From contig NZ_JABBYJ010000001.1 in the NCBI RefSeq assembly GCF_012932565.1, positions 124,001 through 188,000 on the forward strand: a DNA stretch of 64,000 nt. The letters are read 5' to 3'. Source of the DNA: Sneathiella limimaris. GTDB taxonomy: Bacteria; Pseudomonadota; Alphaproteobacteria; Sneathiellales; Sneathiellaceae. Below, in pieces: positions 1 to 64,000 of the stretch. The position numbers were made by a program, and so were the translations under genes. The notes below the pieces were generated by a model that was not told the origin of the DNA, did not search any database, and was given only the letters and a program-made list of their open reading frames with translations. How positions within the stretch are numbered: position 1 is the stretch's first letter; every line of letters starts with the position of its first letter.

Positions 1-133
1 CAGAATCCCGAATAGCAGTGATCAAATTTTCCGGGATACCACAAAGGCCAAAACCACCGGCTGCGATGGTCATCCCATCAAACAGAAGGCCGTCCAGCGC
101 ACTTGCGGCATTTTCATATAACTTATTTGCCAT
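1..133 (-). CDS. 3-oxoacid CoA-transferase subunit A, N-terminal fragment (cut by window edge)
   Basis: The minus strand from an ATG at 133 reads MANKLYENAASALDGLLFDG and continues with the G-G-F-G-L-C-G-I-P-E stretch that is typical of the alpha subunit of succinyl-CoA/acetoacetate CoA transferases. These enzymes move CoA between succinate and 3-oxoacids in ketone-body and short-chain fatty-acid use. Only 44 codons are inside the window, so the catalytic glutamate (which lies in the beta subunit) cannot be seen. A beta-subunit gene would be expected just outside the left edge. The 172 bases between this start and the next gene hold no other reading frame I can support and probably carry its promoter. 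Confidence 0.8.
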   Translation of the reverse strand, partial: MANKLYENAASALDGLLFDGMTIAAGGFGLCGIPENLITAIRDS

Positions 134-305
134 TAGTGATGACTCCTACCTTACCCTATTTCTGTGTACAGTTTCGTTTTCCTAGCCCATCGGCCAGTCT
201 GCGGACCGCGAACTGGTCACTGCACATGTGAGTTCGGGGCAGATCATAACCATATTAATCAGGATTGGAAATGTCCTTTTTTCGCAACTGCACACTGACA
301 AAATG

Positions 306-1559
306 TCAATCAGAGTTGAGCCTCGAAGACTTCAGCCAAAGAATGTTCCACCCGTTTAACAATTTGAAAAAGGGAGCGAAAAGACTTCGAAACTTTTCCC
401 AATTCAAATTCAATTCAGACTGAATATCTGAAAGCGTCCGAACACCATCAATCAATGCAACGATCTCGGCACTCTTCTCCGGTAAGGAAAACTCAATTTG
501 TTCCCCATCGAAGGTAATCGGAAATTTGTTTTTTCCCTTAAATGCAGCGGCTAAAGCCTCTGGAGGGTTCCCTCTTTTCAGGACGGGAATCATTCCAGGT
601 TCTATGCTTGCAACATTGGGACGGGCTGAGTCTTTCAGGACATAGAAAAGGTGAATTTTCTGGGTCCCACTCATATTTTCCGCCAATGCCGCTCGCTCTT
701 CTGGCTTAAGCTCTCGGGCTCGCTTGATCAGGTCTTTGTCTTTTAGATAAGTAACCGGATCATATTTTACGGGCTCAATGAACGTGATTAGCTGAAGACC
801 TGCAGATTGAACAAAGTCATAGACTTCAGGAACCGTATAGCTGCGATCTCTGGGATGCAGAAGCAGGTCAAAAAAAGCTGCGTCTTCTCCCAGTTTATGG
901 TCTCCAACAAAAGGATTCCGAACAAGCCAGTTTGTCGATGGCAACTGCTCTACAAAGGTTTTGGCCAAAGGAACCTGTTTCTTTTGAGGAAGATCGCGGG
1001 TCAACATCTTCAAGGCGTCCTGGACATGATAAACGCCTGTCCGCCCCAGCGTGGCATAAACCATCAGACCCATACCACCTTCGTCGGTCAATACAGCCTC
1101 TAAAGCCTTTAAACCTTCTTCCGGGTCTTCCAAATGATGAAGAACCCCGCAGCAATCTATGTAGTCAAAGGGCTCAAACCCCATTGACGGAAGCTCAAGA
1201 AGGGAACCTGTATGAAACTCCATATTTTGAAGCCCCCTCACTTTTGCACGGGCTTCAACCACCTTGCGACTAGCTGTTGAGAGGTCCAGGTAGGTTACTG
1301 TTCCAGCATTTCCGTGATCGGCTAGCTGTTGCGCCAGCATGATCGCAGCATCGCCGGTTCCCCCACCCGCAACAAGCGCTCTGAAGGGTTTGGAAAAATC
1401 TCTTTTTCCGCCAAAAAGGTAGTGATTAACCTCTTCCAGATTACTGGGACTACCGAAGATTAAACGTTTTCGCTCATCTTCAGGATCGCGAGGTGGATAG
1501 GGAAAGTCCTCATACTGGTTTTTGACCGCTTGGTCTCTCCCTTTCCGTCCTTTAGCCAC
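306..1559 (-). CDS. class I SAM-dependent methyltransferase, substrate unknown
   Basis: The 417-residue product has a Rossmann-type methyltransferase core. The glycine-rich SAM loop A-G-G-G-T-G-D lies near residue 65, the acidic residue ending beta-2 (YLDLS) near 92, and the post-motif D-Y-I-D-C-C-G-V-L-H-H near 133-143. The N-terminal segment (NQYEDFPYPPRDP) and the long C-terminal half are found in a poorly characterised group of bacterial methyltransferases, and the C-terminal part may bind the substrate. Translation starts at a GTG at 1559. The gene lies 8 bases downstream of the quinone oxidoreductase gene and is almost certainly co-transcribed with it. The methyl acceptor cannot be told from sequence. 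Confidence 0.8.
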   Translation of the reverse strand: MAKGRKGRDQAVKNQYEDFPYPPRDPEDERKRLIFGSPSNLEEVNHYLFGGKRDFSKPFRALVAGGGTGDAAIMLAQQLADHGNAGTVTYLDLSTASRKVVEARAKVRGLQNMEFHTGSLLELPSMGFEPFDYIDCCGVLHHLEDPEEGLKALEAVLTDEGGMGLMVYATLGRTGVYHVQDALKMLTRDLPQKKQVPLAKTFVEQLPSTNWLVRNPFVGDHKLGEDAAFFDLLLHPRDRSYTVPEVYDFVQSAGLQLITFIEPVKYDPVTYLKDKDLIKRARELKPEERAALAENMSGTQKIHLFYVLKDSARPNVASIEPGMIPVLKRGNPPEALAAAFKGKNKFPITFDGEQIEFSLPEKSAEIVALIDGVRTLSDIQSELNLNWEKFRSLFAPFFKLLNGWNILWLKSSRLNSD

Positions 1560-1567
1560 AGATCTAC

Positions 1568-2548
1568 CTATTCCTTGACCGTAATGATCACTTTCCCGGT
1601 AGATTTACGGGATAGAAGCGCCTTCATTGCATCTGCTCCCTGCTCCAATGGGAAATGCATGGAAACATGCGGCTTTAATTCACCACGTTCCACCATATCC
1701 AGCATAGCCTGGAAGTTAGCTCGGTTTTTTTCAGGATTACGACGCGCAAACTCGCCCCAGAACACCCCAACAACTGAACAGCCTTTCAGCAACGCTAGGT
1801 TCGTTGGTAATTCAGCAATTCGGCCAGACGCAAAACCGATGACAAGCAAACGGCCTTCCCAGTTGATGCAGCGCATAGACTGGTCGAAAGCGTCGCCCCC
1901 AACGGGATCATAAATCACGTCAGCACCCTTACCACCGGTCAGTTCCTTGACCCGGTCCTTGATGCTCTCCTTGGAATAATTGATCACATGATCGGCGCCA
2001 TATTCCTTGACGATGTCAAACTTTTCATCTGAGCCGACAGTCCCGATCACTGTGGCGCCGAGGGCTTTACCCAGCTCAACGGCATTCAGGCCAACACCAC
2101 CAGCCGCGCCATGAACTAGAAGAACTTCACCCTTCTTCAAATTCCCTCGATCAACTAGAGCATGATACGTCGTACCATAAGTCACAGGAAAACCGGCCGC
2201 CTTATCAAAGGCCATATTGTCAGGAATAACGTAAGTTCCGTCCTCCGGAGCGACCACATATTCGGCAAAGCCACCATGACCATGGTTAGACATCACACGA
2301 TCACCAACCTTGATTTTTGTGACACCCTCGCCAACCTCAGTAACAATTCCAGCGCTTTCCATTCCTGGAGAGAACGGGAAAGGCGGTTTAAACTGGTACT
2401 TCCCTGCGATCATCAAAGTGTCCGGAAAGTTCAGGCCAACTGAATGAACTTGTATTTTGACCATGCCTTTGGAGACTTCAGGCTCTGCAATATCTTCCAT
2501 GACCAAGATGTCAGGACTACCAAATTCTTTACAGACTAATGCTTTCAT
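1568..2548 (-). CDS. NADPH:quinone oxidoreductase, zinc-free MDR family
   Basis: The 326-residue protein is a medium-chain dehydrogenase/reductase of the quinone-oxidoreductase branch. Visible marks are the GroES-like N-terminal half with NFPDTLMIAGKYQ and PFSPGMESAGIV, the dinucleotide-binding AAGGVG motif near residue 147-152, and the absence of the structural zinc cysteines found in alcohol dehydrogenases. Such enzymes reduce quinones or enones with NADPH. It is the first gene of a two-gene minus-strand unit with the methyltransferase at 306-1559. The start is the ATG at 2548 and the length is normal for the family. The in vivo substrate is not predictable. Confidence 0.88.
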   Translation of the reverse strand: MKALVCKEFGSPDILVMEDIAEPEVSKGMVKIQVHSVGLNFPDTLMIAGKYQFKPPFPFSPGMESAGIVTEVGEGVTKIKVGDRVMSNHGHGGFAEYVVAPEDGTYVIPDNMAFDKAAGFPVTYGTTYHALVDRGNLKKGEVLLVHGAAGGVGLNAVELGKALGATVIGTVGSDEKFDIVKEYGADHVINYSKESIKDRVKELTGGKGADVIYDPVGGDAFDQSMRCINWEGRLLVIGFASGRIAELPTNLALLKGCSVVGVFWGEFARRNPEKNRANFQAMLDMVERGELKPHVSMHFPLEQGADAMKALLSRKSTGKVIITVKE

Positions 2549-2646
2549 TTTCTTCCCATTCCTCGCCCGTTTAAGGGGTTATTCTGATTTTTTGCGCTGC
2601 ACAAGTTAAGTCAGTTTTACGCGTCGGGTCAATTAGGTGATTTGCA

Positions 2647-3672
2647 TTAATTGTCGATAACCGACATATGCCCCACATTCATCTTGTTCCAGTTGGTGAT
2701 TACAGGTGCCGTGAAATCTGCAGTTTCACGCCGCATATCCTCTGACATGACACCTAAGAGCTCAAGAATTCCGCCGAGTGCAACTTCAGCCCCGCGCTTT
2801 GTGCCATCCAAAGTCTTAAGTGCTATACCCAGTCCTTGGTCGGGCAAAGCAGCGAGATAAACGCCTTCTGCCCCGACCTTTGCGATAACAGATCCTTTTG
2901 CGGATCGGTTTAGTGCGGTGCACAACCGATCAGATCCGGCAATCATTTCAGGTGCTTTTGCAATAGCACTCTGAATCCGTTTGCAAGCCGCAACACGATC
3001 GCCTGAAAACCGGTTTGGGTCCGCAAATCGCGCTATCGCCATCGCAGAGTTTAAAAGGGGAATTGCAATTGTCGGAATAGAGCAGCCATCAATGCCAACT
3101 TCAGCTTTTTCCAGATCGAGTCCGGTAAACTCCTCCAACACTTTCACAATTCGTTGCTGAACAGGATGATCCAGACGAATATATCCCTTGTGATCCTCTC
3201 CTAGATGTAAAGCAGTCGCCAAAAACCCGGTATGTTTTCCAGAGCAATTATTATGCGCGGTTGTTGGCATCAAACCTTTTGCAGCCAGAGCTCTCTCTGC
3301 AGGCGGGTAGGTCGGCCAATGCGCCCCGCATTCCAGTTCCTCGATAGATAGACCTAAACGCTCTAACCATTTTGTGACTGCACTGACATGAATGTCTTCC
3401 CCAGTATGGGACGCGCATGCAAGGGATAACTCCTGCTCAGATACGGAAAACGCATCCGCAGCCCCCGTTTCGACCAGCGGCAAAGCTTGCACTGGCTTGA
3501 TTGCTGAGCGGAGATATACTGGGCTTTCCACATTTCCCCATGAATGCAGAATGGCACCATCACTATCCGTCACCACAGCGTTGACGTGATGCAAGCTTTC
3601 CACCATCTTGCCGCGCCATACCTCAACTGTGATCGGCTCGCTGTTCGTGTTTTTTGGATTTTGCTTTAACAT
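2647..3672 (-). CDS. L-asparaginase, Rhizobium-etli type II (class 3)
   Basis: The 341-residue protein matches the asparaginase family first described in Rhizobium etli (Pfam Asparaginase_II), unrelated to the E. coli AnsA/AnsB fold. The nucleophile region reads Y-L-R-S-A-I-K-P-V-Q, giving the Ser/Lys pair of the serine-hydrolase-like site. Further conserved blocks are CASHTGEDIHV, HNNCSGKHTGF and G-I-D-G-C-S-I-P-T, which hold the Cys/Lys/Cys zinc-site residues of that family. It hydrolyses asparagine to aspartate and ammonia in the cytoplasm. The gene is transcribed alone, divergent from the RNA methyltransferase gene, and the 100-base gap upstream of the QOR gene suggests a separate unit. 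Confidence 0.88.
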   Translation of the reverse strand: MLKQNPKNTNSEPITVEVWRGKMVESLHHVNAVVTDSDGAILHSWGNVESPVYLRSAIKPVQALPLVETGAADAFSVSEQELSLACASHTGEDIHVSAVTKWLERLGLSIEELECGAHWPTYPPAERALAAKGLMPTTAHNNCSGKHTGFLATALHLGEDHKGYIRLDHPVQQRIVKVLEEFTGLDLEKAEVGIDGCSIPTIAIPLLNSAMAIARFADPNRFSGDRVAACKRIQSAIAKAPEMIAGSDRLCTALNRSAKGSVIAKVGAEGVYLAALPDQGLGIALKTLDGTKRGAEVALGGILELLGVMSEDMRRETADFTAPVITNWNKMNVGHMSVIDN

Positions 3673-3748
3673 GGGGATTGTCCTAGCGGATAAATTTTAC
3701 TAACTCTCTCAACCATATCCGATGATCTGCCATGGAGTAACCCTATTT

Positions 3749-4300
3749 ATGTCAAGCAGAGGCTATTTTGGAATTGGGATTGAAGGTGTCAGCAAACCAA
3801 TGAACGCTGGCAACCTTTTCAGGACCGCACATGCGTTCGGCGCAAGTTTTGTTTTCACAATTGGTGCTGAATATTCTGTTCGCCAAGCGCGCTCAGATAC
3901 CAGCGTCGCTCCCAAAAATATCCCCTGGTATGATTTTGAAACCATTGACGACCTGCAACTCCCCAAAATGTGTAAACTTGTCGGCGTCGAGCTCTTGGAT
4001 GAAGCAGTGGAACTTCCCAGCTTCTACCATCCAATTAGCGCCGCCTATGTCCTTGGGCGAGAGAGAGGTTCACTCTCACCCGCACTTCAGGAAAAATGTG
4101 ATTATTTCATCAAAATTCCGACAAGTTTCTGTTTGAATGTTGCAACAGCGGGGGCCGTGGTTATGTATGATCGTGTCATTTCCCATGGCCGCTATGCCAA
4201 ACGTCCAACGAGCGAACTTGGCAAAGCAGTTCCGCTTCCTGATCACGTGCAGGGAAAACCAAAGAACCGTACCTTGAAGAAGGCAAAGGGTTTAGGGTAG
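3749..4300 (+). CDS. TrmH/SpoU-family RNA 2'-O-methyltransferase
   Basis: The product (183 residues from the start chosen here) is a short SPOUT methyltransferase without an extra RNA-binding N-domain. Motif 1 is N-L-F-R-T-A-H-A-F-G-A, motif 2 is L-G-R-E-R-G-S-L-S, and motif 3 is I-P-T-S-F-C-L-N-V-A-T-A-G. Together these form the trefoil-knot SAM site. It should methylate a ribose in tRNA or rRNA, but the target cannot be assigned. An ATG at 3722 is in frame, but the homology-bearing part begins MSSRGYFGIG at 3749, and a GGAG lies about 11 bases upstream, so the later start is preferred. It is divergent from the asparaginase gene. Confidence 0.82.
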   Translation: MSSRGYFGIGIEGVSKPMNAGNLFRTAHAFGASFVFTIGAEYSVRQARSDTSVAPKNIPWYDFETIDDLQLPKMCKLVGVELLDEAVELPSFYHPISAAYVLGRERGSLSPALQEKCDYFIKIPTSFCLNVATAGAVVMYDRVISHGRYAKRPTSELGKAVPLPDHVQGKPKNRTLKKAKGLG

Positions 4301-4364
4301 CATATCCGGGACCCTTTGATGGACATAGACGAGCACCGTAACCAAGAGCAGACAGACTGAGATC

Positions 4365-4892
4365 ATGTTAAATAACTACAGAATGAAAGCACTGGGATTA
4401 GTCCTATTTGGGACACTGAGTTTCGCCGCCTCAAATACTTTAGCAGCTAGTAATGACCCACGTGCGCTTGGGACATTCAAGGACTGGAGCGCTTATACCT
4501 GGGTCGAAGCCGGTCAGAAGGTTTGTTATATGTTGTCACGTCCACTGAAGTCGCTGCCCACAAATGTCAGTCGCGGTGATATTTATATGATGGTTACCTA
4601 CCGGCCCAAGTCACGCTCCAAAGAAGAAGTCAGCCACGTAACAGGTTACCCGTACAAAGATAAATCGACTGTTGATGTCATAATCGACAAACGAAAGTTT
4701 AAGTTGGCTACAGATGATGACGTCGCGTGGGTTCCAGAAGGCGAAAGTGATGACAAGCTGATCAAAGCCATGCGCGGTGGTTCCCGCATGACGGTCAAAG
4801 GAACATCGTCACGTGGTACGGACACCACGGACACATATTCATTACAAGGCTTTACAGCGGCACATAAGCAGATTAGAAAAAGCTGCAGCTAG
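4365..4892 (+). CDS. IalB-family periplasmic protein (invasion-associated locus B)
   Basis: The 175-residue protein has a Sec signal peptide of about 28 residues ending in NTLA-A. A single small IalB domain follows: FKDWSAYTWV near the start, a conserved cysteine in KVCYMLSRP, and a closing I-R-K-S-C. The two cysteines probably form a disulfide. IalB proteins are widespread in alphaproteobacteria. They were named for an invasion locus of Bartonella, but in non-pathogens their role is unknown, so no virulence function is implied. The gene precedes rlmN by about 80 bases with weak hairpins between. Confidence 0.82.
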   Translation: MLNNYRMKALGLVLFGTLSFAASNTLAASNDPRALGTFKDWSAYTWVEAGQKVCYMLSRPLKSLPTNVSRGDIYMMVTYRPKSRSKEEVSHVTGYPYKDKSTVDVIIDKRKFKLATDDDVAWVPEGESDDKLIKAMRGGSRMTVKGTSSRGTDTTDTYSLQGFTAAHKQIRKSCS

Positions 4893-4895
4893 AGA

Positions 4896-4947
4896 CCGGC
4901 AAGGCCGGACGAATTTTTCGGAGCGCACCGGTAAGGTTTTGCGCTCC
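4896..4947 (+). terminator. two weak hairpins between ialB-like gene and rlmN
   Basis: A five-base-pair stem CCGGC/GCCGG (4896-4908) is followed by a short T run at 4914-4918. Directly after it lies an eight-base-pair inverted repeat, GGAGCGCA/TGCGCTCC (4920-4927 and 4940-4947), with no T tract. The first could be a weak terminator for the IalB gene and the second an attenuating hairpin ahead of rlmN. Confidence 0.3.
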
Positions 4948-4970
4948 TACTATAGAAGTATAAGTGACCC

Positions 4971-6125
4971 ATGGAACACCTAATCCCAGATGTGGAAGCT
5001 GTCGACCGGCAGCCGGAGCTATTGGCTATCCGCAAAAGCCTTGTAGGGATGACCCGCAAAGAAATGGCGGATGCCCTTTTTGAAACGGGAACCCCTGAAA
5101 AACAGGCAAAAATGCGCAGCCGGCAGCTGTTTCATTGGCTTTATTATCGGGGTGCCAGTTCGTTTGAGGATATGACATCCATCTCTAAGGATATGCGGGC
5201 ACTACTACCAGAAAACTTCACGGTTGAGCGGCCTGAAATTACAAGCCTACAGCAATCCACAGACGGCACCCGTAAGTGGCTTGTCAAGTTTCCTGATGGA
5301 CAGGAAGTCGAATCGGTTCATATTCCAGAGGAGGATCGGGGCGCACTTTGTGTCTCAAGCCAGGTAGGTTGCACCCTGACATGCAGCTTTTGCCATACAG
5401 GCACTATGAAACTTGTGCGGAACTTAACCGCTGGTGAAATTATCTCCCAGATGTTGGTCGCACGGGACACGATTAATGAATGGCCGAGCCCAAAGGGTAA
5501 CCGGATGATTTCAAACATCGTTATGATGGGTATGGGTGAACCCCTGCTGAATTATGACAATGTGTCGAAAGCCCTGCAGATCATTATGGATGGGGAAGGC
5601 ATTTCGCTTTCCAAGCGGCGGATTACCCTATCGACATCTGGCGTTGTTCCTAAGATCTATCAATGTGGTGAAGAGCTGGGTGTTAATCTAGCGATCTCGC
5701 TTCATGCGGTTAGCAATGATGTTCGAGATATTCTGGTTCCAATCAATAAGCGTTATCCGATCAAAGAACTTCTTCAGGCTTGTAAGGACTATCCCGCCAG
5801 TAATAATGCCCGCCGGATTACATTCGAATATGTGATGCTGGATGGGATTAACGACAGCCCTGCGGATGCCCGTGAACTGGTTCGCCTGTTGAAAGACATT
5901 CCAGCCAAGGTCAATCTAATTCCGTTCAACCCATGGCCCGGTAGCAACTACAAATGCTCCAGCAACAATGCGATCCATCGATTTGCCAAAATCGTCAATG
6001 ATGCTGGCTACTCCTCACCTGTGCGCGTTCCACGTGGTCAGGATATCATGGCTGCCTGTGGTCAGTTAAAAACGGCGAGCACAAAAGAGCGGGCCTCAGC
6101 CCGACGACAAGCCGTCAACAGCTAA
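4971..6125 (+). CDS. rlmN: dual-specificity 23S rRNA/tRNA (adenine-C2)-methyltransferase RlmN
   Basis: The 384-residue radical-SAM enzyme methylates C2 of A2503 in 23S rRNA and A37 in some tRNAs. The cluster-binding motif C-T-L-T-C-S-F-C is at residues 134-141. The GEPLLNY segment that helps bind SAM follows. The C-terminal catalytic cysteine is in M-A-A-C-G-Q, and the first conserved cysteine is in ALCVSSQVG. Length and motif order are normal. The start is the ATG at 4971. It is followed by a strong hairpin (6135-6165) and then argG on the same strand. The IalB/rlmN/argG order is common in alphaproteobacteria, but co-regulation is not evident here. Confidence 0.96.
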
Positions 6126-6134
6126 TTCAGAATG

Positions 6135-6165
6135 CTGCAAGGGATGCAGTTGCTTTCCCTTGCAG
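6135..6165 (+). terminator. strong hairpin after rlmN, probable terminator or attenuator before argG
   Basis: A perfect ten-base-pair inverted repeat, CTGCAAGGGA at 6135-6144 and TCCCTTGCAG at 6156-6165, encloses an 11-base loop. A pyrimidine-rich tract with TTTT follows about 10 bases later rather than immediately. It lies 10 bases past the rlmN stop and 70 bases before argG. Confidence 0.45.
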
Positions 6166-6235
6166 GCCATTCGCTTTTCCCCTATTTTGCGCGCTTCAAT
6201 TATTCGGACATTGTTTCTCATTAAGGGTTATCGTC

Positions 6236-7447
6236 ATGTCTAAAGACATTAAAAAAGTCGTACTGGCCTATTCAGGTGGCCTGGATACGTCTGTCATCCT
6301 CAAATGGCTCCAGACAACTTACAACTGTGAGGTTGTGACCTTTACCGCTGATCTTGGTCAGGGTGAAGAACTTGAGCCAGCCCGCCAGAAAGCGGAACTG
6401 CTGGGGATCAAAGAAATCTACATTGATGACCTGAGAGAAGAATTTGTCCGCGATTTCGTGTTTCCAATGTTCCGCGCAAATGCGGTTTATGAGGGGCAAT
6501 ACTTACTCGGCACGTCAATCGCCCGCCCACTAATTTCCAAGCGACAAATTGAAATCGCTCATGAAGTTGGTGCAGATGCGGTCGCCCACGGAGCGACAGG
6601 CAAAGGTAATGACCAGGTTCGCTTCGAACTGGGCTATTACGCACTTGATCCAGATATCAAAGTGATTGCCCCTTGGCGGGAATGGGACCTGAACTCCCGG
6701 ACCAAATTGATCGACTTTGCTGAGAAAAACCAGATCCCGATCCCTAAGGACAAGCGCGGTGAAGCACCATTTTCTGTAGACGCCAACCTTTTGCACATTT
6801 CAGCTGAAGGTAAGGCTTTGGAAGACCCTTGGGAAGAAGCGGGTGAATATGTTTATTCTCGCACGGTTGCGCCTGAAGATGCTCCGGACACACCCACATA
6901 TATTGAGATCGAATATGAGAAGGGCGATCCGATTGCTCTGGACGGTAAGAAACTGAGCCCGGCAGAAATGCTGACGGCCCTAAACAAACTTGCTGGAGAC
7001 AACGGAATTGGCCGCCTTGACTTGGTAGAAGGGCGTTTTGTTGGCATGAAATCCAGGGGCATTTATGAAACCCCAGGCGGTACTATCATGTTGGAAGCGC
7101 ATCGCGGGATTGAGCAAATCACTCTTGATCGCGGCGCGATGCATCTAAAAGATGACATTATGCCTCGCTATGCTGAGCTGATTTACAATGGCCTCTGGTT
7201 CTCACCTGAAAGGGAAATGCTCCAGGCATTGATTGACAAGAGCCAGGAAAAAGTTTGCGGCGTTGTCCGCCTTAAACTGTTTAAAGGTCGCGTCAGTGTC
7301 GTCGGACGGAAGAGTAAATTCTCTCTCTACTCGATGGAACATGTCACTTTTGAAGAAGATACAGTTTACGACCAACGGGATGCAGAAGGCTTTATCAAAC
7401 TTAATGCCTTGCGGCTTCGTTTGCTGCACCGTCAAAAAGGCGGTTGA
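6236..7447 (+). CDS. argG: argininosuccinate synthase
   Basis: The 403-residue cytoplasmic enzyme joins citrulline and aspartate with ATP in the penultimate step of arginine synthesis. It carries the N-type ATP pyrophosphatase loop AYSGGLDTS at residues 10-18. Other family blocks are [14 protein letters not shown] and the APWREW segment, and the R-G-I-Y-E-T-P-G-G block lies in the C-terminal half. The length is typical. A strong bidirectional terminator follows directly, so it is probably the last gene of its unit. No arginine-type operator was recognised upstream. Confidence 0.97.
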
Positions 7448-7471
7448 TTCAAGCAATCTCAGGAGAATACG

Positions 7472-7498
7472 AAAGGCGCCTCAAAGGGCGCCTTTTTT
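7472..7498 (+). terminator. rho-independent terminator after argG, shared with the convergent gene
   Basis: The nine-base-pair stem AAAGGCGCC/GGCGCCTTT (7472-7480 and 7487-7495) has a six-base loop and is followed by further T residues. On the minus strand the A-rich left flank gives a weaker T tract, so it may also serve the convergent operon, whose last stop codon overlaps it at 7497-7499. Confidence 0.85.
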
Positions 7499-7802
7499 AA
7501 TGCCTTGGCCCCGGCGGATCCTCATCTATTTCGAAATCCTGGACCTCTTCCACATAAGGGACGTGTCGGTCTTTGATGAAGAGAAAAGCAGAGAACGCGC
7601 CACCACATACGCCACCGATTGCCATCATGGTGGAGACTTCTGGCATCCAGCTCAAATCCCATTGAAGGCCAAGCACACCTACGAGCAACAACAAACCAGC
7701 TCCTGGAATGGCCAACAATACTATCCCTGCAACCACTCCTGTCAGAACTCCAACAACAACAGTTTTTAGGAAGGCTAAATGTGTTCTGTTTATACTTCTC
7801 AT
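7497..7802 (-). CDS. small two- or three-helix membrane protein, unknown function
   Basis: The 101-residue protein has a hydrophobic helix at about 12-30, a second at about 32-48 and a third at about 58-76, then an acidic tail (EEVQDFEIDEDPPGP). I recognise no characterised family. It is the last gene of a minus-strand unit, 13 bases after folD, and its stop codon lies inside the argG terminator hairpin. The tight spacing and membrane segments support a real gene co-expressed with yggT, DUF167 and folD, but its role is unknown. Confidence 0.68.
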   Translation of the reverse strand: MRSINRTHLAFLKTVVVGVLTGVVAGIVLLAIPGAGLLLLVGVLGLQWDLSWMPEVSTMMAIGGVCGGAFSAFLFIKDRHVPYVEEVQDFEIDEDPPGPRH

Positions 7803-7815
7803 TAAGAGTATATAG

Positions 7816-8703
7816 TTATTCGATCTCAGGAATTTCGATATTATTGCTTCGGCAACAGGCTGTTACGGTATTAACCAGCAGAAATGCTATTGTCATGGGG
7901 CCGACGCCTCCAGGAACTGGCGTGATTGCACCTGCTTTTTGTTCAGCTTCTGGATAGCAGACATCACCAACCAATCGGCTTTTCCCGCCCTCGGTTTCGA
8001 TCCGGTTAATCCCAACATCAATAACAGTTGCGCCGTCTTTCACCCAATCGCCACGGATCATTTCTGGACGCCCAACTGCCGCGACCAAAATATCAGCAGT
8101 ACGGCAAAGGCCAGGAAGGTCTTTGGTTTTGGAATGTGCAATTGTTACTGTGCAGTTTTCTGCCAGTAATAAACTGGCCATGGGCTTGCCCACAATATTG
8201 GAACGCCCGACAACCACCGCATTGAGGCCAGATAAATCTCCGATACGCTCTTTCAAAAGTGTAATGCAGCCGAGTGGCGTACAAGGCACCATTGCATCCA
8301 GCCCCACAGCCTGGCGACCGGAATTAATCACATGGAACCCGTCCACGTCTTTTGCAGGATCAATGGCATTAATCACAGCCATCTCATCAACTTGTGGCGG
8401 GAGCGGGAGTTGCACCAGAATACCATGAATGGTGGGATCATTATTCAGCCGGTCGACAACAGCCAAAACTTCAGCTTGCGTTGCGTCTTTCTCCAGCCGA
8501 ATTTCCTCGGACTTCATGCCCGCTTCTACTGTGACTTTGTTTTTATTTCTCACGTAGACCTGACTGGCGGGATCTTCCCCCACTAGAACCACAGCAAGCC
8601 CGGGGGTAATGTCATATTTGGATTTCAGAAAGGCAACCTGCCCTGCAACACGCTCCCGGACAGTTTGGGCATAGGCTTTTCCGTCAATTCGCTCGGCTAC
8701 CAT
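7816..8703 (-). CDS. folD: bifunctional methylenetetrahydrofolate dehydrogenase/cyclohydrolase
   Basis: The 295-residue enzyme interconverts 5,10-methylene-, methenyl- and 10-formyl-tetrahydrofolate with NADP. Visible family blocks are Y-V-R-N-K-N-K with the catalytic Tyr/Lys, [15 protein letters not shown], the P-C-T-P-L-G segment and [12 protein letters not shown], where the Rossmann half begins. The closing [11 protein letters not shown] is also intact. The start codon overlaps the stop of the upstream DUF167 gene by one base (TGATG), which indicates translational coupling. Third gene of the yggT operon. Confidence 0.96.
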
Positions 8704-9035
8704 CAGTTGTTCACCTTGTCTCTTTGCTCAGAAAACCAGACTTGCAGCTTAAGCAGGGAAGACGAAACCTCTCCACCGACAAAAACTGTCTTATTTCGGT
8801 CTGTTTGCCCCTGAATTACTTCCAAACTGCTCGGTGAACAAGAAAGAAATTTAGACAGAAGCTTTATTGCAGCTTTATTCGCCTTTCCTTTTTCGGGCTG
8901 AGCTGTCACGCATAGTTTTAATCGATTTCGATCACTGCCCTGATAAAGGCCATCTATTCGGTTGGCAGAGGCGTTTGGCTGCAAACGCAAAAAGAGCCGA
9001 ATTCCTTCGGCTCTTTCTTCAAAAGGAGGCTCCAT
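8703..9035 (-). CDS. DUF167 (YggU) family protein
   Basis: The 110-residue product belongs to the small DUF167/YggU family, which usually accompanies yggT in proteobacteria. The core [15 protein letters not shown] and the [15 protein letters not shown] block are both present. The function of the family is unknown. An earlier ATG at 9059 would lie inside yggT. The ATG at 9035 shares one base with the yggT stop (TAATG), so it is the better start. The stop again overlaps the folD start by one base. Confidence 0.87.
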
Positions 9036-9319
9036 TAGTATGCCACCAAAAATTCCCACATCAGGTTTCGAATAAAGTAGAGTAATAAGATCAGCACAAT
9101 CGGCGTCACATCCAAACCACCAATTGAAGGAATGATCTGCCTAAGCGGCCTTAGCAGCGGTTCCGTTATCCGATAGAGAAATTGCCCAACAGTTGATACA
9201 AACTGATTTTGAGTGTTAATCACGTTGAATGCAATAAGCCAGCTCATAATCGCATTTGCAATGAGCAGCCACACATATATTTCAATTACAGTACTGACTA
9301 GAACGACCAAGGATTGCAT
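9035..9319 (-). CDS. YggT-family inner membrane protein
   Basis: The 94-residue protein has two hydrophobic stretches (about 5-30 and 70-90) flanking the conserved middle T-E-P-L-L-R-P-L-R-Q-I-I-P that defines the YggT family. Family members are small integral membrane proteins linked to osmotic tolerance or division-associated roles in some bacteria, but the molecular role is unsettled. It is the first gene of the four-gene minus-strand operon ending at 7497. The start is the ATG at 9319. Confidence 0.88.
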   Translation of the reverse strand: MQSLVVLVSTVIEIYVWLLIANAIMSWLIAFNVINTQNQFVSTVGQFLYRITEPLLRPLRQIIPSIGGLDVTPIVLILLLYFIRNLMWEFLVAY

Positions 9320-9413
9320 GTTTTCACTCTGCCTGTTTTTTGGATGTCTCTACATTTAGTCATCTTCACCAAGTAGAGCAAGGCTAACTGCATATCCTAA
9401 TCAAATTACCATC

Positions 9414-10070
9414 CTATTTTATCAGGGAATAACTAGTCGCATTCAATGCCTGATCTGTTATTTCGATTAGAATACGCCTCACTTGATTTTCAGAACTCAG
9501 CTCCGTTAGACCCTCAGCCTTCATATCAATATAGCTTTTGGGAAAGGGAATTGTTCTGATCGGAGAAGCGTTTAAATTATTTGGCCCAATTGCCATAACG
9601 CCGCTTCCGAGGTCAAGAGTTGAAATTCTGTATTGACCAGAATTTTTGAATTCTTCTGGATGAAAAGAGTCTTTCAGACTTTTGTTCCAAGTTAATAGAC
9701 GGGAGCCATCACCCGTTATATTTGCCACGATTTGAGTATCTGAGCTTTTAATCGTTTCGATTATTAATGGGCTAAAAGCCAATGAGAGGGGGTCGAAGGA
9801 GATTTGAAGATTTCGAACTGCTAGTAGCGGCTTAACCGTTTTATCACGATCTGAAAATGTGATTTCAGAAATATTTGCCAAACCAGACCAGAAGAAAACA
9901 TCAACCTCTCCCACAGAGGTCTTCATCAATGAAGTTTTCGCCATATCATGTTGAAGACGCTCAGCAAAGCCATTCTTAAACTGCCAAATAAGAGTTGTAA
10001 GTGTCGCTCCTCCCCCAATCAAAATGATTAGAAACAGCGCCCAAAAGACCAATGTTTTTGACGATATCAT
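9414..10070 (-). CDS. unknown membrane-anchored periplasmic protein, AsmA-like in outline
   Basis: The 218-residue protein has one N-terminal transmembrane helix (about 6-28) and an otherwise soluble, beta-rich body. The pattern (anchor, then F-W-S-G-L-A-N-I-S-E-I-T-F and repeated short strands such as LAVRNLQISFDPLSL and DLGSGVMAIGPNN) resembles the N-terminal part of AsmA/DUF748-type proteins, which handle lipid or envelope traffic. That likeness is by eye only and the protein is much shorter than AsmA. It is transcribed in the same direction as, and 57 bases after, the VanZ-like gene, at the edge of the EPS locus. Confidence 0.6.
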   Translation of the reverse strand: MISSKTLVFWALFLIILIGGGATLTTLIWQFKNGFAERLQHDMAKTSLMKTSVGEVDVFFWSGLANISEITFSDRDKTVKPLLAVRNLQISFDPLSLAFSPLIIETIKSSDTQIVANITGDGSRLLTWNKSLKDSFHPEEFKNSGQYRISTLDLGSGVMAIGPNNLNASPIRTIPFPKSYIDMKAEGLTELSSENQVRRILIEITDQALNATSYSLIK

Positions 10071-10127
10071 TTCCAGACCTCCAAACTTCAGAAAACCTGG
10101 ATATAATTTATAGTTTATTTATTTCAA

Positions 10128-10577
10128 TTAATTTATACTATTGGTTGTTTTTTTCCGATAGTGCCAAATGCTGCCCAAAACTATCGCCGTTACAAGTCCA
10201 CTTGTATTTGCGAGCATATCCGCATATTCAAAATGTCTCCCCGTTAAAGGCTGTACATACTCGATTCCAATCCCAATCAAAAATGAGATAGTCACAACTA
10301 ACAACCTGTATTTAAAGCTCCGCCAAGCCAAGACACCGATTATACCCAAGCAGAAATAGGCAAAAGCATGCTGAATTTTATCGCTTATCGCCACTGCAGT
10401 TTCCGGCAAGGTATCAACAGGTATAAGAGATCCAATGGTAATAACAGTTGCAATCACGACCCATAATAGCTTGAGAAGGTGATGCGCAAATTCCCTTTTA
10501 CTTTTTAACAACTGACACTCCGATGCAACGCCGTTAACCATTTCTATAAGTCTTTTTCTTATTTTAATAAAATCCAA
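10128..10577 (-). CDS. VanZ-like membrane protein
   Basis: The 149-residue protein has about four transmembrane segments and the VanZ pattern: a D-K-I-Q-H-A-F-A-Y-F-C-L-G block and the G-I-E-Y-V-Q motif, then G-R-H-F-E-Y-A-D-M-L-A-N near the C-terminus. VanZ was named from teicoplanin resistance, but most homologues have no such role. VanZ-like genes often sit in exosortase/EPS loci, and this one lies immediately upstream of and divergent from the initiating sugar transferase. A link to EPS is inferred from position only. Confidence 0.8.
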   Translation of the reverse strand: MDFIKIRKRLIEMVNGVASECQLLKSKREFAHHLLKLLWVVIATVITIGSLIPVDTLPETAVAISDKIQHAFAYFCLGIIGVLAWRSFKYRLLVVTISFLIGIGIEYVQPLTGRHFEYADMLANTSGLVTAIVLGSIWHYRKKTTNSIN

Positions 10578-10694
10578 TGACCAAGTTCCCTATAAATGGA
10601 GCGGCTTTGGATTTGGTTCTTTTGTAATAAGTAAGCGTAATTCGAATAAAAACCTATATACTAAGTTGCATATTGATCAGAAAGACTGACTTGG

Positions 10695-12152
10695 ATGAAT
10701 AAGTTGAGTGCTATTCAGGAGCAGAAACTGACATTAGAGGGGGGCAAAAGTTATCCACTTTCGTCAAAGGTCCTCTCTGGTTTATTTAGCTTTATCGATA
10801 CGCTTCTTATTGTTGCGGCGGGATATTCGGCATATGCCCTGATTTTGGGAAGTCCGCTCTATATTCGTGAAATCTACCTGTTTGCGATCTTCTTTATCTT
10901 CAGTTCCTACTTTTTTGTTGGCCGATATGCAGGGATTTATGAATTTTCAGCAATAATGGCACCGATTGGGGTGATTTCCAGGATCGGCGGCGCTTGCGTG
11001 ATCACTTTTCTTCTGTTGTTAGCCCTCGCGTTCTCTCTGCATATCTCGGATGAATTTTCCAGAATCTGGATTTACAGTTTCTTTGCTCTGTGTTTTGGAT
11101 TTATCGTTTCAGCCAGAATTATCGGATATATCCTGATGATCTATCTTGCGAGAAAAAGACTTATCTCGCGAAACATTGCAATCGTCGGCGCAGGACCTCA
11201 GGCCAATCATTTGATTGAAGAACTGAGTCACGGTCAAAAATATCCTCTGAATAACGTTGTTGGTCTTTTTGATGACCGCGCGTCCCGGATTGATACCTCA
11301 AAATTAAAATGCGCTTTCTTAGGAAATATTGAGGCCCTGAAACAATATACACGGAAGCGACATGTCGACGATATTGTTGTCGCCCTTCCCTGGCATGCGG
11401 ACGAACGCCAGGCAGAGATTGTACAGCAACTTCGTGAGCTTCCGGCCCATGTGCATTTAGTCTCAGACCTTGTCGGTTTTAGGTTTCCTAATAAGCCCTC
11501 GCCGAAGCATTTTGGATCTATCCCAATGATCGAGGTGATCGACTCTCCACTCTCCGGATGGGGTGTGATGTTAAAGTGGCTTGAGGATAAAATTCTGAGT
11601 GCACTCTTGATCCTATTATTCTCTCCGGTCTTCATTTGCCTAGCTTTAGCTATCCGCCTTGAAAGCCGTGGCCCTATTTTGTTCAAGCAAAAACGTTATG
11701 GGTATAACAATCAGGAATTTGAAATCTTCAAGTTCCGATCAATGTATCATGGTGACGTACCGGAAAAAGTCACAAAACAAGCTACGAGAGACGATCCCCG
11801 AATAACAAAAGTTGGCAAATTTATCCGCAGAACCAGTCTCGATGAACTTCCGCAATTATTTAATGTGTTTCTTGGATCTATGTCATTAGTAGGCCCACGC
11901 CCTCACGCTGTGGATCACAACGAAGAATATTCTTCCTTGATCGAAGGATATTTCGGTCGGCACAAAGTCAAACCCGGCATCACAGGGTGGGCCCAGGTTA
12001 AAGGCTTGAGGGGCGAAACTGATACGCTAGATAAGATGGAGGCCCGTGTTAAACATGACGTGTATTATTGTGAAAATTGGTCGATCCTTTTTGACATTCA
12101 AATTCTGATCATGACGGCCTTTGTTGGCTTCATCAACAAGAACGCCTATTAA
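10695..12152 (+). CDS. undecaprenyl-phosphate sugar phosphotransferase (WcaJ-type EPS initiator)
   Basis: The 485-residue polytopic protein has four or five N-terminal transmembrane helices, a middle NAD-like domain ([17 protein letters not shown] near 165-180) and a C-terminal bacterial sugar transferase domain from about residue 285. The catalytic domain shows the amphipathic entry segment, [12 protein letters not shown], the K-F-R-S-M block, [10 protein letters not shown] with the Asp-Glu pair, SLVGPRPH and PGITGWAQ. It transfers glucose-1-P or a related sugar phosphate to undecaprenyl phosphate, the first membrane step of the EPS repeat unit. It opens the plus-strand core unit. An AT-rich promoter-like stretch lies at about 10640-10675. 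Confidence 0.93.
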
Positions 12153-12349
12153 AAAAACGGACGAAAAAACTAATGCCTTTCACCTTTCAAGCGAGTAATG
12201 CACTATTTATTTACACTTTTCTGTGTAAAGAAGGGTGTAGTGGGGGATTAGAGCTATGGAATTCACCAAAATTGAATATTTTACGTCCAAACTTTGACAA
12301 AAAGAGCGGTCAATCTGCGTAGCTGGAATAGTGAAAACAAGAGCCTGAT

Positions 12350-14002
12350 ATGACAACTGAATATTACAATATGGAAGAAGAGGAAAGCTCCTTCGATTTT
12401 TCGCAGATTTTGTCGATCGCGAAACGGCGTTTCTTTTTCTTTTTGATACCTGCAATGCTGGGTGCAATATTAGCAGTTGTCGTCGTTTACTTGATCCCGC
12501 AACGTTATGAATCCCTTGGCACCGTTCTCGTTGAAAGCCAACAAATCCCTGTAGAACTTGTTCAATCGACCGTGACATCAGACCCTAATCAGCGGATTAC
12601 GACAATTCGACAACGTGTCATGACACGGAGTAATCTTGTCAAGATTATAGATAAGTATGACGTTTTTGCTGAAGATCGCAAAAGATTATCAGTAACCCAG
12701 CTAGTAGAACAGATGCAGGAGCGTATACTTCTAGACGTAATTACTTCTCAGGTAGGGTCAAGTATAAGAAACACTGCAACAATTGCCTTTAAGGTTGGTT
12801 TTCAGCATGAAGACCCTAATATTTCTGCAAAAGTAGCGAACGAGTTTGTAACTCTATTTTTAAGTGAAAATGTAAAAACACGGACAGAAAGAGCGACAGA
12901 AACAACTCAATTCCTTGAACAGGAGGCTGAAAAGCTCAAAGTAGAGCTCAACAAAGCGGAAGCTGCGATATCTGATTACAAACGAAAACATAGCAATAGC
13001 CTGCCAGAACATCTAAATATTAGAATGGGAACGCTAGAAAGGACCGAGGCAGAAATTAAGTCTCTTCAGCTCCAAATTGAAAACTTAATAGAAGAAAGAA
13101 AGTATCTCGAACTCGAGCTATCTTCAGCTGAGTCAGGCAATTTTTCCCAGTCAGGTGTTTCTGAAACTCCCGAAAACACGACACAGTTGGAGCTTGAAAA
13201 AGCAAAAGACCAACTAACAAATTCCTTATCTCAGCTCACTGATAAACACCCAACGGTTAAAGGCCTTCGAAGAAAAGTCGAAGCTCTAGAAGCTCAATTG
13301 CGGGAAGAATTAGCAACAAACACCGAGGAAAAGGATTCCATAAAATCCTTCAGTCCCTCCAAGCAAAGGCTTTTGGATCGAATCCAAATTCGATTAGACT
13401 CTAATTCTAAAGCTATTGCAGCTGCCAATGAAAACCTGAGTAAATTACGTGAAAAAGCAGCGAATACCGAGGAATTGATCCTCAAAACTCCTGAAGTTGA
13501 AAGGCAATTGGTTGTCTTCAACAGAAATTACAATGAAATACTTGAAAAATATGCAGAACTTGAAGCGAAACAAGGCAAGGCCAAGCTGGCTCAAAACCTT
13601 GAGGAAGAGAAAAAGGCTGAACGTTTCGTTCTGTTAGAGCCACCTATTGTCCCTACGGAGCCCGTTTGGCCAAACCGCCCAAAATTTATAGGAATTGGAG
13701 TATTTCTTGCGTTTTCAGCGGGCATTGGTACTGCAGTTCTGATAGAATTAGTAGATCGGCGGGTAAGAACCGCAAAAGAACTGGAAAAGCTTCTAAAGAG
13801 TCCACCGCTCGTCACAATTCCCTACATCAAGACACAGCGAGATATTCAGAAAAAACGTTATAAACTCGGTGCCATCCTTTTAGCACCAGCCCTAGTTATG
13901 ACGGCTGGTGCTGCGATGATCCATTTCTTTTATAAACCACTAGATTTACTGTTTTACAGAATATGGGCGATGGTCGAACGCCTAAATATTTTGCCATTTT
14001 AG
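12350..14002 (+). CDS. Wzz/GumC-type polysaccharide chain-length determinant
   Basis: The 550-residue inner membrane protein has a first transmembrane helix at about 27-49, a Wzz domain after it, a long periplasmic coiled coil (about 165-410, rich in E, K, L and Q), then the P-x-x-P-x-x-P-like PPIVPTEPVWPNRP and a second transmembrane helix at about 445-468. A third hydrophobic stretch at about 508-530 is extra compared with E. coli Wzz. Such proteins set EPS chain length and couple polymerisation to export. The kinase-like ATPase is a separate gene 9 bases downstream. The 197 bases before this gene are AT-rich without a recognised element. Confidence 0.92.
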   Translation: MTTEYYNMEEEESSFDFSQILSIAKRRFFFFLIPAMLGAILAVVVVYLIPQRYESLGTVLVESQQIPVELVQSTVTSDPNQRITTIRQRVMTRSNLVKIIDKYDVFAEDRKRLSVTQLVEQMQERILLDVITSQVGSSIRNTATIAFKVGFQHEDPNISAKVANEFVTLFLSENVKTRTERATETTQFLEQEAEKLKVELNKAEAAISDYKRKHSNSLPEHLNIRMGTLERTEAEIKSLQLQIENLIEERKYLELELSSAESGNFSQSGVSETPENTTQLELEKAKDQLTNSLSQLTDKHPTVKGLRRKVEALEAQLREELATNTEEKDSIKSFSPSKQRLLDRIQIRLDSNSKAIAAANENLSKLREKAANTEELILKTPEVERQLVVFNRNYNEILEKYAELEAKQGKAKLAQNLEEEKKAERFVLLEPPIVPTEPVWPNRPKFIGIGVFLAFSAGIGTAVLIELVDRRVRTAKELEKLLKSPPLVTIPYIKTQRDIQKKRYKLGAILLAPALVMTAGAAMIHFFYKPLDLLFYRIWAMVERLNILPF

Positions 14003-14011
14003 GAGGCCGAT

Positions 14012-14830
14012 GTGGAACGGATTAAAGATGCCATTTCCAAGGCACGAGAAACTCAAGGCCGCTCCCCAGATTTGGGAGTAAGAAAGGCTGTTCGTCCTGT
14101 CAACAAAGCTCATGAGGCCGATCAAGAAGACATTTCCTATAGCCAAACTCAAGTTATTGAGCTCAACACCAAGCATCTAGAGGCCAATCGGATCATCACC
14201 TTTGACAGTGAGGATCCGGACGCTGTAGCCTTTGATGTCCTCAGAACGCAAGTCTTGAGCAAAATGGAAGAAAACGGTTGGAAGACTCTGGGTATTACTA
14301 GCCCATCACCAGAATGCGGCAAAACAGTAGTATCACTTAATTTGGCCTTGAGTATAGCGAAACAGACAGATAAAACCGCGCTTGTAGCAGATTTCGACTT
14401 GCGTCGCCCTCGAATTTCGAGATATTTGGGCATTCATCCTGAAAAAAGCCTTTTCGACGTCTTTAACAATGATGCAGAAGTCCAGGACGTTTTGATTAAC
14501 CCAAGCTTCCCGCGGCTGGTCGTCTTACCGAATAACACACCTGTAAAAAATTCTGCCGAGACTTTGATGTCCAAGAAAGCTAAGGCTCTGGTACAGGAAC
14601 TTCGCAACCGATATCAAAACAGAATTGTAATTTTTGATTTACCACCACTTATGGCAGGCGATGACACCATTGCCTTCTTACCGCAGGTAGATTGTGTCTT
14701 GCTCGTTGTGGCCAGCGGTGAAACAAAACCTGTTGAGGTGAAAGAAGCTCGCCGTCAAATACAGTCCAACAATCTATTGGGCGTCGTTCTAAATAAGGCG
14801 AACGAACGTCAAACTCATTATTATTACTAG
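14012..14830 (+). CDS. CpsD/CapB-type tyrosine-kinase-like ATPase of EPS synthesis
   Basis: The 272-residue cytoplasmic ATPase carries a Walker A loop SPSPECGKT at about 98-105, the Walker A' L-V-A-D-F-D-L-R-R at 124-132 and a Walker B V-I-F-D-L-P-P at 206-212. It ends in three tyrosines (THYYY), a minimal version of the C-terminal autophosphorylation cluster of BY-kinases. It is the stand-alone partner of the Wzz-like protein, as in Gram-positive and exosortase-type EPS loci, whereas enterobacterial Wzc is a fusion. Translation starts at a GTG preceded by a perfect AGGAGG at 14001-14006. Phosphorylation cycles are expected to gate EPS polymerisation. Confidence 0.92.
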   Translation: MERIKDAISKARETQGRSPDLGVRKAVRPVNKAHEADQEDISYSQTQVIELNTKHLEANRIITFDSEDPDAVAFDVLRTQVLSKMEENGWKTLGITSPSPECGKTVVSLNLALSIAKQTDKTALVADFDLRRPRISRYLGIHPEKSLFDVFNNDAEVQDVLINPSFPRLVVLPNNTPVKNSAETLMSKKAKALVQELRNRYQNRIVIFDLPPLMAGDDTIAFLPQVDCVLLVVASGETKPVEVKEARRQIQSNNLLGVVLNKANERQTHYYY

Positions 14831-14913
14831 GTTTGATTGAATTTTTAGGATTCCCCCATATATCTTCGAGATTAATGGGAAAACATGAACATCACTTTAT
14901 TGGGGGACGATAA

Positions 14914-16470
14914 GTGACACAAATGACTGATACTACCGGCCAGCAACAACCAGATTGGTCAAAATACTTGCTTCCTGTCAGTTTAATCCTGGTCTTAGTC
15001 TTCTATTTCCCAGATGCCCATCTTCTTTGGGACGCCTGGATGAATTCTGAAGAATTCAGTCACGGCCCTTTGATGCTCGCTGTTTCGCTATATCTTCTCT
15101 GGAAAAGACGCGAGTTATTGAAACGCCCTGATAATAAGGGTCGATTTATCGGTGTAGCAATCACAGCCTTTTCAATTGTGGTATATTCTCTGGCAATCAA
15201 GGCTGGGATTGAGAATGTCCGTCACCTCAGTACATTTGCTATTATTTTTGGACTTTTCCTAACTTTTGGTGGGTTCGCTTACGCCCGTTTTGTTTTTCCT
15301 TCGCTGATACTTTTACCTTTCGTTGTCCCCCCTCCAAGCTTTTTAAACTCCAATCTCTCATACGGGTTGCAACTTTTTTCATCGGATGTCAGTGTTTTCT
15401 GGCTGCGCTCGATCGGAATTACCGTCTTTCAAGATGGTAATATCATTGACCTTGGCAAAATGAAGCTTGAAGTCGCCGAAGCATGCAGCGGTTTGAGATA
15501 CCTATACCCGATGATCGGCCTTGGCGCTCTTTCAGGGATGCTCTTTGACATCAAACTCTGGAAACGCATACTCTTTCTGATTTTGGCAGCAGCTGTTTCT
15601 ATTTTTATGAACAGCGTCCGGATTTTCTTAACGGGTGCGTTTGTTGAATTCACGGATATGGGTGTCTCAGAAGGCTTTTTTCACCTATTTGAAGGTTGGG
15701 TTTTCTTCCTTATCTCCTTTGCCCTGACTTTGGCAGTGTGTTGGCTGACACTCACCAAGAAGGAGAAAGCAACAATAGGTAACGGGGTTCTGAAAATTGA
15801 GCCTGGATCGGAAACAATCTATCAAACACGATCTCAAACACCTGTTTATGCTGTAATCGCCCTGTGTGTATGTCTTGTGCCTCTATCATTCGCGCTTCGC
15901 TCCATTGATCCTGTTATTCCTGAAAGAGACTCCTTTGCCAGCTTCCCTCTCTTGATTGACGGAATGATTGCGGAAGAAGATCAATTGCCTAGGATTGAGC
16001 AGGAGATCCTCCAAATGAGCGACTATTATCTTGGCCACTACCGAGCTGAAGGATTACCTCCAATTACGTTGTTTGCTGGTTATTATGAACAGCAATCTGC
16101 TGGCCGCACACCTCATTCGCCACGAGTATGCATACCTTCAGGTGGTTGGAAAATTACTGATCTGACAACGATTTCCCTCAATAACAACGGAATTTCAGTA
16201 CCTGTAAATCGGGTCATGATTGGCAAAGGTGAACAAAAACTACTTGTTTACTACTGGTTCCAGCAACGAGGCAAATACATCGCCAACGAATATATGGCAA
16301 AATTCAACTTGTTGCTTGGCGGCTTAAAGTCAAACCGCACAGACGGAGCTTTAATTCGCCTATCGATGCCGGTAGGGACCGAAATGTCTGAAGTTGTTGC
16401 GGATCAGCGTCTTGCTGATTTTGCAGGTGAACTGTTTGAGATTCTTCCAAAATTTATTCCTAACGAATGA
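14914..16470 (+). CDS. xrtD: exosortase D (VPLPA-CTERM type) fused to EpsI domain
   Basis: The 518-residue protein has an exosortase core of about eight transmembrane helices, with catalytic Cys191 in E-A-C-S-G-L-R-Y, Arg236 in N-S-V-R-I-F and His257 in F-F-H-L-F-E-G-W. After about residue 310 it has a periplasmic EpsI (DUF3485) domain with H-S-P-R-V-C-I-P-S-G-G-W. This core-plus-EpsI architecture is the one known for exosortase D, whose substrates end in VPLPA-CTERM. One such substrate lies at 47379-48074. Exosortases cleave the sorting tail and are thought to pass the protein on to an envelope or EPS acceptor. GGGGGA at 14902-14907 favours the GTG at 14914 over the ATG at 14923. Confidence 0.92.
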   Translation: MTQMTDTTGQQQPDWSKYLLPVSLILVLVFYFPDAHLLWDAWMNSEEFSHGPLMLAVSLYLLWKRRELLKRPDNKGRFIGVAITAFSIVVYSLAIKAGIENVRHLSTFAIIFGLFLTFGGFAYARFVFPSLILLPFVVPPPSFLNSNLSYGLQLFSSDVSVFWLRSIGITVFQDGNIIDLGKMKLEVAEACSGLRYLYPMIGLGALSGMLFDIKLWKRILFLILAAAVSIFMNSVRIFLTGAFVEFTDMGVSEGFFHLFEGWVFFLISFALTLAVCWLTLTKKEKATIGNGVLKIEPGSETIYQTRSQTPVYAVIALCVCLVPLSFALRSIDPVIPERDSFASFPLLIDGMIAEEDQLPRIEQEILQMSDYYLGHYRAEGLPPITLFAGYYEQQSAGRTPHSPRVCIPSGGWKITDLTTISLNNNGISVPVNRVMIGKGEQKLLVYYWFQQRGKYIANEYMAKFNLLLGGLKSNRTDGALIRLSMPVGTEMSEVVADQRLADFAGELFEILPKFIPNE

Positions 16471-16472
16471 AC

Positions 16473-17396
16473 TTATCTAACATAATTTTTCCTATTTCTC
16501 TGGTCCACAATCTTACGAAACGTTTGCATGAATTTGTTATTAAACCCACTCAGTAAATACTCTACCCAGACTACAAGGAAAGACGAAACCCAAGGATCAC
16601 CTGTTATCTGTGCATTTTTAAATAAGGATAGGTTGAACTCGTCGGTTTCTTTTAATTCTTTTGCTAGAATTGATAATAAAGAAGATCTTTTCATGGGACG
16701 AAAACTCTGCGGAAAATGGAATATAACAGGATCATCGGTTCTAACATTTGGATGTTTCATAAAGAGATTGAACCGATTGCTAATAGATAATGTAGAAACC
16801 CCACTTTCATATAACGCAGAATTAAAAGAAGGTTGATCAGCATTTACTCCTGATTTATCGTAAGTCCTCCATTTTAGCCACTTCTCGCACCAAAGCTGAG
16901 AAAAAGCACGAGTGGTTTTTGTATCCCTTATAAAAAATACCCCTGCGTTAAAATATTCAGTAGGAGAGAGTACCCACTCTAAATCACAAATACTTTTTTC
17001 CAACCAGCCCTCAGTTTCAGGTGAGGAATCGATAATGTTTACAGCGGCAAATTCAAACTTATGCTCATAAAGTTCTGACAAATCATTTATCGGAAGTGTA
17101 TCGCTATCCAAATATACAAAGTCTCCTTCGACCATTAACCGCAAGTTTGCTTTTAACCACCTGCTCCTCTCCCTTTCCGTTCCATTAAATGAGGCAATTG
17201 ATAATATGACGTTTGGAATATCCAAAATTTGATGATTTATTGAACGCAAGGCTTCAATTGTTTTGCAATCTACACAAAGAAAAATCCGATATTTATGTTT
17301 TAAGTGCCTCAACGCATGCATACTCGTCAGAGCCCAATCAGCAAAGTCGGTTTTCTTAGCATTGCAGATAACTGCATATACGACTTGATATTCCAT
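16473..17396 (-). CDS. glycosyltransferase, family-8-like
   Basis: The 307-residue cytoplasmic protein has a GT-A fold outline with the metal-binding Y-L-D-S-D-T-L-P near residue 97 and a later N-A-G-V-F-F-I-R block, as in GT8 nucleotide-sugar transferases. The donor and acceptor cannot be assigned. It runs opposite to the core genes around it, starts 20 bases past the adaptor stop on the same strand, and its AT-rich codon use is closer to the 28-40 kb cassette than to its neighbours, so it may be a later insertion. An in-frame GTG at 17402 sits only two bases from the GGGGG element, so the ATG at 17396 is preferred. Confidence 0.8.
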   Translation of the reverse strand: MEYQVVYAVICNAKKTDFADWALTSMHALRHLKHKYRIFLCVDCKTIEALRSINHQILDIPNVILSIASFNGTERERSRWLKANLRLMVEGDFVYLDSDTLPINDLSELYEHKFEFAAVNIIDSSPETEGWLEKSICDLEWVLSPTEYFNAGVFFIRDTKTTRAFSQLWCEKWLKWRTYDKSGVNADQPSFNSALYESGVSTLSISNRFNLFMKHPNVRTDDPVIFHFPQSFRPMKRSSLLSILAKELKETDEFNLSLFKNAQITGDPWVSSFLVVWVEYLLSGFNNKFMQTFRKIVDQRNRKNYVR

Positions 17397-17416
17397 TAGC
17401 ACATCCCCCTTGCCGC

Positions 17417-18727
17417 CTACTGCTCTGTCATCGCCCGTCTAAAGCTCGATAAAATTGGTTTCATGATATACTGGAGGGCGGTCCGTTCTCCAGTTGAAAT
17501 CATTACGTCAGCCTGCATCCCTGGACGCAACTGATCAATTTGCAGATTTGCAACCTCCAGGTTATCGATTTGGACCTGTGTTTGGTAGTATGTCTCACCC
17601 GTACGATCATTTGTCAGGCTGTCAGCGGAAACATTAACAACTGTCCCCTCTGCAGGTGAGACTTCTCGCTGGCTAAAGGCGGGAAAAGTAATTCGGGCTT
17701 TCGCGCCGATATTTACGACATCAATATCGGTCGGATTGACTTTTGCTTCGACGATCAACTTCTGGTTCACCGGAACAATTTCCATTAAGGCTTCACCACT
17801 GCTAATGACACCCCCGGCTGTATGAACGGCCATGTTCACAATGACGCCTTTTGTAGGGGCTTTAATGTCTGTGCGACGCAAGATATCAAGAGACGATTTC
17901 TCCTGTTCTTCAAGATCAAAAAGTTGCGCCTGAACGGTTTTCAATCCTTCAACAGCTTCGTTTAACACTGCATTTTGCAGTTCATTAATTTGAAGTTCAA
18001 TCTCACCGATAGCCTGCTTTGTCTGTGCTATTCGAGCGACACTTTGGCTTCTCGCACCGGTCAGCTCGGCAGCCTGTCGCTGTAAAGCTCGCAAGCGGGT
18101 CATTTTCGCAAGTTTCTTACGAACTAAGGTCTCAACATCCTTCAGCTCCAAGCCAATAAGTTTTATCTGTTGATTTGTTGACGCTATCTGATTTTCAAGG
18201 CCCCGAATTTCCTCGGTCATTTGCGCAATTTTTTGTCTCAAAATTGTGATTTGGCCCTCTCTAGCCAATCGGCGAGCCTGGAAAATATTCTGCTGGCTCT
18301 CCATCGCCTTGACTACATTTGGATCATCCTGGCGTGATAGCAACCACTCCGGAAATGCGATAGCCGAAACATTATCTCTTTCTGCTTCGAAGCGCGCTTT
18401 TTCCGCCAAAGAAACCATTTTCCTTCCGTAAACGAGTTGCAGTGACGCCTGCGCTTGTGTCTGGTCCAGCTCCACAAGGGTTTCACCCTCTTCAACAACT
18501 TGACCGTCTTTCACCAAAATTTTGCTAACGATACCGCCTTCCAAGTGCTGAATTGTCTTCCGGCTGCCTTCGACACTAACCACACCGCTTGCAATTGCAG
18601 CACTTCCGAGGGGTGCGAGAGCCGCCCATCCCCCAAATCCACCAAAAAAGGCCAACACAATAAAAATGCCAACCCATACAGGCTTGGAAATTCCAATCGC
18701 ATCCGATGCAGTTTGTTGCCCACTCAT
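17417..18727 (-). CDS. HlyD/PrtE-family type I secretion membrane fusion protein
   Basis: The 436-residue adaptor has one N-terminal transmembrane helix (about 17-37), a lipoyl half (GSRKTIQHLEGGIVSKILV, near 54-72), a long periplasmic coiled coil (about 150-290), the second lipoyl half (DIKAPTKGVIVNMAVHTAGG) and a C-terminal beta-barrel with R-P-G-M-Q-A-D-V-M-I. It bridges the inner membrane ABC protein and a TolC-like channel. No TolC gene is in the window. It follows the ABC gene by 30 bases in one operon. By analogy with PrsDE of Rhizobium, which exports EPS glycanases, the likely cargo is the RTX protein at 40375-45837. Confidence 0.93.
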   Translation of the reverse strand: MSGQQTASDAIGISKPVWVGIFIVLAFFGGFGGWAALAPLGSAAIASGVVSVEGSRKTIQHLEGGIVSKILVKDGQVVEEGETLVELDQTQAQASLQLVYGRKMVSLAEKARFEAERDNVSAIAFPEWLLSRQDDPNVVKAMESQQNIFQARRLAREGQITILRQKIAQMTEEIRGLENQIASTNQQIKLIGLELKDVETLVRKKLAKMTRLRALQRQAAELTGARSQSVARIAQTKQAIGEIELQINELQNAVLNEAVEGLKTVQAQLFDLEEQEKSSLDILRRTDIKAPTKGVIVNMAVHTAGGVISSGEALMEIVPVNQKLIVEAKVNPTDIDVVNIGAKARITFPAFSQREVSPAEGTVVNVSADSLTNDRTGETYYQTQVQIDNLEVANLQIDQLRPGMQADVMISTGERTALQYIMKPILSSFRRAMTEQ

Positions 18728-18757
18728 GTCTTTGGTGTTCCTACTCTAATGACAACT

Positions 18758-20878
18758 TTAGGTGCCCACACCTTTTAGCTTGCGCAGCATATTTGCTTTA
18801 TCTCCGGCGGCATAGAGCTGAAAAATCTCTTCAACTTCTGCTTCACTGAGCTCCCGTCCGGCTAGAGATAAAATTTCAGTCTTTACTTCCGGGCTTATCT
18901 CGACTGCGGTCACTTCTTCTTTACCGGCAGTTTGTGCAATTGATTGCACATTAGGGTTTCTCGGCGATGCTGCACCGTTTTGCGAAGCTCTTTTACGAGC
19001 TCGATCTGCATTTCGTTGCTTAATTGATTGAAGACGAGACATTCTGGAAGCAGCAGCCTTCTTAGCCGCATCGGCAGAATTTGCAGCTGATGCAGCAGGT
19101 AACCTTGCAACTTGACTTGTTTTCTTTTCACTGCCTTCAAGCTCCAGATTTGCGTCTGCTTCCTCGGCCGTAAATCGACCTGGACCAGCGACACCAAGAT
19201 GCTTAGGGCCCTGTAATTTTTCGAGAATTTCATCCCGATACCCAAAATCATCTACCATTCCATTTCGAAGAACGACGATTTTATCCGCATAACGCAAAAC
19301 ATTTGGCCGATGCGCAACAACAATGATGGTCATTCCCTCTCCTGACAATGCATCCATTGCCTCCATCAAAGCTGTTTCACCTTCACTATCCAGATTAGCG
19401 TTTGGCTCGTCCAATACCAGCAAGCAAGGGTTTCCATATATGGCACGGGCAAGCGCTATTCGTTGCCGTTGACCACCAGAAAGAGCCATTCCGCCGTCGC
19501 CAATTTCTGTTTCATACCCCTTTTCCATACGCAGAATCATTTCGTGAACGCCTGCTTTCTTTGCAGCTTCCACAACAGAATCTGGATCACCTTCGGCCAT
19601 ACGGGAAATATTTTCTTTAATCGTCCCGGCAAACAATTCAACATCTTGCGGAAGATACCCAACATACTGGCCACGGTCACGCGCAGGCCATTCTGAAACG
19701 TCCATATTATCGAGACGAGCCTGACCAGTTCGGGGACTCAGATTTCCAACAATTATTCTGGCAAGGGTCGATTTTCCCGCAGCTGTCGGTCCAATAAGTC
19801 CAACGATTTCACCTGCCTTGATTTTGAAACTGACGTTGCGAAGTACCGGCTCGGAATGACCAGGATGAACATAACTTACATTTTCAACATCGATATTTCC
19901 CTTAGGTCTGGGAAGCGGCATTGTCTTTGGATCAAGTTCCGTATTGCTGATTTTAGCCTTTAGTCTTGCGTAAGCCGAGCGGGCCCCGACAAAACCTTTC
20001 CAGGTTCCAATTGCTTGCTCAACTGGGGCAAGCGCTCTGCCCATTATCATAGAGCCAGCAATCATTGAACCTGCTGTCATTTCCCCCTGTATAACCAGCC
20101 AGGCACCTGCACTCGACACGCCAATTTGCAAAACCATTCGGAGAAACTTAGATGCGGATGTAACCAATCCACCCAAATCACTCGCTCTCGCCTGCATCTC
20201 CAGAGCCTTAGAATTGGTCGTGTTCCATTTAGCCAGAAGATTAGGCAGCATTCCCATAGCTTCGATGACATCAGCATTTCGTGAGGCGGCTTCCGCCTGC
20301 CCCATTGCCTCAATACTGCTGTGGCTTGCCTGTGCCAAAGATCGACGCGTGATAATTTCGTTCAAAAGTGCGAGGGAGAACAGCATCCCCGCCCCTGCTA
20401 AGGCTATCCCACCCAATATTGGATGCAGTAAAAACATTAACAGCATGAACAATGGTGCAAAAGGTGCATCAAGTATGGGGAATATCCCTGCACCTGTTAA
20501 AAATGACCTGAAGGTTGCCAAATCCCGCAGCCCCTGAACGTTAGCATCCTCACCCTGTTTTAGGGTCGCGTATATGCTTGCGGTGAGAGCAACGCCCCCT
20601 AGACGACGATCTAGCCAACCACTTAGGCGCACCATTACATAAGTTCTGACAGCTTCAAGAGCTGCCATCGTTAAAAGTGCACCAATGGCGATCAGCATTA
20701 GCATTATCAAGGTGTCGGTATTCTGACTGGAAATAACCCGATCAAATACCTGCATCATGTAAAGGGGGGCCGTAAGCATCAGCAAATTTATGCACAACCC
20801 AAAAATGGCTATGACAATAAATACCCGACGACACTTTGCCAGTGTCTCTTTCAGGAGGACTATTCCTTTTTCCTTCAC
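18758..20878 (-). CDS. type I secretion ABC transporter (PrtD family) with long C-terminal extension
   Basis: The 706-residue inner membrane exporter has six transmembrane helices (about 18-285) and an ATPase domain with Walker A G-P-T-A-A-G-K-S-T (363-371), the signature A-L-S-G-G-Q-R-Q-R (466-473) and Walker B L-L-V-L-D-E-P (486-492). It has no C39 peptidase domain, which fits RTX cargo with an uncleaved C-terminal signal. Members normally end near 570-590 residues. Here about 140 extra residues follow: an Ala/Lys/Arg-rich low-complexity linker (about 585-640) and a final predicted-helical segment (660-706). The start is a GTG at 20878. It forms an operon with the adaptor. Confidence 0.93.
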   Translation of the reverse strand: MKEKGIVLLKETLAKCRRVFIVIAIFGLCINLLMLTAPLYMMQVFDRVISSQNTDTLIMLMLIAIGALLTMAALEAVRTYVMVRLSGWLDRRLGGVALTASIYATLKQGEDANVQGLRDLATFRSFLTGAGIFPILDAPFAPLFMLLMFLLHPILGGIALAGAGMLFSLALLNEIITRRSLAQASHSSIEAMGQAEAASRNADVIEAMGMLPNLLAKWNTTNSKALEMQARASDLGGLVTSASKFLRMVLQIGVSSAGAWLVIQGEMTAGSMIAGSMIMGRALAPVEQAIGTWKGFVGARSAYARLKAKISNTELDPKTMPLPRPKGNIDVENVSYVHPGHSEPVLRNVSFKIKAGEIVGLIGPTAAGKSTLARIIVGNLSPRTGQARLDNMDVSEWPARDRGQYVGYLPQDVELFAGTIKENISRMAEGDPDSVVEAAKKAGVHEMILRMEKGYETEIGDGGMALSGGQRQRIALARAIYGNPCLLVLDEPNANLDSEGETALMEAMDALSGEGMTIIVVAHRPNVLRYADKIVVLRNGMVDDFGYRDEILEKLQGPKHLGVAGPGRFTAEEADANLELEGSEKKTSQVARLPAASAANSADAAKKAAASRMSRLQSIKQRNADRARKRASQNGAASPRNPNVQSIAQTAGKEEVTAVEISPEVKTEILSLAGRELSEAEVEEIFQLYAAGDKANMLRKLKGVGT

Positions 20879-20959
20879 AGCCGTCTCACCGCACTACCTG
20901 ATTTGTATTTGAATTTTAAGACCAAGAACTGAATCTATGCCTCTATTTTCAAATAGAAA

Positions 20960-20975
20960 TGGCATAACTGTGGCA
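20960..20975 (+). promoter_or_regulatory. candidate sigma-54 promoter (-24/-12) upstream of the Wza-like gene
   Basis: The 16-base element TGGCATAACTGTGGCA has GG and GC exactly 10 bases apart. It differs from the consensus TGGCAC-N5-TTGCA at one position in each half. It lies about 157 bases before the GTG of the export lipoprotein gene, inside the 253-base divergent gap between that gene and the type I transporter. Sigma-54 promoters with the PrsK/PrsR pair are known for exosortase systems, but those regulator genes are not in this window. Confidence 0.35.
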
Positions 20976-21131
20976 AACGTTGCGAAATCACCACGAATTC
21001 GCCAATTATTGGTCAAAAAAAGCAAACCACTACTTTTATTGATGCTTGAAATACGGTTATAGTCCAACGATAGTGAACATAGATTTAATACGGCTCAAAA
21101 ATGTTGGCATGCCAGCCGGCGGGAGGCTTAT

Positions 21132-21761
21132 GTGAAAATATTATCTGTACTTGGCTTTTGGACGCGTCTTGCAGTTGTAGGCCTAATGACAACACTGGCG
21201 GCGTGTGCATCGAATCCAGATATTTCGGGGGAAGCTCCAACATCTCTTAAAAATGCTCCAGAATACATCATTGGTGCTCATGATGAGCTGAGTGTATTTG
21301 TCTGGCAAAACCCTGATCTTTCTGTGACTGTTCCAGTTCGCCCAGATGGAAAGGTTTCGACACCTTTGATTGGCGACATTCAGGCCGCTGAAAAAACAGC
21401 GACACAACTGGCAAAAGATATCTCTGCAAAATTGACAGAATATATTGTGGACCCAGTTGTAACCGTATCAGTCACCAAATTCGCAGGGCCTTACAGCCAG
21501 CAAGTTCGTATCGTCGGACAAGCTGTTCAGCCGATGGCCATTTCATTTAATGACAAGATGACTGTTCTTGATGCGATGATTGCAGTTGGCGGAATCACTG
21601 AATTTGCAGCGGGCAACCGATCCATCATAGTTCGGTATGAAAACGGTGAGAAGAAAACATATCGTGTCCGGCTCGGGGATTTGTTGCTGGATGGAGACGT
21701 TTCAGCCAATGTTCCTCTAGTGCCTGGTGATATAATCATTATTCCTGAAAGCTGGTTCTAG
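21132..21761 (+). CDS. Wza-like polysaccharide export lipoprotein (short form)
   Basis: The 209-residue protein is a lipoprotein: signal peptide with the lipobox L-A-A-C ending at Cys25. A Poly_export domain follows (A-P-E-Y-I-I-G-A-H-D-E-L-S-V-F-V-W, then RPDGKVSTPLIGDI), then one SLBB domain (RIVGQAVQPMAI) and P-G-D-I-I-I-I-P-E near the end. At 209 residues it lacks the C-terminal transmembrane helix of E. coli Wza, as usual in exosortase loci. The barrel protein that follows may complete the outer membrane passage. It starts at a GTG with GGGAGG five bases upstream (21121-21126). Confidence 0.92.
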   Translation: MKILSVLGFWTRLAVVGLMTTLAACASNPDISGEAPTSLKNAPEYIIGAHDELSVFVWQNPDLSVTVPVRPDGKVSTPLIGDIQAAEKTATQLAKDISAKLTEYIVDPVVTVSVTKFAGPYSQQVRIVGQAVQPMAISFNDKMTVLDAMIAVGGITEFAAGNRSIIVRYENGEKKTYRVRLGDLLLDGDVSANVPLVPGDIIIIPESWF

Positions 21762-21810
21762 GTCTGGCTTAAATTCGATTTGAACCATTCTCTAGTAGTG
21801 GAATAGTGCA

Positions 21811-23283
21811 TTGCCGTTCGAATATACTTGGACATATCAACTGAAAAAGCGGAAGCGCAGCATCCTTTCTTTTGCTGCTTCCGCTTTGGCGTGTTCCTGC
21901 CTTGTCGCACCTGCTGCGATCGCGGAAGAAATCTGGGAATTCACCCCATATGTGGGCGTTAGCGAGCAATTTACAGACAATGTGTTCAGCTCAACTTCGG
22001 ACGAGAAAAGCGATTTCATCACCAGTATCGATTTGGGCTTTAATACATCGCGCACGTCAAATCGGAGCGACTTCGACTTTTCATATTCTGTTTCTCAAGA
22101 CTACTACGCCAAGTATCATGAACTAGATGGCTACCGGCAAAATGTCGTTGGTAACGGGACACTGGAAATCCTGGACGACCATCTATTCCTGGATGGCCGG
22201 GTCACTTTTACTGAAGAAACACTGGGTGCCACTGGCCCAACAACAGCGACAGACAGAACTCAATCCGATGATCGCACGCAAGTATTGAATGCCAGTATAA
22301 GCCCCTACTATATTTACAACTATCAAGATTGGGTCATTACAACTGCGAAATACGGCTACACCGAAACTCGGTTTTTCAAGCCGAACGTAGGAGAGAGTTC
22401 GACGGACCCCTCAAACCAAAAAACCAACGAATTTCAACTTAATCTCGCGAGTGGAGTTCGTTTTGACACTTTCCGTTGGAGCGTGAACAACCGATACCAA
22501 TTCTCCGAATCTGATGTGGGCGATGAATTCGAACACGGTTCTGTAACGGTGAACGGCGAAATACCAATCAACCGGATGTTCTCCATTCTCGGTACTATCG
22601 GCTACGACGCCTTTGATATCAACTCGATCAGTGACGAAGACGATTTAGAAGGTGTTTTTGGCGGGGCTGGCGTCCGCTTTCATCCAAATTCAAGAACCGA
22701 TGCAAGCTTTCAGGTTGGTCATCGGTTTGACGATGTTGTCTATGACATGAATGTCGAATACCGACCAACAAGTCAGGATAGTTTTACAGCGACCTATACG
22801 GTTTCTGTGAATTCTGCGGACAATAGCCTAGCCAGCACCGACATTCTGGACGAACAAGGAGATCTTATTCGCCCAAATTTCAACAGCACGCGATACATTG
22901 ATGATGTAACAAAATCAAAAACATTCCAATTTGCTTGGAATGGCTCTCGCGGGAAAAGTGCCTACCGCCTAGCAGGTAATTTTATAGAACGAGAAATATT
23001 AGCAACGGATGGCAGTGAGGCTATTTTGGGTGTGAATGGTCGCTTTTCTCGTCAGTTGACTAAACGCGCTCGCTTGAACCTCAACGCCAGGGTTTCTGAT
23101 ATAATCGACGGTGAAACGGTAGCCTCTGAAGAGACAAGCTATAATTTTGGTACAAGCTACTCTTATGAGTTTGGAAATGGCTTAACCGGAACCGCGTCTT
23201 ATGATCTTCTCTCCAAGGATAATGATACCACTGGCGATATAGTGGAAAATGCCTTCACTATATCTATCCGCAAGACCTTCTAA
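21811..23283 (+). CDS. outer-membrane beta-barrel protein of the exosortase/EPS system
   Basis: The 490-residue protein has a basic N-terminus, a Sec signal peptide ending near AAIAEE, and then alternating aromatic/polar strands to a terminal phenylalanine (ISIRKTF), the usual end of an outer-membrane barrel. It resembles the barrel family associated with PEP-CTERM/exosortase loci (putative beta-barrel porin 2 type). Its place after the Wza-like gene suggests that it helps EPS cross the outer membrane. No ATG or GTG is available near the signal peptide in this frame. A TTG at 21811 is the only in-frame start after the upstream stop at 21796, and the exact start is unsure. Confidence 0.85.
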   Translation: MPFEYTWTYQLKKRKRSILSFAASALACSCLVAPAAIAEEIWEFTPYVGVSEQFTDNVFSSTSDEKSDFITSIDLGFNTSRTSNRSDFDFSYSVSQDYYAKYHELDGYRQNVVGNGTLEILDDHLFLDGRVTFTEETLGATGPTTATDRTQSDDRTQVLNASISPYYIYNYQDWVITTAKYGYTETRFFKPNVGESSTDPSNQKTNEFQLNLASGVRFDTFRWSVNNRYQFSESDVGDEFEHGSVTVNGEIPINRMFSILGTIGYDAFDINSISDEDDLEGVFGGAGVRFHPNSRTDASFQVGHRFDDVVYDMNVEYRPTSQDSFTATYTVSVNSADNSLASTDILDEQGDLIRPNFNSTRYIDDVTKSKTFQFAWNGSRGKSAYRLAGNFIEREILATDGSEAILGVNGRFSRQLTKRARLNLNARVSDIIDGETVASEETSYNFGTSYSYEFGNGLTGTASYDLLSKDNDTTGDIVENAFTISIRKTF

Positions 23284-23285
23284 AA

Positions 23286-24578
23286 CTATTCTTGAAATTC
23301 GAACGCACCAACATCCGTTTTCATACCAGACGGTCGCGGATTTCCATCAAAATCTTCCGTCACACCTAAACCATCCATCCCCGCGTCGATTGCGCGACTT
23401 CCAGACTTCAAACGAAAATCATTATTTTTAGGGTCCATGAATAAGATGTTTGGATTTCTCAATAACTGGTTTGACGTTCTCAAAATAGTCTTCTCAGGGA
23501 TGTTATATGCTGTCGACAAATTATTTGCCACTAGATTACCGTATGGAGGTGATAGCTCAACGGAGTTTGTTAACCTGATCCAAGCGGGGCCAGGCTTGAG
23601 GCCATTTGGATCAAAAACGGTATTATTCAAAATCCTAACATTTTTACCTCCCTGAACAGTAATGCCATGCCAATGGTCTACAACAATAACATTATTTTTG
23701 ATTTCCCAGTCTATAAATGTCTTACCAAAAAGCCCGATTCCCTGCATAGTACAATAAGGCCTGTTTTCATCAGAAGTATTAGCAATTATTAAATTTTTAA
23801 AGAGCTTCACATTCCTAACAGCCCCCGCGCCAGGTCGCCCTTTTTCATTAGTACTCCATGATTGGAAGCCATCATCATGATTGTCATTCACTGAGTGACA
23901 GTTCTTTACGATATTTTTCTCAAAGACAGAATTATCCCCCAATCCACGCATACCATCACCAGCGAAGTCTTCAATGGTGTTTCCATACACTCGTGAGTAT
24001 TTGCCTAACGTAGAAATTCCAAAGTTAACATTCCTAATATGATTTAGTTCAAAGTTCACATTCTCTGCAAACGAAAAAATTCCCGACTTAAGATTTTGAT
24101 TCCACTGGTTCTTACTCCAGCCCGTTGTATCTTCAGCTGACTGAATTAGAGAGTTTTCGATTGAGATATTAGAAGATTTTTTTTCAATCATGAGCAAATT
24201 CATATTTTTAAAATAATCAATGCCATCAGAATTAATCATAATTCCACTTAGTGTAATGTGCGATGATCGATTTATGTATACTTGAGAAAAAATCGCCTTA
24301 TGTTTTATTAGTGATTTGAATACTGTTTCAGAAGACATATTGAGATTTTTCAATTCCAAACTTCCGTAGTAACCTGGGTAAAGAATTACTGTATCTCCTG
24401 CAGACAACTTGCCCGACCTCAGTAATGCCCTAATCGTTTGAAAGGTATGCTTATTGCTTACTTGACTATTATTCTCAAGGCCCGGTTCTGGATTTATAAA
24501 ATATTCTTTCGCGAACGCCTCAGGATGCAATTGATACAAAGAAAAACAGCTAGTAAGTACGAGTAAAATTCGAAACAT
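23286..24578 (-). CDS. secreted right-handed parallel beta-helix protein, candidate polysaccharide lyase or epimerase
   Basis: The 430-residue protein has a signal peptide of about 23 residues (ending AFA-K) and then repeated N-x-x-I/V-x-N rungs of a right-handed beta-helix. Conserved blocks are PGYYGSLELKNL (68-79), YINRSSHITLSG (101-112), N-D-N-H-D-D-G-F-Q-S-W (231-241) and W-H-G-I-T-V-Q-G (303-310). It ends with the A-I-D-A-G, D-x-D-G-N-P-R-P and V-G-A-F-E segments typical of such enzymes. The same blocks occur in the same order in the giant protein at 40375-45837, so the two are paralogous. Its catalytic activity on the local EPS is inferred, not shown. It is the last gene of the minus-strand unit begun by the TPR lipoprotein. 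Confidence 0.82.
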   Translation of the reverse strand: MFRILLVLTSCFSLYQLHPEAFAKEYFINPEPGLENNSQVSNKHTFQTIRALLRSGKLSAGDTVILYPGYYGSLELKNLNMSSETVFKSLIKHKAIFSQVYINRSSHITLSGIMINSDGIDYFKNMNLLMIEKKSSNISIENSLIQSAEDTTGWSKNQWNQNLKSGIFSFAENVNFELNHIRNVNFGISTLGKYSRVYGNTIEDFAGDGMRGLGDNSVFEKNIVKNCHSVNDNHDDGFQSWSTNEKGRPGAGAVRNVKLFKNLIIANTSDENRPYCTMQGIGLFGKTFIDWEIKNNVIVVDHWHGITVQGGKNVRILNNTVFDPNGLKPGPAWIRLTNSVELSPPYGNLVANNLSTAYNIPEKTILRTSNQLLRNPNILFMDPKNNDFRLKSGSRAIDAGMDGLGVTEDFDGNPRPSGMKTDVGAFEFQE

Positions 24579-24593
24579 AAAATCTCCAAATGG

Positions 24594-25547
24594 CTAGCTT
24601 TGCAGTTTCTCCAAAAGCAAACGAGCCAACTCTTTATCTCGAATAATCAAGGCTGGTTCATCGTCCTCATCAAGCTTCTCGACGCTGGCTTTGGTACTTT
24701 GGGTTTGAGGCATAGGTGTTAAGTCATTCTCTTCACCCAATTTGAAGACACCGTGGTCTTTCTTATCCTGAATAACCTCATCAACAATAGCGCTATCAAT
24801 TCGATCCGCCATTTGAGCAAACCCATACACCAAACAGGTATCACATAGAATATTGATGATACGAGGGACACCCCGACTCGCTTCAAAGACACGCTCGCAG
24901 GCCAGATCTGTAAACAAATCTTCGTGCCGGCCGGCGATTTCTAATCGGTGGCGGATATACTCCTTCACATCATCTTTAGACAAAGAAACCAGATGAAAAT
25001 CAGAAGCTACGCGCTGCGCAAATTGCGTCAATTCAGGCGACTGAAGCAAATCCTTGAGCTGTGGCTGCCCCACCAAAATTAATTGCAAGAGCTGATCATT
25101 ATCTGCATTGATGTTCGACAACAGTCTGAGCTGCTCAAGTAATTTGGGTCCCAAATTTTGAGCTTCATCAACAATCAAAATTGTCCGGCGACCTTGGGAA
25201 TATTGATCTATCAAAAACGCTTGCAGCTGATCATGCAAAGCCACTTGGGACGGATTATCGTAGGGTTGATCAAAGGCCGACAAAACCCATTCCAGAAGAT
25301 TTCCTCCTTGAATATTGGAGACAAGACCAACCGTATAATCTTCTTCGAGCCTGTTCAGGAGATGCCGAATTAAGGTCGTCTTCCCGCAACCAATTTCGCC
25401 CGTAATGACTGTAAAACCGGCATGGTTCATGACACCATATTCAAGCATTGCATAAGCAAGAGAATGGGTCCGGCCCCAGTAGATAAAATCTGGATCCGGT
25501 TGTATAGAAAAAGGCTTGTGATGCAGCCCGTAAAACTCTTCATACAT
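24594..25547 (-). CDS. exosortase/EPS-system AAA ATPase (ExeA/GspA-like)
   Basis: The product is about 317 residues long and starts MYEEFYGLHHKPFSIQPDPD, the hallmark opening of the ATPase family found in exosortase loci (related to ExeA). Walker A is G-E-I-G-C-G-K-T-T near residue 47, Walker B is I-L-I-V-D-E-A-Q-N near 120, and an AAA lid with S-R-G-V-P-R-I-I-N follows. The last 60 residues are acidic and poorly conserved. An in-frame ATG at 25574 adds nine residues. I chose the start that matches the family. Its task is unknown, but it is constantly associated with EPS export machinery. It lies between the TPR lipoprotein and the beta-helix gene. Confidence 0.88.
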   Translation of the reverse strand: MYEEFYGLHHKPFSIQPDPDFIYWGRTHSLAYAMLEYGVMNHAGFTVITGEIGCGKTTLIRHLLNRLEEDYTVGLVSNIQGGNLLEWVLSAFDQPYDNPSQVALHDQLQAFLIDQYSQGRRTILIVDEAQNLGPKLLEQLRLLSNINADNDQLLQLILVGQPQLKDLLQSPELTQFAQRVASDFHLVSLSKDDVKEYIRHRLEIAGRHEDLFTDLACERVFEASRGVPRIINILCDTCLVYGFAQMADRIDSAIVDEVIQDKKDHGVFKLGEENDLTPMPQTQSTKASVEKLDEDDEPALIIRDKELARLLLEKLQS

Positions 25548-25639
25548 TTGAACCAACCATTTGCTTATGCCCATAAAGAAGGGACCACCTGATACAATAT
25601 AGGTGATCCCTTAACAAATAACGACTACTCAAGCCCTAA

Positions 25640-28060
25640 TTAAGGTTTTTTAAGGGTCTCAAGTTGCTTTTTAGCGTCTTCCAGTTCAGCATAAGACTGT
25701 TTAGAGCCGGCCTCTACTGCTGCTTCAAACTCAGTTTTAGCGTCTGTGGTGTTCTTCTGAGCCAGATAAGCCATTCCAAGATGATATCTTAGAGTTCCAA
25801 ACTGAGGCATTTTTTCAACTGCTTTTTCTAACAAATCCACAGCAATTTCATACTCACCCAATTTATAATGAATCCAACCGAGCGTATCCTGAAAGTGAGG
25901 AACCGTGGAGCTCCGGAACCGTTTTGCGTATGTATAAGCTTTTCTCAAATTTGCTTCATCGTCATACACAGTTGACATCAAACTCGCCAGATTATTGGCG
26001 ACGATATCAACGTTTGGATTCCGTTCCAAAATTTTCTGATAGACCCCGATCGCATCTTTAAACTTTTGCTGCGTTTCATATAACCCTGCCTGGGCCATCT
26101 GCAGCATATAACTGTTTGGTAAGGCGCCTAACCCTTGATCCAAAGCTGCCTGAGCACCTTCAAAGTCTTTTTTACGCATATTATAGGTAAACAGTGTGTA
26201 GTACGCAGATGGATAGTCTGGTTTCTCCTTGATCACATTAGCGTAAATCTTCAAAGCATCTTCTTCACGATCCTGCGTAAGATATACCTGCGCTAGCAGC
26301 AACCTTGCTGCATAGTTGTCAGGGGTACCTTTCACAACACCCTGTAAGAACTCAATCGCCTCGTCGGGCTTGCCTTGAGCCATATAAAGTCGCGTCATAG
26401 CGACCATAGTATTTACACCTTGCGGCACACTCTCATGAGCTTGCTGGAAGGCCTCAAGACTTTTCTCCAGATCATTTTGCCCTGCATAAGAACGCCCAAG
26501 AATTTGTGATGAAACCACACTGTCTTTATCAATAGCTTCAATTTGCTTAGCAACGCTACGAGCACCCTCCCAATTCTTTTGCAGCAAATAAACCTGCGCC
26601 AGTGTTGTAAGGAGATTTCGATCCTTTGGCGCCCTGCTTAAACCATTCTGCAGAATTTCAGTAGCACGTTCGTAATTTTCCCGACGAACCTGGAATTGCG
26701 CATATTGCAATGTCGCTTGAGAGCCTCCTTTAGCCATTTTGAGGGCCGCATTAAAGCGATCATCAGCCAATTCCACAGCACCATTCATTTCATGCGCCCG
26801 GGCCAAAAGCAATGTTGCACGCGCATCTTCAGGTTGGTCTTTCAACGCGGAACGAAGATCCGTAATCGCTTCTTCAACTTTTCCTTGATCCAATGACATC
26901 GCAGCGCGCATAGTCAAAGCCTGCAAGTTCAGGCTATCAGCTGTCAATGTCTCCTCAATCAGACGGGCAACTTCGTCACCATTTCCTTCGCGAAGGAGAA
27001 GCTCAGCCATTTTCATGCGGGCAGTAAGGCCCTGTTCTTCAGTTCCAGCAGCGCTTATCACACCCTGCAACGTCGCTTTCGCAGCTTCTATTTCACCTTC
27101 GACAAGTTGCATTTCTGAGAGAGCAAGTTGATAGATATACTCATTTGGCTCTTCCTGAATAATCTTTCTCAATTCAGCTTTTGCAACTTCAATACCTGAA
27201 ACAGACTGAAGATACCGAACCACATCTAGCTTAGCATTTGTGTCTTCAGGGTTAGCTTCAGCAATTGACCGTATTTCGGCCTCAGCTTTGTCTTTGTTTC
27301 CTTGCGCAAGATAAAAGCGTGTTAGGTTTGTTCTGAACTGCCGATTGTCAGGGTCAACCCTTATCAACTCCCGAAAAGTCTTTTCAATACCATCACTGTT
27401 TTTTTGCAACTGATAAACCCGCATCTTCGTTAGAAGAAGTGGAACACTTTCAGGATGAACCTTCTGACTATCTTCGATTGTTGCTAATGCACTCGCAAAT
27501 TCTTTATCGCCAATCTGCTGAACTGCGACAACCAAGCTACCCTCTACATGCCCAGCTTCCAGCTGCAATGCTTTCTTAGCAGCCTCCAGTGCCTCTGTGG
27601 GTTGTTGCGCCTGTAAGTGCACAGAAGCTTTTAACGCCCAAACGTCGGCATTTTCTGGAGCCAAGCGAAGAACCAGCTCTGATTTTTCGCGAGCTTCTTC
27701 TGGACGGCCAGAGAACAACATAATCTTCCCGAGCCGAATTTGAGCCCCAACATGATTGGGATCAATTTCCACTGCCTTCATCAAATCACCAGCATATTGG
27801 CGAATTTTACCGCTCTTTTCTTCTAAAAGAGCCAGATAATACCAAGCATCGGCAATGTTCGGGTCTAATTGCAAAGCATTACGGAACTCAAGATCTGCTT
27901 TTTCAAAGTTCTCTTCTTCGAAAAGTTGTATCGCATTTTGATAATAGGCTTGTGCCTTTTCCTCAGGAGAGTCGCATGCTGCAAACCCTAGTAAAATCCC
28001 ACTGAATGTTACGGTAACAAAGAATCTGGACAATGCCCGTCTGAGTTTTACTATTTTCAT
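25640..28060 (-). CDS. prsT: PEP-CTERM/exosortase-system TPR lipoprotein PrsT
   Basis: The 806-residue protein has a lipoprotein signal peptide with lipobox G-F-A-A-C (Cys29), followed by about twenty tetratricopeptide repeats to the end. The first is A-Q-A-Y-Y-Q-N-A-I-Q-L-F-E-E-E-N-F. Length, lipobox and repeat number fit the PrsT family that accompanies exosortases. It probably scaffolds EPS export in the periplasm, as BcsC or AlgK TPR domains do. It is the first gene of a minus-strand unit with the ATPase and beta-helix genes and faces a 461-base AT-rich divergent region. Confidence 0.9.
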   Translation of the reverse strand: MKIVKLRRALSRFFVTVTFSGILLGFAACDSPEEKAQAYYQNAIQLFEEENFEKADLEFRNALQLDPNIADAWYYLALLEEKSGKIRQYAGDLMKAVEIDPNHVGAQIRLGKIMLFSGRPEEAREKSELVLRLAPENADVWALKASVHLQAQQPTEALEAAKKALQLEAGHVEGSLVVAVQQIGDKEFASALATIEDSQKVHPESVPLLLTKMRVYQLQKNSDGIEKTFRELIRVDPDNRQFRTNLTRFYLAQGNKDKAEAEIRSIAEANPEDTNAKLDVVRYLQSVSGIEVAKAELRKIIQEEPNEYIYQLALSEMQLVEGEIEAAKATLQGVISAAGTEEQGLTARMKMAELLLREGNGDEVARLIEETLTADSLNLQALTMRAAMSLDQGKVEEAITDLRSALKDQPEDARATLLLARAHEMNGAVELADDRFNAALKMAKGGSQATLQYAQFQVRRENYERATEILQNGLSRAPKDRNLLTTLAQVYLLQKNWEGARSVAKQIEAIDKDSVVSSQILGRSYAGQNDLEKSLEAFQQAHESVPQGVNTMVAMTRLYMAQGKPDEAIEFLQGVVKGTPDNYAARLLLAQVYLTQDREEDALKIYANVIKEKPDYPSAYYTLFTYNMRKKDFEGAQAALDQGLGALPNSYMLQMAQAGLYETQQKFKDAIGVYQKILERNPNVDIVANNLASLMSTVYDDEANLRKAYTYAKRFRSSTVPHFQDTLGWIHYKLGEYEIAVDLLEKAVEKMPQFGTLRYHLGMAYLAQKNTTDAKTEFEAAVEAGSKQSYAELEDAKKQLETLKKP

Positions 28061-28521
28061 TAATTCCCCGCCTCAATATTTTCGACTTAAAAATGCGCGC
28101 AACTCAACCTATGAGTTTAACATGGATATAAGTTATCATCGACCCCTACCAACCGCATTCCTATAATAAAAGTTCTAAACACACTATTAAGATTTACAAA
28201 TTCAACTAAACTTCTTCATTCTTATTTTTTTAAACTTTTTAAAGTTTTTTATAATTAGTTCAGATACAAAATTATTAATACAACGCCGAAATAAAGTATT
28301 ATTGCCGAGTAAATTAATGTGGACTAGAGTGAAAATTCAAAAATACTAGACCTTATTCATATTTTATGCATCGAAACTTTCAAATAAATCTTAATGAAAT
28401 AGTAAAAGATAATACTTATTCTAATAAATATAGGAACTTAAAAGTAACAAATCGGCCAGTCAAGAGAAGGTACATTGGCGCTTGAATTATGAATCTAAAG
28501 AAATAACAACTACAAGACGAT
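28061..28521. other. AT-rich divergent intergenic region, junction of EPS core and variable cassette
   Basis: No open frame here looks coding. The stretch is strongly AT-rich and separates the minus-strand PrsT unit from the plus-strand glycosyltransferase gene, so promoters in both directions are expected. A short dyad AAACTTT-TT-AAAGTTT with a following T run lies at about 28232-28250. No attachment site, repeat or recombinase remnant was recognised. Confidence 0.6.
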
Positions 28522-29427
28522 ATGAAAAAGTTACTAAGCATAATTATTCCCCACTATAATGATCTGGAGGGCCTATTAAATTGTTTAGAATCGATTGGCC
28601 ACTTGTCTGATTCGTATTTTGAGGATTTTGAAGTTATTGTTTGTGATAACAACTCCCCGCATTTCAAATTGGATACGACCCCATTCAAATTTGACATAAA
28701 AATTGTAAAAGAAACAGAACGAGGTGCAGGGCCCGCCAGAAATAAAGGCGTATCAATTGCTATTGGAAAGTACCTAGCCTTTACTGATTGTGACTGCTGG
28801 TTAGACAAAAATTTTGTATCAATCGGCTTAGAATTTATTAAAAGGCTTGGAGATACGGCTGTAGTTCTTGGTGAAGTTATTATTGATGCTAGAAATAATA
28901 ACTCTCCATCCAGTATTGAGGCTTTTGAGCAAATATTTTTAATGGATCAAGAGAAATGTGCTCGAAACGGAGATGGAGCCACGGGCAATCTTTGGACTAG
29001 TCGTAGCCTGTTTGAAACTATTGGCCCCTTCCGATCAGGAATTGCGGAAGACACTGATTGGTGCAAGAGAGCACTGTCTCATGGAGCAAGTTTTCATTTT
29101 AATGCATATTGTATTGTTCATCATCCAGCCAGAACAACTCTTCAAGAGTTGAAAGAAAAATGGGGCCGGCAAACAGCCATGAATTACAATCAAGTCAGAA
29201 CTAAACAATACTTTTACTTTAAGTGGACAATATTGACTATAGCAACAGCAGCATCCGGCTTTCTACATATCCCAAAAGCTCTACTCAGCAACAGAATACC
29301 CAAAAAAATTAATCGTCTCAAAGCCATACCAACTTTAGTATGGTGTCGCTTTTATAGAGCAAAGCTGATGCTAAAGTTTCTAATAAGTGGCAAAACTTTT
29401 ATCAACCCTATTGAGTATTGGAAATAA
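28522..29427 (+). CDS. family-2 glycosyltransferase
   Basis: The 301-residue protein opens L-L-S-I-I-I-P-H-Y-N-D and has the GT2 donor-site aspartates in V-I-V-C-D-N-N-S and in the F-T-D-C-D-C-W block (the DxD-like site), then E-D-T-D-W-C-K-R in the acceptor-site region. It should add one sugar to the lipid-linked EPS repeat on the cytoplasmic face. The sugar cannot be told. It is AT-rich and is followed after two bases by the AsnB gene, so the two form one unit. Confidence 0.86.
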   Translation: MKKLLSIIIPHYNDLEGLLNCLESIGHLSDSYFEDFEVIVCDNNSPHFKLDTTPFKFDIKIVKETERGAGPARNKGVSIAIGKYLAFTDCDCWLDKNFVSIGLEFIKRLGDTAVVLGEVIIDARNNNSPSSIEAFEQIFLMDQEKCARNGDGATGNLWTSRSLFETIGPFRSGIAEDTDWCKRALSHGASFHFNAYCIVHHPARTTLQELKEKWGRQTAMNYNQVRTKQYFYFKWTILTIATAASGFLHIPKALLSNRIPKKINRLKAIPTLVWCRFYRAKLMLKFLISGKTFINPIEYWK

Positions 29428-29429
29428 AT

Positions 29430-31331
29430 ATGTGTGGCATCTCTGGTTTTTTAAACTACGACAATCATAGAGAGTTAGCGACAGCTGCAAATGAAATCCA
29501 AAAATCACGAGGCCCTGACGCCAACGGGATTTGGTCAAACGACTTTCTTAGCATTTCACACCAAAGGCTTTCAATAATCGATCTGGACGACCGCTCAAAC
29601 CAACCCATGTTGAAACGAAATTTAGTAATTGCATTCAACGGGGAAATATATAACTATAAAGAATTAAAATCACAACTTCAGAAAGATCACGGAACATCTT
29701 TTAAAACCAACTCAGATACTGAAGTAATACTAGAACTATTCGCCATTTACGGGATAAATTGTCTTTCATTCCTAATTGGTATGTTTGCGGTAGCGATTTA
29801 CGATAGTGACAGCAAAACCCTTTTTCTTGCACGAGATCACTTTGGAATAAAACCTCTTTATTTTACTAGAAATAACGAGAGGTTCGCGTTTTCCTCAGAA
29901 TTAAAGACACTAAAGAAACTCGTTGGTCAAAATTTCAATCTCAGCAATCAAGCTCTAGCAGCTTCAATGCAGCTTTTGTGGCTACCAGATGCTTATTGTA
30001 TTTTTGAGGAAGTTCACAGATTAATGCCTGGTCACTATGCAACCATTAATCAAACTGGAATGGTTAATATTACTGCATATTGGCAGCTAGAAGACAAAAC
30101 GAACCACAACATTAAAGAGCTTAACGAGCCAGATGCCATTGAATATTTAGCTACTGAATTTGAGAAAAGCATTGAGAGACATCTAGTAGCAGATGTTGAA
30201 GTCGGGAGTTTTTTGAGCGGTGGATTGGATTCCTCCCTCATCAGTGTCGCCGCAGCGCAAAAAACAGGGTATCTAAGAACTTTCACTATTGGGATGTCTG
30301 AAAAAGACAAAAAAATAGAAAAGATGGCTGACGACCAGTACTATGCCGAGTTGTTAGCAGAAAAAATGGGCTTCAATCACGAATCCATTGTCGCAGACCC
30401 TGATATTGTTTCATTATTGCCTCAGGTGGTATATAATCTCGATGAGCCAATCGGTGACCCTGCAGCTCTAAACTCACATCTTATTTGTAAAACCGCACAT
30501 GATGAAGGACTAAAAGTTCTGCTGTCTGGAATGGGTTCAGATGAAATTTTTTTCGGGTACAGAAGACAAAAAGCTCTAGCTTATGCTCAAAAATACAAGG
30601 ATCTTCCAAAAGCCTTAAGAGCAATCATTAAACCAATCGTCAGTGCCGCTCCTGTGAAATTGGGTTCACACGGAATCAGATCAAGTCGATGGGCTAAAAA
30701 ATTCTTAACATTTGCCGAATTACCAAACAACGACGCATACTTAAGAAGTTATAGTCAATACACTGCATCTGAGTTGGCGGTTCTTATGCCCAATTTCAAA
30801 AAAGAACAGTTGGAATCCCTCTCAATATTTCATAATGAGGTTATGGACTCTCTTTACCAAGCAGATTTCATTAACAACTTGTGCCAAACCGATATAAAGC
30901 TTTTCATGTCTGGCTTGAATTTGACATATACTGATAGAAGCTCAATGGCCAATTCAATGGAAGTCCGTGTGCCGTTTATTGACAAGAACTTTGTAGAAGC
31001 GGCGATGCAAATTAATAGCAGCTATAAGTTTCAGAATAATTCGTCTAAATCTATTTTGAAGAAGATGGCCGAACGCTATTTACCAAAAGAAATAATTTAC
31101 CGTCCTAAGTCAAATTTTGCCTTACCTACTCGCAGATGGCTATCAAACGAATTATCGGAAATGGTGAATGATCTACTCTCTAAAGATAGAATCAATTCCC
31201 GCGGCTGGTTCAATTCAAACGAGGTTGATAAAATTATCAAGTCACACAATGCGGGTTGGGAAGATAACTCTGCTAAGATATATCAAATGCTCACTATTGA
31301 ACTATGGGCACAAAATTTCTTAGACAACTAA
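29430..31331 (+). CDS. asnB: AsnB-type glutamine-dependent amidotransferase in the EPS cassette
   Basis: The 633-residue protein has an N-terminal class II glutaminase domain that must start at MCGISGF so that Cys2 is the nucleophile. That fixes the ATG at 29430 (a TTG at 29418 is only in frame by chance). The C-terminal synthetase domain has the PP-loop S-F-L-S-G-G-L-D-S-S near residue 255. The classic reaction makes asparagine. In polysaccharide loci, homologues can instead amidate sugar carboxyl groups (uronamides). The position in a glycan cassette makes EPS amidation as likely as amino acid supply. It converges on the PssE-like gene with no gap. Confidence 0.88.
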   Translation: MCGISGFLNYDNHRELATAANEIQKSRGPDANGIWSNDFLSISHQRLSIIDLDDRSNQPMLKRNLVIAFNGEIYNYKELKSQLQKDHGTSFKTNSDTEVILELFAIYGINCLSFLIGMFAVAIYDSDSKTLFLARDHFGIKPLYFTRNNERFAFSSELKTLKKLVGQNFNLSNQALAASMQLLWLPDAYCIFEEVHRLMPGHYATINQTGMVNITAYWQLEDKTNHNIKELNEPDAIEYLATEFEKSIERHLVADVEVGSFLSGGLDSSLISVAAAQKTGYLRTFTIGMSEKDKKIEKMADDQYYAELLAEKMGFNHESIVADPDIVSLLPQVVYNLDEPIGDPAALNSHLICKTAHDEGLKVLLSGMGSDEIFFGYRRQKALAYAQKYKDLPKALRAIIKPIVSAAPVKLGSHGIRSSRWAKKFLTFAELPNNDAYLRSYSQYTASELAVLMPNFKKEQLESLSIFHNEVMDSLYQADFINNLCQTDIKLFMSGLNLTYTDRSSMANSMEVRVPFIDKNFVEAAMQINSSYKFQNNSSKSILKKMAERYLPKEIIYRPKSNFALPTRRWLSNELSEMVNDLLSKDRINSRGWFNSNEVDKIIKSHNAGWEDNSAKIYQMLTIELWAQNFLDN

Positions 31332-31835
31332 TTATCTATAACTTTCAAATATGAAATTCTTCAGCGCCCTTATTAGTTCTTTATTCGCATACTGTAGTGC
31401 AGGATCCTGTTTTACACTACCTAGTTGCCCAAGAGCTTTGTTTATAATAATAGCCAAGTCAGTCTCATCTGTCGCCACATAGAGGCCACGCCTCCCCTGA
31501 AACCTGTTGGCAGTAGCTATCTGATGATCATTCCTTGTCTCCTTCAGTCGTCCATATCTTGGCATTACAACTATAGGCTTCTGAAGCTGCAACGCAGTAA
31601 TGATGGATCCCATCCCAGCATGAGAAACGATCAGTTTTGAGGAATGGAACAATTCGTTGTAAGTAGATGGACTAATAAACTCTTCATATTTTATGTTCTT
31701 AGGGACATAAGTAGAGCTTGTGATTTGACCAATTTGAGCAAAAATATCTTCATGGCTGTTCTTCGCAGCAAATTCATCCACAGCTTGGATCAATCGATTA
31801 AATCCCATTTCATGACCTACTGTTACAAATATCAA
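31332..31835 (-). CDS. PssE/Alg13-like glycosyltransferase catalytic subunit
   Basis: The 167-residue protein corresponds to the C-terminal half of a GT28/GT-B enzyme. It opens M-I-F-V-T-V-G and carries the donor-binding V-S-H-A-G-M-G-S-I and the V-V-M-P-R block with N-D-H-Q. It needs the membrane-anchoring partner encoded directly upstream. The two genes overlap by four bases (ATGA), which supports equimolar production. In Rhizobium PssD/PssE and Streptococcus Cps14F/G such pairs add one sugar (glucuronate or galactose) to the EPS repeat. Confidence 0.87.
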   Translation of the reverse strand: MIFVTVGHEMGFNRLIQAVDEFAAKNSHEDIFAQIGQITSSTYVPKNIKYEEFISPSTYNELFHSSKLIVSHAGMGSIITALQLQKPIVVMPRYGRLKETRNDHQIATANRFQGRRGLYVATDETDLAIIINKALGQLGSVKQDPALQYANKELIRALKNFIFESYR

Positions 31836-32299
31836 ATTACCGCTCCCTTAAAGACTGGGCCTTGGCCCTTGTCCCCAGCCAAATGCTCCCATTGCGTTAA
31901 CCATAAATCAGCATATTTGGCAACTTTCTGACCTGATAAGGAGAGCTCATCTGCATTAGCAATGCTATCGACCCAGATTGTTCTTGCACCTAACAATTTA
32001 CCTATTCGTATAGCAAAATATCCCAACGCAGCCCCCGTAGAGATTATAACATCAGGCCTCTTTAGAATAATTAAATATGTAATACTAACTAGCTGAAGAA
32101 TTAAGCGGAACTTTTGCCAACGATTAGCAGATATTAGGCAATAAAATTGTGCATTATTGCCTTCCATCTTCGTCTCTTCTTCATACTCACGCTTTGTAGT
32201 AATGTAACTAACATCACAATTTTCATCCCAAGCAGGCCGCATTCTCCGCAATTGAATCCAATGCCCTCCAGCTGAAGATACAGCGAAAATTTTTACCAT
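31832..32299 (-). CDS. PssD/Alg14-like glycosyltransferase membrane-anchor subunit
   Basis: The 155-residue protein is the N-terminal, acceptor-binding half of the split GT-B enzyme: V-S-S-A-G-G-H-W-I-Q-L at the start, one hydrophobic segment near 65-85 and the D-V-I-I-S-T-G-A-A block. It recruits the PssE-like subunit to the membrane. It overlaps the deacetylase gene upstream by seven bases and the PssE gene downstream by four, so the three form one translationally coupled minus-strand unit. Confidence 0.87.
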   Translation of the reverse strand: MVKIFAVSSAGGHWIQLRRMRPAWDENCDVSYITTKREYEEETKMEGNNAQFYCLISANRWQKFRLILQLVSITYLIILKRPDVIISTGAALGYFAIRIGKLLGARTIWVDSIANADELSLSGQKVAKYADLWLTQWEHLAGDKGQGPVFKGAVI

Positions 32300-33003
32300 T
32301 CCATTTTACCGAGTATTTCACTTTGAGTAACAATTTTAAGATTGTTCCGCTCAGATAGCTCAATCAACTTTTTTGTCAAAGATATCACATATTCATTCAT
32401 CTCATTATTATGAACTCGGTCAAAATCATGCATTAATACAACCCCTCCATTATTAGAAGCTAGACTAGTAACGATCGCTTCCACTGGAACTGGATTTTCC
32501 CAAGTGTCCGTAGAGTCATGTGTCCACCATCCAATTTTTAATTTCTTGCTCCAAATATAAATAAGGGTAAGCAAGTTAATTTTGCCATACGGTGGGCGTA
32601 TCAACCTCAACTCTAACCCCTCACCCAAAATAGTATCTATTCCACGCCTTAAATCATTAAAAACTTTTTGAGGCAAGTTAGTCCAAGCATTCAAATGTTG
32701 AAATGAATGGGTTCCGACCTCGTGCCCGGAACTTGCTATCATCCCAAGTATTATATTATCACGTTCAATTTTTTCACCCAGCAGATAGAAAGTCGCTTTG
32801 GCATTTTTTTCTTCTAAAACTTTTAATAACTTGATTGTTAGCGCCTCTGAAGGCCCATCATCATAGGTTAAACACAAAAATCCATGTTCACGACAAATGT
32901 TCCCCAACCGTTTAATCGCAATTAACTTAGCAACTTGAGGAACCCCAATCCACAATAATAAAGTAAACCCCGTCAAACCAACTAATGTGAGTATCCAAAT
33001 CAT
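32293..33003 (-). CDS. membrane-anchored polysaccharide deacetylase (NodB domain)
   Basis: The 236-residue protein has an N-terminal transmembrane helix (about 4-24) and a NodB/CE4 domain with all motifs: T-Y-D-D-G-P, the metal-binding H-S-F-Q-H, R-P-P-Y-G, a W-T-H-D-S block and L-M-H-D. CE4 enzymes remove N- or O-acetyl groups from sugar polymers. The anchor orientation suggests action on the growing or exported EPS. First gene of a three-gene minus-strand unit with PssD/PssE. The 160-base gap to the divergent GNAT gene should hold its promoter. Confidence 0.88.
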   Translation of the reverse strand: MIWILTLVGLTGFTLLLWIGVPQVAKLIAIKRLGNICREHGFLCLTYDDGPSEALTIKLLKVLEEKNAKATFYLLGEKIERDNIILGMIASSGHEVGTHSFQHLNAWTNLPQKVFNDLRRGIDTILGEGLELRLIRPPYGKINLLTLIYIWSKKLKIGWWTHDSTDTWENPVPVEAIVTSLASNNGGVVLMHDFDRVHNNEMNEYVISLTKKLIELSERNNLKIVTQSEILGKMEW

Positions 33004-33162
33004 TTGATACCTTACTATTGAATAGAACCACGCTCTAGTGCCAGCTTAACTTAGCACTCCCATCGCCTCAAACATTAGAATTAATAACTACTAAATGTTC
33101 TGGTAATATAATTCTGTTACACTAGAAAAACCATCCTGCACATCAATAAATGGCTTAAGACA

Positions 33163-34191
33163 ATGTATGATATTTCATATTTTACTTACAAAGAAGTACA
33201 AGAGTACAATGACTTCTTAACCCGAATGACAAATAGCCAATCACCTGCCTTTTTTAAGGAGCCAGTGGGAGAAGATTTCTGGTTTCCTAATAACACTTCT
33301 GGAGGGTATGCAATATTTGCTCATACTGACAATGAAATTGCTGCAACTTGCTTTCTCACCGGCAGATCAGTCTGCTCAGGAAACAAAGAGATTTTAGCAT
33401 ACGAAATTGGCGGAACAAACACTTCGCCTAACCATCAAAGGAAAGGCTTATTTACAAAACTAGTTAAAAAGGCAGTTGAAATCGCCTTTGAAAACAGAGA
33501 CATTGCGTTGATATATGGTACGCCTAACGATAGATCCGGTCCGGGATACCGAAAATTAGGATTCGCTTTCACAGATTTTCCGAATAGCAAACTTTTAATA
33601 TTTCCGAAGCTCTTAAGACTGATAATCAGAAAACTAACTGATCGGAAACCTAGCGAAATCATTTTTCTTAAAAAGAAGCGAGATAATGAAAACAGACTTT
33701 CAACCCAAGAAATATCCTTAACTGAATACGTAAATGAAACGAAAGATTTTACTAGGCTGAATTGTTCTTCCGAACACTACTTGTTGAACCGATTGAGCAC
33801 CTCAAAATCTTCTTTAGAGAGCAAATCACGTCGCTTTTTTAAGCACAATGGCGAAAAAGGAACTTACCATTTTGCATTAGTCAACTATCCCCTGCAATAC
33901 CTCAACCTGATCTTGGTCTCTGAGTATTTCTACAACGGCAAAATTGATCATTCGGGACATTGTTTTAAATATTTAAAATTCATCGCTAAAAAATTCTATG
34001 AAAACTTTGACGGAATTTATATAAAATCAGTAGCGTCAGAAAATAATCGTTTTTTCTCTTTTCTTAAATTTGGGTATATTACTCATCGTAATCTGCCAAT
34101 TTGCTATTTATTTAGCGAAAATTACAAAAATGAAATACAACTTGAAGAATTAACTTCCGTTTTTCAAATGACAGATTGTGACATTGGATAA
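33163..34191 (+). CDS. GNAT-family N-acetyltransferase, EPS cassette
   Basis: The 342-residue protein has an N-terminal GNAT fold with the acetyl-CoA loop N-H-Q-R-K-G-L-F (about 88-95) and a G-T-P-N-D-R-S-G-P-G-Y segment. The second half is longer and diverged, suggesting a double-GNAT arrangement. It may acylate a sugar amine of the EPS precursor. The substrate is unknown. It is a lone plus-strand gene among minus-strand genes, AT-rich like its neighbours. The start is the ATG at 33163. Confidence 0.72.
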   Translation: MYDISYFTYKEVQEYNDFLTRMTNSQSPAFFKEPVGEDFWFPNNTSGGYAIFAHTDNEIAATCFLTGRSVCSGNKEILAYEIGGTNTSPNHQRKGLFTKLVKKAVEIAFENRDIALIYGTPNDRSGPGYRKLGFAFTDFPNSKLLIFPKLLRLIIRKLTDRKPSEIIFLKKKRDNENRLSTQEISLTEYVNETKDFTRLNCSSEHYLLNRLSTSKSSLESKSRRFFKHNGEKGTYHFALVNYPLQYLNLILVSEYFYNGKIDHSGHCFKYLKFIAKKFYENFDGIYIKSVASENNRFFSFLKFGYITHRNLPICYLFSENYKNEIQLEELTSVFQMTDCDIG

Positions 34192-34210
34192 GATTCGATG
34201 GGTACAAAAT

Positions 34211-35497
34211 TCACAATTGCTCAATCCGCAAACGTTTCCGTAACCCCTTAGCATAGACTCGCTTAATGGTTCCAAGAATAGAGCTCAACCTCTCTCTAAA
34301 AGTCAATTCTCTAAGCCAATACCTTGCCATTCCGAAGCCTTTATACTTTGGCACACTAGCCCCCGCAAGCCTCAAGGCCAATAATCTGCCCCACAGCATG
34401 CCCCGCGCCTTAATTAAGTTAGGCTGAGATCTCGGGAGCAAGCTAGCATCTGAGTTTTCTAAATATATAAAACCCTCTGCTACAGCCGCTTCCAAGAACC
34501 GTTTACCTTTCTCAGTCCTAACAACAATAAGGGATTTACCTATTTCTCCTTCTGTTGGCTCACGATACCAAGGGTCACCAACTGAGATATCTGCAAATTC
34601 ACCTGTATGATCAGGGCAAATATAGCAACGCCATTGCCTATATTTTTGTAGAAAGCCCCATGATTCTTTATAGGTCAATGATGCAGAGTTTAAAGCACCC
34701 TTTTTATCTCGAAAGTCTGCTACCCACAAACCAGGCCAACCAAATCCGCGATATTTCAACGAGCTTAAAGAACTAAGAGGATTAACCTTTTCCCTATTCA
34801 ATAACTTGGTAACACCCTTTGTTGACGGAGTCCCTGCGCAAAAGAAGCTGATTGTAACTTCAAGCTTACTATCCAAACTAGTATCTGTTCTTTTTAGCTT
34901 ATGAACAGCAGCAACATCACACGGCTTCCCAACAAAAACTGATTTTTTCTGCCTGGCAACCAATTCACCAAGCCCATCACAAGGGCTAGATGGAGCATAT
35001 CTAGAACCAGAGTTTTTTATGAGGCCGGCTCTATCCGTACTATATTTGGTTTCATTTAAATAAGGAGCGTTTTCAACAGGGCCGACATGTAGAACACCCT
35101 CAACTTCATTATTTTGAAGTGCAAACAAGGACAAAGCCGTTGCTGCTCCTCCACTGGAACTCTTGAATCTGATCTCTTCATCCAGCGAATACCCTTCGTA
35201 AACAGCTATAACAGGACCCCAGGCCGGAAATAACTCTTTCAACAAGTTTTCATTACTATGTGTTTCTTCATGTTCTAGAAAAAAGCCTGGGCAAGCCGCA
35301 AGCCCTCTACCAGTCTCTACTGCGGGTTTATCTCGCAGAAATGGTCTATTACAATGCTCAAGGGTCTCCCGCATTTCATAGCGTTTAGGCTCCGCATATT
35401 CGCAGGCTCCACACCCAGTGCACAAATGCTTTTCAACCACATCTTCAATAGATCTAATTCCGGAAACACTTAGTTTCCTATTTAACTTATTTACCAT
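34211..35497 (-). CDS. coenzyme F420 hydrogenase/dehydrogenase beta-subunit-like iron-sulfur protein
   Basis: The 428-residue protein has an N-terminal cysteine cluster H-L-C-T-G-C-G-A-C-E-Y near residue 24. A middle FrhB-type domain follows (F-K-S-S-S-G-G-A-A-T near 112-121 and G-K-P-C-D-V-A-A-V), and a second cysteine group W-R-C-Y-I-C-P-D lies near 291. FrhB-like proteins bind flavin and 4Fe-4S clusters. Many proteobacteria that lack F420 carry them in EPS or O-antigen loci beside pyruvyl transferases, where they are thought to modify the glycan. Redox chemistry on a sugar or pyruvyl group is an inference. It overlaps the upstream acetyltransferase gene by 11 bases. Confidence 0.84.
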   Translation of the reverse strand: MVNKLNRKLSVSGIRSIEDVVEKHLCTGCGACEYAEPKRYEMRETLEHCNRPFLRDKPAVETGRGLAACPGFFLEHEETHSNENLLKELFPAWGPVIAVYEGYSLDEEIRFKSSSGGAATALSLFALQNNEVEGVLHVGPVENAPYLNETKYSTDRAGLIKNSGSRYAPSSPCDGLGELVARQKKSVFVGKPCDVAAVHKLKRTDTSLDSKLEVTISFFCAGTPSTKGVTKLLNREKVNPLSSLSSLKYRGFGWPGLWVADFRDKKGALNSASLTYKESWGFLQKYRQWRCYICPDHTGEFADISVGDPWYREPTEGEIGKSLIVVRTEKGKRFLEAAVAEGFIYLENSDASLLPRSQPNLIKARGMLWGRLLALRLAGASVPKYKGFGMARYWLRELTFRERLSSILGTIKRVYAKGLRKRLRIEQL

Positions 35498-36215
35498 TTG
35501 AATTCGATAATTTTCTATTATTTATGAAATAGGATAGGTCATCTATTGATAGGGGTTTAAATGGATTCACACCACTTTGATAGATTTCCACGACACTTGA
35601 ATCCCACCAGGAACTTTGTTTAATTTTATGGATTAAATCTTCCGAATATCTTTTGCGAACACATTTTGCAGGAATTCCAGCCACAATAGAATATGGAGCA
35701 ACATCTTTTGTTACGATAGATCCGGCAGCGACTATTGCCCCATCTCCAATTGACTTACACGTCGCAAGTATGATTACGCTACTACCTATCCACACATCAT
35801 TTCCAATACTCAGCGGATTCATTTCATTGATTTCTATAGAGTCTTCATCAAGTATTCCTAGCTCTGCATTATAAAACAGTGGATGCTGCGATAAAGTATC
35901 TGTAGGGTGATTTCTTCTGAACACTTTCAATCCATCGCCAATTGAAGTGTACGCTCCAACTTCAGTACCTTTTGGCAATTCTCCTGGTTTCATACATGGT
36001 CCATAGCTATAGAAACCAACCACCACACCATGATATTTGGATAATATTTGTCTGAGTGTCTTTGAGAAAATAGTCCCGCCTTCTAAACGACAACATGCAG
36101 AAACGATCATACTCCGAAGCCGAGGGATACGGTATAACTTGACAAGTAATCCTGACCAACGACTTTTAGACCTTTTCTCTAGACAAGCAGCCCTATTCAC
36201 TAAATTGTTTTTCAA
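35487..36215 (-). CDS. hexapeptide-repeat (left-handed beta-helix) acetyltransferase
   Basis: The 242-residue protein has the imperfect hexapeptide repeats of a left-handed beta-helix, notably P-L-S-I-G-N-D-V-W-I-G-S-S-V-I-I and I-G-D-G-A-I-V-A-A-G-S-I-V-T-K-D-V, with a closing Y-S-I-V-A-G-I-P-A-K. The conserved histidine of the xenobiotic/serine acetyltransferase group is in R-N-H-P-T. It probably O-acetylates a sugar of the EPS. It is in one minus-strand unit with the FrhB-like gene and, 18 bases upstream, the flippase. Confidence 0.86.
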   Translation of the reverse strand: MKNNLVNRAACLEKRSKSRWSGLLVKLYRIPRLRSMIVSACCRLEGGTIFSKTLRQILSKYHGVVVGFYSYGPCMKPGELPKGTEVGAYTSIGDGLKVFRRNHPTDTLSQHPLFYNAELGILDEDSIEINEMNPLSIGNDVWIGSSVIILATCKSIGDGAIVAAGSIVTKDVAPYSIVAGIPAKCVRKRYSEDLIHKIKQSSWWDSSVVEIYQSGVNPFKPLSIDDLSYFINNRKLSNSNGK

Positions 36216-36233
36216 TATCTCCCCCCATTTTCC

Positions 36234-37652
36234 TTAAGTCTTAAGCGATTCTTTTAGCCAGCGAAAAAAATCAGGCATACATAATAAAAAAATTAAATTA
36301 ACCGCGAAGGTAACTAGAAATGCCCAAATTATCTGCTGAAGCTCAGCACCCGGGAAGAAGCCATTCAACCCCATAAAAGTCAGTGCTAGGTTCGCTCCAA
36401 AAACAAAATTAAACCGGAAGAATAATTTTCCAAAGCTCGGTGTATGCCTCCGCATCAAAATCAGCATTCCCGCAAACGCAAGATATTCACCTAAAACACC
36501 ACATAAAACCACATCAACGATGTCTGCCCCTACCCAAGCAAAATAGACCCCAAATGGAATCATAAGAATTCTCAACATATTACCATACATTGGAATCTTA
36601 GTTTTTCCTTTACCAATAGCAACAATTACAGTTCCAGCCTTTGCCACCCTAATGCCTTGCATCAAAGCCAGCCAAGCAATCACTTGATTTGCCAATGCGT
36701 ATTCGGGACCATAAAAAAGTGTCAAAACAGCCCCTCCCCCAACGATTAGCCCCATTGACAAAGACGACCCCAAAAGAATGCAAGCACTAATACAAACTTC
36801 GGATAGGAATGAGAAACTGCCATCATTTTCTTGTACAGCTGCGAGCTTAGGCAGTAAAAAAGTTTGCGCTACTCGGCTCAAAATACTTGCCGGAAACAAG
36901 CTTAAGGCAAACGCAGCTCCAAACCATCCCAGCTCTTCTATTGAATAAAATGAGCCAACGATAGTTCTGTCTGCCTGAAGGACTCCAAAAAGCAGCATTC
37001 CATTCAGAATTAGCGGCCATCCAAACCTCATTGCTGCCCTGAAATCCGTGTAACCCCATCCCAAACGATAATTTCTCATGGCAAACAGATGTGAAATAAT
37101 TACCGTTGAAAAGACTTGCGAAAGAATAACGCCAATCATCAGCATATAGTCATCCAGAAACAATGCAAAAACTGGCACAGCTACCAGGGATATTACTTGT
37201 GGCAAATTCTCCAAGAATACCGTTGGAACAAAATTTTGTTCTCTCTGAAATCGAATAACATCTAGATGAAGCAAACCTCTAATAAAAGGAACAACGGATA
37301 TCATCTGATAAGCCCACACCAAATCTTGAAGATTAAACAATGCGGCGATCCATCCAGAGGATAGAAATAAGAAGACGGCACCCAGTAGCCCGCGAATAAA
37401 TTCAATAAAGTGGCATACCTTTTGTGTCTCTAAATTGTTCCCGTACTTGGATTGAACAATAAATCTATCAATAGCAATGTTACTAGTTGCTTCGACCAGC
37501 GTCATTACTATTGCAAATGTTGTGGCGATTCCATAATTTTCTACTGATAAATATCGAGCAATTAAAACATTTCGACCAAACGCAGAGCATGCGCCAATAA
37601 GACTTCCCGCGGAGAGAATAAGTCCACTTTTTATAAATTTCCGACTTTCCAT
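36234..37652 (-). CDS. Wzx-like oligosaccharide flippase
   Basis: The 472-residue protein is almost entirely hydrophobic with about 12-14 predicted transmembrane helices. It opens with a G-L-I-L-S-A-G-S-L-I-G helix and R-N-V-L-I-A-R-Y-L-S, the usual start of the polysaccharide-transport (PST/MATE-like) flippases. It should flip the undecaprenyl-linked repeat unit to the periplasm. It is seven bases downstream of the Wzy-like gene and is clearly co-transcribed with it. Confidence 0.88.
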   Translation of the reverse strand: MESRKFIKSGLILSAGSLIGACSAFGRNVLIARYLSVENYGIATTFAIVMTLVEATSNIAIDRFIVQSKYGNNLETQKVCHFIEFIRGLLGAVFLFLSSGWIAALFNLQDLVWAYQMISVVPFIRGLLHLDVIRFQREQNFVPTVFLENLPQVISLVAVPVFALFLDDYMLMIGVILSQVFSTVIISHLFAMRNYRLGWGYTDFRAAMRFGWPLILNGMLLFGVLQADRTIVGSFYSIEELGWFGAAFALSLFPASILSRVAQTFLLPKLAAVQENDGSFSFLSEVCISACILLGSSLSMGLIVGGGAVLTLFYGPEYALANQVIAWLALMQGIRVAKAGTVIVAIGKGKTKIPMYGNMLRILMIPFGVYFAWVGADIVDVVLCGVLGEYLAFAGMLILMRRHTPSFGKLFFRFNFVFGANLALTFMGLNGFFPGAELQQIIWAFLVTFAVNLIFLLCMPDFFRWLKESLKT

Positions 37653-37659
37653 AATAGTT

Positions 37660-38982
37660 TTAAGAGCTCAAAGGGCGATTAGAGGCTCTATTTTTTTTGC
37701 TCTTCGCTTTCAGGTCTTGCGATGGAAATGTTGAAACACTAACAATTAAGCCCAGAACAACAAATGAGAGCATTAACGGAGGGCCAAACAATCCAACAGA
37801 CATAGAGGCAACATCGATACCCAACAGTAATGAAACCAGAGTGAAAATTGCTTTTCTGTCAGATATAACATTTGAGCGCTTCCAAAATTTGACGGACATT
37901 TTTATGGCTGCATAGTGAGAGTATATGTATAAAAACATTGCTAAAATCCCACCATAGAGCCCCATGATTAGAAAGTGATTTACAACATCTATGTGGCCTC
38001 TACCATCCAAGAGTGCTCCCCAATGATGCGGCCAATTTCCAGCGACACCATACAGCCAAAACTCATCCAAGTTATCAAATGCAATTTCCATCAAGCGCAC
38101 TCGATACCAAGCAGTTCCAGCACTCAATGCGATATACCCGACCAAACTATAAAAATGTCTATTCGAGGCTAACTCCACCCCAATACACACAAAGATTATG
38201 AACCAAATTAGTGGTTTTATCAGTGACGTTTTGAACGCAAACGCATTAAATCCCAGGAAAGCAAGAAATGCGATCCAAGGTCCACTGGACATTGAGGAGA
38301 AAGTTCCCAACGCGCCTGATATCACAGACACAATTAACAAGCTTTTTGATTTTGCATAGCCTCGTACAGACCATAAGATACCCGTCAACATAGCCATACT
38401 CAGACCAAAGTAAATATGAACTTCTGTACTTGCCTTTGCGCGCAACAACCCCAAACGATACTCCGGCGGTTTGTCAAACCAAACCCATGCCCGGTAAACT
38501 TCTAATTTTTGATATGGAGAGTAAAACGTCACCGCTTCGACAACTCCCATAACTCCCATGAACAAGGCAAGGAATGCACAAGGAATAAAAAGTCCCGCAA
38601 TATCACGCGTGTCTTTAATAGCTAACCTAGTCGCCATGTAGATAAGTACTGTATCTAATCCACGTCCGATTTGACGACTTATTTCTCCACTATCAGCCCC
38701 ACCTATAAAACTAGCCGCAATCACCCATACCCAACAAATAAAAATTGAGAGATCAACTCGATTAAGAGTGATTTTTTTCCCTCTACCATTGAAAAGAAGC
38801 TTTACAATTAAAATAAAAGCAATCACCCGGGGTATTGACATCTGGACAACACCAACAGGCATCCTAAGATATTCTGGCCAAACAAGCATTGAAATGATTA
38901 CAACACCCAGCGCAAAACCCGGACGAACAAATATTGAATAGAGCGAAAACAACGCCGCAAGTAATGAAGTTACCCCTACCAA
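37660..38982 (-). CDS. O-antigen ligase/Wzy-like polymerase
   Basis: The 440-residue protein has about 11-12 transmembrane helices and a large periplasmic loop after about residue 270 that includes Y-R-V-R-L-M-E-I and N-H-F-L-I-M-G-L-Y-G-G, the pattern of the WaaL/Wzy superfamily. In a Wzx/Wzy-type EPS locus it is most likely the polymerase, but ligase and polymerase cannot be told apart from sequence. It begins a run with the flippase and lies 24 bases downstream of the pyruvyl transferase gene. Confidence 0.86.
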   Translation of the reverse strand: MVGVTSLLAALFSLYSIFVRPGFALGVVIISMLVWPEYLRMPVGVVQMSIPRVIAFILIVKLLFNGRGKKITLNRVDLSIFICWVWVIAASFIGGADSGEISRQIGRGLDTVLIYMATRLAIKDTRDIAGLFIPCAFLALFMGVMGVVEAVTFYSPYQKLEVYRAWVWFDKPPEYRLGLLRAKASTEVHIYFGLSMAMLTGILWSVRGYAKSKSLLIVSVISGALGTFSSMSSGPWIAFLAFLGFNAFAFKTSLIKPLIWFIIFVCIGVELASNRHFYSLVGYIALSAGTAWYRVRLMEIAFDNLDEFWLYGVAGNWPHHWGALLDGRGHIDVVNHFLIMGLYGGILAMFLYIYSHYAAIKMSVKFWKRSNVISDRKAIFTLVSLLLGIDVASMSVGLFGPPLMLSFVVLGLIVSVSTFPSQDLKAKSKKNRASNRPLSS

Positions 38983-39006
38983 AACTTAGCTTCCCATGTT
39001 TATTAT

Positions 39007-40284
39007 TTATCTGGATAAGGCAGTTACAATTTCATCAAATTGCATTCGCGATTTATTTATTACCTCAACAATACTTTTTTCAAGATGCTGGCGAATTTGC
39101 TCTCTATCCAAATATGCACTCTTAAGTGCCTCAAAAATCTCAACTTCGTTTTGATATCTAGGGTCAAACACGTAATCTTGCTGAGAACAAGTTGCAAAAA
39201 CACCTTTTGTTTTATCACTGTATGCAATTGAACAAGTGGGCACACCCATAGACAAACTAGCTATAGTAGAATGCATTCTCATTCCACAAAACCAATTCAT
39301 TTTAGCTATCAGCCACTTTACTTCTTCACAAGTAATATTATTTGGAAATACTGTTATCCTAGAGCATTCAGTTAAATTGTTGTCTTTAAGAAACTGGCGG
39401 GCAGCCCCCCAATCAGATTCATAATGCCCTTCAGGGGCTAAGACATGAGAAACTAAGAATACGTGTGCGTTTGTTTCTTTCAAGACCCATTCTACAAAAT
39501 TTTTCAAAACTTCATTGTAACGAGCCTTGAACCCAAATTTCTTTGTAGCACCTTGTGGATCTTGATAAACTAAACCACTGATATTTATACCTATTTTTGG
39601 AATACCTGAAGCAGACCCTTCACATATTTCTTCTTTAATTTTCTCCAATCCGCCTGGCTCTCTTGCAGGCAATGCAAACGCCACATCCACCCCTTCTTTA
39701 TGCAAACTGCTATCAAACACCGGGCCGAGTAAATCTACAAGGTTATCAAAACTATGTTTATCTCGTGCGAAACACATTGAGGCATTTTTAACAATTTGTT
39801 CTGCAACATCTCTGTTCTTTTCTTGTTGATAAGGCCCGAAAGTTTGAGGCAGCAAAATCAATTTCTTTTTTAATTTAAGCGCGATGGACTTAATAACAGA
39901 TATTTCATAAAACCTTTTTTGACCATAAATATCACTAAAACTATCCCCTCCTGAAATATCAAGTACGACATCTACCGATTTAATTAAGCGAAATATTTCG
40001 TTTCTATTTTGAATAATATTCGGAAGCTTCAACAGAATTTCCAGAAGATGAAAATTACCTGAATGAAAGATTCTTAGCCCGGAACGCAACCCAACATGGG
40101 TGACATGTACTCTACCCGCGGAGCCCAATCTGTACACAGATGTCCTTATACCAGTCCCACTATCGGCAACAAAAAATTCTGCAGAAGGCATTCTCTCTCC
40201 TAAAGCAGAAAGCGTTGAAAATAGCAAAGCATTCACGCCCAAATTACTAGTGTCGGGCGCAGCACCCGCTATAAGAATTTTCAT
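39007..40284 (-). CDS. polysaccharide pyruvyl transferase family protein
   Basis: The 425-residue protein matches the CsaB/WcaK-type polysaccharide pyruvyl transferase family. It opens M-K-I-L-I-A-G-A-A-P-D-T-S-N-L-G-V-N-A. D-V-V-L-D-I-S-G-G-D-S-F-S-D is near residue 106, L-I-L-L-P-Q-T-F-G-P-Y is near 140, and the C-terminal R-M-H-S-T-I-A-S block carries the conserved histidine. These enzymes form pyruvate ketals on sugars, giving acidic EPS. It starts the long minus-strand cassette unit. Its codon use is AT-rich. Confidence 0.87.
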   Translation of the reverse strand: MKILIAGAAPDTSNLGVNALLFSTLSALGERMPSAEFFVADSGTGIRTSVYRLGSAGRVHVTHVGLRSGLRIFHSGNFHLLEILLKLPNIIQNRNEIFRLIKSVDVVLDISGGDSFSDIYGQKRFYEISVIKSIALKLKKKLILLPQTFGPYQQEKNRDVAEQIVKNASMCFARDKHSFDNLVDLLGPVFDSSLHKEGVDVAFALPAREPGGLEKIKEEICEGSASGIPKIGINISGLVYQDPQGATKKFGFKARYNEVLKNFVEWVLKETNAHVFLVSHVLAPEGHYESDWGAARQFLKDNNLTECSRITVFPNNITCEEVKWLIAKMNWFCGMRMHSTIASLSMGVPTCSIAYSDKTKGVFATCSQQDYVFDPRYQNEVEIFEALKSAYLDREQIRQHLEKSIVEVINKSRMQFDEIVTALSR

Positions 40285-40304
40285 ATTTCACACCATACGC
40301 CGTA

Positions 40305-40330
40305 CGTGTCATTTTAAACAAAATGACACG
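40305..40330. terminator. perfect 11-bp inverted repeat between giant-protein gene and pyruvyl transferase gene
   Basis: CGTGTCATTTT (40305-40315) and AAAATGACACG (40320-40330) form a perfect inverted repeat with a four-base spacer. It lies 45 bases past the giant gene stop and 20 bases before the pyruvyl transferase start, so it could end transcription of the giant gene or act as an operator for the cassette. There is no clean T tract after the stem on the minus strand, so the role is open. Confidence 0.45.
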
Positions 40331-40374
40331 ATATAGTTTAAGATAAAATGAAAATTCAATTGCCGAATTTTGGA

Positions 40375-43300
40375 CTAAATTATAAATGAATCAGAATTTA
40401 GATCTTCAGGATCGACGCCAACAAGCTTAACTTCCATATCAGCGAGCTGATCACCATTGATATCAGCAAGCAAAGTTTGCGTATCAACGTCAAATCTAAC
40501 CTGAGTTATTCCTGTTGAAAGGTCCATCTCCAAGTATTCATCAAAATAATCTAATGAGACCGTTCTCTCATAAATGCTGCCTTCAACGTTGAGGTCGACC
40601 ACTTCATTTATCACTGTCACATCTGCAATTTTTCCATGCAATTGAGATCCCCAACCAGTTCCACCAGCATAAACATCCCAAGAAGATGCCTCACCGAGAG
40701 AAACATCGGCGGCATTATTTTCATATACTTGCGTCCCGTTAGCCCAAAAAGCAACAGAACTCGAAGACTCATTAATTACAACTTGAATATCCTGCCATCC
40801 AGCTGAATCAAAAACATTTTCAACTAATATTTTTCTGAGGTACCCTTCGCTATCTCGCAATGAAACCTCTAATCCATCATCCACTACACTGATTCCATAT
40901 TGTGTGTGGTTCCAAAGCAGGGTCTGTTTTCCGCCAGTAAGAGTTTCCAAATCAAAAGTCACACTGATAGTAGCATCTCCAACCGGAAACAATTCACTTC
41001 CCCTTCCTAAATTAGTAACTCCCGCCCCAAATTTACCGGCTGCCTCTTCAAGCTCCAGAACCTGCTCTGCAGAGCTATAATTCTTGAGAAAGAAATCTTC
41101 ACTTCCAATAAACTGGAATCCATCGCCGACTAAAGCGGAGATATCAATTCTATCACCTGAAGAGAAATCAGCAATTTGATCACTACCCTGGCCATCTACA
41201 GCACTATCGCTCAACGACGAAAAGACAAATATATCAGCTCCGTCACCGCCAGACAAAACATCTGCACCAACACCACCTTCAATAGTATCATCTCCACCGC
41301 CACCATATATGGTGTCGTTTCCTGCAAAACCAACCAGAATTTCCCCCGCTTCAGAACCAACAATATTGTCATCAAATATCGTTACTTCACTTCTCTCCCA
41401 GAATGCGAGAATTGCCTCAACGTCGGCACCGGCTCCAAAACTATCAGCAAGCCTAAAAGCTTCAAGTAGATCAGCGTCAGCCCCTAGTTGCTCTCCAAAT
41501 AGATATTCATAATTTTCACCTAACTCACTAGCCTGTGGCGCTTCATAGTTTCCAAAGCTATTGGTATCAGAATCTTCCAACAAGAATTTACTCGCTACGT
41601 TATTGGTAACCGTAGCTCCTGGTGAGTTCATCACGTAAATCCAAGTATCTGGATAGGGCCCAACAGTAGTAAGTACCGTGTTATTACTAATATTAATCCC
41701 CGTCACACCCAGAGCTGTAATTCCATGATACCCTGACTGATAAATAACATTGTTTTGAATATCAAAATTACTATGCCGAGCAGCACCTATGTCTCGTATA
41801 AAAATTGCTTGGTTACTGTCACCTTCACCTTGATACATGAAGTTATTATAAATCTTCACATCCTGTACACCTGGCTTACCTTCTGAAGTCCAAAATTGAA
41901 GAAAATCAGCATGATCTCCAGCCTCAACATCTGCATGAAAATCAGTAAAAGTGTTTCCGGCAATTTCTATGTCTTTTGAAGCAACAAAATCAAAGCCATC
42001 TGTCCTAATGTTGTGAACATAATTATTGAACAAATCGAGGTCTGTGCAACTATCGAATACTGCAGCTCGCGTTGACTCAGTGAACTCCGTATTTTCAATC
42101 AATAATCCGTCAGATTTATCTGCCCACAAACCAAACACGCCCAAATCACGCATACCAGGTTCACCGCAAACAATACTGTCTGAAATACTGATGTTTGAAG
42201 AATTTTGGATACCAATAGTATGGCTTCCCCAATTATTTACCAGCTCTTGCGCTCCATTTGTCTGGAAATTAATATTTGAGAAACTAATATTTTCAGATCG
42301 ATTAACAAATACGTCTGACAAGCGAGCCATATTGTTCGGATCGAAAGATTCTATCTGCACACCGTCCGTGGAAATCAAATCTTGAATCTTTACCCCAACA
42401 TAATCGCCAGGCATAAGCTTCAAAACAACTCCTGACAAATCACCTTTAAGCAAGTTATTTAGTTCTTCAACAGAACTTACTATAATAACACCTTCAACGT
42501 TGGTATCTTCTTGAGAACCACTAGTGGCCCCATCTGTCTCTTGAGCTGGTGGAATGACTATAGGGTCAACATCTTGTTGAGGAATACTAATTGTCACCGC
42601 TGAATCATGTTCATCCATTTCATACATTCTGCTATAAATTCCTTCACCCGAAGGAATAATCGCAGCATCCAAAATAGAAACATCAGCAAGTTGACCATCA
42701 AGTTCCCCACCCCAAGGATTTCCTCCAAGGGTGACATCCCAATAACTTGGTTCTGTAAGAAGCACATCAGCTTGGTTCACTTCACCTGCAACGGCACCAT
42801 CAACCAACACAGTTAGACTACTTTCAGAATGATCAAATACTACTTGGAAATCATGCCAACCAGTTTCATCAAAAACGTTTTCAAATTTATAGAATGTGAT
42901 TCCACCATCTGAAGCCCGAAGAGCTACTTGGAGGTCATCATCTACGATGTTCACACCGTATTGCATGTGGTTCCAGATCACAGACTGTTTACCGCCCGCA
43001 AGACTATTCAATTCAAAAGTAGCGCTGAGGGTAAAACTCGACATACCAAACAAGTCAGCCGATTTACCGAGATTTTTGACACCCCCACCAAAAGCAGCAG
43101 CCGCTTCCTCAAGCAGCTCCACTTGTGTACCATCACTATTAGAAACTAGTTCGTCCTTACCAGAAATCGACACAGAAATGGTATGTGTTTGTCCACCAAT
43201 AGTTTGAACAAATATTGTGTCGACAACCTGGTCCCCATCATTAAGAGATTGGAGGGAAGAGTTATCAAACGCCTGATATCTCCAGTTACCTTCCCCATCA

Positions 43301-45837
43301 ATATTCAACACTCCAAAATCGCCAGTTATAGATTGCTCTAAAAAGCCACTTTCACCATCATCTGCATCTTCTGCGAGCAAACGTCCCGAAGCGATCAAGT
43401 CTCCATCTTCCTCTATAAACCCAACATCTACACCTGAGATCTTAGGCGCATCATCTGTTCCAATTAAAGAAATGGAAATATTATGAGGAGTTCCGTCAAC
43501 TGAATATACAATGATTGTATCTACGACGGTTTCACCGCCGCGCAATCCCTGAACAGTCGAATCAGCCTTAGGTTGATATGCCCAGCGCCCATCAGCCTCT
43601 AAAACCAAAGAGCCATAAACACCTGTTACGACACCGGCCGTAAAACCACTCTCTTTGAAGTCCGCGTCATCAATAATCAACTGACCAGAAGCTATCATGT
43701 CAACGTCTTCAATGATGCTACCACTGTCAACACCTGCAATTCTCGGAACATCTTGAGTACCTACAAGTGTAATCGTAATATTGTGAGGCGTCCCCCCCAA
43801 AGTGGTGACAACTATTGTATCGTGGACAGTCTCGCCTTCGCGCAAACTTTGAAGTGCGACATCATTGGTTGCATGGTAAGTCCAGTCTCCATTTGTATTT
43901 ATTGAAATGGAGCCGAAGTCGCCCTGGACAGTTTCTGCAACAAATCCACTCTCCCCAACATCTGCATCTTCCACATCCAAAACGCCAGAAGTTAAAACTA
44001 AGCCATCCTCTACGATGAGGCCCGTATCAACTCCACTTACCAAAGCTTTGTTATCTGCGCCCAAAACTGTGATGGTTACTTGATGCTTAGTGCCATCAAC
44101 AGACATTACGACTAGTGTATCAATGGCTTTATCACCGTCACCCAGTTCTTGAATAACCGAGTTTCCTGATGCGTTATAAGCCCAATTCCCCGCAGCGTCA
44201 ATGCTCAACACTCCATATGTGCCTTGCACAACAGTCGGAAAAAAAGCACTGTCACCAAAATCAACATCGTCCACGTCAAGCTTTCCAGATGCTTGTAAAG
44301 GCCCCTCCTCTGCCACAAACCCGGTATCGACACCCGTAATCACAGCGTCATCATTGGTACCTTCGATTGAGATTGAAACTGTATGCGTAGTACCATCCGG
44401 TGTGGTAACAACAAGCTTCTCTACGACAACATCTTCCGGGCCCAGAGACTGTATTTTATGAGCATCTTGTATTTTGTAGATCCAATTACCATCCGCATCA
44501 ATTGTGAGTGCTCCATAAACCCCCACTACCGTACCTGACACGAACCCACTTTCACCAAAATCTATATCGCTTGACGTTAGCTTGCCCGATGCAACGTGCA
44601 CCAGATCCTCAACGACCGAAGCAGCATCTTCTCCGGAAATAATGGACGCAGTATTCTCTGCAGGAAGATTCAATTTAACATTTTCTGGCAATGTTCCATC
44701 ATCAAGCTCATACATACGGTCATACACAGTCAAGGTACCATCGACTTCGAGCACCTCACTATGAACAGAAACGTCAGCGACTTGACCGTTTAGATCCCCT
44801 CCCCAGGGAGTACCTCCGGCAAGTAAATCCCAATACTTAGCATCGGATATTTCAATAGAATTATCGTTGAATGATCTCAACAAATTGCCGTCAAGCCAAA
44901 CTCCCAAATCACCAGTGGCCGCTGAATAGGTGACCTGTACATCATGCCATCCGGCTTCATCTACTGCATCTCTTACTGAGAAGTACTTCAGTTTGCCATT
45001 CTGTTGCCGCAATGCGATTGATAAATCGTCTCCATCAACAATAATTCCATACTGAGTATGGTTCCATAGAATTCTTTGATTACTAGTTTCCAAATCATTT
45101 AGTTCAAACGTTATACTCAAAGTAAAGTTTTCAAGATTAAAGTAATTTGCATCGCGACCGAGCGAAACAACTCCGGAGCCAAAACTCTCCGAAATGGAGT
45201 TCAGCGCATCACTTTCAGAAAATTCTAGATACGTTGCTGCTTCATTATCTTGGTTAGTATTATCATTTGAATCAAACTTAGGTGACAAGTTTCCATCATC
45301 CAATGCATACATTCGGTCATAGGTCGAGGATGAAGCATCGACATCTAACACTTCGTCATGAAAGGAAACATCAGCGATCAGACCATCCAGCCCGCCACCC
45401 CAAACAGTTCCACCAGCGGTTACATCCCAGTAAGTCGGATCAGAAAGTTCAACATCGGATGTTATTTCCGAGTAAATATTATGGCCATCTAGAAATACAT
45501 TGAATTCGCTAGTAACAGCGTCATAAGTAACTTGAATATCGTGCCAACCAGCTTCTGTTAGAGCTGATGGAACAGAGTAATAATTTAGTTTGCCATCAGT
45601 TCCCCGCAACGCGACGGATATAGTATCGTCTTTCACAACTATTCCATACTGCATATGGTTCCATAGCAGTCGTTGTTCTCCACCATCCAGACTATTCAAG
45701 TCAAACGTCACACTCAGGGTGAAGCTGTCCATGCCAAACATTGAGGCGTCTCGACCTAGATTAACAACACCTGATCCAAAGTCAGCTGCTGCGGCGTTAA
45801 GAAGATCGAGTTCTTGCTGAGTAGTTAGACTGCTCAT
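40375..45837 (-). CDS. 1820-residue RTX-type secreted protein: LamG-like domains, VCBS repeats, parallel beta-helix
   Basis: This acidic protein has no N-terminal signal peptide. Domains in order are LamG-like 1 (about 14-178), LamG-like 2 (212-377), five VCBS repeats of about 100 residues (398-895), LamG-like 3 (908-1073), a right-handed beta-helix (1116-1420), RTX calcium-binding repeats (1494-1535, G-G-G-G-D-D-T-I-E-G-G), LamG-like 4 (1595-1760) and a closing serralysin-like tail to S-D-S-F-I-I. The RTX tail and lack of signal indicate type I secretion. The PrtD/HlyD-like pair at 17417-20878 is the probable exporter. The beta-helix is paralogous to the protein at 23286-24578 and may act on the EPS. 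The LamG and VCBS parts probably bind glycan and give reach. Transcribed alone from an AT-rich upstream region. Confidence 0.92.
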   Translation of the reverse strand: MSSLTTQQELDLLNAAAADFGSGVVNLGRDASMFGMDSFTLSVTFDLNSLDGGEQRLLWNHMQYGIVVKDDTISVALRGTDGKLNYYSVPSALTEAGWHDIQVTYDAVTSEFNVFLDGHNIYSEITSDVELSDPTYWDVTAGGTVWGGGLDGLIADVSFHDEVLDVDASSSTYDRMYALDDGNLSPKFDSNDNTNQDNEAATYLEFSESDALNSISESFGSGVVSLGRDANYFNLENFTLSITFELNDLETSNQRILWNHTQYGIIVDGDDLSIALRQQNGKLKYFSVRDAVDEAGWHDVQVTYSAATGDLGVWLDGNLLRSFNDNSIEISDAKYWDLLAGGTPWGGDLNGQVADVSVHSEVLEVDGTLTVYDRMYELDDGTLPENVKLNLPAENTASIISGEDAASVVEDLVHVASGKLTSSDIDFGESGFVSGTVVGVYGALTIDADGNWIYKIQDAHKIQSLGPEDVVVEKLVVTTPDGTTHTVSISIEGTNDDAVITGVDTGFVAEEGPLQASGKLDVDDVDFGDSAFFPTVVQGTYGVLSIDAAGNWAYNASGNSVIQELGDGDKAIDTLVVMSVDGTKHQVTITVLGADNKALVSGVDTGLIVEDGLVLTSGVLDVEDADVGESGFVAETVQGDFGSISINTNGDWTYHATNDVALQSLREGETVHDTIVVTTLGGTPHNITITLVGTQDVPRIAGVDSGSIIEDVDMIASGQLIIDDADFKESGFTAGVVTGVYGSLVLEADGRWAYQPKADSTVQGLRGGETVVDTIIVYSVDGTPHNISISLIGTDDAPKISGVDVGFIEEDGDLIASGRLLAEDADDGESGFLEQSITGDFGVLNIDGEGNWRYQAFDNSSLQSLNDGDQVVDTIFVQTIGGQTHTISVSISGKDELVSNSDGTQVELLEEAAAAFGGGVKNLGKSADLFGMSSFTLSATFELNSLAGGKQSVIWNHMQYGVNIVDDDLQVALRASDGGITFYKFENVFDETGWHDFQVVFDHSESSLTVLVDGAVAGEVNQADVLLTEPSYWDVTLGGNPWGGELDGQLADVSILDAAIIPSGEGIYSRMYEMDEHDSAVTISIPQQDVDPIVIPPAQETDGATSGSQEDTNVEGVIIVSSVEELNNLLKGDLSGVVLKLMPGDYVGVKIQDLISTDGVQIESFDPNNMARLSDVFVNRSENISFSNINFQTNGAQELVNNWGSHTIGIQNSSNISISDSIVCGEPGMRDLGVFGLWADKSDGLLIENTEFTESTRAAVFDSCTDLDLFNNYVHNIRTDGFDFVASKDIEIAGNTFTDFHADVEAGDHADFLQFWTSEGKPGVQDVKIYNNFMYQGEGDSNQAIFIRDIGAARHSNFDIQNNVIYQSGYHGITALGVTGINISNNTVLTTVGPYPDTWIYVMNSPGATVTNNVASKFLLEDSDTNSFGNYEAPQASELGENYEYLFGEQLGADADLLEAFRLADSFGAGADVEAILAFWERSEVTIFDDNIVGSEAGEILVGFAGNDTIYGGGGDDTIEGGVGADVLSGGDGADIFVFSSLSDSAVDGQGSDQIADFSSGDRIDISALVGDGFQFIGSEDFFLKNYSSAEQVLELEEAAGKFGAGVTNLGRGSELFPVGDATISVTFDLETLTGGKQTLLWNHTQYGISVVDDGLEVSLRDSEGYLRKILVENVFDSAGWQDIQVVINESSSSVAFWANGTQVYENNAADVSLGEASSWDVYAGGTGWGSQLHGKIADVTVINEVVDLNVEGSIYERTVSLDYFDEYLEMDLSTGITQVRFDVDTQTLLADINGDQLADMEVKLVGVDPEDLNSDSFII
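40558..41055 (-). repeat. LamG-like copy 4, inserted between RTX repeats and C-terminal secretion tail
   Basis: Residues 1595-1760 of the giant protein repeat the pattern seen in copies 1-3, with L-W-N-H-T-Q-Y-G-I at 1641-1649 and A-G-W-Q-D-I-Q-V near 1679. It splits what is one continuous domain in serralysin-type proteins. Confidence 0.8.
42619..43116 (-). repeat. LamG-like copy 3
   Basis: Residues 908-1073, between the VCBS repeats and the beta-helix. It carries V-I-W-N-H-M-Q-Y-G-V, then T-G-W-H-D-F-Q-V, and L-D-G-Q-L-A-D-V-S, the same landmarks as copies 1, 2 and 4. Confidence 0.8.
43153..44646 (-). repeat. five tandem VCBS repeats in the giant protein
   Basis: Residues 398-895 are five units of about 100 residues. 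Each has an S/A-G-x-L opening, a D-x-D-x-x-x-S-x-F segment, G-x-Y/F-G-x-L, an x-G-x-W-x-Y block and a closing H-x-I/V-x-I-x-x-x-G. VCBS repeats are common in large secreted adhesins and enzymes of aquatic proteobacteria. Confidence 0.88.
44707..45204 (-). repeat. LamG-like copy 2
   Basis: Residues 212-377, with I-L-W-N-H-T-Q-Y-G-I near 257-265, A-G-W-H-D-V-Q-V near 295-302 and L-N-G-Q-V-A-D-V-S near 349-357. Confidence 0.8.
45304..45798 (-). repeat. LamG-like copy 1
   Basis: Residues 14-178, with L-L-W-N-H-M-Q-Y-G-I at 57-66, A-G-W-H-D-I-Q-V at 96-103 and L-D-G-L-I-A-D-V-S at 150-158. Four copies in one protein point to avidity for a polymer ligand. Confidence 0.8.
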
Positions 45838-46403
45838 TTTTGGATTACTCCTGAGTACATGATGAACTTATGAAAGACGACTCACTGTTCGCCGATATCG
45901 TGAGAAAAATTTAGGAGAAAATTCTTTTTAAATCGTTACCAACAAAGATTAAAATCAGTAAATTTGAATTACTATAAAGTTAAATTGTAATAGAAAATTT
46001 TATGAAAATACATCTTTCCAAAACATAAAATCAGAAATAAAATACTATTTACCGTAAAAATAAATATTGGTCATACTTTCACAACATATTTTTAAAAAAT
46101 TTAGATATTTAAAAAAAATATTTCTATAAAAATATAAAAAGTTGTTTCACCATTACTTTGAAAAAGTAATTTCTGATTCTCAATATATTGCAAATTGCAT
46201 GAAAATTAGACTTAACTGTTGCTAATCTAGTTGATAAGATTTTTTAAAACTTTACGAGAACTTTCCCCGAAACAAACCTGTTACAATATCTTACAGAATT
46301 AAGAATTAAGTAGGGCAGCTGAGCAACTTGTCCAACAAATGTTTAGGCACTTCACATATGTAATCGGACAACAAAAAGGGGGCTCATCGCCCCCTTAGCT
46401 ATT
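45838..46403. other. AT-rich upstream region of the giant-protein gene
   Basis: These 566 bases contain no credible gene. They are very AT-rich with many A and T runs (for example about 46085-46140), which can give curved DNA and a binding platform for nucleoid proteins. They must hold the promoter of the giant gene. The right end carries the terminator of the enoyl-CoA hydratase gene. I could not pick a reliable -35/-10 pair. Confidence 0.6.
46371..46397 (-). terminator. rho-independent terminator after the enoyl-CoA hydratase gene
   Basis: The stem AAGGGGGC/GCCCCCTT (46376-46383 and 46389-46396) has a five-base loop. Read on the minus strand it is followed by a T tract (the A run at 46373-46377). 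It begins seven bases past the gene stop. Confidence 0.8.
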
Positions 46404-47264
46404 CTATTCAAACTTTGGTTCTTCCCACCACGGATAATAAGGAGGCATGTCTTGTGACGGGCGCATCGTGAACTCGGCGGGTCTTTTTTCTAAGAAGGAT
46501 TGAACACCCTCAGCAACGTCAGGACTTTGCCCCATATAAAATATTCCGCGGCTATCAACCTTATGAGCTTCCATTGGGTGAGACGCCCCTAACATTCGCC
46601 AAAGCATTTGTCGGCTCAACGCAACTGAAACAGCAGACGTTTGATCCGCAAATGATTGCGCTAATTCCTGCGCGCGCGCCAACAACTCATCAGCGGCGCA
46701 CACCTCTTTGACAAGTCCTCCTTCTTTGGCTTCTTCAGGAGAGAAAACCCGACCTGAATACACCCACTCCGTTGCTTGTGAAATACCAACAAGACGCGGC
46801 AAAAACCAACTACTACAAGCTTCTGGAACAATTCCCCGTTTTGAGAAAACAAAACCAATTTTCGCCTGATCAGACACAAGTCTAACATCCATCGGCAGTG
46901 TCATCGTAATTCCGATACCAACCGCAGCCCCATTAATCGCCCCGATAATTGGTTTTTTGGACTGAAACATTCGAAGCGTTACTTGGCCCCCGCCATCCCG
47001 ATGCACGACACCTTCTGTCTTCAGGCCACGCGCTTCATAGTTGAAAGTATTTTTACCCTCCCCTAAATCAGCTCCTGCACAAAAGGCTTTTCCCGCTCCA
47101 GTGACGATAATTGCCCGAACCTCATCATCCGCATCCGCAGCATCGAACGCGTCAATCAGTTCGTCACGCATAACCTGCGTAAATGCATTCATTCGATCAG
47201 GACGGTTCAGCGTAATCGTTAGAATATTTCCAGATTTTTCATATAGTATTTGTTCATAAGCCAT
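46404..47264 (-). CDS. enoyl-CoA hydratase/isomerase family protein (crotonase fold)
   Basis: The 286-residue protein has the crotonase oxyanion-hole elements F-C-A-G-A-D-L (about 62-68) and I-N-G-A-A-V-G-I-G (about 108-116), and the acid/base glutamate in R-G-I-V-P-E-A. The second glutamate position of classical hydratases is not obviously kept, so the reaction may be hydration, isomerisation or hydrolysis of an acyl-CoA. It is a monocistronic minus-strand gene with its own terminator, unrelated to the neighbouring EPS genes. The start is the ATG at 47264. Confidence 0.88.
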   Translation of the reverse strand: MAYEQILYEKSGNILTITLNRPDRMNAFTQVMRDELIDAFDAADADDEVRAIIVTGAGKAFCAGADLGEGKNTFNYEARGLKTEGVVHRDGGGQVTLRMFQSKKPIIGAINGAAVGIGITMTLPMDVRLVSDQAKIGFVFSKRGIVPEACSSWFLPRLVGISQATEWVYSGRVFSPEEAKEGGLVKEVCAADELLARAQELAQSFADQTSAVSVALSRQMLWRMLGASHPMEAHKVDSRGIFYMGQSPDVAEGVQSFLEKRPAEFTMRPSQDMPPYYPWWEEPKFE

Positions 47265-47330
47265 TTTTCTTCCTTTTCCTTTTCTAGGCTTCTGAAAGCT
47301 TGCCGGTATTGAACAGACTTTGCAAGAATC

Positions 47331-47356
47331 AAAAAAGGGCGGCCAATGGCCACCCT
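47331..47356 (-). terminator. rho-independent terminator after the VPLPA-CTERM gene
   Basis: The inverted repeat AGGGCGGCCA/TGGCCACCCT (47336-47345 and 47347-47356, one mismatch) is followed on the minus strand by a T tract (the A run at 47331-47336). It lies about 22 bases past the stop. Confidence 0.75.
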
Positions 47357-47378
47357 CGATTGAACGTATTATTTGATA

Positions 47379-48074
47379 TCAGGCAGAACCTCTACGTTTA
47401 CGCCATCCCAGGAAACTGAGCACAGCAATGCCAGCTCCATAGAGGGGCAGAGCCGCAGGCAGAGGAACAGCACTCACAGTTACAACACGGATCCAATCAC
47501 CCGGTTCTGTTACGAACATATCCACCTCAAGCACATTGCCTAGTCCTAGGATATTGTATCCATCATAATCTGCTTCCATACCTCTTTTGCGAAAGGGCGC
47601 AGATTGATTAGTGTTGCCATTATCGTATGTGGTATCCTCGGCACCTAGTAATTCGGACGAAGCCGCTTCTAAATCGCCATCAATATCTGACATGACACCT
47701 AGAATGGTACCGCTGAACTCCCATTGCACACCGTAATGATATATTTTTTCTAAGCCTCTACTGTTTAGGAAGATCATGTGACTATCAACCCGCATCCCTT
47801 TTGCGATCACCCCGCCATCAACCAACAGGTCTTCTGTCAGCAAAACACCTTGAGCCTCATTAAACCCCTGCTGACGATCATTTTTCGTTCCATCATCCAA
47901 GACATTAAGCGGGTTGCCGATGATCTGTCCTGTTTGGACTGATGGCGCACCGTCGCCATATTCAATGGAGCCGCCGTACACATTTGTAATCGCAGCACGC
48001 GCCGGAATAGACATTATGAGGAGCATAAACAGCCCCCCTAAAACTGACGCCCCGACTGAAAATATTTTTGCCAT
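47379..48074 (-). CDS. VPLPA-CTERM sorting-domain protein, predicted exosortase D substrate
   Basis: The 231-residue protein has a signal peptide of about 27 residues and a 170-residue body. It ends with a tripartite sorting tail: V-P-L-P-A at 203-207, a hydrophobic helix and the basic W-R-K-R-R-G-S-A. This is the VPLPA-CTERM variant that exosortase D recognises, and XrtD is encoded 31 kb away. After cleavage the protein would be released from the inner membrane to the envelope or EPS matrix. The body is rich in Gly/Asp with no family I recognise. Transcribed alone, with its own terminator. Confidence 0.9.
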   Translation of the reverse strand: MAKIFSVGASVLGGLFMLLIMSIPARAAITNVYGGSIEYGDGAPSVQTGQIIGNPLNVLDDGTKNDRQQGFNEAQGVLLTEDLLVDGGVIAKGMRVDSHMIFLNSRGLEKIYHYGVQWEFSGTILGVMSDIDGDLEAASSELLGAEDTTYDNGNTNQSAPFRKRGMEADYDGYNILGLGNVLEVDMFVTEPGDWIRVVTVSAVPLPAALPLYGAGIAVLSFLGWRKRRGSA

Positions 48075-48406
48075 TTATCTAATTTCCCGTTCATCAAAAA
48101 TTGATCAATACAATACTCCCACAACTAATTATTAAAACCATAACCATTGTTTTAATTTAGTCAAAAGAAGGTTCAAATTTTCCGATAATTTCAGAAACAT
48201 CTCACGCATAAGCCGACTTGCGGATTTCAAACTTATCTAAAAGGTTGAATAATACTATTTTATGTAATCAGGTGGCCCGCTTTCGGGTTTCTTGCCCCGT
48301 CGAATCAAATCTGATCCTAAGCGGACTGAACAAACAGTTAGACACAACAATCGTGAACCTGAATAATACAGATACTCAGGGCGCGCATATTTTGGAGTAA
48401 AAATCC
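48075..48406. other. divergent intergenic region, VPLPA-CTERM gene and dioxygenase-like gene
   Basis: The 332 bases hold the two divergent promoters. A compact hairpin CCCG-CTTT-CGGG at 48276-48287, followed by TTTCTTG, could be a small terminator or part of a leader. A 60-codon frame at 48218-48400 has no family likeness and is not called. No sigma-54 element was found on the VPLPA side. Confidence 0.5.
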
Positions 48407-48745
48407 ATGAACAGACCTATATCTGTCATTAAAGGCTACCACGCGCATGTTTATTATCACAAGGAATCCAAAGACAAAGCAACATGGCTGAGAGACCAAA
48501 TTGCTCAGAAGTTTGCCGTGAAGCTGGGGCGCTGGCACGATAAAGAAGTTGGTCCTCACAAAGCTTCCATGTACCAAGTCGCATTCTTACCACAGGAATT
48601 TAACAAGATTGTTCCTTGGCTTATGATTAACCGACAAGGATTGGATATTCTAGTACACCCTGAAACAGGAAATGATCTTGAGGATCACACGGAAAACGCC
48701 TTATGGCTCGGTAACAAACTGGACTTGAAACTCAGCGTCTTCTAG
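48407..48745 (+). CDS. DOPA 4,5-dioxygenase-like protein
   Basis: The 112-residue protein belongs to the small DOPA-dioxygenase-like family. It has G-Y-H-A-H-V-Y-Y near the N-terminus and L-D-I-L-V-H-P-E-T-G near residue 80, which together supply three histidines for metal binding. In fungi and plants such enzymes cleave DOPA in betalain or muscaflavin formation. Bacterial homologues are mostly uncharacterised. A GGAG lies about 10 bases before the ATG. It is followed after 28 bases by the large TPR protein gene, possibly as one unit. Confidence 0.85.
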   Translation: MNRPISVIKGYHAHVYYHKESKDKATWLRDQIAQKFAVKLGRWHDKEVGPHKASMYQVAFLPQEFNKIVPWLMINRQGLDILVHPETGNDLEDHTENALWLGNKLDLKLSVF

Positions 48746-48773
48746 ACTCAAGCAGTTCCATTTAAACAGATTA

Positions 48774-50831
48774 ATGAGGCTCGTCATTCTAATCCTCACC
48801 AGAGTATTAATTGCCGTTTGCATTTTTGTTCATATTGCAGCAATTACCTCCCCCTTGTCGGCCAATGAGGCGAGGCAAAATCTCTTTGAAATGCCCGAAG
48901 TCTCCAGCCACATGCAAAGGGCTATTGCAGCCCTCAAAGTTCGGAACATCGGACTCGCTCAAAATACTCTGGAAGGCATCGCGAAGAAGTACCCCTGGTA
49001 TGTTGAGGCTCATTACATACTTGCGACACTCTATACTGCGCAGAATAAGCCTGATCAGGCTATAACTTCCCTGAATAAAGCTGTTGAGGCTGGTTTTACG
49101 AACCACCAACTCCTCTATAAAGATAACAACCTTAAACCTTTAAGGGATCGTCCAGATTTTCAATCTTTAGCAGAAGGGCTCATTCAAAAATCAGCCACTG
49201 GCCAAACATCGAGCGAAACCGAAATAAAAGTATTTCCGGTACGAGGTGATACTGCACTCATTTCCACCGATAATACCCATTGGGACGGGAAGCTTCTAAC
49301 CCTGAGGTCTTATTTCAAGTTCAATGACCGCCGGGCGGCAAACAGCACTGTTCAAAACATAAAGGATCCGATAGCCAGTCAGCTTAACTCCCTCTTTCAA
49401 CGAGGATTAGCTGCAGGGAATACAGGAGACATTTATGACAATCGCGATCATCGGCACTCATCACTGCATAAGAAACAATATCCACAACTAACTTTTTCAG
49501 CATATTCGGAAAAAGCGAAGGCTCAACAGCTGGATTATGGCTTGAATACCAAAATCTTGTTTAACAGCCCTACTATTGGCAACTCTTCAACCGCCATTAC
49601 TGGTGGTCCCTTCTGGAGAAGTCAGGCGCGCCTTTCCTATACAATTCCCAACGGACCACAGCATCTGTTCCTACAGTATCTCAATAACCATATTTATGTT
49701 TTCCCTTCAGTCCGAGATTATGACTACCAAGAAGGAAAACAGGATTACCTGCCTACCAATACGCCTTATCTAATCATTTCTAAGGGTAAATCAGGTTCTG
49801 ACCGACCGTTTTTGAGGGCTGTTGCAACCATTCTGGCCGCTTTTAAGCCGGATGATAAGGACGAACTGATCAAAACGAACCGATTGGCCTCTGCCGTTCA
49901 GACTGTTTTTCGTAAAGGTTTAAAGTCCGTTCAGTCTGATGCGGACTATTTCACGTCAAAGGCACATAAAGTTGTTTACGAAAAATCCGACATAGATCTT
50001 CTCAAGATGATCAAGATCGCAAATGACTTTGATGCATCCACTTTTCCTGCTCCCGTGCAGATGCGGGTAATTGAAGAAAGCAAATTAAAACCAGGGATCG
50101 ATGACTTTACGCGGGCACTCCCTGAACAACTTTTCAATTCACCATCAACTATTGCGCGCATCGTTCGAGGTACAGCCTATGAGAAGACAATGTCCCTTGA
50201 GGTCAGGTCTGTTACTCCTGGCATAGCAGAAGACATTACATATAAATGGGTCTTGCTTCAGGGAGATCCCAAAAAAGTCTCCATCAAACCTCTGACCGCG
50301 TCGGGCAATAAAGTGGAAATCAGATCCAAGTGGCAAAAACCGTTCAAACTGTCACACGACCCAGAAGTGACATCGAGTAGAGTAGAGATAGCTGTTTTTG
50401 CTACGACAAAAAACAATGTCTCTGCACCATCATTTCTCACACTTCTGTACCCAAGAAATGAAAACCGCGAATATAATGCACAGGGCCGGCTTCTAAGCCT
50501 TGACCATCGCCCAACGGGCAAGACTTATGTCGACCCGCAAATTTTTTCCAAGAGGAACTGGAAAGACGAGTATCGTTATGATGCGAAAGGAAGACTGATC
50601 GGTTGGACCCGCACCAAAGGCACTAAAGTCTCTGAGTTTACCTATCATGGTGCTCTAGTCTTAGAAAAAGACTCGCAAGGCAGAGCAACACGTGCTCAAA
50701 GAGTTGCATATGAATACAGCAGGGCATCCAATGGCCAAACGGAAGCCCAAGAAAAACTTCTTAATGCTTACTTGAATTATGAGTATGTGAACGACACTGA
50801 TCAGCGCGGCATTATCACTAAAAAGGAATAA
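48774..50831 (+). CDS. large secreted TPR protein with C-terminal YD-repeat-like segments, unknown
   Basis: The 685-residue protein has a signal peptide (about 1-30), then one or two tetratricopeptide units (about 36-110, with A-H-Y-I-L-A-T-L-Y). A long middle part of no known family follows, and the C-terminal 120 residues carry YD/RHS-like units (E-Y-N-A-Q-G-R-L-L, Y-R-Y-D-A-K-G-R-L-I-G and a third near V-A-Y-E-Y). The ATG at 48774 follows the dioxygenase-like gene by 28 bases, so the two may be linked. It probably acts in the periplasm or outside the cell. I cannot assign a function. Confidence 0.75.
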   Translation: MRLVILILTRVLIAVCIFVHIAAITSPLSANEARQNLFEMPEVSSHMQRAIAALKVRNIGLAQNTLEGIAKKYPWYVEAHYILATLYTAQNKPDQAITSLNKAVEAGFTNHQLLYKDNNLKPLRDRPDFQSLAEGLIQKSATGQTSSETEIKVFPVRGDTALISTDNTHWDGKLLTLRSYFKFNDRRAANSTVQNIKDPIASQLNSLFQRGLAAGNTGDIYDNRDHRHSSLHKKQYPQLTFSAYSEKAKAQQLDYGLNTKILFNSPTIGNSSTAITGGPFWRSQARLSYTIPNGPQHLFLQYLNNHIYVFPSVRDYDYQEGKQDYLPTNTPYLIISKGKSGSDRPFLRAVATILAAFKPDDKDELIKTNRLASAVQTVFRKGLKSVQSDADYFTSKAHKVVYEKSDIDLLKMIKIANDFDASTFPAPVQMRVIEESKLKPGIDDFTRALPEQLFNSPSTIARIVRGTAYEKTMSLEVRSVTPGIAEDITYKWVLLQGDPKKVSIKPLTASGNKVEIRSKWQKPFKLSHDPEVTSSRVEIAVFATTKNNVSAPSFLTLLYPRNENREYNAQGRLLSLDHRPTGKTYVDPQIFSKRNWKDEYRYDAKGRLIGWTRTKGTKVSEFTYHGALVLEKDSQGRATRAQRVAYEYSRASNGQTEAQEKLLNAYLNYEYVNDTDQRGIITKKE

Positions 50832-50832
50832 C

Positions 50833-51159
50833 CTAGTTATTATCCCGTGACTGGTAAGCCATGTTGCAGTGTTTCAAACAATAGGGTTTGCTCGGAACAG
50901 ACTCATCCCCACAAAAATGGAAATCAGGTTCTCCCGGATGACCTATTGGCCATTGACAAGCGCGATGAGCTGGCACTGCTTTCTTCTTCGCCTTTGGCGC
51001 AGCCGTTGTAGACGATTTGTTGGACAAGCCCAGCCGGTTTGCCTTGCCAATAACTGCATTTCGGGTTACCCCGCCCAGTTCTTCAGCAATTTCTGCGGCG
51101 GTCTTACCAGAGCCCCACAGACTTTTCAGCTTTTCAATACGTTCTTCAGTCCAACTCAT
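50833..51159 (-). CDS. gcrA: GcrA cell-cycle regulator
   Basis: The 108-residue protein starts M-S-W-T-E-E-R-I-E-K-L-K-S-L-W, the DNA-binding opening of GcrA, with R-N-A-V-I-G-K-A-N-R-L-G-L-S as the recognition helix. It ends in the C-terminal cysteine/histidine segment that contacts sigma-70 (C-Q-W-P-I-G and C-G...K-P-Y-C). GcrA activates genes whose promoters carry CcrM-methylated GANTC and is confined to alphaproteobacteria. It is shorter than Caulobacter GcrA because the linker is reduced. It converges on the TPR gene with one base between. Confidence 0.93.
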   Translation of the reverse strand: MSWTEERIEKLKSLWGSGKTAAEIAEELGGVTRNAVIGKANRLGLSNKSSTTAAPKAKKKAVPAHRACQWPIGHPGEPDFHFCGDESVPSKPYCLKHCNMAYQSRDNN

Positions 51160-51308
51160 TATCAGCCTCTTTCGACTTCAAACCCCAGAAAATTCAAAAA
51201 ATTTCTCTGGTAAATGTGCCCGTGCGGCCCTTGATATAACTTTACTCAGCGAAAGTGTCCATAGCTAAACATGGATTATCAAACGAGTAAAGCGACTCTA
51301 GTCATTGG

Positions 51309-52022
51309 TCAATTGGCAAGACGTTTCACTCGAACAGTGACTGACAGCAGATAGATAAAAAACGCCAGAGCGACATAAAGCTCCTGTGTTTCACTAACAT
51401 TCAAATTAAAAGGATAGGGAATGTTAGTTGAACCAAACACACGATCTGGAATTTTAATAAAACCAACAATAACACTCACTGGAAGGCAAATCCATGTTGG
51501 CCAAAAAAGATCCTGCCAACTTCCTTTCACAAATTGAATGCCTTTTCGAGCCCGCCATATGGGCAATATCACACCGCCAATTAAGGCTGACAGCTCCACA
51601 ATTAACCGGGGCTTCTGATCTAACCAAGACGACATATTATGCAAGTTTGTCTCACCTTGATCGTTCAGCTCTCCCATAAATTCGGGTGTTTCCCACCCAA
51701 ACCAATGCTGCCCCCAGCTTGCTTCTTCACCGGCAAAGTACAAACAGGCTAGGCCAAGCAGTGCGTACCAGTAAGTCATCCAGCGAACTGGTAGGCTCGC
51801 ACGGTTCAAAACCAAGTAAATCGCAAGCAGAATTGTTGGAATCAGAATAACAACAGTTACGTTTTCAACAATTCCACCCTCACCACTGAAATAATCTCGG
51901 GCAAAGTCGGGCCAAAAACCGCGAACGATCAGTTGTGCGGTTAATGGAAGCAATACTACCCATACCCAAAGCCACTTAGGCAACTCATACTGCTGCGAGG
52001 AATTCACTGTCATTGTCCGCAC
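51309..52022 (-). CDS. polytopic membrane protein with conserved E-E-x-S-W-G-Q motif, unknown
   Basis: The 237-residue protein has about six transmembrane helices. A periplasmic or cytoplasmic loop carries A-G-E-E-A-S-W-G-Q-H-W-F-G-W-E-T-P and, further on, G-E-T-N-L-H-N. The E-E-x-S-W-G-Q and N-L-H-N pattern recurs in an uncharacterised bacterial membrane family and looks like a catalytic or metal site. The gene stands alone between gcrA and the SDR gene. Confidence 0.7.
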   Translation of the reverse strand: MRTMTVNSSQQYELPKWLWVWVVLLPLTAQLIVRGFWPDFARDYFSGEGGIVENVTVVILIPTILLAIYLVLNRASLPVRWMTYWYALLGLACLYFAGEEASWGQHWFGWETPEFMGELNDQGETNLHNMSSWLDQKPRLIVELSALIGGVILPIWRARKGIQFVKGSWQDLFWPTWICLPVSVIVGFIKIPDRVFGSTNIPYPFNLNVSETQELYVALAFFIYLLSVTVRVKRLAN

Positions 52023-52175
52023 GTAAACCTATTTTTTTCCCAATAAATGAAGACGCCAATCCAACAGAGTTATTGACTTGTTTCAAACAATCATAAGACT
52101 AACACGGTAAGAAATTCTAAAAACATAAACTCAAAAGACACAATAGATGTCAATAATAAGGAAAGAGGTCTAAAG

Positions 52176-52940
52176 ATGGGGAGAGTTTCGGGGAAAATTG
52201 CCCTTGTCACCGGCGCAGGGAGCGGACTTGGAAGAGCGACCGCAATCATGCTCGCAAAAGAAGGCGCTAAAGTAGTAGTCACAGATATCAACCTTGAAAC
52301 AGCCAAGGAAACGGCCTCTATGATTGAAACTGGAGCTGCCATCGCGTTGCAACATGATGTCACAGACGAAACGAGATGGCAGGAAGTTCTTGAAGAAACC
52401 AAAAACACCTTTGGTGGCTTAAACATATTGGTAAATAATGCAGGTATCGGCGACGGCTCCGATGTGGAAAGCACTGATTTCGCAACATGGAAAAAGGTCC
52501 ATGCTGTGGACCTCGACTCCGTGTTTCTAGGCTGTAAATATGCAATCCGCTATATGGAAGAAACAGAAGGCCTTGGCTCAATCGTCAATATCTCTTCCAT
52601 CGCAGGTATTATTGCTGGCCACAATCTAGCCTCCTACAATTCTGCCAAAGCAGCTGTTCGTCACTTGAGCAAATCAGTCGCCCTACATTGTGCCCGTAAG
52701 AAAAATGGGATCAGGTGTAACTCGGTTCATCCAACTTTTGTGCGTACACCTATTTTGGACAAAATGTTCGCGCGGTTTGGCACTGCAGACGGGGAAGCAA
52801 AACTGGCACGGCAGGTCCCACTGGGCCAAATCGGTGAACCTGACGACATAGCCTATGGTATTCTGTACCTAGCGTCTGACGAGTCTAGATTCATGACCGG
52901 CACAGAGCTGGTACTGGACGGCGGCATTAGCGCCATGTAA
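52176..52940 (+). CDS. short-chain dehydrogenase/reductase
   Basis: The 254-residue classical SDR has the cofactor loop T-G-A-G-S-G-L-G (12-19), N-N-A-G near 87, catalytic Ser in V-N-I-S-S and the active-site Y-N-S-A-K near 154-158. An acidic residue at the end of beta-2 (T-D-I-N) points to NAD rather than NADP. The closest outline is that of cyclohexanol or hydroxysteroid dehydrogenases, but the substrate is unknown. A good ribosome site (AAGGAAAGAGG) precedes the ATG at 52176. The next gene on the strand begins 45 bases after its stop. Confidence 0.88.
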   Translation: MGRVSGKIALVTGAGSGLGRATAIMLAKEGAKVVVTDINLETAKETASMIETGAAIALQHDVTDETRWQEVLEETKNTFGGLNILVNNAGIGDGSDVESTDFATWKKVHAVDLDSVFLGCKYAIRYMEETEGLGSIVNISSIAGIIAGHNLASYNSAKAAVRHLSKSVALHCARKKNGIRCNSVHPTFVRTPILDKMFARFGTADGEAKLARQVPLGQIGEPDDIAYGILYLASDESRFMTGTELVLDGGISAM

Positions 52941-52984
52941 GATTTCTATCTGGAATAGGTTGCCTACAAAAATATGTATTCAGT

Positions 52985-53695
52985 ATGAGTCGCGAAAAAA
53001 TCCTTTTAATTATGCATCAAGAGCGATCTGACCCTGGCCGGGTTGGTGAAATGCTCCGCACACTAGGCTATGAGCTGGATATGCGTATTCCGGCGATAGG
53101 ACATGACCTTCCAGATGATCCTACGGAACATCATGGTGCTGTCATATTTGGCGGCCCCATGAGTGCTAACGACGACCATGAAGAGTTCATTCGCGATGAA
53201 ACCAAGTATGTCGAGAAACTTTTGAAATCTGAGGTTCCGTTCCTCGGAATTTGCCTCGGCGCACAAATACTTGCTCGCGTTCTGGGATCAGAAGTTAGAA
53301 GGCATCCTGAAGGCTTAATGGAAATTGGATATTACACCATTGAGCCAACAGAAGCGGGTAGCCCCTATTTTGATAAACATCTGCATGCGTATCAGTGGCA
53401 TAAAGAGGGCTTTGACCTACCCAAAGATTGCGATTTACTGGCATCAGGCAATTACTTTCCCAATCAGGCCTTTCGGTTTGGAAGACAAGCGTATGGAATT
53501 CAATTCCACCCAGAAGTTACTGAAGCGATGAACCGTAAATGGCTTCGAAAAGCAGCACACATGCTCAGTGAGCCTGGCGCCCAATCCGCTAAAGAGCAGC
53601 TAGCGGACCGACAGCGCCATGATGCAGAAATGAACAACTGGGCATGGCGCTTTTTGGATCACTGGACAAAACTAGGGCAGAAGGTCACTGCTTGA
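52985..53695 (+). CDS. class I glutamine amidotransferase-like protein
   Basis: The 236-residue protein has a class I glutamine amidotransferase fold with nucleophile Cys in F-L-G-I-C-L-G-A-Q and the His/Glu pair in Q-F-H-P-E-V. Stand-alone members are often annotated as GMP-synthase-like, but the partner reaction is unknown and some hydrolyse gamma-glutamyl compounds. It follows the SDR gene and converges on the CaiB-type gene with eight bases between. Confidence 0.86.
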   Translation: MSREKILLIMHQERSDPGRVGEMLRTLGYELDMRIPAIGHDLPDDPTEHHGAVIFGGPMSANDDHEEFIRDETKYVEKLLKSEVPFLGICLGAQILARVLGSEVRRHPEGLMEIGYYTIEPTEAGSPYFDKHLHAYQWHKEGFDLPKDCDLLASGNYFPNQAFRFGRQAYGIQFHPEVTEAMNRKWLRKAAHMLSEPGAQSAKEQLADRQRHDAEMNNWAWRFLDHWTKLGQKVTA

Positions 53696-53703
53696 TGTGG
53701 CTA

Positions 53704-54891
53704 TCAAATAACTCGCTTCTCGTGTAGCTCCTGAATTTCCGCGTCTGAAAACCCAAGAGACGACATAATTTCATCGGTATGCTCACCCAGTGTAGGAGCT
53801 CGATGCTTGATAGAGACCTCAGTTTTTGACATCTTCAAAGGAAAGTTTGAAATACGGGCAGCCTTTTCGAGACCCGGATATTCTACTGACTCCAATAGAC
53901 CCATTGCAGCTAGATGCGGATCGTCCAGAACCTCCTGAGGGGACAACACGGGACCGCAGGGCAATCTCACGGCTTCCATCGCTTTGATCGCTTCTTCCGT
54001 CGTACGCTCAGCACACCATTCAGCCATACGTTCAGAAATAATATGGCCATTGTCGCCTCTATCTTGATCGGTTGCAAAGCGCGGATCTTCCAGCCAATGA
54101 TGCTCACCAATCAGATCACACCATCTTTTGAACAATGGATTTCCAATACTCTGCACCAAAACCCATCCGTCTTTCGTTTTATAAGTATCTGACGGACCAC
54201 CGTTGTACCCTCTATTCCCGATACCCTGTCGATCCAAATTCAGCATGTCTTGCTCAATTAACGCAGCTATGGAAATTAGAACTGAGGACCCGAACAGGGA
54301 ACCCATCACCAATTGACCTTCACCGGTTGCGCGATGATGCATAATCGCGGAAAGCGTACCAATACAGCCAACCATAGCGGTTGTGAAATCCACCCAAGGA
54401 CTATTTAGTTTGCGCGGGCCAGTCTCTGCATCGCCAGACATATGCATTGACCCTGACATCGCCTGTCCAATACCGTCAAAACCCACCCTATTCTTATAGG
54501 GCCCAGTGTCCCCAAAAGCGGATTGGTGAGTCAAAATAATATCTTCTTTGATTTCCTTGAGACTTTCGTAGTCCAATCCCATGGCCTGTAGTGACTCAAT
54601 TGGCAAGTTAGCGACTACAACATCTGCAGATTTTACCAAACGCCGAATTACCTCTTTGGCTTCCGGTTTCATTGGGTTTAAGGTTAGGCCCTTCTTACTA
54701 TTGGCCATTTGCATCAGCATCGCCCCCTCCCCCTTATCGGTCACAGGGGTCGTGTAACGATCTTCACTACCATCCAGTTTTTCGATGCGAATGACTTCCG
54801 CACCAAGGTTCGCCAAAATCGTTGTGCAATATGGTCCAGCAATATAGCGACCAAAATCCAGCACCCGTACACCTTCCAAAATGCCTGGCAT
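53704..54891 (-). CDS. CaiB/BaiF-family (type III) CoA transferase
   Basis: The 395-residue protein has the CaiB/BaiF opening L-E-G-V-R-V-L-D-F-G-R-Y-I-A-G-P-Y-C and the linked-ring fold pattern. It carries an F-D-G-I-G-Q-A-M-S-G block, G-Y-N-G-G in the middle and R-L-P-C-G-P-V in the C-terminal part. It swaps CoA between carboxylic acids (formyl-, carnitine- or bile-acid-type). The substrate is unknown. Starts at the ATG at 54891. Confidence 0.9.
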   Translation of the reverse strand: MPGILEGVRVLDFGRYIAGPYCTTILANLGAEVIRIEKLDGSEDRYTTPVTDKGEGAMLMQMANSKKGLTLNPMKPEAKEVIRRLVKSADVVVANLPIESLQAMGLDYESLKEIKEDIILTHQSAFGDTGPYKNRVGFDGIGQAMSGSMHMSGDAETGPRKLNSPWVDFTTAMVGCIGTLSAIMHHRATGEGQLVMGSLFGSSVLISIAALIEQDMLNLDRQGIGNRGYNGGPSDTYKTKDGWVLVQSIGNPLFKRWCDLIGEHHWLEDPRFATDQDRGDNGHIISERMAEWCAERTTEEAIKAMEAVRLPCGPVLSPQEVLDDPHLAAMGLLESVEYPGLEKAARISNFPLKMSKTEVSIKHRAPTLGEHTDEIMSSLGFSDAEIQELHEKRVI

Positions 54892-55004
54892 TCTTTTACT
54901 CCTGATCTGTTCTTGTTTATTTTTTCAGGTTTTCCCGAGACGCTAGGGTGCATTGAAAGCAGCAAATTATCAAGAATAATCAATTGAAATAGGCGTAAAC
55001 ATAC

Positions 55005-55035
55005 AAAACCCCGCACTCCCAGATGGAGGCAGGGT
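55005..55035 (-). terminator. rho-independent terminator after the cold-shock gene
   Basis: Read on the minus strand, a stem of about eleven base pairs (ACCCTGCCTCC with GGAGTGCGGGGT, one bulged T) at 55008-55035 is followed by TTTT (55005-55008). It lies about 25 bases past the stop codon. Confidence 0.75.
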
Positions 55036-55060
55036 CAACTTGAAACCTTGACTCGAAAAT

Positions 55061-55552
55061 CTAGATTAATTCAACACCCTCAGCCAGGGGCCCTTTTTCG
55101 CCAGACTTCACATTCAGCCTAACCCTTTGAGCCGTTTCCAAGATACCTAGCCCGGATTTCTCTAGTGCTTTCATGTGAACAAAGATATCCCGGCTCGCAT
55201 CATCAGGCGTTACGAAACCAAAACCCTTCTCAGTGTTAAAGAACTTAACTGTACCCTCGATCAGCTCAGAGTCAGCATCCCGCATATCCAGCACAGGCGC
55301 GGGTCCTAAATCTACGATTTTCAGCACCTGCTGACCCCGCACGCCAGCGGTTAGGTCACATACGATCGGCGCACCTTCTGGTAAACCCTGTAAACCATTT
55401 GCTTGTAAAACCGACACATGCACAAATGCATCACCTGTTCCATCAAGCGGTTCAACAAACCCAAACCCCTTGGCAGTATTGAACCACTTAACCTTACAGT
55501 CTACATTAGCACGAACATCGACACCCGACTGCACGGTACTTTCTTCTTGCAT
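55061..55552 (-). CDS. double cold-shock-domain protein
   Basis: The 163-residue protein holds two cold-shock domains. Each has RNP1-like K-G-F-G-F-V and RNP2-like D-A-F-V-H-V or D-I-F-V-H-M, at about 30-45 and 110-125. Such two-domain proteins are standard in alphaproteobacteria and bind single-stranded RNA or DNA. An in-frame GTG at 55606 adds 18 residues without homology, so the ATG at 55552, preceded by GGGGA, is chosen. A terminator follows. The long AT-rich leader upstream is usual for cold-shock genes. Confidence 0.9.
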   Translation of the reverse strand: MQEESTVQSGVDVRANVDCKVKWFNTAKGFGFVEPLDGTGDAFVHVSVLQANGLQGLPEGAPIVCDLTAGVRGQQVLKIVDLGPAPVLDMRDADSELIEGTVKFFNTEKGFGFVTPDDASRDIFVHMKALEKSGLGILETAQRVRLNVKSGEKGPLAEGVELI

Positions 55553-55992
55553 TATCACAAGTCCCCAAACACCCAACGACACATCTACACACACAAATAT
55601 TTTCACCTTGAGTTACAATTTTCCACATTAAAATCAAAAAAAATTTTACGACAAGCATCTTACAAAACCAGAAATTGATTAGTCATCAATATCCAACACT
55701 CATCTAAGCTCTTGGCTTAAAACCTTTTTGATCGATGCGGCACCACAATATGTCTCAGTTTTGTGGTTATGACCCCAACAATTGTAACAAAATACGATCT
55801 ATAATATTCGGTTCCCAATTAACTCAACAGGATATAATCGACACCTGATTCGATGTACCCTTGTATTAAAACTTTATCGTTAGTTTAATATACACAACAC
55901 AAAATTGTTTCACGATAAAAGCCCAGATAAAGACGAGGGAACGTAACATAACGTAACAATTATATCACAAATCATGTCGCTAGGCACCCCCC
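55553..55992. other. AT-rich leader and promoter region of the cold-shock gene
   Basis: About 440 bases without a credible gene. The minus strand should contain the promoter and a long 5' untranslated leader. A tandem ten-base near-repeat ACGTAACATA/ACGTAACAAT lies at 55941-55960. No -35/-10 pair can be assigned with confidence, and no terminator for the peroxiredoxin-like gene was seen. Confidence 0.5.
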
Positions 55993-56520
55993 CTATTCTA
56001 ACGTTCCCCGAATTGGATAATCATTTCCCTGTACAAATCTCAACCCGTTTACAATTGCCTTCAAATCTGGGCGAGAAAATGGCGCGTTTGAAATATCAAG
56101 AATTTGAACCGTTTTATCCGGACGAATAACAAACAAGCCAGGCTCCGGGAATGGGCGATCAGTTTCTTTTTCCGATCTGGGGTTAGAGATATACAGACCC
56201 AGCTTTTTCATATCGTTTATGGATAAATCATATCCCACTGGAAAAGTCAGACTTCCGCGTTCCACTTGTTGTTTGACTTTCTCCAATCCATCTCCCGAAA
56301 CCGCAATTACATCAGTCTGCAACTCACTCAATTCTTCAATTAACCCTTCCAAGGTTTCCAGATATCTCGCACAGATAGGGCAATGAAGCCCACGATAGAC
56401 GACAACTAATTTCCAACGATCCTCACCGGTCGTTTCATGCAATTCTGCACGACCGCCAGTTACCAATGGAACAGAAATTTCTGGGAACGAACTCCCCGCC
56501 TGAAGTTTTCCAGTTTGCAT
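55993..56520 (-). CDS. peroxiredoxin-like (AhpC/TSA) protein
   Basis: The 175-residue thioredoxin-fold protein has Y-R-G-L-H-C-P-I-C-A-R-Y near residue 50, that is a C-P-x-C site in place of the usual peroxiredoxin T-x-x-C, as in the AhpC-TSA_2/PRXL2-like group. It may reduce peroxides or act as a thiol oxidoreductase in the cytoplasm, as no signal peptide is present. The gene stands alone and is divergent from cobT. Confidence 0.83.
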   Translation of the reverse strand: MQTGKLQAGSSFPEISVPLVTGGRAELHETTGEDRWKLVVVYRGLHCPICARYLETLEGLIEELSELQTDVIAVSGDGLEKVKQQVERGSLTFPVGYDLSINDMKKLGLYISNPRSEKETDRPFPEPGLFVIRPDKTVQILDISNAPFSRPDLKAIVNGLRFVQGNDYPIRGTLE

Positions 56521-56685
56521 ATTAATTAATCCTGAGTTTATTTAGAACGCCCATTCCAAATAAATACTACCTCACTGAAATGATGCAAGGTCTAACCATA
56601 TTATTTATACAAAAAGCCGTTGTTGCGATCCCAAAAGATCCGTCTACAATGCGAGGCCTTCTAACACCCTTTGGTCGGAGTCATC

Positions 56686-57699
56686 ATGTCATTCAGTTCA
56701 TTTCAAGACCTGCGATCTTTTCTTGAAAATTTGCCAGAAGCTTCAGAGGAGCATTCTCGAAAAGCCAGGGAGCGAAATGATACTTTAACAAAACCGGCAG
56801 GATCCCTGGGACGACTAGAGGAGCTAGCAATCTGGGCGGCCAGTTGGCAAAAGCAGCACATTCCAACGGCAGACAACCCTCAAGTAATTATATTTGCCGG
56901 CAATCACGGGGTTTGCAAAAAAGGAGTTTCTGCCTTCCCATCTGAGGTGACCTCTCAAATGGTAGCGAACTTCAAAAATGGCGGAGCTGCTATCAATCAG
57001 CTTGCCAAGCTTTATGGAGCTAGCTTTGCGGTTCATCCACTAGATCTGGATACACCGACTGAAGATTTCACTGAAGCAGCGGCGATGGATAAAGAAGAAT
57101 GCCTCAAGCTCTTAAACTTGGGCTGGGCTGCAGTCGATGAAACAGCCGACTGTCTCGTGATCGGTGAGATGGGTATTGGAAATACGACAGTTGCTGCTGC
57201 AATATGCGCGGCGCTTTATGAGATGTCCGGGAATGACTGGGCTGGCCCTGGAACCGGGTTGGATAAACCTGGCGTTACGCACAAGGCCGCCATCATTGAC
57301 CAAGGACTATCTCGCCATAAGGATATCATAAAAGACCCACTGGAAGTCCTTCGATGTTTAGGTGGACGCGAATTCGCTGCAATGGCTGGAGCCATCTTAC
57401 GCGCAAGACAGGAAGGCATACCTGTGTTACTGGATGGCTTTGTAGTCTGTGCAGCCGCAGCTGTCTTACATGCTATTCGGGAAAATGCCCTGGACCACTG
57501 TGTTGCAGGTCATTGCTCCGCTGAACCTGGGCACAAAATTCTTCTCGATAAACTGGGTCATGAGCCACTCCTTGAACTCGGCATGAGGTTGGGAGAGGGC
57601 TCTGGCGCAGCACTGTCTCTGGGCATTTTGAAGGGAGCTTTTGCGACCCACGGACACATGGCCAGTTTTGCAGAAGCTGGTGTTAGTGGTAAAGACTAA
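56686..57699 (+). CDS. cobT: nicotinate-nucleotide-dimethylbenzimidazole phosphoribosyltransferase
   Basis: The product (337 residues) forms alpha-ribazole phosphate for the lower loop of cobalamin. Recognised blocks are K-P-A-G-S-L-G-R-L-E (about 35-44), A-G-N-H-G-V near 72-77, G-E-M-G-I-G-N-T-T and the C-terminal R-L-G-E-G-S-G-A-A with the catalytic glutamate. A TTG at 56671 is in frame, but GGAG at 56677-56680 lies six bases before the ATG at 56686. Its stop overlaps the convergent phosphatase gene by four bases. No cobalamin riboswitch is upstream. The remaining cobalamin genes are elsewhere. Confidence 0.94.
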   Translation: MSFSSFQDLRSFLENLPEASEEHSRKARERNDTLTKPAGSLGRLEELAIWAASWQKQHIPTADNPQVIIFAGNHGVCKKGVSAFPSEVTSQMVANFKNGGAAINQLAKLYGASFAVHPLDLDTPTEDFTEAAAMDKEECLKLLNLGWAAVDETADCLVIGEMGIGNTTVAAAICAALYEMSGNDWAGPGTGLDKPGVTHKAAIIDQGLSRHKDIIKDPLEVLRCLGGREFAAMAGAILRARQEGIPVLLDGFVVCAAAAVLHAIRENALDHCVAGHCSAEPGHKILLDKLGHEPLLELGMRLGEGSGAALSLGILKGAFATHGHMASFAEAGVSGKD

Positions 57700-58307
57700 C
57701 GAGCTCTTACCCTATTTATCCAATCGATTTTCCAACTGATCGTTTCGTCAGCCTGATAGACCGTCAACCTTGAAACAGACAAAGGCTCTATATCAATAAG
57801 CTGTGCCTTAACTGGCTCCAGTTCGAGTGCATTTGCAACAATCGCCCGAATGGGCCCTGCATGCGAGACAATAACCAAGTCATCCTGAACCAAGCTTTCC
57901 AACTGGGATTGAAATCGGCGGGTAACGCGTTCGCAAACGTCGCGGAAACTTTCGCCGCCGGGAGGTTGATTTTCAACAGGGTTTTCCCAGAAAGAAAGAG
58001 ACTCTTCATGTCTATCGGTCCGAATTTCCTCATAGGTCAAGCCTTGCCACTCGCCGAAATTCTGCTCACGATATTGCGTCTCTTTTGTTAGCTGTATCGA
58101 CTGGTTAGAGTGTGCAATGATATGGTTGGCCGTCTCTACACAGCGAGTGAGATCACTGGAGACCAGCGCAAACGAATTGGGCAATTGACTGGAAATCCAA
58201 TCATACGTCTTCTGATCAGAATGATCTGCGAGAACATCCATCTGACCATACAGAAAGTTTGCACTGACAGGCGCATGTCGAACTAACCAGACCCTAAATG
58301 TTTTCAC
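57696..58307 (-). CDS. histidine phosphatase family protein, likely alpha-ribazole phosphatase (CobC-like)
   Basis: The 203-residue protein has the phosphoglycerate-mutase/histidine-phosphatase signature W-L-V-R-H-A-P near the N-terminus (catalytic His11), a Glu/arginine region with R-E-Q-N-F-G-E-W and the second histidine in I-V-S-H-A-G-P. The end-to-end overlap with cobT makes dephosphorylation of alpha-ribazole-5'-phosphate, the next cobalamin step, the likely role. General phosphatase activity is possible. Confidence 0.85.
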   Translation of the reverse strand: MKTFRVWLVRHAPVSANFLYGQMDVLADHSDQKTYDWISSQLPNSFALVSSDLTRCVETANHIIAHSNQSIQLTKETQYREQNFGEWQGLTYEEIRTDRHEESLSFWENPVENQPPGGESFRDVCERVTRRFQSQLESLVQDDLVIVSHAGPIRAIVANALELEPVKAQLIDIEPLSVSRLTVYQADETISWKIDWINRVRAR

Positions 58308-58347
58308 TGAATTTTCCTGACAATAGTTTAGCGTTCAAAATCTCAGA

Positions 58348-60171
58348 TTAGCGCTTTTTCGCGTCGGAGAGAGGGGTGACCTTAGAGTCTCCATTAAACT
58401 GGTTGTTGTAGAGATCCGCATAAACGCCCTGCTTTGAAAGCAGCTCAGAATGGCTTCCACTTTCAACGACCTGTCCCTGTACAATTACATAGATGATATC
58501 GGCATCCAGAATCGTGCTCAGGCGATGGGCAATCACCACAGAAGTCCGGCCTTTCATTAGATGAGAAAGGGCAATCTGAACTTTTCTTTCCGCTTCAGCA
58601 TCCAGCGCTGAGGTTGCCTCATCCAGCAAGAGAATTGGGGCATCCTTCAGCATTGCCCTGGCAATCGCTATCCGTTGTTTTTGGCCCCCAGATAACCTGA
58701 CACCGTCAGATCCAACGCGGGTCTCATATCCCTGGGGCAAGCTACTGATAAAATCATGCACTGCTGCGGCTTTTGCAGCCTCAACAATTTCATCCTCAGT
58801 TGCGCCCTCGCGCCCGTACGCAATATTGGCGCGAATTGTGTCGTCAAATAGAAAGATATCCTGACTAACGAGGGAGAACTTCTCCCGCAGGGAGTTTAAC
58901 GTCACATCTCTGACATCCTGGCCATCTACCAGAATAGAACCTGAGCTTACGTCATAGAAACGTGGCATCAGGTTTAGAATTGTCGACTTTCCTCCTCCGG
59001 AAGGGCCCACAAGAGCCACTCGTTGCCCGGCTCCCACCAGCAGAGAAATATCTTTCAATACTGGTGTGTGCTCTGAATAGGAAAAAGCAACAGACTTAAA
59101 CTCAACTTCGCCTTTATGAAGCTCGAGCTCTGTCGCACTTGGCTTATCAACAACATGGTCTACTAGATCCAACAGATCAAAAATTCTTTGTGCTGCCGCC
59201 AGAGAGTTTTGAATTTGCGGCGCAATCTTTGCGATACTCTTTATCGGCTGATAAGCAAGCATGACAGCAGTGATAAACGCAAAGAAAGTGCCAGGTGTCG
59301 TGTCGCCACTGGTCACGCTACTAGCACCATAGAAGATTACGATGGCAATCATCAAACCCGACAAGGTTTCAACTATAGGATTGCTGGTAGCCTGAATGCG
59401 CATCGCTTTAAATTGATGAAAGAAACGACGCTCGATCTCTTTCTCACCCTTTTCTCGGGTTTTATCTTCGCGGTTATAAGCCTTAATAACCCTGATACCT
59501 TGAAAGGCCTCCTCCAGAAAAGTGCTGAAAGAACCTGTTTGCTCGAGTACCCGATGTGAAGCTTTTCGCGCCAGCTTTCCTATCTGCCGAATTGCGAGAG
59601 CTCCTGGAGGGAGAGCTATGAAAATGATGAGAGCCATTCTCCAGTCGTAATAGAACAAGGATCCAATCAAGAAAATCGCGGTCAAGCTATCCTTTGTAAA
59701 TGCGACCAAAGCCTGGGTTGAACCTGTACGAAGTAGGTTTGTGTCATAGACAAAACGTGAAATCAGATTACCCGTGGAATTATCATGAAACCAAGCCAGA
59801 TCCGCCCCAATCAGCTTGTCAAACATCTTCCTTTGAAGGTCAGCAATCACCCGGTTGCCAACCCAGTGCATAAAGTAAGCCTGACCAAAAGTTGCAATCC
59901 CGCGCAGACTGAATATCACGACAACTGCAATAGTGGTATAAACAACGATTTCTGGATTTTTCTCAAAAAACACTTCATCCACGATCGGCTTCATTAGAAA
60001 AGCTGTCGCTGTCGTGGTAATCGCCCCGACTATCATGCAGACAATTGCAGCGGCCAGACGATACTTGTATTTCAGAACGTAATTTTTCAATAGCCGCCCA
60101 TAAAGAGCCATAGAACTGCTCCGGTTCTTGGTGACTTGGGCCTCGGTTGATTGCGGCATTGAATCTTTCAC
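58348..60171 (-). CDS. MsbA-like ABC exporter (fused permease and ATPase)
   Basis: The 607-residue half-transporter has six transmembrane helices (about 30-320). Its ATPase domain has Walker A V-G-P-S-G-G-G-K-S-T (about 390-400), the signature R-L-S-G-G-Q-K-Q-R and Walker B I-L-L-L-D-E-A-T-S-A. It resembles MsbA-type lipid-A or lipid exporters and works as a homodimer. The substrate cannot be set from sequence, and MsbA is often elsewhere in the genome. It follows the CobC-like gene by 40 bases on the minus strand. Confidence 0.9.
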   Translation of the reverse strand: MKDSMPQSTEAQVTKNRSSSMALYGRLLKNYVLKYKYRLAAAIVCMIVGAITTTATAFLMKPIVDEVFFEKNPEIVVYTTIAVVVIFSLRGIATFGQAYFMHWVGNRVIADLQRKMFDKLIGADLAWFHDNSTGNLISRFVYDTNLLRTGSTQALVAFTKDSLTAIFLIGSLFYYDWRMALIIFIALPPGALAIRQIGKLARKASHRVLEQTGSFSTFLEEAFQGIRVIKAYNREDKTREKGEKEIERRFFHQFKAMRIQATSNPIVETLSGLMIAIVIFYGASSVTSGDTTPGTFFAFITAVMLAYQPIKSIAKIAPQIQNSLAAAQRIFDLLDLVDHVVDKPSATELELHKGEVEFKSVAFSYSEHTPVLKDISLLVGAGQRVALVGPSGGGKSTILNLMPRFYDVSSGSILVDGQDVRDVTLNSLREKFSLVSQDIFLFDDTIRANIAYGREGATEDEIVEAAKAAAVHDFISSLPQGYETRVGSDGVRLSGGQKQRIAIARAMLKDAPILLLDEATSALDAEAERKVQIALSHLMKGRTSVVIAHRLSTILDADIIYVIVQGQVVESGSHSELLSKQGVYADLYNNQFNGDSKVTPLSDAKKR

Positions 60172-60342
60172 ATTTACTCTCCTGACAGGTCATATTACCC
60201 GCCAAACCTGAACAGAGACTTATCATTCACCTTGGCTCTGCAATAGAGCTTTTATCTATGTTACGGCGTATAAACTTACAATGATGTTCGACAGCAACAG
60301 TTTTCACTTATCAGCCTGCCTCCAACCGCGTCACCAAATCTC

Positions 60343-61194
60343 ATGAAGATTGACAGCCAATTAAAAACCAGACACAAGACTGATATGTTTGGCCTGTTTC
60401 CAAAAAAAAAGCTGCGTGTAAAACTGCCGGATAACACTCGCGTTATCGCGATCGGCGATATTCATGGTCAGCACAAACGGCTGAGTAAGCTCATGAAGGA
60501 GGTCGACCTTTATCGCAAGAAAAACCCCATTGACCATGAAACCATTGTTTTCCTGGGGGATTATGTCGATCGGGGACCGCACTCTGCGAAAATAATCGAT
60601 TATTTGCGAAAAAGAGCCAAGGCCGCCAAAACAGCTGCCCACACAGAAGTCTTTCTTCAGGGCAATCATGAAGAGCTCATGATAGAAGGTCTGGATGTTG
60701 AAGGAACTCGTCATGATCTTTGGTGGCGAAACGGCGGTTTGCAAACCGTGAACAGCTACCTCAAATTTTTAAAAATTGAAGTCCCTGAAGATTTAGGCGC
60801 TGAAGAACGATTGAATATCTTCAGAGAGCATTTCCCCAAGAAACATTCAAAATTTGTCCATTCATTGCAAAATATCTATCGGGTTGGGCCGCTGGTTTTC
60901 GCTCATGCCGGCATTCGTATGGACAAAGCCCCAGGCAAACAAAAGCAACAGGATCTTAGATGGATTAGAGATCCTTTTCTTTACTGGGAAGGAAAAAACA
61001 AGGACTTTCTGGTTGTCCATGGACACAGTATCACACCGTCTTTTAAGCCTGAAATCCATGCCCATCGAGTAGCCCTTGATACCGGAAGCTATAAATTAAA
61101 GGGTAAAATTACGGCTGGCATTTTTGAAGGAAACACTGTCCGGTTTGTCAGTAACGGAACCCGAAAAGGATTCAACACAAACAAATTCTCTTAG
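60343..61194 (+). CDS. PPP-type metallophosphoesterase (serine/threonine phosphatase-like)
   Basis: The 283-residue cytoplasmic protein has the five metal-site motifs in order: A-I-G-D-I-H-G-Q, L-G-D-Y-V-D-R-G-P, Q-G-N-H-E-E, F-A-H-A-G and V-V-H-G-H-S. These bind two metals in PPP phosphatases. Bacterial members dephosphorylate proteins or small molecules such as diadenosine tetraphosphate. The target is unknown. The start is the ATG at 60343 (a second ATG at 60385 is possible). It converges on the MFS gene with a four-base overlap of the stops. Confidence 0.88.
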   Translation: MKIDSQLKTRHKTDMFGLFPKKKLRVKLPDNTRVIAIGDIHGQHKRLSKLMKEVDLYRKKNPIDHETIVFLGDYVDRGPHSAKIIDYLRKRAKAAKTAAHTEVFLQGNHEELMIEGLDVEGTRHDLWWRNGGLQTVNSYLKFLKIEVPEDLGAEERLNIFREHFPKKHSKFVHSLQNIYRVGPLVFAHAGIRMDKAPGKQKQQDLRWIRDPFLYWEGKNKDFLVVHGHSITPSFKPEIHAHRVALDTGSYKLKGKITAGIFEGNTVRFVSNGTRKGFNTNKFS

Positions 61195-62366
61195 GAACCT
61201 TCCTGCTGTTGCTCATAGCGCCTGACTCTAATGAGAAGGATAGCGCCAAGAACTACCCCCAAGCCAGAACAGACCGCCATCAACAAAAAGCAACTTGCAG
61301 GGTTAAATTCATAGAGAGACCCCGCCAACATCGTAAGCAATCCGAAGAAGATCCCCATTGAAAGGCTATCCTGTAAGCCTTGTGCAGACGCTGAAATAGC
61401 AGGCGGAACCCGTTTGGCTACATAACCAACAATAGACATGTAAAGAAGTGCAAAAGTTAAGGCGTGAAAAAGTTGTGCGAGTACAAGTAGCGGCAAGGCT
61501 GTCACTGTAGCCAGAAGTGTCCACCGGATTACGCCGCCCGCTGCCGCGACAATAATCATGGGCATGGCACCAAAGCGTCCGATCAAACGATCAGAAACAC
61601 TAAACATAGCAATTTCCGCCAACACACCAACGATCCACAGAAGCGTGATCACTGTGTTGGAATAGCCCAGTGATTTCCAGTAAATCGCGCTAAATCCATA
61701 GAGCGAAGCATGCGACGCGAGAAGAAGGCCAACTGTGATCAAAAACAACGGAAAGTTTGGAAGTTTCAGCGGCCTCAAGAGGGGAACTTTTTTGGAGTCA
61801 GGTGCTGTGTAGACTTTCGGCACCCAAAAAGAGGCAATAAGAAGAAGAACCGATGCAAATATCATCATGGCGTAAATAGCGTCTAATCCGAATTTATCAG
61901 CTAATGCTCCCACCCCAAGTGAACTGACAATAAAACTAACCGACCCCCAGCGCCTTACCTTTCCAAATTCCACTCCGATCAACTGTCCAAGTCGTATGGT
62001 CACCCCATCTGACAAAGGCACACCTGTCGACAAGGCAGCACCAGCTAGCCCCCAAACAACAGCATAAAGCACCCAACCCTCAACAAACGGGAGAATAGCG
62101 AGCCCTATCAAAACCATTGAGGATAATGAGATTAAGACCCGCCGCCGATCACCGACCAGGTCAGCTACAGAAGACGCTATGGGGACCACCGCAACTTTCA
62201 ACCAATAGGCTACACCTAAAACAATCCCCACATATTCCAGAGAAATCTGCCCTTCCAACCACCTCGGCCAGATAGGTATGGCAATACCATACACTGCAAA
62301 AAAAGAGGCATAGTAACCTGTCAGCCTTAACGAGGCATTTTTGCTTGAATAATTGATCTGGTTCAT
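61191..62366 (-). CDS. MFS transporter, LacY/HcaT-like group
   Basis: The product (391 residues) is predicted to have 12 transmembrane helices and opens L-R-L-T-G-Y-Y-A-S-F-F-A-V-Y-G, the start seen in the phenylpropionate/nucleoside-symporter group (MFS_1-like). It probably moves a small organic acid or exports a toxic compound. The AGGTGG ribosome site fits the ATG at 62366. The frame is open to 62477, but that would run through the operator repeat. It is divergent from the nitroreductase-like gene, sharing its control region. Confidence 0.87.
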   Translation of the reverse strand: MNQINYSSKNASLRLTGYYASFFAVYGIAIPIWPRWLEGQISLEYVGIVLGVAYWLKVAVVPIASSVADLVGDRRRVLISLSSMVLIGLAILPFVEGWVLYAVVWGLAGAALSTGVPLSDGVTIRLGQLIGVEFGKVRRWGSVSFIVSSLGVGALADKFGLDAIYAMMIFASVLLLIASFWVPKVYTAPDSKKVPLLRPLKLPNFPLFLITVGLLLASHASLYGFSAIYWKSLGYSNTVITLLWIVGVLAEIAMFSVSDRLIGRFGAMPMIIVAAAGGVIRWTLLATVTALPLLVLAQLFHALTFALLYMSIVGYVAKRVPPAISASAQGLQDSLSMGIFFGLLTMLAGSLYEFNPASCFLLMAVCSGLGVVLGAILLIRVRRYEQQQEGS

Positions 62367-62450
62367 CGATCCACCTGCCGGAAGGATCCATAGCCTATCG
62401 GGTTTTAAACTCACCATCCAGTGATATTCGCTACACAAAACCATATTTAC

Positions 62451-62482
62451 ATTCTTTGGAATATATATACATTCCAAAGAAT
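62451..62482. promoter_or_regulatory. perfect 12-bp inverted repeat, probable MarR operator
   Basis: ATTCTTTGGAAT (62451-62462) and ATTCCAAAGAAT (62471-62482) are exact inverted copies around ATATATAC. Each arm is itself of the form ATTC-N4-GAAT. It lies between the divergent MFS and nitroreductase starts, about 85 and 20 bases away, and the local MarR gene is the obvious binder. Confidence 0.75.
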
Positions 62483-62501
62483 ATTTATGGAGGAAAATGC
62501 G

Positions 62502-63656
62502 ATGAATAGACGTAACTTTCTGAGAACAATTGGGGGAACCGGCCTCGTTTTAGCAGCTACAGCAGGTGGCCTAAGTCAATGCGATCAAATGCCCACTGAA
62601 GCAATTCAAGGCTGGAATGGTCCCGTTAATTCAATAACAGATAGGGAGTGGTTACTTTCATACGCCCTTCTGGCACCCAATCCACATAATATGCAGGCGT
62701 GGATCGCCGATTTGAGGGTTGAGGATCAAATAATACTTTTTGCGGACAAAGATCGATTACTACCTGACACAGATCCTTTTTCACGTCAGGTCATGATTGG
62801 TCAGGGGACCTTCTTAGAACTTTTGAGTATCGCTGCATCAGCGAGGGGATATCAAGCCAATGTGCACCTTTTCCCAGAAGGCACTCCCGATGAGATGGAA
62901 CTCGACATCTCAACGGTACCTATTGCCCGAATTGAGCTCGTCAAGAATGAGAATATAGCAGCAGACCCTCTCTTTTCTGCCATTTTGCACAGGCGCTCCA
63001 ACAAAGAAGGATATAGAGAGTTAGCTTTATCGGAAGATCACAAAGCCGAACTTCTGAAGTTACCTTTGTCAGGTGATCACTCAGTTCAAATCTATCACGA
63101 CAAGGATGAGGTGGAAGAACTGCGTACCTTTGCAAAACAAGCCATGCTGCTGGAAATTGAGACACCTCGAACCTTAAAGGAAAGTGTTGATAGAACCCGA
63201 ATTGGGGCTGACGCAATCGTTAAATACCGAGATGGAATTGACCTAAATGGCCCAATGTTTTGGTGGCTTTCTCGTTTCGACTTAATGTCCAAAGAAAAAG
63301 CCATGACACCCGGCACACTAGCCTATCAGGGCGGGATAGATTATGCCCTTGGCTGGGTGAATAAGACTTACAGCATGGGAATCCTATCTAGCCCAACAAA
63401 CAGTCGAGAAGATCAAATCATTGCAGGTCGCAATTATGTCCGGCTTAACCTACTCGCCACATCAATAGGTGTTGCTATGCATCCTGTTAGCCAAATTTTG
63501 CAGGAATACCCCGAAATGCAGACTCTACAATCCGATTTTTATTCCCATCTGGGTGTGAGGGCTCCTGAAACAATTCAAATGTTTTTCAGAATTGGATATC
63601 AGTCCAAACCAAGTCCTTCCCCTCGCCGACCTCTGCAAGATATAGTTAGGGCATGA
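62502..63656 (+). CDS. Tat-exported nitroreductase-like (Acg-family) protein
   Basis: The product (384 residues) begins MNRRNFLRTIGG, a twin-arginine signal with a hydrophobic stretch (about 10-25) and a Ser-Gln-Cys near 27 that might be a lipobox. The body is nitroreductase-like, with A-P-N-P-H-N-M-Q-A-W near 51-60 and L-H-R-R-S-N-K in the middle, as in Acg-type FMN proteins. It may bind or reduce a flavin-linked substrate in the periplasm. The ATG at 62502 follows GGAGG by eight bases. The MarR gene overlaps it by four bases (ATGA), so they are co-transcribed. Confidence 0.84.
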   Translation: MNRRNFLRTIGGTGLVLAATAGGLSQCDQMPTEAIQGWNGPVNSITDREWLLSYALLAPNPHNMQAWIADLRVEDQIILFADKDRLLPDTDPFSRQVMIGQGTFLELLSIAASARGYQANVHLFPEGTPDEMELDISTVPIARIELVKNENIAADPLFSAILHRRSNKEGYRELALSEDHKAELLKLPLSGDHSVQIYHDKDEVEELRTFAKQAMLLEIETPRTLKESVDRTRIGADAIVKYRDGIDLNGPMFWWLSRFDLMSKEKAMTPGTLAYQGGIDYALGWVNKTYSMGILSSPTNSREDQIIAGRNYVRLNLLATSIGVAMHPVSQILQEYPEMQTLQSDFYSHLGVRAPETIQMFFRIGYQSKPSPSPRRPLQDIVRA

Positions 63657-64000
63657 CAAAGAACCACAAACCAGACATTCCCATTGAATTCCGGATTATT
63701 AACTGGATAGGCATTATTGACCAGCTGACGGGAACAAAAGCCCGTCAGTTGCTCAATGGCACAGATGTACCGCCGCCCCAATTTGCGCTTCTCAATCATT
63801 TCAGCCATCGCCCCGAAGAGGGTAAGACTGTCATGCAGGTTGCGACCGCCATGCAACAACCCCAACCAGGGATCACAAAAACGATATCCAAGTTGGTGAG
63901 GAAAGGTTTTTTAGAAGAGCATAAAAACCCAAGAGATGGCCGTTCAAAAATTCTATTGCTAACAGCAGCGGGCATAAAAGCGCATCAGATTGCCCGGGAA
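63653..64000 (+). CDS. MarR-family transcription regulator, 3' end beyond the window
   Basis: The first 116 codons are present from the ATG at 63653 and the frame runs off the right edge. A winged-helix domain is visible: P-P-P-Q-F-A-L-L-N-H-F, the recognition helix Q-P-Q-P-G-I-T-K-T-I-S-K-L and the wing N-P-R-D-G-R-S-K-I. It overlaps the nitroreductase-like stop by four bases. It is the likely repressor acting on the 62451-62482 repeat, with release by a small ligand. Confidence 0.88.
   Translation, partial: MTKNHKPDIPIEFRIINWIGIIDQLTGTKARQLLNGTDVPPPQFALLNHFSHRPEEGKTVMQVATAMQQPQPGITKTISKLVRKGFLEEHKNPRDGRSKILLLTAAGIKAHQIARE

Follow-up and report, generated by a model that had tools for sequence, protein, structure and literature searches.

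In the window, a stretch of 64,000 nucleotides from Sneathiella limimaris, a nitroreductase-like gene and a marR gene very probably form a single autoregulated operon, in which two short dyads would serve as MarR sites that shut the promoter until a ligand releases the repressor, and in which recognition helix and operator appear to have changed together across lineages. As read from the sequence, the layout is that of a textbook autoregulated MarR pair; the partner is an Acg-family protein with a predicted twin-arginine (Tat) leader. In the literature searched, which left out most subscription journals, neither an operon of a Tat-leader Acg-family gene with marR nor these operator sequences were described.

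A preliminary description of this DNA had named an MFS transporter, an exported Acg-like nitroreductase and a MarR regulator, and these identities agree with the Tat-type leader and with the models NF047509, PF12802 and PF12832. The nitroreductase-like protein (62502..63656, plus strand; 384 amino acids) scored 225.6 bits against NF047509, the NCBIfam model of the Acg family (cut-off 199; residues 51-382), and had no Pfam match at E 0.001. Its only PDB profile match at E 0.001 was 2YMV (MsAcg), which was also the best fold match of the predicted model (E 2.4e-14, TM 0.71 by target). The fold alignment covers 364 columns at 23% identity with an rmsd of 5.7 and is consistent with an Acg fold, in a model with a pLDDT of only 70.9 and poor residues 1-36 and 223-255. 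The leader reads MNRRNFLRT, with the twin arginine at residues 3-4, and an N-terminal RR was counted by eye in 53 of 53 loci (L032 with a corrected start). We infer that the protein is exported through this predicted leader.

The ATG of marR overlaps the nitroreductase stop codon (ATGA). The gene (63653..64000, plus strand) comprises 152 codons and is cut by the window end, its stop lying 111 bases past base 64000; the in-window part of the product scored 46.8 bits against PF12802 (cut-off 27), and its profile matches the structures of MexR, MepR and MarR. Cysteine sensing of the OhrR/YodB type was considered for this regulator and rejected, since the window MarR contains no cysteine; among the 47 MarR proteins examined, 35 have none and 12 have one. 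On the minus strand, the divergent gene (61191..62366) encodes a 391-residue MFS transporter with a PF12832 domain. The curated model that it matches best is PRK11128, of the HcaT type (3-phenylpropionate transporter), but its score of 233.5 bits is below the cut-off of 259 and too low to assign a substrate.

Two 12-mers in the divergent gap, ATTCTTTGGAAT (dyad 1, 62451..62462) and ATTCCAAAGAAT (dyad 2, 62471..62482), neither assigned to a strand, are exact reverse complements with centres 20 bp apart, precisely as had been reported for an inverted repeat with ATTC-N4-GAAT arms. Extended, the arms reach 16 nt at 94% complementarity, and each 12-mer is an imperfect dyad on its own. In a pattern scan, ATTCN4GAAT-N8-ATTCN4GAAT occurred once in the genome of 3,658,464 bases. 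Seven of the 25 whole genomes of the family that were scanned contain the looser pair ATTCYNNRGAAT-N6..13-ATTCYNNRGAAT, each of them once, always preceding an Acg-family nitroreductase gene and nowhere else; the reversed pattern, used as a control, had no occurrence in these 25 genomes. The generic tandem-dyad score of the window alone was not significant (p = 0.116); the significance of the element comes from the specific pattern and the relatives and not from that score.

A sigma-70-like promoter of the nitroreductase-MarR operon is predicted at 62446..62473 on the plus strand (TTTACA, 16 nt, TACATT; 9 of 12 consensus positions), a match that is weak alone, as one was found against 0.7 expected in shuffles. 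Dyad 1, the proposed MarR site I, is located between the -35-like and -10-like hexamers and is kept in relatives. Dyad 2, the proposed site II, covers the expected transcription start (about 62480), and six bases separate its end from the ribosome-binding site of the nitroreductase gene (GGAGG, 62489..62493, plus strand), which was read directly from the sequence. The layout resembles that of marO, with site I in the spacer and site II downstream, as judged from predicted hexamers that are weak in many loci; several relatives have hexamers similarly placed and better than those of the window. The window repeat looks like a candidate MarR operator for two dimers, located on the nitroreductase-MarR promoter. 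To this extent the earlier proposal holds, while its further claim that both divergent promoters are blocked is not supported.

Every Sneathiella locus that has the nitroreductase gene (13 of 13) contains dyads: 7 have two copies and 6 a single one, and the dyads begin 28-58 bp from the nitroreductase ATG. The unit conserved in relatives is the dyad AY-ATTCCWWGGAAT-RT, placed between -35 and -10, with the second copy, if any, near the transcription start. The 39 nitroreductase loci outside the genus came from 385 genomes. In 33 of them the next gene downstream, in the same orientation, is marR, and most of these have two dyads spaced 20-21 bp. By its gene order and dyads, the predicted two-gene switch is found in many alphaproteobacteria. 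Tandem dyads were scored with full weight on similarity and 500 shuffles per locus, and a significant pair (p <= 0.05) was obtained in 35 of the 47 loci with an adjacent MarR; of the 35 loci with p <= 0.02, 25 have dyads that are 20 or 21 bp apart. No significant generic pair was detected in the other 12 MarR loci. Among them are six Sneathiella loci in which ATTCN4GAAT is nevertheless present, L032 was included by a wrong start and has the pair once the start is corrected, and the pair is still weak in L068, L074, L075, L077 and L096.

The sequence of the dyad varies with the recognition helix of the adjacent MarR: the helix QPGITKT goes with ATTCCNNGGAAT, TKGAMTN with GTTYAACGTTRAAC, and PKT(T/S)MTH with CGATATCG. 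On a MarR tree of 46 rows the class label requires 6 changes, compared to 23.6 in shuffles, with L032 entered as 'other' and L064 left out; the MarR frame of L064 looks broken, and the MarR alignment and its profile contain L064 as a fragment. The helix rule as written was then applied to 80 hold-out loci, where it called 55, 51 of them correctly (class C 49 of 53, class A 1 of 1, class B 1 of 1). In 79 hold-out helices read afterwards from the alignment, T or S before the helix hydrophobic went with CGATATCG in 68 of 75 cases, G with ATTCC in 3 of 3, and A with GTTYAAC in 1 of 1. Four MarR loci of the hold-out had no significant pair, and three were nearest another class by score. The loci are not independent, because class labels track phylogeny and, in the hold-out, 76 of 80 loci are from a single order. 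Two separate origins of the CGATATCG class were not demonstrated (AU p = 0.22).

Two divergent promoters can both be under a repressor bound in the short gap between them, and the preliminary description had counted the MFS gene as a member of the unit. MarR would then repress the transporter as well, from one operator, in a three-gene unit of sensing, detoxification and transport. At every one of the 13 Sneathiella nitroreductase loci the MFS gene is transcribed away from the operon, MarR stays beside it in four Sneathiella genomes that lack the nitroreductase there, and 2 of 29 scanned upstream neighbours outside the genus belong to the general MFS_1 family. However, 8 of the 21 family genomes with the MFS gene (of 25) have no nitroreductase beside it, and in these eight the 400 bp upstream of MFS do not contain ATTCN4GAAT. 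With the dyads present at 13 of 13 loci with the nitroreductase and at 0 of 8 MFS loci without it, they accompany the nitroreductase-MarR operon and not MFS. The four genomes in which MarR is kept beside MFS have no such dyad either, so this MarR may act on a different target. The MFS ATG of the window is at a distance of 85 bp from the nearer dyad, and a consensus scan of 62340-62540 revealed nothing promoter-like on the minus strand. Furthermore, the Sneathiella MFS profile matched near none of the 39 loci outside the genus, among which L006, L062, L064-L067 and L092 are from other families of the class and have ATTCN4GAAT. We consider the three-gene unit unlikely, and the transporter is probably a mere neighbour of the operon.

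The perfect inversion of the window copy might also suggest one structure, either an RNA hairpin or a single large palindromic site. This was rejected, as exact inversion is not kept in relatives: of the Sneathiella loci with two dyads, the six other than the window have a copy 2 that deviates from the inverse of copy 1 at 1-3 positions, one of these six, L025, having an exact direct repeat of one 12-mer, and six further loci have a single dyad. Near-palindromic copies seem inverted by default, and the expected transcription start is downstream of dyad 1. A single structure is extremely improbable, and by this comparison the perfect inversion is incidental; what relatives share of the repeat is the dyads. 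Binding by a regulator other than the adjacent MarR also appears very unlikely. Other regulators may act at the promoter, as 8 of 12 examined Sneathiella loci have a CRP-like site adjoining dyad 1, but the dyad pairs go with an adjacent MarR and their sequence tracks its recognition helix in new genomes. Five of six loci without an adjacent MarR had no pair at p <= 0.05 (nearest, L073, p = 0.060), these being the five in which the downstream side is visible, and the single hold-out locus without MarR had none. The sixth, L092, has a significant pair, and its MarR could not be seen since a contig end cuts the locus.

A search of four MarR-only genomes revealed no wider regulon: there are 20 ATTCCNNGGAAT sites; 14 of the 16 examined are inside frames of >150 codons, and only two site pairs were alignable between genomes, both within such frames. 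For a survey of recurrent neighbours that might hint at function, 40 loci were considered, of which 7 were dropped (nitroreductase lost by the gene caller); in the remaining 33, 29 upstream and 23 downstream sides were scanned, and 4 and 10, respectively, were omitted (near-copies, contig-edge pieces, MarR-less loci, poor calls). No neighbour family matched more than three times, with some gene calls poor; short-chain dehydrogenases (3 of 23 downstream) and MFS_1 and GNAT (each 2 of 29 upstream) were the commonest. A plasmid search returned distant relatives only, none above 32% identity among the 20 of 26 matches listed.

In the proposed operon, one MarR dimer would bind each dyad of 12-16 bp, site I occupying the -35/-10 spacer and site II lying over the transcription start, some two turns of the helix further on and on the same DNA face. 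By their position both sites together would exclude RNA polymerase, and, as in the MarR family, a small molecule would free MarR from the DNA. The nitroreductase-like product would be exported folded, probably with flavin bound, and might act on or trap a redox-active or aromatic compound on the periplasmic side, which is the weakest step. Between lineages, operator and recognition helix would have changed together with the two-site geometry retained.

E. coli marO has one MarR site (I) between the -35 and -10 hexamers and another (II) close to the translation start, similar to the two dimer sites predicted here (PMC3920692). Both systems also have an upstream activator site, a marbox in marO and the CRP-like site in Sneathiella. 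In contrast to marRAB, the operator sequence is different and turns over across lineages, and the target is an Acg-family Tat-leader protein, with no MarA. The window protein resembles M. tuberculosis Rv2032 and M. smegmatis MsAcg (2YMV) in family score and fold; unlike these, it adds the leader and sits with MarR, whereas acg is under dosR. Nitroreductase activity in M. tuberculosis lysates was the same for an acg mutant as for the wild type (PMC3110807). In Bacillus, YodB-YodC and related MarR/DUF24-nitroreductase pairs likewise place a nitroreductase-like gene under a MarR-type repressor. YodB-type repressors sense quinones or diamide through a cysteine, unlike the cysteine-free window MarR.

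The Acg family is poorly understood. These data suggest that one of its branches functions outside the cytoplasm and has a dedicated control by a small molecule, so that the substrate of this branch could be sought through what induces the promoter. The periplasm is not known to contain NAD(P)H. It is conceivable, though somewhat doubtful, that, across the class, one gene pair of fixed two-site geometry has switched its operator among at least three unrelated sequences with matching helix residues (G with ATTCC, A with GTTYAAC, T or S with CGATATCG) and controls a periplasmic Acg branch that works without NAD(P)H. If true, this would account for the resemblance of Acg proteins to nitroreductases together with their low activity of that kind. 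For dozens of MarR proteins that are still uncharacterised, the helix rule predicts the DNA sites from sequence alone, and the matched repressor-operator pairs provide a ready set for studying site choice by MarR.

In the window, the nitroreductase gene (62502-63656) encodes an Acg-family protein that carries a Tat-type leader. The stop codon of this gene is overlapped by the ATG (63653) of a MarR gene, and a gap of 135 bp separates the nitroreductase gene from a divergent MFS gene (61191-62366). The closest named match to the nitroreductase is that of Sneathiella sp. HT1-7 (62% identity; genome near Sneathiella). A calcineurin-like phosphoesterase gene (PF00149, 60343-61194) is convergent with the MFS gene; phosphoesterase relatives also occur near MFS in L021, L022, L030, L105, L106, L111, and L112. 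The gap contains two 12-mers 20 bp apart, ATTCTTTGGAAT (dyad 1, 62451-62462) and ATTCCAAAGAAT (dyad 2, 62471-62482), and the inverted repeat reported in the preliminary description is a sound observation, with a single occurrence of the pair pattern in this genome. Among 25 genomes the pattern is specific, with 7 occurrences, each preceding this nitroreductase gene. In the 12 gaps compared (the window and 11 relatives) plus a partial thirteenth locus, L113, at least one copy of ATTCN4GAAT was present in 13/13 and two copies in 7/13, at a chance expectation of about 0.005 per 200 bp. The dyads thus recur in orthologous loci, but exact inversion between both copies is peculiar to the window. The dyad consensus from 34 sites at 19 loci (12 Sneathiella, 7 others) is A-Y-ATTCCWWGGAAT-R-T.

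The repeat had been proposed as a MarR operator blocking both divergent promoters. MFS was found in 21 of 25 family genomes, eight of which lack an adjoining nitroreductase; four of these retain MarR and four have neither gene there. No dyad occurred within 400 bp of MFS in any of the eight. Dyad presence in 13/13 nitroreductase loci versus 0/8 of these MFS loci has a chance of 5e-6 if loci are independent, which is only a guide because the loci are related. The proposed reading is partly right: the link to the adjacent MarR is supported, that to MFS is not. In L107-L110, where an MFS-MarR gap occurs without nitroreductase, ATTCN4GAAT was not found in the gap; the MarR helix is kept, the upstream region differs, and a -10-like TATAST ends 6 bases before the MarR ATG, as for a leaderless message.

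A profile search (E≤1e-40) of 385 alphaproteobacterial genomes detected the nitroreductase protein in 43, four of them Sneathiella. MarR lies directly 3' on the same strand in 33 of 39 non-Sneathiella loci; no description of this gene pair was found in the literature searched. When tandem dyads of any sequence were sought upstream of 53 loci, 35/47 loci with MarR had one at p≤0.05 versus 1/6 without, and the sole MarR-less locus with a significant pair, L092, stops at a contig edge. Among 35 loci at p≤0.02, the two dyads are 20 or 21 bp apart in 25. The -35/-10 hexamers are weak in many loci; where both are good, for example in L078 and L071, dyad 1 occupies the stretch between them and dyad 2 comes after the -10. 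This is the layout of marO (PMC3920692). The comparison establishes the conservation and position of the dyads and ties them to the adjacent MarR. MarR would bind the dyads and repress the nitroreductase-MarR operon until released by a ligand, a circuit of ordinary kind in a widespread gene pair.

Several loci display further features. In L096, a single long AT-rich palindrome replaces the two dyads. L064 has both dyads intact, yet its MarR reading frame appears broken, possibly by assembly error. A CRP-like site, (T/C)GTGA-N6-TCAC, begins 19-20 bp 5' of dyad 1, a class II-like position, in 8 of 12 Sneathiella loci examined (L023-L029, L031) and is absent from the other four (the window, L021, L022, L030); in L028, the dyad at this distance is degenerate.

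Recognition helices and dyads were compared side by side, locus by locus. Helices QPGITKT or QPAMTKT accompany ATTCCNNGGAAT, PPAVTKT (L063) accompanies TTTCCNNGGAAA, TKGAMTN accompanies GTTYAACGTTRAAC, and PKT(T/S)MTH and RATMTN accompany CGATATCG. Two loci of the RATMTN kind, L074 and L075, match CGATATCG only weakly, and the dyads in L093 and L072 are of further sequences. A distant second operon type in one Sneathiella genome (L032 in G015) combines a TKGAMTN helix with GTTYAAC dyads; this nitroreductase-MarR pair, located elsewhere in that genome, has 26% identity and the other operator class. Judged from sequence, the record of operator-repressor co-variation is unusually clean. The rule was applied to 81 new loci, 76 of 77 places from one set (a fragment was dropped) and 5 from another; one of the 81, L165, had too little upstream DNA. 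As written, it called 55 loci, 51 of them correctly. Another 24 were uncalled because the helix motif was too narrow (19 scored CGATATCG, 2 ATTCC, 2 GTTYAAC, 1 none), and one locus without MarR had no dyad pair either. With all helices read afterwards from the alignment, by the residue before the helix hydrophobic, agreement was 72/79 (T/S 68/75, G 3/3, A 1/1); four of the seven disagreeing loci had no significant pair and three were nearest GTTYAAC. L164 is the most striking case: it combines a TKGAMTN helix with GTTYAAC dyads, in a family whose other loci, among those examined, belong to the ATTCC class.

The nitroreductase is Acg-like by both sequence and fold, and RR occurs near the N-terminus in 53/53 loci. 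For this nitroreductase-like protein we infer FMN binding, export, and a substrate. NAD(P)H is not at hand for a periplasmic enzyme, so either another donor would serve or the protein would bind its target instead of reducing it. When acg is mutated in M. tuberculosis, the nitroreductase activity of cell lysates is likewise reported to be unchanged (PMC3110807). Cys27-Asp28 is encoded at 62580-62585; Cys27 is present in 12/12 Sneathiella rows and Asp28 in 11/12. Some rows read LTGC or LASC, which by the lipobox rule is lipobox-like, so the nitroreductase may be a membrane-anchored lipoprotein.
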